IMG/VR virus record: IMGVR_UViG_3300045973_001497
Location: 1 to 41,018 of that record
Reading direction: 5' to 3' (one strand)
Length of the DNA: 41,018 bases
Source of the DNA: a virus
The notes beneath the pieces were generated by a model, which did not search any database, was not told the origin of the DNA, and saw only the letters and a program-made list of their open reading frames with translations. The position numbers and the translations under genes are program-made. Of the stretch, positions 1-41,018 are shown one piece after another (the stretch's first letter is position 1; each line of letters starts with the position of its first letter).

Positions 1-1014
1 ATGGCGTATTACAGAAAGACCAAGACGGGTGTACGCGCTCAGATTGAGCGCATGGGTGTGCGCATGTCCAAGGTCTTTCCGACCAAGGGCGCAGCGGTGG
101 CGTGGGCCACGCAGGAAGAAGCCAAGATCATGACCGGTGCAGCTGGTGGCTTTCCAGCTCATACGTTGGGCGATGCATTTGATCGGTACGAAAAAGAGAT
201 CAGCAAGCACAAGCGTGGCTACCGTGCGGAGGCATTGCGCTTTGAAGCATGGCGGCGCGGGTTCCCTGAGCTGGTGGATAAGGTGCTGCACAAAATCACG
301 CCGGATGACATTGGCAAATGGCGCGATGCGAGGCGGCTTGTAGTCAGTGATTCATCGGTTGTGCGTGAGGCCGCTCAGTTGCGCAATGTGTGGACGGTGG
401 CGTCGAAAGAGTGGGGCTGGTGCCCTGAAACCACGCCGTGGAGCAAGATCAAATTGCCATCCAAAGCACACCCACGTACACGGCAAAGCAGCTGGATGGA
501 GACTCGGCGCATCGTTCGCCACATGGGCTACATAACAGGCAAGGCGCCAACAACACCTCAAATGCAGGTGGCGTGGGCCTACTTGGTGGCGCACCATACG
601 GCGATGCGGGCAGGTGAAGTACTAGGGCTCAAACAGTCAACGGTGGACTTGGCCAAGCGCGTTGCCACGCTGCACAGCCACAAAACGCTAGAGCGTGAGG
701 GCGTGCGCTTTGTACCCTTCACGCGCAAGGCGGCGCGTGTGCTGTCCGTGCTGCATGCATCGGCGAAGGCTGAGGGGCGGGATGAATACTTCACGATCAG
801 CGGTCAATCGCTGGACGTGCTTTTTAGGCGCGTGCGTGACCGCCTGCTGATCGACAACCTACATTTTCACGACAGTCGGGCCAGTGCCTTGACTCGGCTA
901 TCCAAGCGTATGGACGTTTTGCGCTTGAGTCGCATCAGTGGTCATCGTGACTTGAATCAACTTCTAGCGGCGTATTACAGGGAGACGGCGGCTGATGTAG
1001 CGGCGTCGATTTGA
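1..1014 (+). CDS. int: Phage tyrosine recombinase (integrase)
   Basis: Site-specific recombinase that would integrate and excise the prophage by strand exchange through a covalent 3'-phosphotyrosine. The 337-aa length is normal. The N-terminal ~60 residues look like an arm-binding domain, followed by a core-binding helical domain (~50-150). The catalytic set is visible: R203 in HTAMRAGE, K228 on the beta-hairpin, H290-x-x-R293, H315 in SGHRD, and nucleophile Y325 or Y326. The gene starts at the first base of the window, so its promoter and the attachment site are probably just outside. It converges on the leftward early operon, and its last 40 bp overlap the 3' end of the methyltransferase gene antisense. 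The start is the first ATG available; an upstream one cannot be excluded. Confidence 0.95.
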   Translation: MAYYRKTKTGVRAQIERMGVRMSKVFPTKGAAVAWATQEEAKIMTGAAGGFPAHTLGDAFDRYEKEISKHKRGYRAEALRFEAWRRGFPELVDKVLHKITPDDIGKWRDARRLVVSDSSVVREAAQLRNVWTVASKEWGWCPETTPWSKIKLPSKAHPRTRQSSWMETRRIVRHMGYITGKAPTTPQMQVAWAYLVAHHTAMRAGEVLGLKQSTVDLAKRVATLHSHKTLEREGVRFVPFTRKAARVLSVLHASAKAEGRDEYFTISGQSLDVLFRRVRDRLLIDNLHFHDSRASALTRLSKRMDVLRLSRISGHRDLNQLLAAYYRETAADVAASI

Positions 1015-1499
1015 TTCAGCTTCATGAACGTAATCCAGTGCGTTCCAGCCCTTTTGCCGCTGGTATGACCAAATAATGGTTGGTGCGGTGTGAGCGCAAG
1101 AACTTCACTCAGCTTCACCTGCGTTTCGTTCCACTTGAATACTAATACGCCGTCGCTGGACAGTACGCGAAAGCACTCAGAAAAACCTTTTCGTAAGTCT
1201 TCGCGCCAATCGTTGCCGAGCTTCCCGTACTTGGCTGCTAGCCAGCTTTTTGGCCCCGCATGGACCAAGTGCGGAGGGTCGAAAGCTATCAGTTTGAATG
1301 CGCCATCTGCGAACGGCATGTCTCGAAAATCCATCAAGGTGTCAGGTGCGATGATGATCGTTCGTGTGCCAGATGCGTTTCCGCGTGATCTATCTGAGAC
1401 GGTGATTGCTTCGCTGCGCCTATCACCAAACACTACATTGGGATTTTGTCGATTGAACCACATCATGCGACCTCCGCAACAGGGGTCAAGAATCTTCAT
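975..1499 (-). CDS. Phage class I SAM-dependent methyltransferase
   Basis: 174-aa methyltransferase, last gene of the leftward operon. A SAM-binding motif I-like LDPCCGG lies at residues 4-10, right at the N-terminus, and the catalytic-type DPPH sits at 74-77, a variant of the DPPY/NPPY motif of amino-methyltransferases. The tail of the Rossmann fold (FRVLSSDGVLVFKW) follows. Small enzymes of this kind are common in temperate phages and are usually assumed to modify DNA against host restriction; the substrate cannot be read from the sequence. The start overlaps the stop of the upstream excisionase-like gene (ATGA), so translation is probably coupled. The 3' end overlaps the integrase gene by 40 bp on the opposite strand. 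Confidence 0.8.
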   Translation of the reverse strand: MKILDPCCGGRMMWFNRQNPNVVFGDRRSEAITVSDRSRGNASGTRTIIIAPDTLMDFRDMPFADGAFKLIAFDPPHLVHAGPKSWLAAKYGKLGNDWREDLRKGFSECFRVLSSDGVLVFKWNETQVKLSEVLALTPHQPLFGHTSGKRAGTHWITFMKLNQIDAATSAAVSL

Positions 1500-1681
1500 T
1501 TCACCCCCAAAAACTTCATCACATCATCCCGCTTCCACTTACGCAGCCGCTGGCTTAGGTTGATTGCAGGCTTTGGAAAGTCTGGGCGTTTGATGATACG
1601 GCCAACACAGTGAGACTGGGTGACGCCGAGCATGCGGGCAATATCGTGCGTGCCAATTAGGTCGAGTTGTTGTTGGCTCAT
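1496..1681 (-). CDS. AlpA/excisionase-like small DNA-binding protein
   Basis: 61-aa protein with a MerR/AlpA-type winged-helix pattern: DLIGTHDIARMLGVT (helix-turn-helix region), then RPDFPKP and a terminal RKWKRDDV segment. This layout (helix 1, recognition helix, an FPKP-type turn and a basic wing) is typical of phage excisionases and AlpA-family regulators. It lies about 0.5 kb from the integrase, so a recombination directionality factor is the best guess. The function is inferred from fold and position. It overlaps both neighbours by 4 nt (ATGA). Confidence 0.65.
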   Translation of the reverse strand: MSQQQLDLIGTHDIARMLGVTQSHCVGRIIKRPDFPKPAINLSQRLRKWKRDDVMKFLGVK

Positions 1682-1929
1682 CTATCGCTCCCAAATAAAT
1701 CCATCGTCATGTCGTCTTCATTGCTAGGCTCCAGTCCGCGCTCTTTGGCCACCCAGTCTTGCAGCACGATTGCAGTCGTAGTGACGATACCCATCAGCCC
1801 TGTAGGCTCCTCGATCTCTTCCTCTACTTGGCTGAGCGGTACCCATGCTTGACGTTTGCCATCGCTAACAAGGATGGCCAGATCGGTTCTACCCATGAGG
1901 GTGACTTTGATTTTCACGGTGGTTGTCAT
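1678..1929 (-). CDS. Hypothetical phage protein (83 aa)
   Basis: Not recognised. The 83-aa product has a beta-strand-rich N-terminus (alternating T/V/K/I, residues 1-30), a central acidic stretch (VEEEIEEP) and an acidic tail ending DLFGSDR. No cysteines, signal peptide or membrane segment. It is kept as a gene because it is open, sits in the same operon and overlaps both neighbours by 4 nt (ATGA), like most junctions in this operon. Confidence 0.6.
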   Translation of the reverse strand: MTTTVKIKVTLMGRTDLAILVSDGKRQAWVPLSQVEEEIEEPTGLMGIVTTTAIVLQDWVAKERGLEPSNEDDMTMDLFGSDR

Positions 1930-2063
1930 AGTTCCCTCTTGTACTGAATCAGATCAAGCTCAATGGCTTTGATGTCACGCTTTATTTGCAGTGCAGCCAC
2001 ACGGTCATTACGTAGCTCAGCCATGATGCGCATGGCGTGCAGAGTTTCTAGTGCTTCAGTCAT
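1926..2063 (-). CDS. Very small hypothetical protein (45 aa)
   Basis: Short gene filling the only gap in the leftward operon. ATG at 2063-2061 is preceded by a strong GGGGGAAGC ribosome binding site, and the stop TGA at 1928-1926 overlaps the next start (ATGA). The start also overlaps the upstream gene's stop (ATGA). The product begins MTEALETLHAMR and is predicted almost entirely helical, with mixed charge (ending LIQYKREL), so it could be a small coiled-coil partner protein. Function unknown. The double start/stop overlap and clear Shine-Dalgarno are the evidence that it is translated. Confidence 0.65.
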   Translation of the reverse strand: MTEALETLHAMRIMAELRNDRVAALQIKRDIKAIELDLIQYKREL

Positions 2064-2743
2064 GCTTCCCCCTTAATACCGTGAGCGGTTTCGCCATCTG
2101 TTAAACCGATCACATACCAATAACGGTTTTCACCTTCGAGTGCGTGTTTTTCAGTCATGCAATTGACTTGCTCCGGGGGGAGTTGCTCACACTTTGGCTG
2201 TGTTGCTGCCTTGCATTTCTCAAGACAATCGTTCCATCTAGTCCTGTAACGCGCAGCTCTAACTTGATCTTCGGGGTCTTCGTCTGCGTAAAGCGGTGGG
2301 TGCTCTTTAGGCTCAGGCCATACCACAGGCGCTTGCAACATTTGACATTTTTTCCCGCAGCGAGGGCAGTGTGATTCATTAACGCGCACCCAAAAAATGG
2401 TGCCACAACTACATTTCCATCGATGCGGCATTTGAGTGAGTTCTCTGCCCTTGACCTGTGAAAACTGTACTGGCCAGAATCGACGGTCGTCATTGGGGTT
2501 AAAAGGCTGGTGCTGAGTCGTAGTCATTCGTGTCTCAAGCATTTGCCACACGCGTTCGTATTCAGGCCAGTCACTCTCAATCACCACGGCTTGCAGCACT
2601 GGCTTACCGTCGACCGCTCTGCCTGCGTTGAGCTTTCCTGCAGTGTCTATGACAGACTCCTGCTTTTCAGCGCTGAGATACTTTTTCATGTCACTGATCT
2701 TGAGCACGTAGTAGCGCTCTTCGCGTTTGAATTGAGTCGTCAT
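2060..2743 (-). CDS. Hypothetical phage protein with zinc ribbon (227 aa)
   Basis: Unknown 227-aa protein. A treble-clef or ribbon-type zinc site is visible at about residues 110-134: CSCGTIF, then CPRCGKKC. The N-terminal half contains a KYLSAEKQ segment and an EYERVWQMLE helix. A FNPNDDRRFWPV segment just before the ribbon resembles the GDRRFWP motif of VapE ATPases, but no ATPase core is present, so this may be chance. The zinc ribbon suggests nucleic-acid or protein binding. The start is set by the ATGA overlap with the upstream gene. Confidence 0.6.
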   Translation of the reverse strand: MTTQFKREERYYVLKISDMKKYLSAEKQESVIDTAGKLNAGRAVDGKPVLQAVVIESDWPEYERVWQMLETRMTTTQHQPFNPNDDRRFWPVQFSQVKGRELTQMPHRWKCSCGTIFWVRVNESHCPRCGKKCQMLQAPVVWPEPKEHPPLYADEDPEDQVRAARYRTRWNDCLEKCKAATQPKCEQLPPEQVNCMTEKHALEGENRYWYVIGLTDGETAHGIKGEA

Positions 2744-3243
2744 GCTGCCATCCTTTCAATGTTTCGTTCAAGTGCAACGGTGTGACCGTCTGCAATGCTT
2801 TGCTTTTGTGCGGCGTGAACCGCTGCGATGAATTCGGCTCGCCCCAGTTGGGTGAGTTGAAATTTGTAGAGGCTGACCAAAAGGTTAAACGCATCCAGCT
2901 CTTGGTAGTACAACGCGGTGCGTGTCCAGTGACCAGTGCATGTGGCGCGGTCGTACACAGCTTGCAGTTGCACCTCGATGTGCTTCAGGTGCCCCAACAG
3001 GCCGCGCACTTTGCCTTGTCGTTCAATGGCTATGGCCACAGCCAGCTGGCCAGCTGCAATAGACCATTGCAGCTCCGTGGCTACGCCTTCACGAAGGGCT
3101 TTGATAGCAGCATGAAACATGCCCATGATTTGCCCACGCTCATCGTCGCTAGGCTTAGCGGCTTGGTGGGCTGCTAAAACAAGTGTGTCTGGGGTGACAT
3201 GTTTGGGCCGGTAGGCCTTGCGGGGTTTCTTGTTGCGGCTCAT
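2740..3243 (-). CDS. Hypothetical phage protein (167 aa)
   Basis: Unrecognised 167-aa protein. A strongly basic N-terminus (RNKKPRKAYRPKH) precedes a mostly helical body (residues 25-160) without cysteine clusters or membrane segments. The basic arm suggests nucleic-acid contact, which is inference only. It is translationally coupled on both sides by 4-nt ATGA overlaps. Confidence 0.6.
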   Translation of the reverse strand: MSRNKKPRKAYRPKHVTPDTLVLAAHQAAKPSDDERGQIMGMFHAAIKALREGVATELQWSIAAGQLAVAIAIERQGKVRGLLGHLKHIEVQLQAVYDRATCTGHWTRTALYYQELDAFNLLVSLYKFQLTQLGRAEFIAAVHAAQKQSIADGHTVALERNIERMAA

Positions 3244-3566
3244 TGGCCACCGCCGATAGTTAAATTCTTGAGCATCTGCTCGTGCTCTGCGCGGCTGCGC
3301 ACAATCGGATCTTGTAGTGCAAATGATTTCTTCGCGCCGTCCAGCCGTTGCAGAATTGGATTCAACTCTCTCTTGATCGTGTCAAAGAGTGAGCGTAAGC
3401 CTGCCTCATGCGGTTGGAGGTAGTGCTTGCCCATGCGTTCATAAAACACAGCAAGGAATGGGTTTATGCCGTAGCCAACTAGCGCCTCAAGCGCACGAAT
3501 TTCGGATTCGTTTAGGCGGACATCCACATTAAGCTCTATGCGTGGTTTTTGGGTCAATCGACTCAT
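3240..3566 (-). CDS. Hypothetical phage protein (108 aa)
   Basis: Unrecognised 108-aa helical protein. A DVRLNESEIRALEALVGYG segment (residues ~16-34) looks like a ribbon-helix-helix or helix-turn element, and the C-terminal half is amphipathic helix (DTIKRELNPILQRL). It lies directly downstream of the ParB-like gene and overlaps its stop by 4 nt, so it could be an accessory of that protein; this is guilt by position only. Confidence 0.55.
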   Translation of the reverse strand: MSRLTQKPRIELNVDVRLNESEIRALEALVGYGINPFLAVFYERMGKHYLQPHEAGLRSLFDTIKRELNPILQRLDGAKKSFALQDPIVRSRAEHEQMLKNLTIGGGQ

Positions 3567-5692
3567 GCTGTCACCAGTACTTTCCGTACACCACGTTCAT
3601 CGCAAGCGGTAACCTTGCCCGCTGCTTCAAGCTTGGCCATGATGTCTAGGGCTTTGGTGGTGCCAACTTTTAACTCGGACTTGAGCAACCGCACGTTGGC
3701 TTTTTGCTCGCGTTTGATGATGTGCACGGCTGCGTTGAACAGGTGTATGTCATCTACCAAGCTAGACACTCGCACCTGCTGGTCGGTGGACGACGCATCA
3801 GCGGCGTCTGTGGGGCGGCAGTCCGCCCCACCATCGTTGCTATGCGCGTCAGCGCCTGTTATTTCTTCCGATCGGCGAGCCGAATCGGAAGCTTCGTCAC
3901 TTTGCATCGCGGCAGCGATGCCTAGCATTGCCTCCTCAGCACGTAGCTTGGGCTTCAGCGCGCGCAGCGGGGATTTTTGTTTTTTACTTTCCCCCGCACC
4001 CCCGTTCGCTTGCGCAGCGGGGGCGGTCGCGGCGGAGGCTTTTTGCGCGTTGCTTTGCTTCAGCTCGGCTTTCAGGCGCTTCAATTCGGCGGCGACTTCG
4101 GCTTTTACTTCGGATGCCGCAGCTTTTTCGATAGCTACGGTATCAATCGCTAAGTTTGCAGCCATTGCATCGGCGATGAGTTGATTTGGTTGGTTAGCGT
4201 ACATGTTGTCATCGTTCAGCATGAAGCGTGCAAGCGCACGATGCAGCGCGGCATTGCTACATGCACGCACATGCATGGACACTGTGGTTCCCGGATCTTC
4301 GCCAAGAGATTCGGGTGACATATCAAACCAACTAGCCGTGTCGTCAGCGTCGATATAGCCGGGCATGGTTTCAAACCAAGCCCGCAGCACTGCTGCTGGC
4401 AAAAGCTGCTGCGCTTCTTTGTCTGTAGTCGCTCGTATCGCATCGATCACGGCGTTGTGCTTGGCCTTGAATTGCGCTCTGGCTGTTTTTACTTTGACTT
4501 GCTCTTGCAGGCGCTGAATTTCTTCTTCAATGTCTTCTTGCTTCTCGGTAGATTTGATCAGCCCCTTGGCCAGCAGCAGCGCTTCGGCTTCTTCGGTGGG
4601 CACGGCCTCGATCAGCTCTTTTGTGTGTGGGTTTTCAATCAGCACAGGGCTTGGTGCATCTTTGCCAAGCAAGTCGCGCAGGGTAAGCTTTTCGTCATCG
4701 TTACCCGTGCAGTCGTTGCGCACTTGACCAAGTGCGCTGTAGCCATGCATTGAACTATTGACATGCGGGAAAACTTCTTTGGCTTCTTTCCCCTCTATAA
4801 CCCGCATGCCCTTGGCCTCCGCTTTGGTTACCAGCGTAGCGCGGTGCGCATCCACTTTGCCGTGGTAGCAAGTGGGGTCAGTGCAGATGTCTGCACCCAC
4901 CACATCGGCAAACAGGTCGGGGTTGGCACCGGTGCGTTTGGGGCAGTCTTTGCAGCTGCCAGCTGCTGGCACCAGCCGCGCATCAGTTGTTTTAAAAGGG
5001 GCGTTTTCTAAACGGAGCATCACATTGCTTTGCAGCCATGCTTGCAGGGCACGCACGCTGCACACATCACCACGCCAGTCTGGCTTTGTGGCTTCTTCCA
5101 GCGCTTTGGCTTGCAGTTTGGCGTCGGGTATGCGGGCAATCAAAATGGCGCGGCTGGAGTCGATCTTGCCTTCACGCATGGCTTGCTTGCACTCGCTAGA
5201 GAGGTCGAGCAGCTTCAAGCGTGCATATACGTAGCTGCGGCTTTTACCTATTTTCTCGCCTAGTGTGTCGGCGTTGATGCTGCTGTGCTGCATCAGCTGT
5301 GCGTAGCCCTCAGCCTCTTCAATCTCCGTCAAGTCTTCGCGTTGCAGGTTTTCAATCAGCTGAATTTCTAGCACCTGGTCGTCTGTCAGCTGGCGAATCA
5401 TGGTGGGGATGGTTGTTTTCATTGCAAGCCCGCTGGCACGGTAACGGCGTTCGCCACACACCAGTTCATGCGTGGGGCGCACTTTGCGAATGCGACCATC
5501 GCAGGTGGTGGTCGTGCTGGTTTCTTCTACCCGATCAGCAGGCAGTGGACGCACAAGGATGGGCTGATGCATCTCGGTAAGTTTGATACTCTCAGACAGC
5601 TCTAAGAGCTTGGCATGGTCGAAGTGCGTGCGCGGGTTGGTCTTACTGGGGACGATGCAATCGAGATCGAGAAATGCGAAGTGATCAGACAT
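3563..5692 (-). CDS. ParB/Spo0J-family protein with C-terminal FtsK-gamma-like winged helix
   Basis: 709-aa protein; ATG at 5692 is chosen because CCGGAGAG lies just upstream, although the frame stays open further. Residues ~5-125 form a ParB N-terminal domain with the CTP-binding motif GERRYRA (80-86) and ENLQRED (114-120); a helix-turn-helix follows at ~140-165. A four-cysteine cluster (CKDCPKRTG, then CTDPTC) may bind zinc. A coiled coil (EDIEEEIQRLQEQ) and a low-complexity Ala/Lys linker come next. The last ~65 residues (DIHLFNAAVHIIKREQKAN to GVRKVLV) match the winged-helix pattern of the FtsK gamma domain. Family knowledge: ParB proteins bind parS and clamp DNA with CTP. There is no parA in the window, so plasmid-like partition is doubtful; transcriptional or replication control is equally possible. 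The preceding gene overlaps its start by 8 nt. Confidence 0.85.
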   Translation of the reverse strand: MSDHFAFLDLDCIVPSKTNPRTHFDHAKLLELSESIKLTEMHQPILVRPLPADRVEETSTTTTCDGRIRKVRPTHELVCGERRYRASGLAMKTTIPTMIRQLTDDQVLEIQLIENLQREDLTEIEEAEGYAQLMQHSSINADTLGEKIGKSRSYVYARLKLLDLSSECKQAMREGKIDSSRAILIARIPDAKLQAKALEEATKPDWRGDVCSVRALQAWLQSNVMLRLENAPFKTTDARLVPAAGSCKDCPKRTGANPDLFADVVGADICTDPTCYHGKVDAHRATLVTKAEAKGMRVIEGKEAKEVFPHVNSSMHGYSALGQVRNDCTGNDDEKLTLRDLLGKDAPSPVLIENPHTKELIEAVPTEEAEALLLAKGLIKSTEKQEDIEEEIQRLQEQVKVKTARAQFKAKHNAVIDAIRATTDKEAQQLLPAAVLRAWFETMPGYIDADDTASWFDMSPESLGEDPGTTVSMHVRACSNAALHRALARFMLNDDNMYANQPNQLIADAMAANLAIDTVAIEKAAASEVKAEVAAELKRLKAELKQSNAQKASAATAPAAQANGGAGESKKQKSPLRALKPKLRAEEAMLGIAAAMQSDEASDSARRSEEITGADAHSNDGGADCRPTDAADASSTDQQVRVSSLVDDIHLFNAAVHIIKREQKANVRLLKSELKVGTTKALDIMAKLEAAGKVTACDERGVRKVLVTA

Positions 5693-5882
5693 GTTTTTGC
5701 TCTCCGGTTTGCGTGCTGGGTGCAGTGTCTTGCATGCCCCATTGGCGCTTGGTGCGCGTGATGATTTCCAGCGCGGTCGACTGAGCTGGTGTGCAAGGTG
5801 CACCCGCGGCAGGGGTAAAGTCGGTGTGTACAGACACGCCACCTTTGGGCGTGTCTGTGAGAGTGATGACGATGGTGGCCAT
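5685..5882 (-). CDS. Small hypothetical phage protein (65 aa)
   Basis: 65-aa product beginning MATIVITLTDTPKGGVSVH. The N-terminus is a beta-hairpin-like repeat of T/V/I, followed by a helix containing STALEIITRTKRQWG. The start at 5882 is preferred because GGAGACAGCG precedes it and it overlaps the previous stop by one base (TAATG). I recognise the N-terminal pattern as recurring in prophages of beta- and gammaproteobacteria, but no function is known to me. It overlaps the ParB-like start by 8 nt. Confidence 0.65.
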   Translation of the reverse strand: MATIVITLTDTPKGGVSVHTDFTPAAGAPCTPAQSTALEIITRTKRQWGMQDTAPSTQTGEQKHV

Positions 5883-6100
5883 TACGCTGTCTCCGCTGTT
5901 TGTGTTTGAGTGCATGCTTGCGCTTGTTGAATAACAGCAATGCGTTCACGCGCAGCATTGAATTCGGCGGCATAGGCCTCAGCAGCAGCGCTACCTAGCG
6001 GGTAGGGGCAGCTGGTACGGTAGGTCGTGTTGTGCTCGGCACGTGCGTCTTCGCGGGCACGGTGGTGGATGGTGGCGATGGCCACAATAGGCTCTGTCAT
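5882..6100 (-). CDS. Small hypothetical phage protein (72 aa)
   Basis: 72-aa product starting MTEPIVAIATIHHRARED; the ATG at 6100 is chosen because AAGGAGCG is correctly spaced upstream and it overlaps the stop of the gene before it (ATGA). The sequence is Ala- and Thr-rich and mainly helical in its C-terminal half (AAAEAYAAEFNAARERIAV). No known domain. It is an operon member between the OB-fold-like gene and the 65-aa gene. Confidence 0.6.
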   Translation of the reverse strand: MTEPIVAIATIHHRAREDARAEHNTTYRTSCPYPLGSAAAEAYAAEFNAARERIAVIQQAQACTQTQTAETA

Positions 6101-6465
6101 AGCAGCGCTCCTTGTCTGAGTTGGTCTGGGTCTTCTGGCGGATCTATTGGTTCGAGGTCGATAGAGTTCGCATTTGTCGCAACCAGCTTCAGGCCCACGA
6201 GTGGCGCCTGAACAGTTATGCAGCAACCGCGTCGAAGGGCTTTGGCATGTTTTTCTGCCAGTGCATGTTGGTCGGACTTATATGCATGCTCAGCTCTAAC
6301 GGGCATGTGCGAGCTGCTGTCGGTAGTGAACTCGACGCACAATACGGGAACGGTATGGCCATCGCCATCTAATACCTTGTTGCGCACTTCGGCATTCCGT
6401 ATGAGCGTGCCACGCAGAACCATGTCTGCGGTCACGCGGCGTGGGTGTTGATCGATGGTGTGCAT
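6097..6465 (-). CDS. OB-fold-like protein, possible ssDNA-binding protein
   Basis: 122-aa protein with the strand pattern of a small OB fold, similar in layout to PriB/SSB: ADMVLRGTLIRNAEVRN (strand 1-2), VPVLCVEFTTD (strand 3), a helix (DQHALAEKHAKAL), then CITVQAPLVGLKLVATNAN and IDLEPI (strands 4-5). Its place among replication and recombination-type early genes fits a single-strand DNA-binding role. This is a fold-level inference, with no specific catalytic motif to confirm it. Start and stop overlap the neighbours by 1 and 4 nt. Confidence 0.5.
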   Translation of the reverse strand: MHTIDQHPRRVTADMVLRGTLIRNAEVRNKVLDGDGHTVPVLCVEFTTDSSSHMPVRAEHAYKSDQHALAEKHAKALRRGCCITVQAPLVGLKLVATNANSIDLEPIDPPEDPDQLRQGALL

Positions 6466-7268
6466 TACGTGCCCACCTTTTCTGCGGCCTCTGCAAGAAG
6501 CTGCTCACGATTTTTTGACAACCACTTGATGTTCGGCTGTTGTGTAACTTGAATAGCAACAAATCGATGGTGTGGATATCGAACTTGGGTTGTGCTTGAA
6601 GTTCCAACAAAGATAGGAAGTGCACCTTGCTTAGCTTCTAGGCTAGTCAAATAACTTTTAAGCGACACAAGCTCGCTTGTAGTCATTGAGTCAATTTCAG
6701 CAACTTCCTTGAGCCATGCATTGGTTGAGTTGTCTGCGATTGCATCGTCAGAAAAATGGTCGCCAGCTAATACCCTTAGAAGCGTCGATTTGCGCAAACC
6801 TTGTCGGCCACAAAAAACAATAACTTTTTCTTGAATGAAAGGTTTGCCTTGCATTCGTTTGGCGATGGCCAGTAAAAGCACAGTGCCATATTTGGCTAGC
6901 GGTGGTGTGTTGACTTTCCCGAGTACGGTTGCAAGCCAGTTGTGCAAGCGTGGCACGCCATCCCATTTGATGTTGGTGTTCATTTCTGTAGCTGTTGAGA
7001 TTGGCGCTGCTGCACAGGCAGGGCAAGGGCCAAACTCGGCTGAATAGGGTATGCGCATGCGCCCACGTCCACCGCATTCTTTGCATTCAGTGATGGGTGA
7101 CAGAGCATCCTCATCCCACCACGCGTTGCAAGCGCGGCCACCGGCCGCTTGGTATTGCAGCCAATAGCTGTTGGCTGAGTTTGTGTACTCAGTGCGCCCT
7201 TTAACTGTGCCGCGCTCGCCGCTGGAGGTGATGGCTACTGGTTGGTTAAGTTCATATTTGAATGTCAT
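6465..7268 (-). CDS. Compact VapE-like P-loop ATPase with zinc finger
   Basis: 267-aa protein with two parts. Residues ~60-85 hold a DnaJ-type CxxCxGxG-like zinc site (CKECGGRGRM, then CPACAA). From ~100 on there is a minimal VapE (virulence-associated E) ATPase core: the domain-opening WDGVPRL, Walker A GRQGLRKST, a Walker B-like region with EVAEIDSM, and an HHRFVAIQV segment at the place where full-length VapE has DRRFWPLEV. It is much shorter than the 792-aa VapE helicase on the other strand and lacks a primase domain. VapE proteins are usually replicative helicases of phages and satellites; whether this one unwinds DNA, regulates, or interferes with other elements is unknown. ATGA overlap with the upstream gene. 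Confidence 0.75.
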   Translation of the reverse strand: MTFKYELNQPVAITSSGERGTVKGRTEYTNSANSYWLQYQAAGGRACNAWWDEDALSPITECKECGGRGRMRIPYSAEFGPCPACAAAPISTATEMNTNIKWDGVPRLHNWLATVLGKVNTPPLAKYGTVLLLAIAKRMQGKPFIQEKVIVFCGRQGLRKSTLLRVLAGDHFSDDAIADNSTNAWLKEVAEIDSMTTSELVSLKSYLTSLEAKQGALPIFVGTSSTTQVRYPHHRFVAIQVTQQPNIKWLSKNREQLLAEAAEKVGT

Positions 7269-7528
7269 GACACAACCTCGCCTTTGTTAGCGGTGTCAAT
7301 CTTTCGGAGCAGACCAATGAAATAGATCGCTTGCTGCTGGCTGAGGTCAGCGCATGCCATACGGTCTTGCTCTTCTTGCGTTAAGAAGTCGGCGGGGGAT
7401 TCACGGTGCTCTGTGTTCCAAGCGGTGAATGCTTGCAGCGCTTGCGCTTCTGTCAGCGCCGCAGGTGCTGTGCAGGTGTATGCACTGGCTGTGTGCTGCT
7501 GTTCGGCAGCGTTTTGAGATGGGTTCAC
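7265..7528 (-). CDS. First gene of leftward operon, hypothetical (87 aa)
   Basis: 87-aa protein of unknown function, starting with GTG at 7528 preceded by TGGAGTG. The sequence is Gln/Ala-rich at the N-terminus, then helical (TEAQALQAFTAWNTEHRE, DLSQQQAIYFIGLLRKID). It is the promoter-proximal gene about 40 nt downstream of the leftward promoter, so it is likely among the earliest phage proteins made. Small proteins in this position often modulate host functions or antitermination; nothing in the sequence proves either. Confidence 0.6.
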   Translation of the reverse strand: MNPSQNAAEQQHTASAYTCTAPAALTEAQALQAFTAWNTEHRESPADFLTQEEQDRMACADLSQQQAIYFIGLLRKIDTANKGEVVS

Positions 7529-7568
7529 TTTTCACTCCAAACCGCCTTGAGGTGGCGGGATGGTGATA

Positions 7569-7597
7569 AGTGTAAACGGTTAACCGTTATCGGTCAA
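7569..7597 (-). promoter_or_regulatory. Leftward early promoter (PL-like)
   Basis: On the minus strand, TTGACC (7597-7592, 5/6 of the -35 consensus), a spacer of exactly 17 bp (7591-7575) and TACACT (7574-7569, 4/6 of -10). The spacer is filled by the operator palindrome, so repressor binding would block RNA polymerase directly. It drives the thirteen-gene leftward operon. Confidence 0.75.
7573..7590. promoter_or_regulatory. Repressor operator, left
   Basis: TAAACGGTTAACCGTTAT, containing the perfect 14-bp palindrome AACGGTTAACCGTT at 7575-7588. It differs by one base from the site at 8782-8799 in front of the Cro-like gene. Two near-identical palindromes on early promoters flanking a repressor gene are the classical signature of phage immunity operators. 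Confidence 0.8.
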
Positions 7598-7634
7598 ACG
7601 TTAATTTAAATATTTTTAACCTGACTGCAGCAGT

Positions 7635-8195
7635 TCATGATTTGACGGACGATCCGCAATATCGGCACTTGATTGCAGCCAGTTTGATTTCTTCGGCACA
7701 AAATGGGCAGGTTTTTGTATGCTTCGCCCACTCAGTTTCTGTTACTTCTTCGACGGGCCCAGATGCTTTCTCGAGAGTGTTGATCGTTTTGCTTCCAATT
7801 GCATCAATTAAGTCAACAATTTTTTCGTTTTTAATACCTGCGGCTTTGGCGCTGTTTACTATGTGTCGATCTAGATCTGCGCTAGTTTGGGCGAGTCGCT
7901 GTGCAGTTTCAGTTTTTGCCAGCGGTGAGAGTAGGTGGCGGAAGAATCTCAATAAAGGAGGCGCAGACTTATAGACTAAATAGCTAACCAAACCAATAAT
8001 GATCAGCCCGATGGGTGGAGATGGTTTAGCTGCTTGGCTAACGATAAAAACGAAATAAAGCAACCATGCAAAGCTAATCATTCGTGCCTCTTTGCTATAG
8101 CCTTCTTTGAGTGTTACCCAGCTAAAAAAATAGGGCATGAGCAATATTCCAAACCCTAAAGCTAGTCCTACTTTCTTGTTTTTTTTAGCTGCCAT
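7635..8195 (-). CDS. Membrane protein with C-terminal zinc ribbon, candidate lysogenic conversion gene
   Basis: 186-aa protein. Two hydrophobic segments near residues 10-26 and 40-54, plus one at ~60-78 (IGLIIIGLVSYLVYKSA), are consistent with two or three membrane helices. A helical cytoplasmic stretch follows (~85-155). It ends in a zinc ribbon, CPFCAEEIKLAAIKCRYCG. It is downstream of the repressor on the same strand (59-nt gap), so it is probably expressed in the lysogen. Terminal ribbons of this CPxCAE...KCxxCG type occur on many bacterial membrane and sensor proteins. A superinfection-exclusion or host-altering role is inference from position and topology. No strong Shine-Dalgarno is seen before the ATG. 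Confidence 0.7.
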   Translation of the reverse strand: MAAKKNKKVGLALGFGILLMPYFFSWVTLKEGYSKEARMISFAWLLYFVFIVSQAAKPSPPIGLIIIGLVSYLVYKSAPPLLRFFRHLLSPLAKTETAQRLAQTSADLDRHIVNSAKAAGIKNEKIVDLIDAIGSKTINTLEKASGPVEEVTETEWAKHTKTCPFCAEEIKLAAIKCRYCGSSVKS

Positions 8196-8254
8196 AGTAA
8201 AAAAGTTATTTGAAGTTTAAAAAAAAGATGTTGCCCACGACTTGAATGCGGGGG

Positions 8255-8737
8255 TTAGGCTGCTTTCTTTTTATTGTCACTCGTGTTGTGACCCTCCAGT
8301 GTTTTTGCCATACGAATGCCTAAATCTTGCGCATTTTCTGGATCTGTCCAAAGTTTATCAATGATGGGTTTTGCTTGCTCTCTTGTCAAACTGTCAACAT
8401 CAATTAGTGCGAGTCTGAGCGTTTCAATTGCTGCGGCAACGCCTGATGGTATTCCGTACTGTGTGTATTGCCCGTGTGCAACGTGTTGCTGTTTTTCTTG
8501 TTGCGCGAGCATGTTGCCTTTACCTGTGGCTAGCCAGCCGGGCGAGACTTTGCATATGTCCGCAATTTGCGCGGTGTAACCAGATGATTCAGCGGTCCAC
8601 TCCATTTCAGCGATGGTGGACTGGGCTGTCCCTAGCGCTTTAGCGAGCGCATGCTGCGTCAGTTGGGCATGTAGCCTGGTTTTTTTGACGCGCTCACCGA
8701 ACGCGCTGCGAATTTTTTTGTTTATCGGTTTACCCAT
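8255..8737 (-). CDS. XRE-family phage repressor (CI-like, no protease domain)
   Basis: 160-aa repressor candidate. An N-terminal helix-turn-helix of the XRE/Cro-CI type spans ~12-70 (FGERVKKTRLHAQLTQHAL, LGTAQSTIAEME, then CKVSPGWLATGKG). The C-terminal half is helical and lacks the S24 LexA-type self-cleaving peptidase (no Ser-Lys dyad region, and too short), so induction would not follow simple RecA-stimulated autocleavage. It is divergent from the small Cro-like gene, with the operator between them. A minus-strand promoter (8779-8751) overlaps the same control region. Confidence 0.85.
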   Translation of the reverse strand: MGKPINKKIRSAFGERVKKTRLHAQLTQHALAKALGTAQSTIAEMEWTAESSGYTAQIADICKVSPGWLATGKGNMLAQQEKQQHVAHGQYTQYGIPSGVAAAIETLRLALIDVDSLTREQAKPIIDKLWTDPENAQDLGIRMAKTLEGHNTSDNKKKAA

Positions 8738-8750
8738 AACCTTAACTCTA

Positions 8751-8779
8751 CTTATAAAAATATCGGTAGGCCGCTACAA
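8751..8779 (-). promoter_or_regulatory. Candidate repressor-maintenance promoter (PRM-like)
   Basis: Minus strand: TTGTAG (8779-8774), 17-bp spacer, TATAAG (8756-8751, 5/6 of -10). Transcription would begin about 7 nt before the repressor ATG, giving a very short leader. The -35 is weak, as expected for an activated or autoregulated promoter; the operator at 8782-8799 lies immediately upstream of it. Confidence 0.5.
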
Positions 8780-8802
8780 AATAAACGGTTATCCGTTATA
8801 GT
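8773..8802 (+). promoter_or_regulatory. Candidate rightward early promoter (PR-like)
   Basis: By analogy with the left promoter, the operator (8784-8797) should lie between -35 and -10. TATAGT at 8797-8802 is a fair -10; the best -35 is weak (GCTACA, 18-bp spacing). Transcription would then start at about the ATG of the Cro-like gene. An alternative is TTTACC (8729-8734) with TATAAA (8753-8758), which would give a longer leader. Confidence 0.35.
8782..8799. promoter_or_regulatory. Repressor operator, right
   Basis: TAAACGGTTATCCGTTAT with inverted arms AACGG and CCGTT; 17 of 18 bases match the left operator at 7573-7590. It lies between the divergent repressor and Cro-like genes, only 10 bp before the Cro-like start codon. 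Confidence 0.8.
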
Positions 8803-8808
8803 TGAGGC

Positions 8809-9033
8809 ATGAATTGGAAAGAAATCATCTCTACGTTGTCCGAGCAGGGACATACGCAGCCCGAAATCGCTCGTTTTTGTGCTTGTGGACAGGCCACGAT
8901 CAGTGATCTGGCTACAGGTAAGACGAAAAGTCCACGCTACGAAATAGGCGCAAGGTTGCTTGAACTGATGGAAATGGATAACGCGCAACAAGCGTCGGCT
9001 GAGCCAGCCGCTCAAGGGGGAGTCAATGCCTGA
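8809..9033 (+). CDS. Cro-like small XRE/HTH regulator
   Basis: 74-aa protein with a helix-turn-helix (residues ~5-45: IISTLSEQGHTQPEIARFC, GQATISDLATGKTKSPR) and a short C-terminal helix. It is the first gene rightward of the repressor, as Cro is, and probably competes with it for the 18-bp operators. The only Shine-Dalgarno-like bases (GAGG) are one base from the ATG, too close, so translation from a near-leaderless mRNA is possible. The next ATG (9026) overlaps its end. Confidence 0.75.
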   Translation: MNWKEIISTLSEQGHTQPEIARFCACGQATISDLATGKTKSPRYEIGARLLELMEMDNAQQASAEPAAQGGVNA

Positions 9034-9232
9034 ATTCAATAAGCAGTGGGATGGTGTCCCACGTTTTTCTACGCTGCCCGATTGGGATGGGGTCCCTCGC
9101 TTGGAGGCTTGGATTGCAGCATCTTCTCGGCCTCGGCTGCTGCCAAGGCGTGTGTTGCCATATCGATCGCTAGTGGCGAGGTGCTTTTCAATTGCTTTGC
9201 TGCGGCAATCTGCTTTTGGAGATCGTCCTTGA
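9026..9232 (+). pseudogene. Possible truncated VapE-type gene start
   Basis: ATG at 9026 lies behind AAGGGGGA and overlaps the Cro-like stop by 8 nt, so it looks coupled. The first ~32 residues contain the VapE domain-opening motif twice (KQWDGVPRF, then PDWDGVPRLEAWIAAS). After that the frame reads antisense to the leftward gene 9069-9347 and loses any VapE similarity (Arg/Leu-rich). I read it as the front of a VapE-like gene cut off by the arrival of the leftward genes; only about 9026-9120 looks meaningful. A functional short peptide cannot be ruled out. Confidence 0.4.
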
Positions 9233-9347
9233 GCTGCGCAGGATTCACCTGCTGGCACAGGGCTTGGGTCAATATTCCAAGCGCTTGTCCTTGCGCTTCT
9301 TTCAGTTCTGCGAAGCACTGCGCAATAAATTTTTCGTCTAATTTCAT
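9069..9347 (-). CDS. Small hypothetical protein (92 aa), opposite to operon
   Basis: 92-aa, strongly helical, Gln/Ala/Lys-rich protein (ELKEAQGQALGILTQALCQQ, LKDDLQKQIAAAKQL). The ATG at 9347 is preceded by AAAGGGCACGGCC, nearly the same leader as the next leftward gene (AAAGGCCACAGCC), which supports both as real and co-transcribed. Its Pro-rich tail overlaps the truncated VapE-like frame antisense. Function unknown. Confidence 0.55.
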   Translation of the reverse strand: MKLDEKFIAQCFAELKEAQGQALGILTQALCQQVNPAQLKDDLQKQIAAAKQLKSTSPLAIDMATHALAAAEAEKMLQSKPPSEGPHPNRAA

Positions 9348-9383
9348 GGCCGTGCCCTTTCATGATGAGGTGTCTGTATGAAC

Positions 9384-9677
9384 TCAGTTTTTCCGGCCGC
9401 TGTCTGTTTGCGCCGCCTTCCATGCGGCGAAGTGGCTGCGACTCTCGGCATTGACTTTGCAACCATTCGCACGGCACCAGTCGGCAAACATCCTCGGCTC
9501 GATGTACACGCGGATGGTGGCTTTGCCTTCGCGCCGGAGTTGCATCTCCGCTTGCTGGACACGATGAACAAATTCGGTATAGCTGTCGTGGAATGTCGCG
9601 CCGTCTTCCATTACGGCTCTGGCGTCCGTCCATTGCGCCTCGGTGAAAAAGGGGATGGCAATGCCTTGTGATTTCAT
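9384..9677 (-). CDS. Small conserved-looking prophage protein (97 aa)
   Basis: 97-aa product starting MKSQGIAIPFFTEAQW; this ATG is chosen over an upstream one because AAAGG is well spaced before it. The sequence has a helical core (SYTEFVHRVQQAEMQLRR), a strand (KATIRVYIEP) and a final FADWCRANGCKVN helix-turn. I recognise this pattern from short prophage proteins of beta/gammaproteobacteria with no assigned role. It runs opposite to the early rightward operon and shares a 152-bp divergent control region with the CII-like gene. Confidence 0.65.
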   Translation of the reverse strand: MKSQGIAIPFFTEAQWTDARAVMEDGATFHDSYTEFVHRVQQAEMQLRREGKATIRVYIEPRMFADWCRANGCKVNAESRSHFAAWKAAQTDSGRKN

Positions 9678-9756
9678 GGCTGTGGCCTTTCGTATGTGGT
9701 CGTTTGGGAATGTCCATTTTATGAAGGTGTCCACGGTCACCAATTTCTGTTTTTTG

Positions 9757-9770
9757 CTGCATGCATGCAG
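9757..9770. promoter_or_regulatory. Perfect 14-bp palindrome in divergent control region
   Basis: CTGCATGCATGCAG, between the leftward 97-aa gene and the CII-like gene. It is not related to the repressor operators. A binding site for another dimeric regulator, perhaps encoded nearby, is likely but unproven. Confidence 0.45.
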
Positions 9771-9829
9771 TGTCATTTTTTTTGTCTATTTGAGCCACAC
9801 AACGGCTCTCAACAATGTTGCGAGGTGTC

Positions 9830-10198
9830 ATGAACCAAGTCTCTTTACCTATTGATGTGTCGCCTAAAGAGGTAGCACGCAAGCGCACGCTGGGCGATTC
9901 GCTGGCTATGTGCGCCGAGTTGGCGGGGTTCACTTTTGACAAAGAGTTGCAGCGCCAACTGGGCGTTGACAAGGCGCAGTTCAGTCGCTGGATGTCAGGC
10001 ACCGAGGGCATTGTGTGGCCTAAGTTTTCGGCTTTGATGGATGCGTGCGGTAACGACGCACCGCTGTTTTGGATGCTGCACCAGCGTGGCTACGATTTGG
10101 AGTCGGTGCGAAAGCTAGAAACCGAGACGCAAAAAGAAAACCGCCTGTTGCGTCAACAGGTGGATTCACTTCGGTTCTTGTTGATGGGGGCTAAGTGA
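9830..10198 (+). CDS. CII-like transcriptional activator
   Basis: 122-aa protein; ATG at 9830 follows GAGGTG at good spacing, preferred over the upstream ATG at 9815. The helix-turn-helix reads LQRQLGVDKAQFSRW, followed by WPKFSALMDAC, closely matching the lambda CII pattern (GVDKSQISRW ... PKFSMLL). A C-terminal coiled-coil segment (ETQKENRLLRQQVDSL) could mediate oligomerisation. In lambda, CII activates repressor and integrase promoters during lysogenisation; the position between Cro-like and replication genes is the same here. Its stop overlaps the next ATG (TGATG). Confidence 0.65.
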   Translation: MNQVSLPIDVSPKEVARKRTLGDSLAMCAELAGFTFDKELQRQLGVDKAQFSRWMSGTEGIVWPKFSALMDACGNDAPLFWMLHQRGYDLESVRKLETETQKENRLLRQQVDSLRFLLMGAK

Positions 10199-10494
10199 TG
10201 CGCCCCGCAGGTGAAGTAAGCATGGCGCTTCTAAAGGCCGCCAAAGATTTATTTGTGGATGGCCGTGGTGCAACATTGGCCGAGTTGGCTGAGAGGGCAT
10301 GTGTAGGCCGCGATGCTGCACGCACGCACCTGCCAAAGCTCAAGAGTCGGGGGCATATGCAGATCATTGGCTCCCGCCGTGTGGACTACCGCAACCGCCC
10401 CGTGGCTGAATACGCGCCTGTCGACCCCGATGCGCCGGTGATAGGTGAAGGCTGGGTGAACCTTGGCAACTGCCTGAGTGGCTGGGCGAGGTAA
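10198..10494 (+). CDS. Winged-helix phage protein ahead of the replication gene
   Basis: 98-aa protein; ATG at 10198 overlaps the CII-like stop by one base (a GTG three bases earlier is the alternative). The N-terminal two-thirds form a winged helix: ATLAELAERACVGRDAARTH (helix-turn-helix), LPKLKSRGHMQIIGSRRVDY (recognition helix and wing). The tail is Pro/Asp-rich. A role in replication initiation or early regulation is likely from its place directly before the primase-helicase; not proven. Confidence 0.6.
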   Translation: MRPAGEVSMALLKAAKDLFVDGRGATLAELAERACVGRDAARTHLPKLKSRGHMQIIGSRRVDYRNRPVAEYAPVDPDAPVIGEGWVNLGNCLSGWAR

Positions 10495-10502
10495 GCATCA
10501 GC

Positions 10503-12881
10503 ATGAGCGATAAACAAACCCCGGTGGTGGTGCCTCCGGTTTGGGACAGTATCCCCGCAGAGCTGGCGAATCGCCAGCAGTGGGTGCTATGGAAGTTCGA
10601 GCATAAAGAAGGCTCAGCCAAGCCTGCCAAGGTGCCTTACTACGTGATGGGTGGGCGCCGCACGGGCGGTCAGGGTGAAGATCGTGATCGTCAGCGCCTT
10701 GCTACTTTAGCTGTAGTGCGCCGTGCGTATGAGCGCGGCGGCTGGTCGGGCATAGGTTTTGGATTTTTGCCCGATGACGGTTTGATTGGCATCGACATCG
10801 ATGGCGCGATTGACCTAGCTACTGGCGAGGTGAGTGAGCGTTGTGCAAGCATCATCAAGGCGGCGGGCAGCTTCACAGAATACTCGGTGAGTGGCAAGGG
10901 TGTGCACATCATCGTGCACGGTAAGACCGATACCAACAAGTTCAATGACATTGGCTTAGAGGTGTTTTGTGGGTCTCAATTTTTCATATTCACTGGCAAG
11001 CACTACCCCGAAACGCCAACTGAAGTTTTACCGATTGATGAAGATGTACTTAAACGTCTGCACAAAACGATTGACGACGCCAAAGAGGCGGCACGCATCA
11101 AACGCCACCCACCCGCAACAGCCAAACTACCTACGGCTAAACCAGCGGTGGCGCAAGACGGTAGCGATGATTTCAAGCATGTCAACGAAGTGGCGATGTT
11201 GTCGCTGCAGGCGTGGGTGCCTTCATTGTTTCCGTCTGCGCTGCAAAAAGGGCAGGGGTTTAGGGTCAGTAGTAAGTCGCTGAATCGCCAGCTGCAAGAA
11301 GACCTAAGCATCATGCCCGAGGGTATTGTGGACTTCGGTGTTGCCGACATGGGCGACCCCAAGCAAGGCAAGCGCACGCCAATTGACTTGGTGATGGAGT
11401 GGTTGCCCACGGCTAAACCCGGAGAGGCTCTGCATTGGCTTGCGCAGAGGGTTGGTGTTGAGTTGACCAAGCCCGCGCAGAAAAATCAAAAACCACCTCG
11501 CGCGATCGCTCCGGCTCCCGCTGGGGATGCTGATAACGCGCAAGATGACGGTGTTGAGTTTGTTGATGTGATTGAGCGTTTGGTGCTGCACCGTGGACGT
11601 CCGATGGACTGCCGCGAAAACGTCATGTACTGCTTGCAGCTTGACCCCACGCTCAAAGATTTGGTCAAGCAAAACGACTTCACCCACCTGATCGAGCGCA
11701 GTCGTACCACCCCATGGGGCCATCCAGCGGGAGATTGGAATGAGGAAGACGATTTGATGCTGGGTGAGTACCTGTTGCGCTCGTATGGCATGAGTGTCAA
11801 GGCCACAAGCACCCTGCGTAACGGCGTGCTCATGGCGGCGCGGTCATCAAAGTACAACCCTGTGCTAGACCTGATTCATTCTCAAAAATGGGATAGTGTG
11901 GATAGGCTTGAGCATTGGCTCACCGATGTGTACGAGGTTGAAGATCGGCCCTACACGCGTTTGATTGGCAAGTGTTTCATCATGGGCTTGGTAAAACGCG
12001 CGTTGCAACCTGGTTGCAAGTTCGACTACATGCTCATCATCAAGGGTGAGCAGGGTTTGAAGAAGTCCACGGCTTTTCGTGCGCTGGCGTATCCGTTTTT
12101 CACTGACAACGCCATCCGAATGGGTGACAAAGATTCGCTCATGGCTATGCAGCTGGTGTGGATTGCGGAGTCTGCTGAACTTGAGTCGCTCAACAAATCA
12201 GAGACGACGCAGATTAAGCAATTCTTGTCTGCGCAAGAGGACATGTTTCGCCCACCATACGGTTCGCAGCTCATTCGCGCCAAGCGACATAGTGTGAACG
12301 TGGGCACCACCAACGCTGACGAATTTTTGAAAGACGCCACAGGTGACCGACGCTTTTGGCCGCTTGAAGTGAAGGTGGTTAACGAAGATCTATTGGCGGG
12401 TATGCGCTTGCAGCTCTTCGCCGAGGCGCTGCACCGGCTCAATGCGGGTGAACCGTATTGGCCCAACAAAGAGCAAGAGAAAACGCTGGTGTTTCCCGAG
12501 CAGGCCCCGTTCAAGCGCACCGACACATGGGAAGACATCATCGATGCGTATGTCAATCGCGATTTGCCTGATAAGCATGACGACCCTAATTCACCTGTGA
12601 ACGCGAAGCGCGATTTCTTTAGTCGCGCCGAAATTTATGAGCGGGCTTTGCTCATCAAAGCAGATCGTATCGACGGTGCGGGCAACATGGATACGCGCAT
12701 TGGTAATGCCATGCGCATGTTGGGCTTTGACAAGCATCGGCAAACAACGGGTAAACGGACGCGCGGCTTTCTGCGACGTCCCCCGCTGCCCCCATTGGCA
12801 ACGCCTGAAAACGGGCCTGTCGACATGAATGAGGCCCACAGCGGCCCCGAAGCGAGTGAGGACGATGACTTACCGCTGTAA
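10503..12881 (+). CDS. Primase-polymerase/VapE-type replicative helicase
   Basis: 792-aa two-domain replication protein. Residues ~10-200 look like an archaeo-eukaryotic primase-type domain: GFLPDDGLIGIDIDGA with D98-I-D100 as metal ligands, then YSVSGKGVHIIVHGK. After a linker, the VapE (D5-like SF3-type) ATPase starts at QKWDSVDRLEHWL (~460), with Walker A GEQGLKKS (515-522), a Walker B region LVWIAESAEL, and GTTNADEFLKD leading to GDRRFWP (614-620). It would prime and unwind phage DNA in the host cytoplasm. It is followed directly by the repeat cluster taken as the origin. Confidence 0.88.
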   Translation: MSDKQTPVVVPPVWDSIPAELANRQQWVLWKFEHKEGSAKPAKVPYYVMGGRRTGGQGEDRDRQRLATLAVVRRAYERGGWSGIGFGFLPDDGLIGIDIDGAIDLATGEVSERCASIIKAAGSFTEYSVSGKGVHIIVHGKTDTNKFNDIGLEVFCGSQFFIFTGKHYPETPTEVLPIDEDVLKRLHKTIDDAKEAARIKRHPPATAKLPTAKPAVAQDGSDDFKHVNEVAMLSLQAWVPSLFPSALQKGQGFRVSSKSLNRQLQEDLSIMPEGIVDFGVADMGDPKQGKRTPIDLVMEWLPTAKPGEALHWLAQRVGVELTKPAQKNQKPPRAIAPAPAGDADNAQDDGVEFVDVIERLVLHRGRPMDCRENVMYCLQLDPTLKDLVKQNDFTHLIERSRTTPWGHPAGDWNEEDDLMLGEYLLRSYGMSVKATSTLRNGVLMAARSSKYNPVLDLIHSQKWDSVDRLEHWLTDVYEVEDRPYTRLIGKCFIMGLVKRALQPGCKFDYMLIIKGEQGLKKSTAFRALAYPFFTDNAIRMGDKDSLMAMQLVWIAESAELESLNKSETTQIKQFLSAQEDMFRPPYGSQLIRAKRHSVNVGTTNADEFLKDATGDRRFWPLEVKVVNEDLLAGMRLQLFAEALHRLNAGEPYWPNKEQEKTLVFPEQAPFKRTDTWEDIIDAYVNRDLPDKHDDPNSPVNAKRDFFSRAEIYERALLIKADRIDGAGNMDTRIGNAMRMLGFDKHRQTTGKRTRGFLRRPPLPPLATPENGPVDMNEAHSGPEASEDDDLPL

Positions 12882-12984
12882 CCCCTTTCTACGCAACGTA
12901 GCGGCTTTTGGTGGCTTTTGGATGCCACGCTGGTTGGTCACGCCCCGACGTCATGTCGGTCCTGTCGCCACCGCCTTCCAATCC

Positions 12985-13242
12985 GTCCACCGCGTCCACC
13001 CCCCGTCCATGGGGGGTGGACGCCGTAAGCTGTTGATTTTGTTTAGAAAACTTCCATCCGTCCACCCGTCCACCCCCTCAGGCACCTTTCTCATACGTGC
13101 ACACGTATGCACGGGGGCGCGTGTCTGCGCGCACGCGCACGGGCGCAGCTTACCTACACATAGGTGGACGGGTTGGACGGATGGACGGATTGAGTATTCA
13201 TGCGGGTTTGCGTCGTCCACCCTACGTCCACCTTGCGTCCAG
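12985..13242. repeat. Symmetric GTCCA repeat cluster, candidate replication origin
   Basis: This fills the 386-bp gene-free stretch 12882-13267. Twelve copies of GTCCA or its complement TGGAC occur: direct at 12985, 12994, 13005; inverted at 13016; direct at 13060, 13068; inverted at 13164, 13173, 13181; direct at 13215, 13226, 13237. Steps between neighbours are 8, 9 or 11 bp, close to one helical turn. GTAAGCTG (13025-13032) is mirrored by CAGCTTAC (13146-13153). The centre holds a near-palindrome, CATACGTG-CA-CACGTATG (13092-13109), and GCGCGTG/CACGCGC arms (13117-13138). Iteron clusters next to a helicase/primase gene usually mark origins; function here is inference. Confidence 0.55.
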
Positions 13243-13267
13243 TCTTTCAATTTCTTAGGAGCGAAAC

Positions 13268-13579
13268 ATGAACCAACAGCCCAGCCAGTCAGCAGCCAAG
13301 GTTGATTTGCGTCAGCATATGCCCGAAACCGCTAGGTGGGTGGCGGAAAAGCGTGTGGCGTTTGGCAAAGATTTCGTCAACGATTGCATTCGTCGTTCTT
13401 TGCAGGGTGAAGAGGGCCTGTTCTACGCGATAGAGCGCGGCCATGTACTCGGTACGCCTTTCCCAGCCACGCACATCATCGCGCATGACCAGCAGTTCGC
13501 ATTGATGACGGGCTGCTCGTTTGCCGCGTTCATGGTGGAGCCACCAAAGTCACAAGGGGCTGTCGATGGCGCGAATTGA
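13268..13579 (+). CDS. Hypothetical phage protein (103 aa)
   Basis: 103-aa protein with a clear AGGAG site before ATG 13268. Helical middle (TARWVAEKRVAFGKDFVNDC, RRSLQGEEGLFYAIERG) and a C-terminal strand-rich part (THIIAHDQQFALMTGCSFAAF). No known domain. Its position between origin and antiterminator resembles the ninX-type accessory gene region of lambdoid phages. It overlaps the next gene by 14 nt. Confidence 0.65.
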   Translation: MNQQPSQSAAKVDLRQHMPETARWVAEKRVAFGKDFVNDCIRRSLQGEEGLFYAIERGHVLGTPFPATHIIAHDQQFALMTGCSFAAFMVEPPKSQGAVDGAN

Positions 13580-13994
13580 TTGGATCAAACACCGACTCGA
13601 TAACTGGGCACTGTGGAAGGTGCGCGAATCCAGCGGTGGTCTTGGGTTTGCTACCAAGTCTGTTTTGCTATCCGATTTCTTTGATTGCAGCCGAGAAGCC
13701 CCGTTACCTATCGACGAAATCGATGCGGCCAAGACAGACCGCGCAGTCGAGGCACTCAAGTTAGGTAAGGGCCACATCTATGTAACCCTGCACCTCATCT
13801 ACATCAAGGGAATTGGCATTCGTGGCACCGCTCAACAAATGGGCCGCGCTGAATCCACCGTCAAAGCCAACCTCGATCAAGCGGACCATTTGCTTGCGCT
13901 CTATTTCAATGCCGAGCATGAGCGCGCTAAAACTGAGCGTGACCGCCTTCAATTCGAACGCATCAACGCTACAAAAAGGAGTTTGTCCACATAG
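13566..13994 (+). CDS. Antitermination protein Q-like
   Basis: 142-aa protein starting MARIDWIKHRLDNWALW at 13566. The N-terminal Trp-rich helix and the C-terminal sigma-like helix-turn-helix (VTLHLIYIKGIGIRGTAQQM, GRAESTVKANLDQAD) follow the layout of the phage Q antiterminator family (YY..G.. / ..GKRLQKAE). Family knowledge: Q binds DNA at the late promoter and loads onto RNA polymerase to read through the terminator just downstream. Here a candidate promoter (13983-14010) overlaps the gene's end and a strong terminator follows at 14058, so the context fits. Confidence 0.6.
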   Translation: MARIDWIKHRLDNWALWKVRESSGGLGFATKSVLLSDFFDCSREAPLPIDEIDAAKTDRAVEALKLGKGHIYVTLHLIYIKGIGIRGTAQQMGRAESTVKANLDQADHLLALYFNAEHERAKTERDRLQFERINATKRSLST

Positions 13995-14010
13995 ACTTTA
14001 TCTGTACATT
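13983..14010 (+). promoter_or_regulatory. Candidate late promoter (pR'-like)
   Basis: TTGTCC (13983-13988), 16-bp spacer, TACATT (14005-14010), each 4/6 of consensus. Transcription would start near 14017 and stop ~80 nt later at the terminator at 14058-14095 unless antiterminated. A hairpin (CTGTGG 14020-14025 with CCACAG 14049-14054) sits in this short leader. Confidence 0.4.
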
Positions 14011-14057
14011 TCAGGCAGGCTGTGGAGTTCGTGTCACCACCCGCTGCACCACAGTCC

Positions 14058-14095
14058 AAACCCCTGCAGGGAAACCTCGCAGGGGTTTACTTTTT
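14058..14095 (+). terminator. Intrinsic terminator downstream of Q (tR'-like)
   Basis: Perfect 10-bp stem AAACCCCTGC (14058-14067) / GCAGGGGTTT (14079-14088) followed by ACTTTTTG. It separates the Q-like gene and its candidate promoter from the late operon, the expected position for the terminator that Q must overcome. Confidence 0.8.
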
Positions 14096-14099
14096 GTCC

Positions 14100-14163
14100 C
14101 ATCACAGCTGCGTCCTACCGCTTGTGTCAAAGCAAGTGGCCGGACTAGGGCGCAGCTGTGATG
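14100..14163. repeat. Long interrupted hairpin in the late leader
   Basis: A 13-bp perfect inverted repeat (CATCACAGCTGCG 14100-14112; CGCAGCTGTGATG 14151-14163) encloses a second stem (CCTA with TAGG, then CCGCTTG with CAAGTGG, one G-U pair) around an 8-nt loop. The whole 64 nt folds as one long hairpin with one asymmetric bulge and no T-run. It begins five bases after the tR'-like terminator. The rest of 13995-14271 shows no gene that I can support. Confidence 0.6.
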
Positions 14164-14271
14164 GTGAATGCGCAGGCTGATGCGCGGTACATCTGGCAGG
14201 TCACCTCACCGATCTTCCTTGTTTTAGTTAAAGCCAGAGATCAGCACTGGCCACCATCAACTAATCGGCAA

Positions 14272-14643
14272 ATGAAGTCAGCTCCAAAGCCTTGCACATA
14301 TCCATCCTGCGGAACATTGGTGCACGATGGAAGTGGTCGATGTCTTAAGCATGCAAAGCAACAGCGCCAAGTGGTAGATGCAAGACGTGGCTCAAGCAAC
14401 GAGCGCGGTTATAGCTATGCATGGCAACAGGCACGTGCAGGTTTCTTGCGCAAGCATCCTCTGTGTGCGGCGCATGAGCAGAAGAGTGAGGTGGTTGCCG
14501 CCACAGTGGTTGATCACATCGAGCCACACAAAGGCGACAAGGACAAGTTCTGGGACCGTAACAACTGGCAGCCACTGTGCAAGCCTTGTCACGATCGTAA
14601 GACTGTCATCGAGGATGGTGGCTTTGGTCGGTGGTGGGGGTAG
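14272..14643 (+). CDS. HNH endonuclease (packaging-associated)
   Basis: 123-aa protein starting MKSAPKPCTYPSCGTLV, the usual start of this phage family; the frame extends upstream to 14158, so the start is somewhat uncertain and no clear Shine-Dalgarno is seen. Zinc ligands C8/C13 (CTYPSC) lie at the N-terminus. The HNH core is VVDHIEPHKGD ... WDRNNWQPLCKPCHDRKT, with the catalytic His in DHI. In HK97-like phages an HNH protein next to the terminase is needed for cos cleavage and packaging; the gene lies just before terS here too. Confidence 0.85.
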   Translation: MKSAPKPCTYPSCGTLVHDGSGRCLKHAKQQRQVVDARRGSSNERGYSYAWQQARAGFLRKHPLCAAHEQKSEVVAATVVDHIEPHKGDKDKFWDRNNWQPLCKPCHDRKTVIEDGGFGRWWG

Positions 14644-14689
14644 GGGTTCAATCCCTACAGCTTCTCGCTCTAGACCGGCCATTTCCAGA

Positions 14690-14735
14690 GATTTTTACGC
14701 GCGCAAGTTTTCGAGGGGGGGGTACCCGCTCGGCA
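14690..14735. other. Candidate cos region
   Basis: Non-coding gap between HNH and TerS (14644-14764). It contains GAGATTTTTACGCGCGCAAG, a TTTTCGA stretch, then a run of eight G (14715-14722) and TACCCGCTCGG. Phages with an HNH-TerS(P27)-TerL order normally carry cos here, and a T-rich stretch followed by a G-run fits. Exact nick positions cannot be read from the sequence. Confidence 0.35.
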
Positions 14736-14764
14736 TGCGCTTTGGATTTTGAAAAGCAAATGAT

Positions 14765-15328
14765 ATGACTGGATCACGCGGCCCACTGCCCAAGCCTGCG
14801 GCGCTTCGAGTGTTGGAAGGTAACGCTGGAAGACGCACGTTGGATTTGTCGGCTGGGGTAAATCCGCGCATTGAAGTCCCATCGGCTCCCGGCTACCTAA
14901 GCAAGGAAGCAAAAAAAGAATGGAAGCGAATCACGCCGATCTTGGAAGAGCTTGGCTTGATTAGTGGACTTGATCGCTCGGCACTTGGAATGTATTGCCA
15001 AGCTGTTGGACGACTCACTGAGCTTGAGATGGCATTCAATGCCAAGGTCGCTCAGAAAGTCAAAGACGGCGAAGACTATTTTGAAGCCGTAGCCACCTCA
15101 AGCGAGAGCACCACACCATCGGGCTATACACAACAGAGCGTGCGCGTCCAGCTCATCAACAAGCAACGTGACCAAGTGAACCGATTGCTGATGCACTTCG
15201 GCTTGAGCCCTGCAGCGCGTGCGCGGGTTCAGGCATCCAACTATGTTGATCCAACGATGACCTTGCCGGGCTTTGAGCAGGCGCCAGAGGTGAAATCTGG
15301 CTTCCAAAAGTTCCGAAGAGTCGTATAA
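14765..15328 (+). CDS. terS: Terminase small subunit, P27 family
   Basis: 187-aa DNA-recognition subunit of the packaging motor. Diagnostic start TGSRGPLPKPAALRVLEGN, then the conserved helical pattern YLSKEAKKEWKRITPILEEL and GLDRSALGMYCQAVGRL, and a C-terminal LINKQRDQVNRLLMHFGLSP. This is the normal P27-type organisation. It binds cos-proximal DNA and hands it to TerL. The gene is four bases before terL. Confidence 0.93.
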   Translation: MTGSRGPLPKPAALRVLEGNAGRRTLDLSAGVNPRIEVPSAPGYLSKEAKKEWKRITPILEELGLISGLDRSALGMYCQAVGRLTELEMAFNAKVAQKVKDGEDYFEAVATSSESTTPSGYTQQSVRVQLINKQRDQVNRLLMHFGLSPAARARVQASNYVDPTMTLPGFEQAPEVKSGFQKFRRVV

Positions 15329-15332
15329 AACT

Positions 15333-17015
15333 ATGAATCGGTATGTTGAATTGGCACTTGGCTACGCCAATGACGTGCTTGATGGCAAGATTTTGGCGTG
15401 CAAGTGGGTCAAGTTTGCTTGCGAAAGACAGCTAAATGATTTGAAAAAAGATCAGTCTGACGACTGGCCTTGGGTGTTCGATGCTGAAACAGCCTCGCTA
15501 CCTTGCGAATTCATTGAGATGCTGCCCCACATCAAGGGTAAATGGGCGCGTGAGTGTCGGTTAATCACTCTTGAACCATGGCAATGCTTTGTGTTGACCA
15601 CCATTTTTGGTTGGCTGCACCGCGAAACAGGCCTGCGCCGCTTCATTGAGTTTTATGAAGAGGTGCCACGCAAAAACGGCAAGAGCGCCAAGGCCTCGGG
15701 ATTGTTTTTGTACATGCTCACCGCTGATGGTGAACAAGGTGCTGAGTGTTACACCGCCGCGACAACGCGCGACCAGGCACGCATCGTTTTTGACGATGCC
15801 AAGGCAATGGCCGAGCGAACACCAGCGCTGCGCTCTGACTTGGGCCTCGCCATCATGAAGCACAGCCTTATTGTTGCCAGCACAGCCAGCAAAGGTGCGC
15901 CTTTGGCTGCTGAGGCGTCAACTCAAGACGGTTTAAATGTGCACTTTGCCATGCTCGATGAGCTGCATGCGCACAAGAAACGCGACCTTTATGACGTGAT
16001 TGACACCGCACGTGGTGCCCGTGAGCAGTCGATGCTTGGAACGATTACCACGGCGGGAACGGATCGCTCTGGCATTTGCTACGAGCGCCGCACGCACATC
16101 ACCAAAATTTTGAGTGGAATCATTCGTGATGACCGTGTTTTTGGAATTATTTACACGATTGACGATGAGGATGATTACTTTGACCCACTGAGCTGGGCTA
16201 AGGCGAATCCAAATTACGGCATTTCGGTGATGCCCGACTACATTGCTGCCTCGGCAAAAAAAGCGGAGGCAATGCCTTCGGCACTCAACAACTTTTTGAC
16301 CAAGCATTTGAATGTTTGGGTATCGGGTGAAAGCGCATGGATGGACATGCGTGCGTGGGAGCGCTGCGCTGATGCGAAGCTGCGCGACTTGCCTGAGTTC
16401 TTCGGTGCAAGGGCTTGGATTGGCCTTGACCTCGCTCAAAAGAAAGACTTTGCGGCGCTTTGCATCGTGTTTGAGCATGGCGGCAAATGGAATGTGTGCA
16501 CACGGCTGTACTTGAATGAGCTTGCTATTCAAGAAAGCGGCAACGCACATTTGACCGGCTGGGCCCGTCAAGACTTTGTGCAGGTGACGGATGGCGACAT
16601 CACCGACTTTGATGTGGTGGCTGACGACTTGCGCATGCTTTGCCGCCATTTTGACGTGCAAGAAATCGCATTCGACCCGGCTTTGTCGATGTATTTTGCG
16701 AGCAAGTTGATTGAAGAGGGGTTGCCGTTGGTGGAAATCACGCAGCGCTCAACATTTTTCACGCCCGCATTGATTCAAGTTGAAAACTTGGTGCTGGAGG
16801 GAAAACTCAAGCATGACGGCAACCCTGTGATGTCTTGGATGGTGAGCAATCTGGTGGTGAAGGTCAGCAAGTTCAACGAGTTGATGAGTCCCACGAAAGA
16901 GAGACCTGAAAACAAGATAGACGGACCGATCGCCATGTTGATGGCTTTGGGTCGCGCGCTGCAACCCAGTGACCAAGTGGTGATTGGTGACGACTACGAA
17001 ATGGTGGCCCTGTAA
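15333..17015 (+). CDS. terL: Terminase large subunit
   Basis: 560-aa packaging ATPase/nuclease of the HK97 (Terminase_1) type. Walker A-like VPRKNGKS at 111-118, Walker B MLDE at 207-210 followed by HAH, then a C-terminal RNase H-like nuclease domain beginning around WIGLDLAQKKDFAAL (~369-383; Asp as metal ligand). The length is normal for the family. Its stop overlaps the portal ATG by one base (TAATG). Confidence 0.96.
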   Translation: MNRYVELALGYANDVLDGKILACKWVKFACERQLNDLKKDQSDDWPWVFDAETASLPCEFIEMLPHIKGKWARECRLITLEPWQCFVLTTIFGWLHRETGLRRFIEFYEEVPRKNGKSAKASGLFLYMLTADGEQGAECYTAATTRDQARIVFDDAKAMAERTPALRSDLGLAIMKHSLIVASTASKGAPLAAEASTQDGLNVHFAMLDELHAHKKRDLYDVIDTARGAREQSMLGTITTAGTDRSGICYERRTHITKILSGIIRDDRVFGIIYTIDDEDDYFDPLSWAKANPNYGISVMPDYIAASAKKAEAMPSALNNFLTKHLNVWVSGESAWMDMRAWERCADAKLRDLPEFFGARAWIGLDLAQKKDFAALCIVFEHGGKWNVCTRLYLNELAIQESGNAHLTGWARQDFVQVTDGDITDFDVVADDLRMLCRHFDVQEIAFDPALSMYFASKLIEEGLPLVEITQRSTFFTPALIQVENLVLEGKLKHDGNPVMSWMVSNLVVKVSKFNELMSPTKERPENKIDGPIAMLMALGRALQPSDQVVIGDDYEMVAL

Positions 17016-18481
17016 TGGGATTTTTCAGCAAACTAAACCCGTTCAAAGCATCTAGCGACCGTTCGCCTTGGGGAGATTTCTGGTTTGGTCCAGCCCCAAT
17101 GCGCACTGGCGCAGGTGGCCTTGTATCGGCAGATGCGGCTATGCAGTTGGCTGCCGTCTATTCGTGCGTTCGAGTGCTGACTGAGACCATGGCCAGCCTA
17201 CCATTGGTGGTGTACAAACGCCGTGCCGATGGCGGCAAAGACCGCGTGACCGATCATTGGTTGGCCAAGCTGTTGTGCAAGCGCCCCAACGCTTACCAAA
17301 ACCCATTTGAGTGGCGCGAGATGTTACAAGGCCACTTGGCTTTGCGTGGCAACGCGTATTGCCAAATTATTAGCAACAGCCGCGGCGTCATCACTGAGCT
17401 GATGCCCATTCATCCAGATCGCGTTTCGATTGAGGTGATGGACGGTGGTGACTATCGCTACATCGTTAAAAAGTCAGATGGCAGCGAGCAAATATTCACG
17501 CGTGGATCAATTTGGCATTTGCGCGGCTTGAGTAGCGACGGCATTATTGGTCTGAGCCCAATTGCTGCGGCACGAAGCTCGCTGGGTGCCGCATTGGCAG
17601 CCCAAGACTACGGCAACCGATTCTTCAGTAATGACGCCAAGCCAACAGGCGGGTGGATTGAGTTCCCTGGATCCTTTAAGGATCACGCAGCCAAGCAGGC
17701 ATTCCGCGATAGCTATCAAAAGCAGCAGGGTGGCGCAAACCGAGGCAAGGTGCTCGTGTTGGAAAACGACATGAAGTACCACGAAATCGGGATGAACAAC
17801 AAAGACTCGCAGTTTTTGGAAACCCGCAAGTACCAAGCTACTGATATTGCCCGCATCTTCCGCGTGCCACCGCATTTGATTGGCGATCTGGACCGCGCAA
17901 CCTTTAGCAACATCGAACAACAGTCGCTTGAGTTCATCATTCATACGATGACCCCATGGGCCATGCGCTGGGAAAGCTCGATTGAGTTTGAACTGTCTCC
18001 AGAGGATGCGGGTCTTGAATTTGCGTTTGACTTCACCAGCCTCATGCGCGGTGATGCAGACAGTCGCGCCAAGTACTACGGCAGCGGTATCAGCAATGGT
18101 TGGATGACGCGTAACGAAGCCCGTATTGCTGAGAACCTTAACCCATTGCCGGGTCTAAACGAGCCGCTTCGACCGCTGAACATGGTCGAAGAAAGTGATG
18201 CAGAAGATGGAGAAGCCAGCACGCCTAATCCAAAAAAACAACAGGAAGTAGATCCCGGCGAAGACACCAATGCTCTGCGCATGAGAGTCATGGTGCAGCA
18301 AAACGCGGCCAGATTGGCAAGGCGCTATGCAAAGCAAGGAATATTCACTGTGGCAGATGCTGACGTGGTGGCGGCATCGCTTGCCATTGATTCCTGCGAA
18401 GTAAATAAATGGGCGGGACATGGTATTGACTTTAATGAGTCAGCTCTTGAGGCTGCATTCACCCGACTTGGAACCTTTTAA
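17015..18481 (+). CDS. Portal protein, HK97 family
   Basis: 488-aa portal that forms the dodecameric DNA entry channel and nucleates head assembly. Recognisable family segments: QLAAVYSCVRVLTETMASLP, LLCKRPNAYQNPFEW, LRGNAYCQI, HLRGLSSDGIIGLSPI, and DIARIFRVPPHLIGDLDRAT. The C-terminal ~90 residues (Glu/Asn/Pro-rich, then helical) are variable. The gene continues directly, with a one-base overlap, into the next small gene rather than into the prohead protease. Confidence 0.95.
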   Translation: MGFFSKLNPFKASSDRSPWGDFWFGPAPMRTGAGGLVSADAAMQLAAVYSCVRVLTETMASLPLVVYKRRADGGKDRVTDHWLAKLLCKRPNAYQNPFEWREMLQGHLALRGNAYCQIISNSRGVITELMPIHPDRVSIEVMDGGDYRYIVKKSDGSEQIFTRGSIWHLRGLSSDGIIGLSPIAAARSSLGAALAAQDYGNRFFSNDAKPTGGWIEFPGSFKDHAAKQAFRDSYQKQQGGANRGKVLVLENDMKYHEIGMNNKDSQFLETRKYQATDIARIFRVPPHLIGDLDRATFSNIEQQSLEFIIHTMTPWAMRWESSIEFELSPEDAGLEFAFDFTSLMRGDADSRAKYYGSGISNGWMTRNEARIAENLNPLPGLNEPLRPLNMVEESDAEDGEASTPNPKKQQEVDPGEDTNALRMRVMVQQNAARLARRYAKQGIFTVADADVVAASLAIDSCEVNKWAGHGIDFNESALEAAFTRLGTF

Positions 18482-18813
18482 TGAGTTGCACAGACACACA
18501 ACGCATTGACCTCAAGCGTGGCGCTACTTTGTCACTAGCTGGCACGGCGGCATTGCCATCTGGCACATGGACAGCCACATGCAACGCCATTGGCAATAGC
18601 GGGAAATTTAAGACCATGCTTGATGTGGCCTTGACAGACCCCATAAGCCCTGCAACTGCACATCAAGTTTTGGTGAGCAAGGCAGCAGCTGATACGGCCA
18701 CATGGCCTGAAGGAGACTTGACTTGTGACATTCGGTTTGAGGACGCTTCAGGTGTCGTCATTCCAACGCCCAGCTTTGTAATTGCTGTGCATCCGTGGGT
18801 ACCACATGGTTGA
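18481..18813 (+). CDS. Small beta-rich structural-type protein (110 aa)
   Basis: 110-aa protein with alternating strands and no helices of note (IDLKRGATLSLAGTAALP, TWTATCNAIG, WPEGDLTCDIRFED). The pattern, an N-terminal RGAT/TLSLAG strand pair followed by a beta-sandwich, resembles N-terminal domains of phage fibre or baseplate attachment proteins. No catalytic motif. It starts at the portal stop (TAATG) and overlaps the next gene by 8 nt, so the two are probably partners. Confidence 0.6.
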   Translation: MSCTDTQRIDLKRGATLSLAGTAALPSGTWTATCNAIGNSGKFKTMLDVALTDPISPATAHQVLVSKAAADTATWPEGDLTCDIRFEDASGVVIPTPSFVIAVHPWVPHG

Positions 18814-19156
18814 TGTTGTTGTCACGCTCACACCTGTCAATCTAGCCACTCTTAAGCTAGATGACAGTCAGCCAACGATCACACTCACTACCAATCCAAA
18901 CCCATCATTGGTTATCGAGCTTGGGCAAATCTTGCGCGGCTTACCTGGTAAAGATGGAATTACCCACGCGATAACGCTCATCAACACTGATTCAAATCGG
19001 CCAGTTGCTTATTGCGGCTATGAAAAAGCAACAGACAACTCGCAACACATCGCTCGGCTTGACTACACATCGGGCCAACAACCTACGGTCACCCGCGCTG
19101 CTGTCACTTCGGTGTCGGCCTCTTGGGCTGGACGCGCATCACTGACCTACCTATGA
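18806..19156 (+). CDS. Small structural-type protein with collagen-like motif (116 aa)
   Basis: 116-aa protein starting MVDVVVTLTPVNLATL at 18806, inside the end of the previous gene. After a beta-rich N-terminus comes a short LRGLPGKDGI segment, the collagen-type Gly-x-y turn that often joins shaft and head in phage fibres, then a beta-rich C-terminus (AVTSVSASWAGRASLTYL). A fibre or decoration component is a reasonable guess; no homologue is recognised. ATGA overlap with the spanin gene. Confidence 0.6.
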   Translation: MVDVVVTLTPVNLATLKLDDSQPTITLTTNPNPSLVIELGQILRGLPGKDGITHAITLINTDSNRPVAYCGYEKATDNSQHIARLDYTSGQQPTVTRAAVTSVSASWAGRASLTYL

Positions 19157-19578
19157 CACTCAAAGCACTCTTTTTGATCACCGCGCTCGTTGTTAGTTTT
19201 CTTTTTGGTCACCACTTAGCAGAAGTCGAGCAACAGGCCTCCCGCACGCAAGCCTTGGAACAAGCCCAAGAGCGTGAGCATGAATTGGTGCTCACCGTAA
19301 ATGACATTGCAACGCAACTACAGAAGGCGAAAGAAGATGCCCAAACACATCAAAACACTCTTACTGCTGGCATCCGCGCTGGCACTGTGCGGCTGTCCAT
19401 CCCTACCGCAGTCTGCGGCGGTGAAAGCCCCACCGCTGCCAGTGGAAATAAGACAGAAACGCGAACCGAACTTGACCGACCGACTGCTGAAGCTCTTGTC
19501 TCCATCACCACCGATGGAGACAACGCCATCCGACAGCTCAATGCCTGCATCGACACCTACAACAAAGTGACCAAATGA
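19153..19578 (+). CDS. Rz: Rz-like inner-membrane spanin
   Basis: 141-aa type II membrane protein starting MTLKALFLITALVVSFLFG: one N-terminal transmembrane helix, then a long periplasmic coiled coil (QQASRTQALEQAQEREHEL, QLQKAKEDAQTHQ) and a Thr-rich tail with a pair of cysteines. Spanins fuse inner and outer membrane at the last step of lysis. The Rz1 gene is embedded in the +1 frame within it. ATGA overlap with the previous gene; 4-nt overlap with the next. Confidence 0.85.
   Translation: MTLKALFLITALVVSFLFGHHLAEVEQQASRTQALEQAQEREHELVLTVNDIATQLQKAKEDAQTHQNTLTAGIRAGTVRLSIPTAVCGGESPTAASGNKTETRTELDRPTAEALVSITTDGDNAIRQLNACIDTYNKVTK
19337..19570 (+). CDS. Rz1: Rz1-like outer-membrane spanin lipoprotein, embedded in Rz
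   Basis: 77-aa protein in an alternative frame entirely inside Rz. ATG at 19337 begins MPKHIKTLLLLASALALCGC: positively charged start, hydrophobic h-region, and a lipobox ending in Cys (LCGC), followed by a Pro-rich short mature chain (KAPPLPVEI, SPSPP). Short, Pro-rich lipoproteins nested in Rz are the hallmark of Rz1. It pairs with Rz across the periplasm. Confidence 0.85.
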   Translation: MPKHIKTLLLLASALALCGCPSLPQSAAVKAPPLPVEIRQKREPNLTDRLLKLLSPSPPMETTPSDSSMPASTPTTK

Positions 19579-19991
19579 AAATTGACATCACGCGCAAACA
19601 TTTTTTGCCCACATGCACCATCGGTGAGCTGTCAGTTGACGGTGAGTTTCTGTGTATCACCATTGAAGACACTGTGCGCCAAATTGCGGGTGAGCCCGTG
19701 TCTGCTTGGAAGATTCCAAAGGTCACCGCCATCCCCGTGGGCACATACCCCGTGCAGGTCACTATGTCCAACCGATTCAAGAAACCCATGCCATTGCTCG
19801 TGGGCGTTGAGGGATTTGAGGGAGTGCGCATCCACACGGGTAACACATCTGAAGACACCGAGGGCTGCATCATTGTTGGCAGCACTTGGGATGGCGTTTC
19901 AGACTTCATTGCTGGCTCACGTGTGGCCTTTGACAAACTTTTTCAAGGTATCGAGTCTGCTACTGACGGATGCACTCTAACTATCTCGTAA
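19575..19991 (+). CDS. DUF5675-type protein, candidate endolysin
   Basis: 138-aa protein of the DUF5675 family pattern: TIGELSVDGEFLCITIED, AIPVGTYPVQVT, GVEGFEGVRIHTGNTSEDTEGCIIVG. The H-x-G-N ... E-G-C-I motif near residues 88-102 is reminiscent of L,D-transpeptidase or peptidase active sites (conserved His and Cys). There is no signal peptide. It sits between spanins and holin, and no lysozyme, amidase or transglycosylase is found elsewhere in the window, so it is the best endolysin candidate. The family assignment is by recognised pattern; the enzymatic role is inference. Confidence 0.7.
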   Translation: MKIDITRKHFLPTCTIGELSVDGEFLCITIEDTVRQIAGEPVSAWKIPKVTAIPVGTYPVQVTMSNRFKKPMPLLVGVEGFEGVRIHTGNTSEDTEGCIIVGSTWDGVSDFIAGSRVAFDKLFQGIESATDGCTLTIS

Positions 19992-20009
19992 TTTTTAGCT
20001 AGGAATCAA

Positions 20010-20381
20010 ATGGCTGAGCCATCATCAAGCGCCGCTGTCGGTGGATACGCAGCCTATAAATTAGCAATTGCGCTAGGCCTTCCTGCGGGGCTTGCCGCGA
20101 TCGTCGTGATGCTTTGGATTCAGCCAAAAAGCAAACGTGAGTGGGCTATGGCGCTAATTTGCACCCTGGTATCGAGTGTTTGCGGTGGTAGTGCAGTGGT
20201 GCAGTACCTGCATCTGAATGAGTGGGCATCTACGCAAGCTGGACTTATGGGATTGGCAGGAATCATTTTTGCTGCCGGTCTGCCTGGTTGGGTGTTGGTA
20301 CGCGCTGCGTTTGCTTGGTTTGAAAAACGCAAAGGCAAAGATATTGCTGAGCTATTGATAGAAGTAAAAGAGGCCGTGTGA
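20010..20381 (+). CDS. Holin-like membrane protein
   Basis: 123-aa protein with three hydrophobic segments (~12-36 including LPAGLAAIVVMLWI; ~46-62 WAMALICTLVSSV; ~74-98 GLMGLAGIIFAAGLPGWVLV) and a charged C-terminus (FEKRKGKDIAELLIEVKEA). Size, three TM helices and basic/acidic tail fit a class I holin that times lysis by making inner-membrane holes. It is preceded by an AGGA site and follows the candidate endolysin and spanins. Its stop overlaps a 10-codon reading frame (TGATG). Confidence 0.8.
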   Translation: MAEPSSSAAVGGYAAYKLAIALGLPAGLAAIVVMLWIQPKSKREWAMALICTLVSSVCGGSAVVQYLHLNEWASTQAGLMGLAGIIFAAGLPGWVLVRAAFAWFEKRKGKDIAELLIEVKEAV

Positions 20382-20413
20382 TGCTTGAAAAAATTACTTA
20401 CGAAAAAGATTGA
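20381..20413 (+). CDS. 10-codon reading frame between holin and fibre
   Basis: ATG at 20381 overlaps the holin stop (TGATG) and encodes MLEKITYEKD before TGA at 20411-20413, three bases before the ATG of the 997-aa gene. No independent Shine-Dalgarno. It may be a coupling peptide that delivers ribosomes to the fibre gene, or the stub of a deleted gene. Confidence 0.3.
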   Translation: MLEKITYEKD

Positions 20414-20416
20414 GTA

Positions 20417-23410
20417 ATGACGACACCATCTCTCAGCGGGTCTACCGTAACTATCCCTTCTAGCGGCACATCGTTATCTGAGTTTGTGGCATTTACGAGT
20501 GCTGTCAAGTCTCAGGATAACGTTATTCGAACAGTCACTACGAATGCAATCGGATCAAACTCAAACTGCTGGCTAGTGCTTGCAAAATCTACTGGTGCGA
20601 TTGCAACTCTCGATAATTCCGGCACTATTGTTGTACAGGGTGTTGGTATTGCCGGAGGAGCGACTACAGATGCGCCGCTGTCTAACATTGCCCTGTCTCT
20701 TAAGAATGCAATACTTATTCTGACGGCCGGTACCAACCCATCTGAGACACATGCTCCGATTATTGGTGACTCTATGACTCGGATCGTCTACAAGTCAGCA
20801 GGAACCACCTGGAATTCGATTCATCCAGGAGTCAATCTACAAGGCTCCACTCTTGTCTTCGAAGCCGGTGGTGACGGACATTTGTCAAAACATCCAAGTG
20901 CAGTTGTGAGCAATATCAATTTGCGATGGACCTCGACATCACCAACAGACTTCGTGCTTGGCATGCACCAAAACTGGGGAATAGATAACAAACCTTCTAC
21001 GATTTCTGGTTTACGTTTTGTCTCTGTGCTTGGGAATTATCTGGTCTCGTTGTTCACGTTCACTGGTGGTAGTACTCCGGCAAATTTGGCGAACAATGCA
21101 TTTGATGTCCGGCCTGATTACTGCTACGACGTAGCCCCTGTAGGTCAACGTCCAACAGGAATTCGTCGTAGCTTCCGAAGATCAGATTTCACAGCCACTG
21201 CTTCGAGCTATTGGGGCGCTGTGTCTATCTGCCCAACGTACTTGTGGATTGATCCATACACAACGCTCTCGGCAAGTGGTGTGCTCGATAGTGGCAAGAC
21301 TTATTTACGTACTGTCGATTACATTGCCACGGGCAACACGTCTACCGACAAGTGTGTAGACGTTGTGACGCTGAGATTTGCGCCTGTAGTTATGGATGCC
21401 GTAGGCAATAAGCTGGCGGGTGCATCTGTGACGGTACGCAACAAAAACTCAGTTTGTTCAATAGCTAACACTATCGGGTCATACCGTGCCAGATTAGTCG
21501 CCAGTGGCATCACGGATGCCAGCGGGAAAATCTCCATCACTGAGCCGACTACGAAGGACTACACAAGCAACGCAAGCCATCGCACGGATAGCTGGGTGCA
21601 CCAAAACCGCACGCGCACACAAGCATGGCACAAGTGGTGGGAGACCGGTGTCAAGCTCATCACCGTGAGCGATAGCCGAAACAGTACGGGCATGACCGCG
21701 CCAGAGCTGTACGCATCGAGTGACTTTGAGGCCAGCTACCGCTGCGTAGGCCGTGTGTTTGCTACGTCCACATTGGACATGAGTGCACCACAGTCATCTG
21801 CGGTAGCGCTGTCAACAGATGACAACTACAACTCGGCAGCATCGACTGCTGGCATCACGGTCTCGTATACAGCAGGGGTGACAACAGTCGTTCTCGCTGA
21901 TGGCAGCTACACGCTGGACGGTATTTGGAAAGCCGTGATTGACTTCCATGCGCATCCAGACCGTCATGAAGTCGAGAGTGTGTTGCCGTTTACTTCGTGG
22001 ACATCGGGCGAGATGCGTTTTGGTTCGGCGCTGTCAATCACTGGCAGCCCGCTTGCTGTGATTGCGTCTGGCGCAAAGGTCAAGACAATCACCTCGGCGA
22101 AGGCTGAAGCATTTAACACTGCTGGCAACCCAACAGTGACGGCGACGCTGGAAGACATAAGTGGCGTGCGCGTCACGGTGCGCAAGTTAGGCGGTGGAAC
22201 TTTCAACATATCAGCTCGCAGCGGAACTACAGGCGCTTATACCGATCTTGGGTATCAAGCAGATATTTCGGGTGTTACTTACACGGTACCAAAGGGCAAG
22301 CCGGTCGAGGTCGTCATGTGGGCGCTTGGGTGTGTGACTTACACGCGCACGATAGACACGAGCACGGGTGGTGTGACGCTTGATGCTGAGTTTGTCGTCA
22401 ACACAAGTATCAACACGTCTTTGGACGTGTCTAGCTACCTGAGCAACATGGCTCTGAGTCTTGATACGAGCGGTGCAATGCAGTTCTTTGTCATCACGTT
22501 CAATGCGGCAATTACTGTTAGCGGGATTGAGCTTGGAAAAGCTCTATTTCACCGACTGGCTAGTCAAGAAGTTGCGTTGAACGCGGGCTTCCTACCGGGC
22601 AGTACGTCCACCATCGTCATCAATGCAGACGAGATCACAAATCCATTTCCGGCCCTCAGGCTTGCTCTCGGTGCATCTCTGCTTGTGACAGATCGTGTGT
22701 ACTTAGACTTTTACATCAACCAAGCCGCCGCTCTTGCGTCGGATTCAAGCTATGTACTCAATCCAGTGCGCGCCGATGGCAACCAAGTGCAAATTCTCCG
22801 ATCCAAACCTGCGCTCGACACATCCATCATGGCGGCCGCAGTGAGGAAGGAGTTGACAACAGAGCTTGGCCGCATCGACGTAGCCACATCAACGCGCCTT
22901 GCATCAACTGCATACACAGCTCCTGCAAATGCTGACATCACATCGATCAAGGCTAAAACGGACGTGCTGGGGAACGGCCCAACGCTTGCGCAGATTGAGG
23001 GCAGCACGGTGCTGGCAAAGGCTACTGCTGTAGCAGCGATACCAACTAACCCCGTGCTGGCTACCGATACACGTTTGGACAAACTTGATGCAACGGTGAG
23101 CAGCCGCCTTGCCGCTGCTAACTACAGCGCACCTGCTGCCGTGCCCACCGCTGCGCAAAACGCAGCCGCTGTGCGCACTGAGCTGGCTACAGAGCTTGGC
23201 CGCATGGATTCACCCATCAGCTCACGGTCAACACTGACAGCGCAAGACATACCGCAGGGTTTGACGGCAGCACAAGTGTGGGAAAACGCAAGCCGCACGC
23301 TAACGGTAGCGGCTGGCATGACCGCCGAGCAAGAAGCTGCGCTACTCGCCACCCGCGATAGTGCGCTTCACACGCAAACGGTGGTTGACACCATGGGTTC
23401 AATTTCGTAA
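20417..23410 (+). CDS. Large fibre-like structural protein (997 aa)
   Basis: 997-aa, Ser/Thr/Ala-rich, almost entirely beta-structured protein with no signal peptide or catalytic motif. The first ~300 residues look like a beta-helix or pectate-lyase-like start (repeated GxxI/V strands). Mid-protein segments (DAVGNKLAGASVTVRNKN, ITDASGKISITEP) resemble Ig/carboxypeptidase-type repeats. The C-terminus has two copies, ~111 residues apart (806 and 917), of AAVRxELxTELGRxD, joined by TRLAS..YTAP and AIPTNP segments, a layout common in phage fibre shafts. A receptor-binding or head fibre is inferred. It is placed between the lysis genes and the prohead protease, which is not the usual site of a tail fibre. 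Confidence 0.7.
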   Translation: MTTPSLSGSTVTIPSSGTSLSEFVAFTSAVKSQDNVIRTVTTNAIGSNSNCWLVLAKSTGAIATLDNSGTIVVQGVGIAGGATTDAPLSNIALSLKNAILILTAGTNPSETHAPIIGDSMTRIVYKSAGTTWNSIHPGVNLQGSTLVFEAGGDGHLSKHPSAVVSNINLRWTSTSPTDFVLGMHQNWGIDNKPSTISGLRFVSVLGNYLVSLFTFTGGSTPANLANNAFDVRPDYCYDVAPVGQRPTGIRRSFRRSDFTATASSYWGAVSICPTYLWIDPYTTLSASGVLDSGKTYLRTVDYIATGNTSTDKCVDVVTLRFAPVVMDAVGNKLAGASVTVRNKNSVCSIANTIGSYRARLVASGITDASGKISITEPTTKDYTSNASHRTDSWVHQNRTRTQAWHKWWETGVKLITVSDSRNSTGMTAPELYASSDFEASYRCVGRVFATSTLDMSAPQSSAVALSTDDNYNSAASTAGITVSYTAGVTTVVLADGSYTLDGIWKAVIDFHAHPDRHEVESVLPFTSWTSGEMRFGSALSITGSPLAVIASGAKVKTITSAKAEAFNTAGNPTVTATLEDISGVRVTVRKLGGGTFNISARSGTTGAYTDLGYQADISGVTYTVPKGKPVEVVMWALGCVTYTRTIDTSTGGVTLDAEFVVNTSINTSLDVSSYLSNMALSLDTSGAMQFFVITFNAAITVSGIELGKALFHRLASQEVALNAGFLPGSTSTIVINADEITNPFPALRLALGASLLVTDRVYLDFYINQAAALASDSSYVLNPVRADGNQVQILRSKPALDTSIMAAAVRKELTTELGRIDVATSTRLASTAYTAPANADITSIKAKTDVLGNGPTLAQIEGSTVLAKATAVAAIPTNPVLATDTRLDKLDATVSSRLAAANYSAPAAVPTAAQNAAAVRTELATELGRMDSPISSRSTLTAQDIPQGLTAAQVWENASRTLTVAAGMTAEQEAALLATRDSALHTQTVVDTMGSIS

Positions 23411-23425
23411 TTTTTAAGGACTGCT

Positions 23426-24355
23426 ATGAAAAAGCAAATTTTGGTTGCTGAGTTTCTCAGTACGCCATGGGCACTCATGCCTGAGCGTTTGACAGCATTT
23501 GCTAGCGTGATTTCGCGCTGGCAAAGTGGTGCGCCTCGAGCGATGGATGATGACGATGTTCCATCAAAGCCGCGAGGCTTTGAGGCTGCGCGACAAAAGG
23601 CTCAGGCCCAGGTGGGCGATGGCTACATTGCCGTGCTACCGCTGTACGGCGCGGTTGTTCAGCGTGCAAACATGGCGACTGATTTTTGCGGCGGTACCAG
23701 CTGCCAACAATTTACAGCGGCTTTCCGCGAGGCGGTGGCTGACCCCCGCGTGAGTGGCATCTTGATTGACATCGATAGCCCCGGTGGCAGCGTGTACGGC
23801 GTGAGTGAGCTGGGTGCTGAAATTTTTGCAGCTCGCGACAAGAAAAAGATCGTGGCTGTGGCCAACAGCCTAGCAGCCTCTGCGGCCTACTGGGTAGGGT
23901 GCGCTGCCAGCGAGTTCTATATGACGCCTGGCGGTGAGGTTGGCAGCATTGGTGTGTGGCAAGCGCACGAAGACTGGTCAAAGGCGCTGGATGAGCAAGG
24001 CATCAAGACTACGCTCATCAGCTCGGGCAAATACAAGACCGAGGGCAACTACTACGAGCCTTTGGGCGATGACAGCAAGGCTTTCATGCAAAGCCGTACC
24101 GACGACTACTACAACACGTTTGTAGCAGCCGTAGCTCAAGGTCGTGGCGTGAGTGTTGAACAGGTGCGCAACGGCATGGGCCAAGGCCGCGTGCTGGGCG
24201 CTGATGCTGCGCTGAAGGAAAACATGGTTGATGGCATTGCCACCTTTGATGATGTGGTGCGCCAAATGCAAAAAGACCTGCCGCCCCGCAATGCCAACGC
24301 ATCGGCCAAGCGCCGTGCCGAGCGCGAGCGCGAACTGCAAATTTTGGACTGCTGA
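23426..24355 (+). CDS. S49-family (SppA-like) prohead protease
   Basis: 309-aa ClpP-fold serine protease that would mature the procapsid by cutting the capsid scaffold. The conserved LIDIDSPGGSVYG lies ahead of the nucleophile S152 in SLAASAAYW, and SGKYKTEGN carries the general-base Lys (K204). AGGACTGCT precedes the ATG. Phages with a P27/HK97 head often use this S49 type in place of the U35 protease. A terminator-like hairpin separates it from the capsid gene. Confidence 0.92.
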   Translation: MKKQILVAEFLSTPWALMPERLTAFASVISRWQSGAPRAMDDDDVPSKPRGFEAARQKAQAQVGDGYIAVLPLYGAVVQRANMATDFCGGTSCQQFTAAFREAVADPRVSGILIDIDSPGGSVYGVSELGAEIFAARDKKKIVAVANSLAASAAYWVGCAASEFYMTPGGEVGSIGVWQAHEDWSKALDEQGIKTTLISSGKYKTEGNYYEPLGDDSKAFMQSRTDDYYNTFVAAVAQGRGVSVEQVRNGMGQGRVLGADAALKENMVDGIATFDDVVRQMQKDLPPRNANASAKRRAERERELQILDC

Positions 24356-24431
24356 GCACACAGACCAACGCGGTGGGCAGTCCGTTGATTGCCTAATGCG
24401 AGCGGCCCGTTGGCCGATGTGCAAACCAGAT

Positions 24432-24456
24432 ACCGCCTAAGTTGGCGGTTTTTTTT
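24432..24456 (+). terminator. Hairpin with T8 before major capsid gene
   Basis: ACCGCC (24432-24437), loop TAAGTT, GGCGGT (24444-24449), then eight T. It is followed within 12 nt by TTTTTTGGAG, the capsid ribosome binding site. It probably trims or partly terminates upstream mRNA; Q-type antitermination would allow read-through. Confidence 0.7.
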
Positions 24457-24477
24457 GTAATTTTTTGGAGAAACCCC

Positions 24478-25758
24478 ATGAGTAAAAAACTCCGTGAGCT
24501 GCAAGCTCGCAAAGCCGCTGCCGTTGATGCGATGAAGGCCTTGAACGCCAAGGCTGAATTCAATGCCGAAGATCAAACCTCATTTGATGCACATGCTGCA
24601 GACTTGAAGAGTATCAACGCTGCCATCGAACGTGAAACCTTTTTGGCTGCCAATGTGGTGGATTTGCCGCACGCATCTGCCACTGCAACAGTGTCAGTGT
24701 CTGACAACCGCGCTGCTGACCCCAAGTTTGGCTTTCAGTCGTTTGGCGACTTTTCCAAGGCTGTAGCTCAGGCTGGCATGGGCAAGAGCTTTGATGAGCG
24801 CTTGAACATTGGCGCATCTGCCCCTGGCACGTTCAGCAATGAATCTGCAGGCGCTGATGGCGGCTTTGCCATTCCCCCGCAATTCAGCCAAGAGCTGTGG
24901 CGCTTGTCTTTGGGCGAAGAGTCTTTGTTGCCGATGACGGCCAACACTGAGCTCACTGGCAACAGCATGATCTTCCCAAAGGATGAGTCAACCCCATGGG
25001 GAGGCTCTGGCGCGCAAGTGTTTTGGCAAGCTGAAGCTTTGGCGGCTGCTCAATCAAAAGTGCAAATTGGCTCTCAAGCTATGGTCTTGCACAAGATGAT
25101 GGGCTTGGTTCCTGTCACCAATGAGTTGATTGAAGATGGCTTTGCTATCGGCAGCTACCTCACGCCACTGTTGGCTGATCGCATCACCTGGAAGACAAAC
25201 GAAGCCATCTTGTTTGGCACGGGTGTTGGCCAGCCTTTGGGTGCACTCACCAACGCTGGCAACACCGGCAGCCCAGCCATTGTGCAAGCCAAAGAAACAG
25301 GTCAAGCCCCCGGCACCTTGGATGCAAAGAACATCACCAAGATGGTCCAACGCTTGCTGGTGGGCGAGCTGAAGAATTCAATTTGGATTGGTACGCCAGA
25401 CATCTTGTCTCCTTTGGAGGCGTTGACTGTGGGCCAGTTCCCTGTGTACTTGCCAAACACCAACATGGCCGAGTCGCCTTACGGCATGCTCAAAGGCCGT
25501 CCATTGAACTTGAGCGAGCATGCTGCGGCATTCAGCTCACAGTCTGACTTGTCGTTGCTGTCGCTCAAAGGCTACCGCACCATCACCAAAGCTGGCGGCA
25601 TTCAGACCGACACATCGATGCATCTGTACTTCGATGCTGACGCAACTGCCATGCGCGTGCGCTTCCGCGTGAACGGCATGCCAATCTTGGGCGCCCCTGT
25701 GATGCCACCAAAGTCTGGCAACACACGTTCGCACTTCGTGACCTTGGCTGCGCGCTAA
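24478..25758 (+). CDS. Major capsid protein, HK97 fold
   Basis: 426-aa major head protein; ATG at 24478 behind TTGGAG is chosen over an upstream in-frame start. The first ~95 residues form a helical scaffolding (delta) domain (LRELQARKAAAVDAM, coiled coil). The body follows the HK97 pattern: GGFAIPPQFSQELWRLS, MIFPKDESTPWGG, ELIEDGFAIGSYL, ILFGTGVGQPLG, GLIxTP-like WIGTPDIL, and the C-terminal RFRVNGMPILG. Abundant expression is expected. Confidence 0.95.
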   Translation: MSKKLRELQARKAAAVDAMKALNAKAEFNAEDQTSFDAHAADLKSINAAIERETFLAANVVDLPHASATATVSVSDNRAADPKFGFQSFGDFSKAVAQAGMGKSFDERLNIGASAPGTFSNESAGADGGFAIPPQFSQELWRLSLGEESLLPMTANTELTGNSMIFPKDESTPWGGSGAQVFWQAEALAAAQSKVQIGSQAMVLHKMMGLVPVTNELIEDGFAIGSYLTPLLADRITWKTNEAILFGTGVGQPLGALTNAGNTGSPAIVQAKETGQAPGTLDAKNITKMVQRLLVGELKNSIWIGTPDILSPLEALTVGQFPVYLPNTNMAESPYGMLKGRPLNLSEHAAAFSSQSDLSLLSLKGYRTITKAGGIQTDTSMHLYFDADATAMRVRFRVNGMPILGAPVMPPKSGNTRSHFVTLAAR

Positions 25759-25776
25759 TCCGCTGCAGTTGGGTCT

Positions 25777-25799
25777 AGCCACCTTCGGGTGGCTTTTTT
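25777..25799 (+). terminator. Hairpin with T6 after major capsid gene
   Basis: AGCCACC, loop TTCG, GGTGGCT (25777-25794) and a T-run, a textbook UUCG-loop terminator. It runs straight into a second T-tract and the AGGAG site of the following gene. Confidence 0.85.
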
Positions 25800-25822
25800 G
25801 TTTTCTTTTTTAGGAGTTCCCT

Positions 25823-26278
25823 ATGACTGCATTTGTGAATGCTCGCATTGCCGAGTTGCTTTCTTTCTTGGCCACCATTGACCCTGTGTCGCAGGCTGTT
25901 GGCTCTATCACTACAGGCTGGATTCCAGTCGCTAACCACGAGCGCTTTTTGGCTTTGGTGCAAACCGGCGTCCTTGGCGCTGGCGGCACTGTTGATGCCA
26001 AGCTGCAGCAAGCGACCGACAACGCGGGCACCAACGCCAAGGATGTGACCGGCAAGGCCTTGACTCAAATTGTCAAAGCCACGGGTGACAACAAGCAAGC
26101 ATTGATCAACCTCCGTGCTGACGAACTTGACTTGGCCAACAACTTCACCTACTTCCGTCTGTCTCTGACGATTGGCGGTGCTGCAAGTTTGGTGGGTGCG
26201 TCTGTGTTGGGTGGCGTTGCCAAAAACGCACCTGCATCTGCGCTGAACCAAACGGGCGTGGTGCAAAACATCTCCTAA
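25823..26278 (+). CDS. Candidate head decoration or minor capsid protein (151 aa)
   Basis: 151-aa, Ala/Gly/Thr-rich protein (VDAKLQQATDNAGTNAKDV, LINLRADELDLANNFTYFRL, LSLTIGGAASLVGASVLG). It has a strong TAGGAG site, the same hairpin/T-tract leader as the capsid gene and terminators on both sides, which suggests high-level expression. Proteins with this pattern recur directly after capsid genes in related prophages, usually unnamed. A capsid-binding decoration role is inferred from position and expression signals. Confidence 0.65.
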   Translation: MTAFVNARIAELLSFLATIDPVSQAVGSITTGWIPVANHERFLALVQTGVLGAGGTVDAKLQQATDNAGTNAKDVTGKALTQIVKATGDNKQALINLRADELDLANNFTYFRLSLTIGGAASLVGASVLGGVAKNAPASALNQTGVVQNIS

Positions 26279-26296
26279 GCGCTGAGCTTGGGCCTC

Positions 26297-26329
26297 AAGC
26301 TTCCCCCGCCAAGGTGTGGGGAGCTTTTT
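26297..26329 (+). terminator. Imperfect hairpin with T5
   Basis: AAGCTTCCCC (one bulged T) pairs with GGGGAGCTT around CGCCAAGGTGT, followed by TTTTTC. It is weaker than its neighbours but placed in the same way, ahead of a start codon with CCGGAG. Confidence 0.55.
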
Positions 26330-26355
26330 CTTAAAACAAAATACCGGAGTGCAAC

Positions 26356-26862
26356 ATGAGTAAAGTTGTTAAATTTCCTGCAGACTTCTACGACATGGGT
26401 GAAGTGAAGTTTGCAGCAGGCCAGTTCTATGCTTTGAATTCGGAAACGCAAAGCTTGGTGAACACTGGCTATGCCGAGCTGGTCGACGCAAAAGACGAAG
26501 AAGACATTGACGCTCTTGAGGCGTTGGCAAAGATTGCTCAAGATCGCGCTGATGCTGCGATGACTGAAGCTAAGGCGTTGGCTGATGAAGCAAAAGCTGC
26601 AGCCGCTTTGGTCAAGACCGTTAAAGGTCGCAAGGGCAGCAAGCCACAAGCTCAAAAAGAGTTGGCTGATGATCAGTCTGGCAAAGAGGGCTCTTCTGAA
26701 ACAGATCCGGCTAAAACCGAAACAGAAGTGGCACAAACTGAAACAGTTGGCGATCAATCTTCAACAGCAGACCAAGCGGCGCAAGGCGACCAAGTTGCGG
26801 TCGGTGCTGACGGTGTTGCTGGCGACGCTGACAGCCAGAAACTTCCACCGGCTTACCAATAA
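26356..26862 (+). CDS. Hypothetical head-region protein with charged low-complexity tail (168 aa)
   Basis: 168-aa protein. The N-terminal ~45 residues are compact (VVKFPADFYDMGEVKFAAG, LVNTGYAELVD), like the small domain found between capsid and connector genes of related phages. A helical Ala-rich segment follows (~55-90), then a Glu/Thr/Gln/Asp-rich disordered tail (TETEVAQTETVGDQSSTAD). No catalytic features. It might be a head assembly or DNA-compaction accessory; unproven. Confidence 0.65.
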   Translation: MSKVVKFPADFYDMGEVKFAAGQFYALNSETQSLVNTGYAELVDAKDEEDIDALEALAKIAQDRADAAMTEAKALADEAKAAAALVKTVKGRKGSKPQAQKELADDQSGKEGSSETDPAKTETEVAQTETVGDQSSTADQAAQGDQVAVGADGVAGDADSQKLPPAYQ

Positions 26863-26865
26863 GCC

Positions 26866-27489
26866 ATGACGCTGCAACTCGTAACCCCGCCGGCCGAAGA
26901 GCCGGTGACGCTGAGCGAGGCTAAGCTGCATTTGCGTGTCGACTTTGATGATGACAACGACTTGATCAATATGTTGATTGAGGCGGCACGTGTCGCAGTG
27001 GAAACCATCACTTTGCGCCAACTGGTGACTGCCCGTTGGCGCATGGTGCTGGATAGCTTTCCCGGGCCTAGCATGATGGGCGTGCCTTTTGGCCAACCCT
27101 TCTCATTGCCTGACCATGCCATACTCATTCCTAAGGCTCCCATCGCCAATGTGGTGAGCATTGAATACCAAGACATGGGCGGTGTATGGCAAACCATGCC
27201 TGCTACCGACTATGTGGTGGATAGTGCTTGCGAGCCTGCGCGTATCACGCCGATCTTTGGCCGGATTTGGCCTATCAATTTGCCGCAAATCGGCTCCGTG
27301 CGCGTGATGTTTGACGCAGGCTATGGCGATGCCACCACGGTGCCTGCAGGCCTCAAAAGCTGGATGAAGCTGCGCATTGGTAGTTTGTATGCCCATCGTG
27401 AAGAGGTGGCTTTGATGAGCCGTGGACAAATTCAGGCGCTGCCATTTGTGGATGGTTTGCTTGACCCCTACAAGTTGGTGTTGCAATGA
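26866..27489 (+). CDS. Head-tail connector protein, gp6-like
   Basis: 207-aa member of the HK97 gp6/gp15 connector family: VTLSEAKLHLRVDFDDDND near the start (the family signature), LINMLIEAARVAVET, ITLRQLVTARWRMVLD, and a beta-rich C-terminal half with IPKAPIANVVSIEYQD. It forms the ring below the portal. The start is three bases after the preceding stop, and it overlaps the next gene by 4 nt. Confidence 0.88.
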   Translation: MTLQLVTPPAEEPVTLSEAKLHLRVDFDDDNDLINMLIEAARVAVETITLRQLVTARWRMVLDSFPGPSMMGVPFGQPFSLPDHAILIPKAPIANVVSIEYQDMGGVWQTMPATDYVVDSACEPARITPIFGRIWPINLPQIGSVRVMFDAGYGDATTVPAGLKSWMKLRIGSLYAHREEVALMSRGQIQALPFVDGLLDPYKLVLQ

Positions 27490-27836
27490 CAGCGATCAGA
27501 GCAGGACAGCTGCATCGACGCGTGACGCTGCAAAAGCGCAACCCTGTGCAAGACACGTTTGGCGCGCAAAAGCTGGAGTGGATTGAAGCCTGCACGCTGT
27601 GGGCAGACATTCAGCCGCTGAGTGGCGCCAAGCTAGAAAACGCACAGCGTGTTGCGAGTGATGTGAGTCATAGCATCACGATTCGATACCAAAGGCGTTT
27701 TACAGACACGCGTGAGGTGTCCAACTATCGCGGCCTGTACGACGGCCGTATTTTCAACATTCTGGGGTGCTACAACCCCGATGAGTCAAACGTGTTTATC
27801 ACACTGGTGGCTCAAGAAGGCTTGAGCGAGGTGTGA
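27486..27836 (+). CDS. Head-tail adaptor / head closure protein
   Basis: 116-aa member of the phage head-tail adaptor family (HK97 gp7, SPP1 gp16 type): AGQLHRRVTLQKRNPVQDTFG, then W-x-x-I-x-P (WADIQPLSGA) and the small beta-barrel core ITIRYQRRFTDT, IFNILGCYNPDE. It closes the head after packaging. ATGA overlap with the gp6-like gene. Confidence 0.88.
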   Translation: MTAIRAGQLHRRVTLQKRNPVQDTFGAQKLEWIEACTLWADIQPLSGAKLENAQRVASDVSHSITIRYQRRFTDTREVSNYRGLYDGRIFNILGCYNPDESNVFITLVAQEGLSEV

Positions 27837-27837
27837 T

Positions 27838-28182
27838 GTGATTCAAGAGCGCCTTTTTAATTTGCTGAGTGGTTTTGTAGGCGGACGCATGTACCCAAAC
27901 ATCGCCCCTGGCGCTGTGCAAAAGCCATACATGGTTTACACCCGTGTGGCTAGTCAGCCTGAAGTCACGCTCAATAGCAAACAGCCAATTCAAAACACAC
28001 GCCTGCAAATAGATTGCTTTGACAACAGCTATGAAGGTGTGCAGACGCTTGCACGGCAAGTCAACAAGTCAATGGAAGATTGGGAAACTCAAAATGTCCC
28101 ACTTCTTGAGCAAGATCGTTTTGACAGCGATGCCAATTTGCACCGCGTGATTTTGGATTTTTCAATTTGGCACTACGACTGA
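27838..28182 (+). CDS. Tail completion protein, DUF3168 family
   Basis: 114-aa protein starting at GTG 27838 (no ATG available that keeps the family start). Pattern of DUF3168 (gpU/gp17-like tail terminator): MIQERLFNLLSGFVGGRMYP, KPYMVYTRVASQPEV, TRLQIDCFDNSYEGVQTL and a C-terminal strand VILDFSIWH. It would cap the tail tube and join it to the head. In many phages a gp10-like gene precedes it; here the gp10-like gene comes after the tail tube gene. Confidence 0.85.
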   Translation: MIQERLFNLLSGFVGGRMYPNIAPGAVQKPYMVYTRVASQPEVTLNSKQPIQNTRLQIDCFDNSYEGVQTLARQVNKSMEDWETQNVPLLEQDRFDSDANLHRVILDFSIWHYD

Positions 28183-28210
28183 CGTAGGCCTACTCAGTTT
28201 TTCAACCCCG

Positions 28211-28239
28211 AGCCGCAACATGCGGCTTTTCTTTTTTTT
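28211..28239 (+). terminator. Hairpin with long T-run before tail tube gene
   Basis: AGCCGCA (28211-28217), loop ACA, TGCGGCT (28221-28227), then TTTTCTTTTTTTT, running directly into GGAGA and the tail-tube ATG at 28251. Confidence 0.8.
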
Positions 28240-28250
28240 GGAGATTCCCG

Positions 28251-28883
28251 ATGACTTCAACAGCAGTTGCCTCGCAAGGCACACAGGTACAAATTGCCAC
28301 TGGCAGCGGCTCGGCTAAAACTGTCACTGCAGGCGTAGCTGGTGTCGTGACAATTTTCACGGCCTCCGCACATAGCCTGAATAAGGGCGACTTGGTGACG
28401 CTCGCAGGCATTGGCGGCGCAGCTGGCTTGACAGGGCAGGTTTCTGTAGCTGCGGTGACTACAAATACGTTTGCCGTCAATATCGACACAACTGGCGCAA
28501 CGCTGACATTCTCTAGCGCTACAGCCACGCCAGTTACTTTCACGACGATTGCCAATACCAAAAGCTTCCAAGGTATTGACGGCGCCGCCAACGAGATTGA
28601 TGTGACCAACCTGCAATCTGCCGCAAAAGAGGTGCGCTTAGGTTTACCAGACAGTGGGCAGTTCACCGTTGAAGTAGATCAAGACACAACAGATGCTGGC
28701 CAGATTGCAGTGCGTGCATCGCAGTTGGCTCAGACGCTGAAGCAATACAAGATCATTTTTCCTTCTGGTGCTGTTTTGACATTCAGTGCGTATTGCAAAA
28801 AATTCAGCACTTCAGTTGGCATTGACCAAGTGATAAAGGGTTCAATCGCCCTGCGTATCACGGGTGCTTACACATTGGTGTGA
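28251..28883 (+). CDS. Major tail tube protein
   Basis: 210-aa tail tube subunit. The N-terminal ~100 residues are a beta-rich, Ala/Thr/Val-rich insertion (SAHSLNKGDLVTLAGIGGA), perhaps a surface Ig-like domain. From ~100 comes the tube fold: SFQGIDGAANEIDVTNLQSA, AKEVRLGLPDSGQFTVEVD, FPSGAVLTFSAYCKKFS, GSIALRITG. Strong GGAGA site after a terminator hairpin; abundant product expected. Confidence 0.88.
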   Translation: MTSTAVASQGTQVQIATGSGSAKTVTAGVAGVVTIFTASAHSLNKGDLVTLAGIGGAAGLTGQVSVAAVTTNTFAVNIDTTGATLTFSSATATPVTFTTIANTKSFQGIDGAANEIDVTNLQSAAKEVRLGLPDSGQFTVEVDQDTTDAGQIAVRASQLAQTLKQYKIIFPSGAVLTFSAYCKKFSTSVGIDQVIKGSIALRITGAYTLV

Positions 28884-28889
28884 TAGCGC

Positions 28890-29264
28890 ATGGATGAGTC
28901 CGAGTTATCCCTAGACGCCGCGCTAGACCAAGTGCAGAAGGCAATATCAGGCACTGCACTTGAGGCTGTGCTACGTGATGCCTGTCAGCCCATGCTTGAG
29001 CAAGCGCGGCGCTTTGCGCCTCTGCGCACGGGGGAGCTTCAGCGCCACATTCAGTTAACAACACGCCACACCTCCAACACAGCCACTGCGGTAGTGGAGG
29101 TTGTGGACAGCGGTAAAGGTGCCCAAGAGCACGAAGCCATCTTTGCCGAATTTGGCACTGTGCACGAGCCTGCACGGCCATTTATGCGACCCGCCTATGA
29201 AGGCAATAAGCGCGGCATTCAAAACGCCGTAGAGCAACATTTAAACAGCGCTTTGCGCGATTAA
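28890..29264 (+). CDS. HK97 gp10-like tail component
   Basis: 124-aa protein with the gp10 family pattern: ACQPMLEQARRFAPLRTGELQ (R-x-A-P-x-x-T-G-x-L), a beta region, and FAEFGTVHEPARPFMRPAYE (F-G-T ... P-A-R-P-F-x-R-P-A). It acts at the head-tail joint or tail assembly. The last codons and the following leader lie in a 36-bp tandem duplication. Confidence 0.87.
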   Translation: MDESELSLDAALDQVQKAISGTALEAVLRDACQPMLEQARRFAPLRTGELQRHIQLTTRHTSNTATAVVEVVDSGKGAQEHEAIFAEFGTVHEPARPFMRPAYEGNKRGIQNAVEQHLNSALRD

Positions 29265-29308
29265 GAAGACACACATTTAAACAGCGCTTTGCGCGATTAA
29301 GAAGACAC
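29237..29308 (+). repeat. 36-bp exact tandem duplication
   Basis: Two exact 36-bp copies (29237-29272 and 29273-29308), each beginning ACATTTAAACAGCGC and ending GAAGACAC. Copy 1 contains the end and stop codon of the gp10-like gene; copy 2 repeats the same bases as non-coding leader in front of the tail chaperone ATG. Coding in both genes is unharmed. Confidence 0.95.
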
Positions 29309-29310
29309 AC

Positions 29311-29643
29311 ATGATTAACGACAAAACATCTGCATTGCTGGCCGCCTTGGTGGCTAAATCAACCCCTGTTGAGGTGGAAGACTTTGGCACGGTGCACGTG
29401 CGCCAAATTACCGTGGGCGAAAACGATGACATTGCCAAGATTGCCAACAACAAAGACGCGCCCATGAGCGAGTTTGGTTTGCAGCTGCTCATTCGCGCTG
29501 TGACCGATGAGACGGGTGCCCCCATGTTTGACGATGCTGACTTGCCCGCCCTGCGCGATGCGGCCAGCACCAAGATTGACAAACTGGTTAAGGCGGTGCT
29601 GGTGGCTAACGGCTTTCAAAAGGCCGAAGCAGCAAAAAACTGA
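29311..29643 (+). CDS. Tail assembly chaperone (gpG-like)
   Basis: 110-aa chaperone of the HK97 gp13/lambda gpG type: VEVEDFGTVHVRQITVGEND, LQLLIRAVTDETGAPMFDDAD, IDKLVKAVLVANGF. It binds the tape measure protein during tail assembly and is not in the virion. It ends at a -1 slippery heptamer two codons before its TGA, so a fraction of ribosomes makes a longer product with the next frame. Confidence 0.88.
   Translation: MINDKTSALLAALVAKSTPVEVEDFGTVHVRQITVGENDDIAKIANNKDAPMSEFGLQLLIRAVTDETGAPMFDDADLPALRDAASTKIDKLVKAVLVANGFQKAEAAKN
29634..29640 (+). promoter_or_regulatory. Programmed -1 frameshift site (A AAA AAC)
   Basis: Canonical slippery heptamer in the right phase: the zero frame reads GCA AAA AAC TGA. 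After a one-base backward slip the ribosome continues CTG ATT GAT GCC into the open -1 frame. It would give a 228-aa fusion (110 + 118 aa), as for lambda gpG-T and HK97 gp13-14. Confidence 0.93.
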
Positions 29644-29996
29644 TTGATGCCCCTGAGCTGATTTTCCGCCACCGGCTGGCCCTTACCCTGCATAAAACGC
29701 TGGGTGAGCTGGATGTCATGCCGATGGCTGAATTCAACCAGTGGGTGGAGTTTCACAAGATTGAGCCATTTGGCCCGTACTTTGACGATTTGAGATCAGC
29801 CAGCATTGCTGCGGCTATTTACAACGTCAACCGTGACCCTGCCAGAGCGCCTGAGCCCATTTACCCCAGCCAGCTGGTACCGTGGAATGCGCTGCACAGG
29901 CGTTATGCAGAGCCAGAAAAACCTAAAGAATTTTCAACCCCCAAAGACCAAGAGGCAGCAGTGCTGTCTATGGTCGCAAAGGTAGTCGCCCCATGA
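29640..29996 (+). CDS. Tail assembly chaperone, frameshifted C-terminal part (gpT-like)
   Basis: -1 frame extension read only after slippage at 29634-29640: LIDAPELIFRHRLALTLHKT, then LGELDVMPMAEFNQWVEFHK and a Pro-rich linker. The conserved ELDVMPMAEFNQW... part matches the second chaperone frame of HK97-like phages. An internal ATG at 29718 exists but there is no ribosome binding site before it, so independent translation is unlikely. The stop overlaps the tape measure start by 4 nt. Confidence 0.87.
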   Translation: MIDAPELIFRHRLALTLHKTLGELDVMPMAEFNQWVEFHKIEPFGPYFDDLRSASIAAAIYNVNRDPARAPEPIYPSQLVPWNALHRRYAEPEKPKEFSTPKDQEAAVLSMVAKVVAP

Positions 29997-32566
29997 GTTA
30001 CGCCAACTTAAATATCGTCATTAACACCAACGCCGCTCAAGCCGCGCAAAGCATGAGTGGTTTTGGTAATGATGCAAAGCAAGCCTTGAATAGCGCGCAG
30101 AGCGACGTGGAGAAGTTTCGCCAAGCTATGGCTGACACAGCCGCAGCAAACGAGGCTGCAGCCCGCCGATTCCAGAGCAGCATGGAGGCCGCCAATGATG
30201 CCGTGATTGGCAAAACACAGGAGACCAAAAAGGCGATGGAGGATGTGGCCAAGGCCACCGACAACATCAACCCCAAAGGTTTTGCAGAGAAGGTGGCGGC
30301 TGCTTTCGGGGCCGCTTTTGGTGCTGGTTATGCGGCCACTGAAACATGGCTGCAAAAGACCGAAGACTATGTGGTGGCCAAGGGCAAGGCGATTGCTATT
30401 GGCGTGGCCATTGCCGCCGTGAGTGCAGTTGCTGCGACCATGTACACGGCCTACCAAATTGTGTCGGCGACTTATAACTTCATTGAGGGCTTGTTCACGG
30501 GCGACTCGATGAAGAGCAAGTCCATCGATGCACTGATGGCTATCAATGCGCAAGTGAAGTCGCTGCAAGCACAGCTAAGTATTTCTGCAGTGGAGGCTAT
30601 GGCGCTGCAAGATGCGCTTGGGCGCTTGGGTATTGATAAATCAGGCTATGTTGAAACATATACGCAGGCCGCAACAGCTATGCGAGAAAACACCAAAGAG
30701 CTTAAGCGCCTTGGTATTCAATACAAGGACAACCATGGTCATTTGTTAACAGAGGCTGAGTTTTTGACCAATGTTAAGAATAAGTTGGATCAGTATAAGG
30801 ATGGGTATGACAGATCTGCTGCCGCCGCAGCTATCGGTGCGGGCAGTTATGCCAAGGTGGTGGATGCATTGAAGGTGACAGATGCGCAAATTCAGCAAAG
30901 CAAAAACCGCCTCGATGACTACAACTTAGGCATTGGCCCACAAACTCAAGCTGCCGTGGCGCGCTACCAGCAGGCCATGCGCGACTTTGACAGCGAGTCG
31001 CGCAAGACCACCGAAGGCTTTAGCCGCGTTATTTCGGACAGCTTTATGCCCATGGCAACGAGCATGGCGGAGTGGTTGAAAAACGGGTTCCCCAGTGCCG
31101 TGATGTTGTTCCGTGGTGCTGTGGCAACTGCTGCTACGTTGGTGTACGGATTTGCCACCTCTGTGGGCATGGCGTATGAGGTGATGGTTGGCTCGGCTGA
31201 GTCAATGGTGCTGGTGCTGGTGGGGGCGATGGCGGCGGCTGGCCGGGCCTTGTCGGGCGACTTCTCGGGCGCAAAAATCGCCATGGCCGATGCGTTGGAC
31301 GCCGCAAAAGAGCGTATGGCCAAGACGGGTCAAGCTATGGTGGATATTGCTATTGCCAACAACAAAAACATCAAAGCTGCTTGGGCTGTCGATGATCGCA
31401 ATCAGCCTTTGACTAATGCAAGGTTAGAAAATAACACACAGAACGCCGGAAAGGTTTGGAAGCCTAAGCCGGAAGATACGTCTGGTGACAAGAAGCCCTT
31501 CACGCGCTACATGGAAGAGCTTGACCGAATGAACGTCAAGCTTGACCAAAACGAATACGCCATGATGCGCGTCAAAGCTGCGCAAGAGGCTGTGCGTCAA
31601 AAAGGGCTTGATCTGGCCTCAGCCATGGACCAAGCCAATGCTGCAGTGGACCGCATTCAGCGCACCGAAAGCCAACGTGCTGTCGATGCATATGCCAACA
31701 AGCTCAGGCTTGAAAACGAAGCCTATGCCCAGCAGTCAGACTTGATTGGATTGACTACCGCACAACAAGAGTTGGCAGCCGTGTCTATCAAACGCCGGAT
31801 GGACGCAGAAAACGCCATCAACGAGGCCAAGAAGGCAGGTAAGCCGCTGGACGATCAAGCGATTGCAGATTTGCGCACCAACACAGGCGAACAAATCAAA
31901 AACCTGCAGGCTCTGGTGGCTGCGCGCCAAGCGATGCAACGCACTGGCGAGTTTGGCCAAAACAAAGCGTTTCAAGAGTACGCAGACGCGGCCAGCAACC
32001 AAGCCCTGCAAGTCAAGAACGCTTGGGGAAATGCCTTTAGGGGCATGGAAGATGCCATGGTGGCGTTTGTGAAAACGGGCAAGCTCGACTTCAAGAGTAT
32101 GGCTGATTCCATCATCTCTGACCTGATTCGCATCATGGTGCAACGCAGCATCACAGGGCCTTTGGCGGGTGCTATGGGCAATATGTTTGGCTCGGGCACC
32201 TCGAACGACTATTCGCTGAGCAGCGGGCAGAGCACGGGAGGTCTGGGGTTAAAGGGCGGGTCAGCTGACAGCCTTTATTCCTCTACGCCTAGTTTTGCTG
32301 TAGGCACACCGTATGTGCCACGCGACATGCTGGCCTTGGTGCATGAGGGCGAGGCCATCACGCCCAAGGGCGCCAACACGGGCATCAATGTGCAAATTAT
32401 CAACAACACACAAAGCCAAGTGACCACGCAAAGCGATGGCAAGGGTGGTCTGACTGTGCTGGTGGACATGGTGAAAAATGCAATGGCTGATGATGTATTT
32501 AATGGCGTGGGCGCGATGCCCCGCGCCATGGAAGCACGCTACGGCCTGCGTACGGCGGGAGCATAA
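29993..32566 (+). CDS. Tape measure protein
   Basis: 857-aa tail length ruler and DNA-injection protein, lambda gpH-like. N-terminal coiled coil (~25-95). Two hydrophobic regions (~133-165 AIAIGVAIAAVSAVAATM; ~368-416 AVMLFRGAVATAATLVYG and MVLVLVGAMAAAG) would enter the host membrane. Long Gln/Ala/Lys-rich helices follow (~500-690). The C-terminus has the conserved lambda-type motif FAVGTPYVPRDMLALVHEGE. No peptidase domain is seen. The length implies a tail on the order of 120-130 nm by the usual rule of about 0.15 nm per residue. Confidence 0.93.
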   Translation: MSYANLNIVINTNAAQAAQSMSGFGNDAKQALNSAQSDVEKFRQAMADTAAANEAAARRFQSSMEAANDAVIGKTQETKKAMEDVAKATDNINPKGFAEKVAAAFGAAFGAGYAATETWLQKTEDYVVAKGKAIAIGVAIAAVSAVAATMYTAYQIVSATYNFIEGLFTGDSMKSKSIDALMAINAQVKSLQAQLSISAVEAMALQDALGRLGIDKSGYVETYTQAATAMRENTKELKRLGIQYKDNHGHLLTEAEFLTNVKNKLDQYKDGYDRSAAAAAIGAGSYAKVVDALKVTDAQIQQSKNRLDDYNLGIGPQTQAAVARYQQAMRDFDSESRKTTEGFSRVISDSFMPMATSMAEWLKNGFPSAVMLFRGAVATAATLVYGFATSVGMAYEVMVGSAESMVLVLVGAMAAAGRALSGDFSGAKIAMADALDAAKERMAKTGQAMVDIAIANNKNIKAAWAVDDRNQPLTNARLENNTQNAGKVWKPKPEDTSGDKKPFTRYMEELDRMNVKLDQNEYAMMRVKAAQEAVRQKGLDLASAMDQANAAVDRIQRTESQRAVDAYANKLRLENEAYAQQSDLIGLTTAQQELAAVSIKRRMDAENAINEAKKAGKPLDDQAIADLRTNTGEQIKNLQALVAARQAMQRTGEFGQNKAFQEYADAASNQALQVKNAWGNAFRGMEDAMVAFVKTGKLDFKSMADSIISDLIRIMVQRSITGPLAGAMGNMFGSGTSNDYSLSSGQSTGGLGLKGGSADSLYSSTPSFAVGTPYVPRDMLALVHEGEAITPKGANTGINVQIINNTQSQVTTQSDGKGGLTVLVDMVKNAMADDVFNGVGAMPRAMEARYGLRTAGA

Positions 32567-32569
32567 GTA

Positions 32570-32938
32570 ATGGCAACTTTTCCGAGTTACGTGAAAATTT
32601 TGGTGGGCTCAACCGAGCAACCAAAAAGCGTAGTGGCACGCTCTGAGATGGAGCGCGGTGTGCCCAAGCAGCGCCGCATGGCCAGCGACACTATGGTGTC
32701 GGTGCCCGTCGTGTTGCTGTTTGAAACACCGACCAACGCCAACGACTTTGAGACGTGGGTGTACAGCCAAATAGGTGGCGGTGCAGATTGGTTTACATGG
32801 ACTAACCCGCGCACCAACACAGCAGTGCAGGCCCGCATTGTGGGCGGTGACATTGGCCCGTTGCAACCTGCATCGGGCATTTGGAGTGGCATCACCACGC
32901 GGCGTATGACGCTGGAATATTTGCGGAGTGCCTACTGA
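32570..32938 (+). CDS. Minor tail protein, gpM-like position (122 aa)
   Basis: 122-aa beta-rich protein: MATFPSYVKILVGSTEQP, then SEMERGVPKQRR, VLLFETPTNANDFETWV and DWFTWTNPRTNTAVQARIV. The E-R-G-x-P-K-Q-R segment and the DWF-W-x-N-P motif are common in the small tail-tip protein coded just after the tape measure in lambda-like phages. It joins the distal tail. The final base overlaps the next ATG (TGATG). Confidence 0.8.
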   Translation: MATFPSYVKILVGSTEQPKSVVARSEMERGVPKQRRMASDTMVSVPVVLLFETPTNANDFETWVYSQIGGGADWFTWTNPRTNTAVQARIVGGDIGPLQPASGIWSGITTRRMTLEYLRSAY

Positions 32939-33411
32939 TGGTGAGCGTGACCACCACCGCCGCGCTGCAAAGCACCAGCGACAGCCAAGGCATCCTAGAG
33001 CTGCTGCTGATTGACCACAGCAGCTTTGCCAGCCCCATTCGCGTGGTGAACGACACGCGTGACTGGGTGATTGGCAGCGACACCTATGTGGGTCTGCCTT
33101 TTGTGCTGAAGCTACCCAGCCAAGCCCAAAAAGAAAACCCACGCGCCACCTTGCAGGTGGACAACGTAGGCCGCGCGCTCACGGCTTTGCTTGAGGGTCT
33201 GCCCACAGGTGCATCACTCACCGCCACAGTTCGTGTGGCCAGCCGTGCCACGCCTGCTGTGGTGGACTTTGAGTTCATTGGGCAACTGACAGCCATCAAC
33301 GTGACGCCCACGGTGATGAGCTGCACATTTGGCCTAGATGACACCATGCGCCGCCCAGCAGTGCTGGTGCGGTTTGACCCTACCAATGCGCCTGCGCTGT
33401 TTGCAGGCTAA
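32938..33411 (+). CDS. Minor tail protein, DUF1833-like (157 aa)
   Basis: 157-aa protein; ATG at 32938 is chosen because it overlaps the preceding stop (TGATG) and matches the family N-terminus. Family pattern: ILELLLIDHSSFASPIRVVN, DTRDWVIGSDTYVGLPFVLK, LQVDNVGRALTALLEGLP. It corresponds in position to lambda gpL-type tail-tip proteins. The stop overlaps the NlpC/P60 start (TAATG). Confidence 0.82.
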   Translation: MVSVTTTAALQSTSDSQGILELLLIDHSSFASPIRVVNDTRDWVIGSDTYVGLPFVLKLPSQAQKENPRATLQVDNVGRALTALLEGLPTGASLTATVRVASRATPAVVDFEFIGQLTAINVTPTVMSCTFGLDDTMRRPAVLVRFDPTNAPALFAG

Positions 33412-33869
33412 TGCCTGACAACATGACATACACCAGCCAACCCACCCCCCGCAACCATGCCGCCGACTTTAAGCAGGCACAAACCTATGTAGGCCTGCCC
33501 TACATCGATGGCAAGTTTGACTGTGCGCACCTGTGCCTCAAAGTGCAGGCTGAGGTGTTTGGCCGTGATGTGCCGCTGCCAGCGTACCTCGTTGACCACG
33601 CACAAGGACGCATGGGGCAGGGCGCACAAATACGCACCGCACGCGATGAGCTGGCCACCAAGATAGACAAGCCCGTGCATGGCTGTGCAGTGCTGATGGT
33701 GGGGCCCAGCGAGGTTGGCGAGCTGTGGCACATCGGTGTGGTGTTTGACCACAACGGCCACTGGTGGGTTCTGCACAATAGCCGTCCGATGGGCGGCGTG
33801 GCTTTGAACAATTTGCGCGACTTCGCATGGCGAGGCCAGCGTATAGAAGGTTTTTATAAATGGAAATGA
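33411..33869 (+). CDS. NlpC/P60-family tail tip peptidase
   Basis: 152-aa cysteine peptidase, equivalent to the C-terminal part of lambda gpK. YVGLPYIDGKFDCAHLCLK carries the nucleophile C38, and ELWHIGVVFDHNGHWWVLHN the catalytic H107. It may open the murein during infection or process the tail tip. It lacks the JAB/MPN domain that lambda gpK has in front. The end overlaps the J-like gene by 10 nt. Confidence 0.88.
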   Translation: MPDNMTYTSQPTPRNHAADFKQAQTYVGLPYIDGKFDCAHLCLKVQAEVFGRDVPLPAYLVDHAQGRMGQGAQIRTARDELATKIDKPVHGCAVLMVGPSEVGELWHIGVVFDHNGHWWVLHNSRPMGGVALNNLRDFAWRGQRIEGFYKWK

Positions 33870-36800
33870 TGCAACACACAGCAGCGCAGCCGATTGACCG
33901 CCAAGCACGCTTGGTTGTCACGCCTCACCCATTGACTACGCAAGGCCAAACTAGCGCCTTGGTGATGATGGCCGAGGGTGAAAGCCTTGCCTCGGTGCTT
34001 TGCCGCGCTGGGGTCAGTGGCGGATGGATTGTCGAGCTAGACGGCTTGCAAGTTCCAGCCCTGATGTGGGGGCGCACACGCGTGAAGTGTGGTGTCGTGA
34101 TTGAGTGTCGACGTATCGTACATGATGAAAATACGCTTCGAATGGCTGCATTTGTAACCTTGGCGTACTTCACCATGGGTGCTGGCTCAGCTGGTTTTTT
34201 TGGTACCGGACTCACTGGTTCGCTTGTAGGCGCAACAGCGTTTTATGCAGGAGCACAAGTTATCAATCGCGTGTTGCCACCTGCACAGGCGGCACAAATG
34301 AGCCCAGCCACAAACAGCGCCCAGCCAACATACAGCCTAAGCGGAGGCCGCAACAGCGCTCGCTTGTGGGAGTCAATGAGCCTCGTGCTGGGGCAGCCTT
34401 ATATGGTGCCAGATTTGGCGGGTCAGCCATGGACGTATTTCAGCGGCGAAGACCAATACCTGACTCAGATTTTCCACGGCGGCATTAATTTGCAGCGGCT
34501 GGACAGCTTACGAATTGGTCAAACAGCCATTGAAAGTTTTGATGGAGTGTCGATTCGTGCCAAAGGATTGCCAGAGTCACCTTGGAGCGCAAGCCTTCCC
34601 GCCAATAGTGTGGACAGTATTGCAGGCGCTCTGCTAGATGCACCAAGCGGTACCGGAGCATGGGTCACTCGCACGACAAGCGTAGGCACTATTCAGATAG
34701 GTATTGATCTTGAGATGACACTTTTCGGGGTCAACGGCAGCAATGGTGCTTATGAATCACGCGCGGTTCAGTTGGATGTTCAATATTGTGCGCACGGCAC
34801 AAACGCATGGGCAGGCGTCCCCACGGGCACCGGCTACCAAGAGCAATACATCAGCGGGTACGACTCTCAATATGATGGAGATGGCGTGTATACCAACGTG
34901 CCTATTTATGCGTGGAGAACGGTCCCATATGCAGATGGGACAGCAAAGTACATAAATGCCACTAGCAAGCCATTGCGTGTGAGCATTTCGCTCCCAGTGA
35001 CTAGCGGTCAGTATGACGTTCGCATAAGAAAGGCTACGGCAAACGAAACATCTACTAGTGCCCAAAACGTGGTGACATGGACACAGCTCAAATCATTCCA
35101 GCCAGACTTAGGCAGCTATCCTGGGCAGTCTCTGGTGGCGCTCACCATTAAAGCCAGCGGCCAACTGACTGGCAACCTCGATCAGCTCAATTGGGTGGCT
35201 ACGGCACGCCCAACGCCGCATTGGAATGGCAGTGCGTGGGTGACGGCCACCAACAAATCAAACGGCCTCAGCAACCCCGGCGTGCAACTGCTGCAGTTGG
35301 CCCGTGGCATTTACGACGAAAACGGAAAGCTGATTGCTGGCCTTGGCTGGGCAGATTCACGTATCGACATTGAGTCAATCAAGTCTTTCACAGTCTGGTG
35401 CACAACCAAGCAATTCACATTTGATGCCATCATTCAGCAAACGATGAGTATTGGTGATTTGATGGATGCCATTGCTTACGCTGGAATGGGGTCTATCAGC
35501 TGGCCAGGTGGCAAGCTTGGCGTCCAGTGGCTAGCTGACGATGCCCCCATTGAGGGCGTCATTAACATGGGCAACATTAAGGCCAAGTCGTTCAGCGTGA
35601 GCTATGCGGCCAGCGATCGCGCTGACGAGATTGAGTATGGCTATTTTGATGCTAGTGCCAACAACCAATGGAACAGCCTGCGCGTGCAAAGTCCTGCTGT
35701 GACCACACCCATCAATACGGCGCGACTCAGCAACATGGGCATCACATCCGAAGCGCAAGCGGCTGTGCTGGCCCGCTACGCCATGGCTCAAAACATTTAC
35801 ATGTCCAAAGCCATCACGTTCGAGCAAGACCTTGAGTTTTTGACCTACAAGCGTGGCACAGTGCTGGCTCTGAGTCATGACATGACGCAGTGGGGCTACT
35901 CCGGCCGCATTCAGTCAGCGGTCAACAACAGCGGTGCGGTCACGCTTACGCTGGATGACGCCATTCCTGCGCCTGCATCAGGCAGCGCCTACATTGGTCT
36001 GCGCTTGGTGGGTGAGTTGCAATATCGCATCTTCTCGTGTGCAGCTTTTACAGGCTCCACACGGGTGGTGACATTGGCCGGTGCTTGGCCAATTGGCGTG
36101 GCATTGCCAGGCGCCAACGGCCAGCCCATGGATGCGCTGTGGATTTACGACTTCAAGGCTACGCCCGGGCAAAAGGTGGTGGTGAGCAAGATAGAGCCTG
36201 CCGACAACCAGGGCGGCGCAAAAGTCACTGTCACGCCTCTGCCTGATGAGTTTTGGCCGTATGTGTTTAATGGCGCATACACGCCAGCTCCAAACCGAAG
36301 CCTGCTAGTTCTGTTGCCAACGGCATCAGATGCACGCGTCTCCGAGCAGCTTGGGCGCCAAGGGAACACTTACTACGTAGATTTGAACCTTGCATTTAAT
36401 GTAAGCGGTCCTTTTGATAGCGCGGAAGTATGGGGCTCAATAAACTCATCTTCGTTGCGGTTGATTGGGGCAACAAAAAGTAAATATTTCAGTTGGCGCG
36501 GCGGACTTGGCGAGACATGGAATATTGAAGTTCGACCAAGAAATGCGTTAGGGCAAGTTGGATCGGCCGCAAGGGTTTCGTACTTAGTTATTGGGCTTAC
36601 TGCTCCACCTAGCGACGTGCAAGGCCTATCCGTAAATGTCGCGAGCAATGGTGTTCGTATCACATGGGCTCAGCCAACAGACGCAGACTACAGCGAAACA
36701 GCCGTCCGAATTGGAAGCAGCTGGGCCGCTGGAGTGGAGGTGCTACGCAAATCTGCAACGTCTCATTTATTGGGATGGCAGCATGTTGGCGAGCTAAAAG

Positions 36801-37882
36801 TATGGGCCAAGCACTACGACACGACCGGCAATGAGAGTGTTAATGCCGTATCGTCAACGGTAGTCATCCGGGCGCCCTCCAAGGTGCAAATGATTGCGGT
36901 TGAGATGCAGGCTAATGCCCTGACCATGCAATGGCTCGATGCCAAGACAGATCAGCCCATCTTGCGCTACGAATATTTCACAGGCGACCAAGGCGCCTTG
37001 CTGTCCAGCTGCGGGAGCTGGGGCAGTGCTGGCAGTGATGGTCGAAGTGATTTGCGAACATTTCGTACACCAGGCGCAAAACAGGTCTACGTGGTGGCTT
37101 ATGACGTAGCGCTTAACGCAAGTGAACCAGCAACATTCGTAGTCAACAGCAGCATGCCGCCAGATTTTGTGTTGGCATCTGACTACTATGAGGATTGGCA
37201 GACGTCTGAAATGGTCAACACCACCATCATTGGCGGCGCTGCAGGTCAGTTGCTTATGCCTGTGGCTGATCAAACGTGGGGCGATCACTTTTCAAGCAGA
37301 GGCTGGGCAAATGCGCAGGCTCAGGTTGATGCCGGATACCCACTTTGGTGGTCGCCAGCTGCAAGCAGCGGATATCACACGGAGCGTCACGATTGTGGTC
37401 GAGTGATTGCTGGCGGGGTTGTAAACGTCACAGTTTTGTCCGCTTCATGGGGTAGCGGAGCCAGCTCAAAAGTGAGCATTCGCGTGAGCGCGGATGCAGC
37501 GGTTTGGAGTGGTTGGATAGATGCAACGGCCTACCAAGCCAGCACATTCCGATATGTCGAGGTGCGCTATGCGGTTACAAGCGATGGCCATGGAGCCATG
37601 CTGGTAGACGATATTCATGTTGACGTTCGCGTTTCGAGCATCACAGAGACAGCGGTGCTGGCATTGATTTCGAGTGACGGTGTTGGAACTTTTTATGCGA
37701 CCACAAAAAGTTTCATCGATATCCAAACGGTCCAAGCTACCGCTCTCAACTCAACAAGCATTGCGCGCATCAACACCATTATCAAAGATGATGTAGCACC
37801 TTTTGGTGTGTATGTGCAGGCGTGGGACACAAACCTTAACCGAGTCAACGGCTCGGTCAGCTTAACAATTACAGGGATTTAA
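33860..37882 (+). CDS. Tail tip/host specificity protein J-like with gpI-like N-terminus
   Basis: 1340-aa central tail-tip protein. Residues ~35-85 (ESLASVLCRAGVSGGWIVEL to GVVIECRRIV) look like a beta-grasp domain, then a hydrophobic patch (~95-140), as in tail assembly protein I, so an I-J-type fusion is possible. The central body (~165-880) has the gpJ pattern with LQRLDSLRIGQTAIESFDGV and the conserved FTFDAIIQQTMSIGDLMDAI region. Fibronectin type III-like modules follow from ~914 (PPSDVQGLSVNVASNGVRIT). The distal ~200 residues, likely host-contacting, are Ser/Val-rich. Confidence 0.88.
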   Translation: MEMMQHTAAQPIDRQARLVVTPHPLTTQGQTSALVMMAEGESLASVLCRAGVSGGWIVELDGLQVPALMWGRTRVKCGVVIECRRIVHDENTLRMAAFVTLAYFTMGAGSAGFFGTGLTGSLVGATAFYAGAQVINRVLPPAQAAQMSPATNSAQPTYSLSGGRNSARLWESMSLVLGQPYMVPDLAGQPWTYFSGEDQYLTQIFHGGINLQRLDSLRIGQTAIESFDGVSIRAKGLPESPWSASLPANSVDSIAGALLDAPSGTGAWVTRTTSVGTIQIGIDLEMTLFGVNGSNGAYESRAVQLDVQYCAHGTNAWAGVPTGTGYQEQYISGYDSQYDGDGVYTNVPIYAWRTVPYADGTAKYINATSKPLRVSISLPVTSGQYDVRIRKATANETSTSAQNVVTWTQLKSFQPDLGSYPGQSLVALTIKASGQLTGNLDQLNWVATARPTPHWNGSAWVTATNKSNGLSNPGVQLLQLARGIYDENGKLIAGLGWADSRIDIESIKSFTVWCTTKQFTFDAIIQQTMSIGDLMDAIAYAGMGSISWPGGKLGVQWLADDAPIEGVINMGNIKAKSFSVSYAASDRADEIEYGYFDASANNQWNSLRVQSPAVTTPINTARLSNMGITSEAQAAVLARYAMAQNIYMSKAITFEQDLEFLTYKRGTVLALSHDMTQWGYSGRIQSAVNNSGAVTLTLDDAIPAPASGSAYIGLRLVGELQYRIFSCAAFTGSTRVVTLAGAWPIGVALPGANGQPMDALWIYDFKATPGQKVVVSKIEPADNQGGAKVTVTPLPDEFWPYVFNGAYTPAPNRSLLVLLPTASDARVSEQLGRQGNTYYVDLNLAFNVSGPFDSAEVWGSINSSSLRLIGATKSKYFSWRGGLGETWNIEVRPRNALGQVGSAARVSYLVIGLTAPPSDVQGLSVNVASNGVRITWAQPTDADYSETAVRIGSSWAAGVEVLRKSATSHLLGWQHVGELKVWAKHYDTTGNESVNAVSSTVVIRAPSKVQMIAVEMQANALTMQWLDAKTDQPILRYEYFTGDQGALLSSCGSWGSAGSDGRSDLRTFRTPGAKQVYVVAYDVALNASEPATFVVNSSMPPDFVLASDYYEDWQTSEMVNTTIIGGAAGQLLMPVADQTWGDHFSSRGWANAQAQVDAGYPLWWSPAASSGYHTERHDCGRVIAGGVVNVTVLSASWGSGASSKVSIRVSADAAVWSGWIDATAYQASTFRYVEVRYAVTSDGHGAMLVDDIHVDVRVSSITETAVLALISSDGVGTFYATTKSFIDIQTVQATALNSTSIARINTIIKDDVAPFGVYVQAWDTNLNRVNGSVSLTITGI

Positions 37883-37884
37883 AA

Positions 37885-38484
37885 ATGTCTGATTTGAATG
37901 ACTTAACCAAACCCGATCTGCAATCTTCATATGCCAATAGCGACGTGCCAGACACATTGCTTGGGCATATAAAACGGCTGTGGACAGGCGATTACACGGG
38001 CATGTCGAATCTTGTGCCAAACATGCTTCGATGGGCAATCACTGGAACTACAACGCTATCTGCGCGTCTGTATCGTCGCAATGTAGCAAATGCTGATGTG
38101 GAAGTTACGGTGTTGCCAGGGGTGAGTATTGGTGGCAATGCTGCAACAGCTACAAGTCTTAGCAGCCCACTTGACTTTTCTGGCATCAGTTCAGCACTTG
38201 CTGGCATGACCCCTTTGGCTGTTGGTAGCCTCGCCATTTTGGCCGGGAATGATAGTGTTGCTGGTACTACAAGAAGTGGGTCTTCTTTACAAATTACTGG
38301 TGCAATATCTAACTTCTCGGCTAATTACGATGCCGCAGGTATTAAATCTATAAATATTGATTGCCGTTATAACTACGGTCAAAGTCCGCCTGGCACATGG
38401 AAATGTTTGTCAGATTTTGCAAGCATAAGATATCAACCATCGGGTGTGATGGGTGCGGCGGGTTTGTGGATCAGAATTGCATAA
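37885..38484 (+). CDS. Tail fibre-region protein (199 aa)
   Basis: 199-aa protein directly after the J-like gene. N-terminal YANSDVPDTLLGHIKRLWTG, middle Gly/Ser/Ala-rich beta repeats (GVSIGGNAATATSLSSPLD, RSGSSLQITG) and a C-terminus with SFASIRYQPSG-type strands and two cysteines. The pattern resembles short distal fibres or receptor-binding knobs. Function inferred from position. Confidence 0.65.
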   Translation: MSDLNDLTKPDLQSSYANSDVPDTLLGHIKRLWTGDYTGMSNLVPNMLRWAITGTTTLSARLYRRNVANADVEVTVLPGVSIGGNAATATSLSSPLDFSGISSALAGMTPLAVGSLAILAGNDSVAGTTRSGSSLQITGAISNFSANYDAAGIKSINIDCRYNYGQSPPGTWKCLSDFASIRYQPSGVMGAAGLWIRIA

Positions 38485-38493
38485 GGGGTAGCC

Positions 38494-39006
38494 ATGGATA
38501 AAAAATTAGTAAGTGGATTTGAAGTTAGAAATCAAAAATATATTAGCCAATCTCGCGATGTTATTGACTGCGAAATTAATCATAATATATATGGATGGAT
38601 ACCATTTTTGGCGTCAAAAAACGATTCCGAAGCGACTGGACTCCAAATTTATTTAGAGATTGTTTCGGGGCTTCATGGAGTTGTCGCTGAATATGTGCCT
38701 GCACCAGTTGATTTCCCAAATCTTAAACAAATTGCAATACAAGCGGTGCAGCTTTATCTTGACGCAAAAGCTCAAGAGCGCAACTACGATGGCATCTTGT
38801 CCCTTTGCAGCTATGCCACCAGCAAGAACACTAAGTTCTCAGTAGAGGGGCAGGCTGGTATTAGTTGGCGTGATGCTTCATGGGAAGCGCTGTATGACCT
38901 TCAATCAAAAATTGAAAGTGGTCAAGTTCCTGCGCCAACAACAACCAGGGCGGCGAGTGATCTGGCGCTTTCTGTCATGCCTATATTTGAATGGCCGTCA
39001 AGTTGA
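38494..39006 (+). CDS. Tail fibre assembly-like protein, DUF4376-type C-terminus
   Basis: 170-aa protein with a clear AGGGG site. The C-terminal half has the DUF4376 pattern found on phage tail fibre assembly proteins: VQLYLDAKAQERNYDGILSL, CSYATSKNTKFSVEGQAG, SWRDASWEALYDLQ. The N-terminal half is more AT-rich than surrounding genes, which may indicate a recently exchanged module. It would chaperone or cap the preceding fibre. Confidence 0.7.
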   Translation: MDKKLVSGFEVRNQKYISQSRDVIDCEINHNIYGWIPFLASKNDSEATGLQIYLEIVSGLHGVVAEYVPAPVDFPNLKQIAIQAVQLYLDAKAQERNYDGILSLCSYATSKNTKFSVEGQAGISWRDASWEALYDLQSKIESGQVPAPTTTRAASDLALSVMPIFEWPSS

Positions 39007-39030
39007 CTATTAAAGAATTTTCAAATTAAG

Positions 39031-39052
39031 ACCACCTTTAGGTGGTTTTTTT
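39031..39052 (+). terminator. Intrinsic terminator ending the tail operon
   Basis: ACCACC, loop TTTA, GGTGGT (39031-39046) followed by seven T, 25 bp after the fibre assembly gene. It marks the end of the main late transcript. Confidence 0.88.
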
Positions 39053-39179
39053 CATTCAAAAATGGTATTCCGAATATTTACTGATGTATCAGTAGGGGTA
39101 GCCACGCTGAATTTGTTTTTCCGGTTTTGTCAGCTCACCGCGATTAAGCAGCTGACACACACAATTTTGAAAGATTCTT

Positions 39180-39425
39180 ATGACGACTATGCGCGCAAAA
39201 ATGAAAGTAACTTCGGTTGAAAAATTGGACGTAGCCGAGCGTCTGCGATTCAGTGCCGTTTGTAAAAACGACGGATACCCAGAGGGAGGTGCTGATGAGG
39301 ACAACACATTCGCAACGTATACACCAAGCGCTGAGCTGTCGATGTATGTGAGCAATCCTGCATTGGCTGGTCAGTTCGTCGTTGGCGATACGTTTTATGT
39401 GGACTTCACGCCTGTGACCGCATAA
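39180..39425 (+). CDS. Small hypothetical phage protein (81 aa)
   Basis: 81-aa protein: RAKMKVTSVEKLDVAERLRF, then AVCKNDGYPEGGADEDNTFA, SMYVSNPALAGQF and a final VGDTFYVDFTPV. This beta-rich pattern (KM.V..V......E.L.....Y...G.DEDNTFA...P.....M.I.NP.L.G.......YVDFTP) is widespread in phages, and I know of no function. It stands alone between a terminator and the D12 methyltransferase. The 127 bp upstream (39053-39179) shows only AT-rich sequence and no promoter I can defend. Confidence 0.75.
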   Translation: MTTMRAKMKVTSVEKLDVAERLRFSAVCKNDGYPEGGADEDNTFATYTPSAELSMYVSNPALAGQFVVGDTFYVDFTPVTA

Positions 39426-39506
39426 AAAACGGGGCGACTGGATGGGGTGCGTCAACACCACACCCAGCCGCCAATCCACAGAACGGGCCTGTGAGTCAGC
39501 CAAGAC

Positions 39507-39527
39507 CCCGCCACCCTCGAGGGCGGG
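39507..39527. repeat. Hairpin between small gene and D12 methyltransferase
   Basis: CCCGCC (39507-39512) pairs with GGCGGG (39522-39527) and encloses the perfect palindrome CCCTCGAGGG (39514-39523). No T-run follows, so it is more likely a regulatory leader or protein-binding site than a terminator. Confidence 0.45.
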
Positions 39528-39557
39528 TGAAGTTTAACAACAAAGAAAGTGCTCACA

Positions 39558-40343
39558 ATGGCATCACCCATCATCCCGTGGATCGGCGGCAAACGTCGCC
39601 TAGCAGACCACATCATCCCTCGCTTCCCGCAGCACAGCTGCTATGTCGAGGTTTTCGCAGGAGGCGCTGCGCTCTACTTTTTACGTAATCCTGCGGAGGT
39701 GGAGGTCATCAACGACATCAATGGCGATGTGGTCAATCTGTACCGCGTTGTGCAAAACCACCTCGAGGAGTTTGTGCGCCAGTTCAAATGGGCGCTCAGC
39801 AGCCGCGAGATTTTCAAGTGGACGCAGATTACGCCAAGCGAGACGCTGACCGACATTCAGCGCGCGGCCCGTTTCTATTATCTGCAGCATCAAGCGTTTG
39901 GTGGACGTGTGGACGGGCAGTCATGGGGCACGGCAACCACGGCGCCGGCAGTGAACTTGCTGCGCATCGAGGAGTCGCTAAGTGCGGCGCACTTGCGCCT
40001 GTCGAGCGCATACATCGAGCGGCTGGATTGGAAAGACTGCATCAAGCGGTACGACCGTCCCCACAGCTTCTTCTACCTCGACCCTCCCTATTGGGAGACA
40101 GAAGGATACGGTGTACCGTTCCCTTGGATTGAGTACGAGACCATGGCCAAGATGATGCGCGAAATCAAAGGCAAGGCCATTCTGAGCATCAATGACCATC
40201 CAGACATTCGCCAGTGCTTCGATGGCTTCCACATCCTTGAAGTGCCCATCAAGTACACCGTGGGCGGCGGGCAAGGCGTTGAGCGCATGGAGCTGATCAT
40301 CAGCAGCTGGGATGTGGATGCGGAGCCTGCTGGGCTGTTCTAG
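39558..40343 (+). CDS. D12 class N6-adenine DNA methyltransferase (Dam-like)
   Basis: 261-aa enzyme that transfers a methyl group from SAM to adenine in DNA, probably GATC-like sites. Start MASPIIPWIGGKRRLADHI with motif X PWIGGKR, motif I FAGGAALYF at 33-41, motif IV DPPY at 175-178 and a normal length for Dam. It probably protects phage DNA from host restriction or changes host gene expression. The upstream alternative GTG at 39549 is less likely. A strong terminator follows. Confidence 0.93.
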   Translation: MASPIIPWIGGKRRLADHIIPRFPQHSCYVEVFAGGAALYFLRNPAEVEVINDINGDVVNLYRVVQNHLEEFVRQFKWALSSREIFKWTQITPSETLTDIQRAARFYYLQHQAFGGRVDGQSWGTATTAPAVNLLRIEESLSAAHLRLSSAYIERLDWKDCIKRYDRPHSFFYLDPPYWETEGYGVPFPWIEYETMAKMMREIKGKAILSINDHPDIRQCFDGFHILEVPIKYTVGGGQGVERMELIISSWDVDAEPAGLF

Positions 40344-40356
40344 GTCGACCAAGAAT

Positions 40357-40386
40357 GACAAAGCCCGCCGGAAGGCGGGCTTTGTC
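40357..40386. terminator. Terminator between convergent genes
   Basis: 13-bp perfect stem GACAAAGCCCGCC / GGCGGGCTTTGTC with GGAA loop. Short T-tracts occur on both sides, and it lies between convergent genes, so it may act in both directions. Confidence 0.75.
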
Positions 40387-40421
40387 TAAGGATGGTTTCT
40401 ATTTTTATTTCGAATAGAGTT

Positions 40422-41018
40422 CTATGCCCATCTTTGGAAAAGCTGCATTAGATTTGTATAGAGTCTGGGATTTTTTGACTGTTCAAGCTTTATCCATGCC
40501 ATTGACATAGACACATTCTTTCTGAGAATACTTCTCAGGCTGTCTTTTAATGTTTCCTCATCAAAGTCACCCCTCATCACGCCTATTGAGATAAATTCAA
40601 AATAGTTCAAGATGTAGCGAAGGGCTAAAACATCAACGTTATCTGTTGGGCTGCCTCTCAACGCTGGATTAGCTGCCCTTGAGGCTTCGTAGTCGCTGTA
40701 GTGTTTGCTGAGAATGTCTGCATACTTCATGTATGTTTCAGACAATCTTGAGTCAAGCAGGGTTGTGATCGTATGTTGTCTGATGGATGTATGCAGACTG
40801 ATCCAGCCTGCAAATAAAAATCCAAGAATCGCAGCAATAACACCCGCAGCGGCAAAGAAGTGTTCCGCTTTGAGTTTCCATTGATTGCCTTTGTCAGATA
40901 CTAGCTGCCATCCGATAAATAGGATAGATGCTGCAATGGATATACAAAGAACAAAGCCCAGCAAGTGGCTGGGCTTTGTGTATTTGCATCTAGGCTTAAG
41001 CGTAGCCAGAACCTTCAT
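40422..41018 (-). CDS. Two-TM membrane protein with DUF4760-like region, candidate moron
   Basis: 198-aa protein as far as the window shows; it begins on the last base of the window, so the true start could be elsewhere. Two transmembrane helices (~19-41 LLGFVLCISIAASILFIGW; ~52-75 EHFFAAAGVIAAILGFLFAG) precede a cytoplasmic helical domain with ISLHTSIRQHTITTLLDSRL and YILNYFEFISIGVMRGDFDE, resembling DUF4760-type proteins. It runs opposite to the late operon at the prophage edge, the usual place for lysogenic conversion or phage-exclusion genes. A role in defence is inference. A host gene beyond the attachment site is the main alternative. Confidence 0.6.
   Translation of the reverse strand: MKVLATLKPRCKYTKPSHLLGFVLCISIAASILFIGWQLVSDKGNQWKLKAEHFFAAAGVIAAILGFLFAGWISLHTSIRQHTITTLLDSRLSETYMKYADILSKHYSDYEASRAANPALRGSPTDNVDVLALRYILNYFEFISIGVMRGDFDEETLKDSLRSILRKNVSMSMAWIKLEQSKNPRLYTNLMQLFQRWA
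40952..40978. terminator. Perfect hairpin at the right edge
   Basis: CAAAGCCCAGC (40952-40962), loop AAGTG, GCTGGGCTTTG (40968-40978). It resembles the GACAAAGCCC... terminator 600 bp to the left. It overlaps the first codons of the edge gene if that starts at 41018; if it is a genuine terminator the gene must start later, for example at a TTG just after it. Confidence 0.5.

Follow-up and report, generated by a model that had tools for sequence, protein, structure and literature searches.

Our analysis indicates that the region directly downstream of the VapE-type primase-helicase gene, in a 41,018-nt stretch of viral DNA (the window), is very probably the replication origin of a temperate phage, with the phage's own VapE protein as its initiator. 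On the best reading of this region, its array of short repeats would be an origin of the SaPI/PICI Rep type placed in a complete phage and bound by VapE hexamers through their C-terminal winged helix. A candidate phage origin had been proposed here from the letters of the window, and that proposal is now well supported because the array follows VapE across divergent lineages, its repeated word tracks the helicase/C-terminal part of that protein, an IHF site is conserved, and the helicase is homologous to PriRep1, the self-loading protein that binds SaPI origins. The kind of origin is known from SaPI/PICI and SCCmec helicases that act on short downstream iterons, and the window holds a phage variant of it. 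Beyond the earlier sequence-only reading, we describe the IHF site, a covarying RNA at 12920-12977 and a centre of alternating purines and pyrimidines.

Results

The repeat array and its setting

The window belongs to a temperate phage and encodes an integrase, repressor, terminase, portal, tape measure and tip protein J; its structural genes set it apart from PICI satellites, which have no capsid or tail genes of their own and depend on a helper. Directly after the VapE stop begins a gap of 386 bp (12882-13267), the largest gene-free stretch among the open reading frames that we judged plausible, the runner-up measuring 254 bp. Twelve exact copies of GTCCA/TGGAC lie in it at 12985-13241 (Table 1). 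The sequence-only reading had reported twelve such repeats, grouped direct-inverted-direct-inverted-direct at steps of 8, 9 or 11 bp, in the largest gene-free stretch immediately after the primase/VapE helicase; the exact positions bear this out, with the last copy ending at 13241 rather than 13242 and the inverted copy at 13017 following after a step of 12 bp. Among 100 first-order (dinucleotide) random sequences of whole-window length, copies of GTCCA/TGGAC never exceeded 6 within any 257 bp, nor did those of any single 5-mer exceed 11. The last two copies of group 1 (13005 on the plus and 13017 on the minus strand) form a hairpin that is conserved in relatives. GC skew has no inflection at the array and was uninformative as an origin marker, and blastn of the array region against annotated phages gave no match.

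Table 1. Positions of the array, its component sites and neighbouring genes in the window
Feature	Position	Strand	Remarks
ParB-FtsK-gamma protein, 759 aa	3563-5842	-	ParB N-terminal and HTH domains fused to FtsK-gamma
HTH protein	9815-10198		
VapE-type primase-helicase, 792 aa	10503-12881	+	Pfam PF05272 (E=3e-69), phrog_15962
Module A, structured RNA	12920-12977	+	conserved stem with internal loops and a variable hairpin
Iteron group 1	12985-13021		GTCCA (+) at 12985, 12994, 13005; TGGAC (-) at 13017
IHF consensus site	13026-13038	-	TAAGCTGTTGATT = YAANNNNTTGATW, perfect consensus
AT-rich stretch between groups 1 and 2	13033-13056		25% GC, in a gap of 60% GC
Iteron group 2	13060-13072	+	direct pair at 13060, 13068; step 8 bp
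Central spacer	13073-13164		65% GC; alternating purine-pyrimidine tract 13091-13113 and conserved GGGCGCGTGTCTGCGCGC core
Central palindrome CATACGT-gcac-ACGTATG	13091-13108		not GC-rich
Central palindrome TGCGCGCACGCGCA	13126-13139		
Iteron group 3	13165-13186	-	three inverted copies at 13165, 13174, 13182
Iteron group 4	13215-13241	+	three direct copies at 13215, 13226, 13237; steps 11 bp
Next gene, 103 aa	13268-13579	+	no Pfam or PHROG match
Terminase	14765-17015		1.5 kb downstream of the array

Conservation in close relatives

A search with the VapE protein yielded 19 loci, among them a Variovorax (L017) and an Acidovorax (L019) prophage, and later scans enlarged the clade to about 30 members with primases 56-95% identical, the relatives being mostly uncultivated or prophage sequences. 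In all of these roughly 30 members the array directly follows VapE in the same order. The steps within group 1 are 8-10, 10-11 and 12-15 bp; some 42 bp separate it from group 2, which has a step of 8 bp, about 100-120 bp lead on to group 3 and about 32 bp to group 4. Most relatives have two copies in group 3, against three in the window, and the arrays of two loci are degenerate (L093, 5 hexamer copies, p=0.10) or weak (L006, p=0.02). A comparison of relatives for repeats that are conserved while the surrounding bases change had been suggested as a check on the origin, and an alignment of 33 sequences gave this pattern: the mean major-allele frequency is 0.96 in group 2, the most conserved block of the region, 0.87-0.88 in groups 1 and 3 and 0.78 in group 4, compared with 0.45 in the 26 bp that follow the array, and the iterons are better conserved than most spacers. 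The gene after the array begins with a related ORF start across the clade of the window and is a different gene in distant VapE lineages.

One relative, L027 (positions 1-400), has GCCCA/TGGGC at 9 of 11 homologous sites, by our own count on the sequence, with module A, the IHF site and the central hairpin still aligning. Such a concerted change of word is expected of sites that are read by one protein. The VapE gene of L027 lies beyond the contig edge, and we found no second genome with the GCCCA word that retains VapE.

The IHF site, the AT-rich stretch and the centre

When the 400 bp after VapE were scanned, a perfect IHF consensus was present at the corresponding place in 18 of 26 relatives (the window counted) and in 4 of 537 control windows of equal length. 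The AT-rich stretch that overlaps this site is a candidate melting site. GTAAGCTG (13025-13032) and CAGCTTAC (13146-13153), which had been described as mirrored, are indeed exact complements in the window. Among relatives the left arm is mostly GCAAGYTG and the right arm remains CAGCTTAC or CAGCTCAC; we rejected the pair as a functional mirror since it is not conserved and its left arm belongs to the IHF site. Both of the central palindromes that had been called GC-rich exist, though the one at 13091-13108 does not fit that description. Most relatives have a central hairpin, GCAGACACG...CGTGTCTGC, whose 5' arm has been lost in the window.

Across VapE loci, the longest alternating purine-pyrimidine run after the gene exceeded all same-locus controls in 34 of 97, against about 2.5 expected, many of these loci being related; in L106 and L109 it attains 43-48 nt. 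With the loci collapsed to 27 lineages, a grouping of our own choice, and compared with dinucleotide shuffles, the run reached p<=0.05 in 11 lineages and p<=0.01 in 7, while homopurine runs, the negative control, reached p<=0.05 in 2 of the 27. As a universal feature the tract was rejected, given its 11 of 27 lineages and the SaPI-like, Staphylococcus and Corynebacterium loci that lack it. Tracts of this type can become Z-DNA under negative supercoiling, and we speculate that the alternating centre might have a role in origin opening. Long, Z-DNA-prone alternating tracts are also central in L098, L099, L102 and L126.

A covarying RNA element between VapE and the array

Throughout the clade, the DNA that leads from the VapE stop to the first iteron holds a structured element, module A, with the consensus GGAYGCC..GC.G..GGTC[AT]CGCCCC-hairpin-GGTCCTG[TA]CGCC.CCGCC over 26 distinct relatives. 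Its stem was detected by RNAalifold. In the named structure of 26 pairs, 92.7% of cells are paired, compared with 83% when shuffled and 29-60% when slid; the structure was drawn from the same sequences, which favours it over the slid control, and the shuffle control ignores relatedness. In 15 of the 26 pairs both partners changed, with U-A in place of A-U in 8 sequences, and the covariation score was 0.267 versus 0.127. The cells outside Watson-Crick pairing comprise 103 G-U (51 of them from two nearly invariant G-U pairs) and 14 A-C, an excess which suggests that folding takes place on the plus strand, which has the sense of the primase mRNA. The variable hairpin has lengths of 11, 18, 20, 23, 29, 32 and 35 nt, and these do not go in steps of three, which argues that the element is not coding. 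The covariance model scored 64.5 bits in the window. No Rfam family matched module A at the gathering score, and a loose threshold gave only sub-threshold matches that looked like chance. Outside the clade the RNA model R1 was not sustained, its single further match among 399 genomes of the order (G447) also looking like chance, with neither flank carrying an iteron array within 1.5 kb. Module A probably tunes expression or initiation.

Another VapE lineage has in the same place an unrelated element, CCAGSGA-hairpin-SGAAAAGG, together with a second covarying hairpin. The element comprises 10 pairs with a covariation score of 0.522 versus 0.126, and its 3 G-U and 2 A-C cells clearly favour neither strand. 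The CCAGSGA motif follows the VapE stop in 19 of 55 distinct loci and occurs nowhere else in those loci. Elements of this kind lie at or just after the VapE stop in L118 (4513-4605), L106 (4312-4385) and about 17 other loci, and in the L118 group the second covarying hairpin is of the CCAGGCGCGCCTGG type. The structured elements of the other VapE lineages likewise had no Rfam match at the gathering score. A third conserved block, of the GCGGTAGCGGGGA...GCGCCTATGAC type, was seen at the same position in L128, L129, L134, L067 (VarioGold) and L068 (Aval).

The proposed initiator and the part of it that tracks the word

The VapE protein is predicted to consist of an N-terminal AEP-like primase of the NrS-1 type, an AAA+ VapE helicase and a C-terminal winged helix. 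Residues 20-174 align with the NrS-1 primase, and residues 363-749 gave a profile alignment (E=1e-85) with PDB 7pds, the SaPI PriRep1 with double-stranded DNA. The AlphaFold2 model (mean pLDDT 84, pTM 0.48) found 7pds as its top structural match in Foldseek, with a target-normalised TM-score of 0.70-0.74 and E~1e-27. The modelled C-terminus is winged-helix-like (strand 705-707, helices 708-715 and 728-739, strands 742-746 and 754-758), and this predicted domain falls in part within the profile alignment with 7pds.

A comparison of domains suggests which part of the protein goes with the word. In L057 and L058 the match to VapE of the window is confined to residues 314-771 (39% identity) and the N-terminus is different, with a DnaG-type zinc ribbon there in L105, which is on the same contig as L058; these loci retain the GTCCA core, as GTCCAAC. 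Conversely, L082 and L083 have an N-terminal primase 48-49% identical to that of the window joined to another helicase, and their words are GGCGCAACA and GGCGGAACA. The word therefore appears to go with the helicase/C-terminal half and not with the primase domain. A pattern resembling M-x-x-R-x-x-x-x-M is common to the readers of GTCCA in their likely recognition helix, a correlative observation, and is also found in some readers of other words.

Arrays and words in other VapE lineages

A 6-mer repeated beyond shuffles (p<=0.01) was present in the 500 bp after VapE in 47 of 82 loci, with words that are lineage-specific, and the remaining 35 of 82 had no repeat at that threshold in the same interval. 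Words include GTCCAAC (L101-L105 and L109), GTCCCA or GTCCCAC (L098, L106, L110 and L111) and CAGTACCCGT (L131, about 15 copies). Among the annotated phages that we examined for repeats, Corynebacterium Dina has the word TTGTCCC and Paenibacillus GIW2016 has CTGCAACA; the Streptococcus satellite Javan293 has TGCTACA. At moderate significance, we also found GGTCACCCC in Marinobacter PS3 (6/300 shuffles) and a repeat in Staphylococcus PHM (24/300 shuffles).

The cluster in the window had been read as mirror-symmetric. Its own site order does not go beyond chance, dyad symmetry as good being reached by 450/1000 shuffles, and within its clade the pairing about a centre is limited to the inner six sites and alone is not beyond chance either. 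The symmetry does hold in other lineages: the dyad of the site order is perfect in L101 (12 sites), L102 (10) and L098 (10) and almost perfect in L131 (12 of 13 sites), and 0/1000 shuffles reached it in each case. The word for each locus, in this as in the recognition-helix comparison, was chosen by us. We read the dyad symmetry as suggesting two oppositely oriented helicase rings, by analogy with SaPI Rep. In the 500 bp after VapE of L145 the repeat word is CTGTTCAC, which we take to resemble the type I iteron of P4 alpha.

Discussion

The sequences themselves show the array, its conservation, its co-variation with the helicase/C-terminal part of VapE, the IHF consensus and the covariation of the RNA. 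That VapE binds and loads as hexamers, that the duplex melts here, which way replication runs and what the RNA does are parts of a mechanism that we infer. VapE subunits would recognise (C)GTCCA iterons through the C-terminal winged helix, and the oppositely oriented inner groups 2 and 3 would seed one helicase hexamer each, by which, we propose, two rings would load in opposite directions. IHF bound at its site may bend the DNA next to the AT-rich stretch, so that the sites of groups 1 and 2 are bridged and the duplex melts, and the primase domain would then lay primers for bidirectional (theta) replication. More tentatively, we suggest that VapE replicons could have a third component, a structured RNA (or single-stranded DNA) between the primase-helicase stop and the iterons, of unrelated sequence in different lineages, that would act in starting replication or in copy control; combined with an alternating centre sensitive to supercoiling, it might form a new phage origin switch.

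Other functions could be imagined for such repeats. They might be operators for a transcription regulator, for example the HTH protein nearby, controlling the downstream genes in whose leader they are located. However, 12700-13500 contains no sigma-70 promoter-like site, the word follows the VapE helicase/C-terminus though the downstream genes differ among lineages, and the number of sites (10-13), the arrangement retained where the word changes, the dyad order and the IHF site are all features typical of origins; we consider an operator array unlikely by a wide measure. We consider it highly improbable that the inverted GTCCA/TGGAC copies are not protein sites but stems within a single large RNA. 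The inverted copies could pair, the hairpin of group 1 is conserved, and a covarying RNA lies directly upstream, but many copies are direct and without a fixed partner, the word of L027 switches in all groups together, the spacing at which copies of both orientations recur is roughly helical (8-11, 32-34 and 42 bp), and Rfam offers no match.

The presence of a ParB-like protein in 11/11 relatives with long records, and of a terminase so close downstream, would suit a centromere (parS) for the ParB-FtsK-gamma protein or a cosB/pac site for packaging. Sites of the parS type are usually longer palindromes, though, and the same type of array follows VapE in other neighbourhoods (Javan293, Paenibacillus GIW2016 and Marinobacter PS3), with words that track VapE, which leaves this explanation a very slight chance. 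The reading that we prefer is the VapE-dependent origin. Weighing against it are the GC skew, the GC-rich centre, the site order of the window itself and the 35 of 82 VapE loci that had no repeat at p<=0.01.

The short unit and mirror symmetry had been thought to match no known family, a view that does not stand, since the Rep origins of SaPI, PICI and SCCmec are arrays of short iterons directly 3' of the helicase gene (PMC7581432, PMC6092414). The SCCmec iteron has 5 nt, with three AAGTG copies downstream of cch2; binding by the Rep C-terminal domain to iterons just 3' of its own gene is stated for SaPI and was shown for SCCmec Cch2, and two hexamers of SaPI Rep appear to bind the SaPI origin (PMC7581432). 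PICI origins have been described with an AT-rich centre, and a rep-ori plasmid maintenance test has been published for a Gram-negative PICI (PMC6092414).

With the origins of SaPIbov1, SaPI5 and EcCICFT073, the window shares the position directly 3' of a VapE-like self-loading helicase gene (VapE stop at 12881 and first iteron at 12985, and likewise in close relatives), multiple short lineage-specific iterons, C-terminal recognition, which for the window is predicted, and a helicase homologous to PriRep1 (7pds), its VapE/PriRep initiator class being assigned by homology only. It differs in belonging to a complete phage rather than a satellite, in having four iteron groups instead of two sets, in its GC-rich alternating centre with the AT-rich stretch off-centre, and in its IHF site and adjacent structured RNA. 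The putative SCCmec cch2 origin likewise has 5-nt iterons right downstream of the helicase gene, which in SCCmec are bound by the C-terminal domain; however, it has only three of them, a separate primase, and a helicase of the Primase_Cterm/D5 type rather than the VapE family.

Among more distant systems, the alpha protein of satellite P4 joins primase and helicase in one chain and reads short iterons with its C-terminus, and the P4 origin needs the distant crr; the P4 protein belongs to another branch, and the word of the window is GTCCA. The origins of iteron plasmids such as RK2, R6K, P1 and pSC101 resemble the window in that they combine repeated sites for the initiator with an IHF site close to AT-rich DNA. 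Those plasmids have 17-22 bp iterons, initiators of the RepA/Pi/TrfA type and DnaA boxes, whereas the conserved word of the window has 5-8 bp and the DnaA box TTWTNCACA is absent from 12882-13267. The ssi hairpins of RSF1010, recognised by the RepB' primase, act as single-stranded DNA; as hairpins beside iterons in a replicon with its own primase they may be an analogue of module A, although G-U pairs are tolerated on just one strand of module A, and this suggests RNA. Our literature search found no description of this phage variant in open-access papers, and with subscription literature outside its scope a prior description is possible.

VapE proteins are widespread in phages, yet they are still named after virulence. 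With gene, putative site and a table of words per lineage together, the recognition code of the C-terminal winged helix becomes directly testable, and the adjacent covarying RNAs, absent from Rfam, could reveal a control layer of phage replication. On the repressor side (6465-7268, minus strand) the window also encodes a truncated VapE-like protein of 267 aa, with the Walker A motif GRQGLRKST and neither a primase domain nor a C-terminal winged helix. A counterpart is encoded in the L009 record, also on the minus strand (4684-5256). The truncated protein could be a dominant-negative regulator or an exclusion factor for VapE replication.
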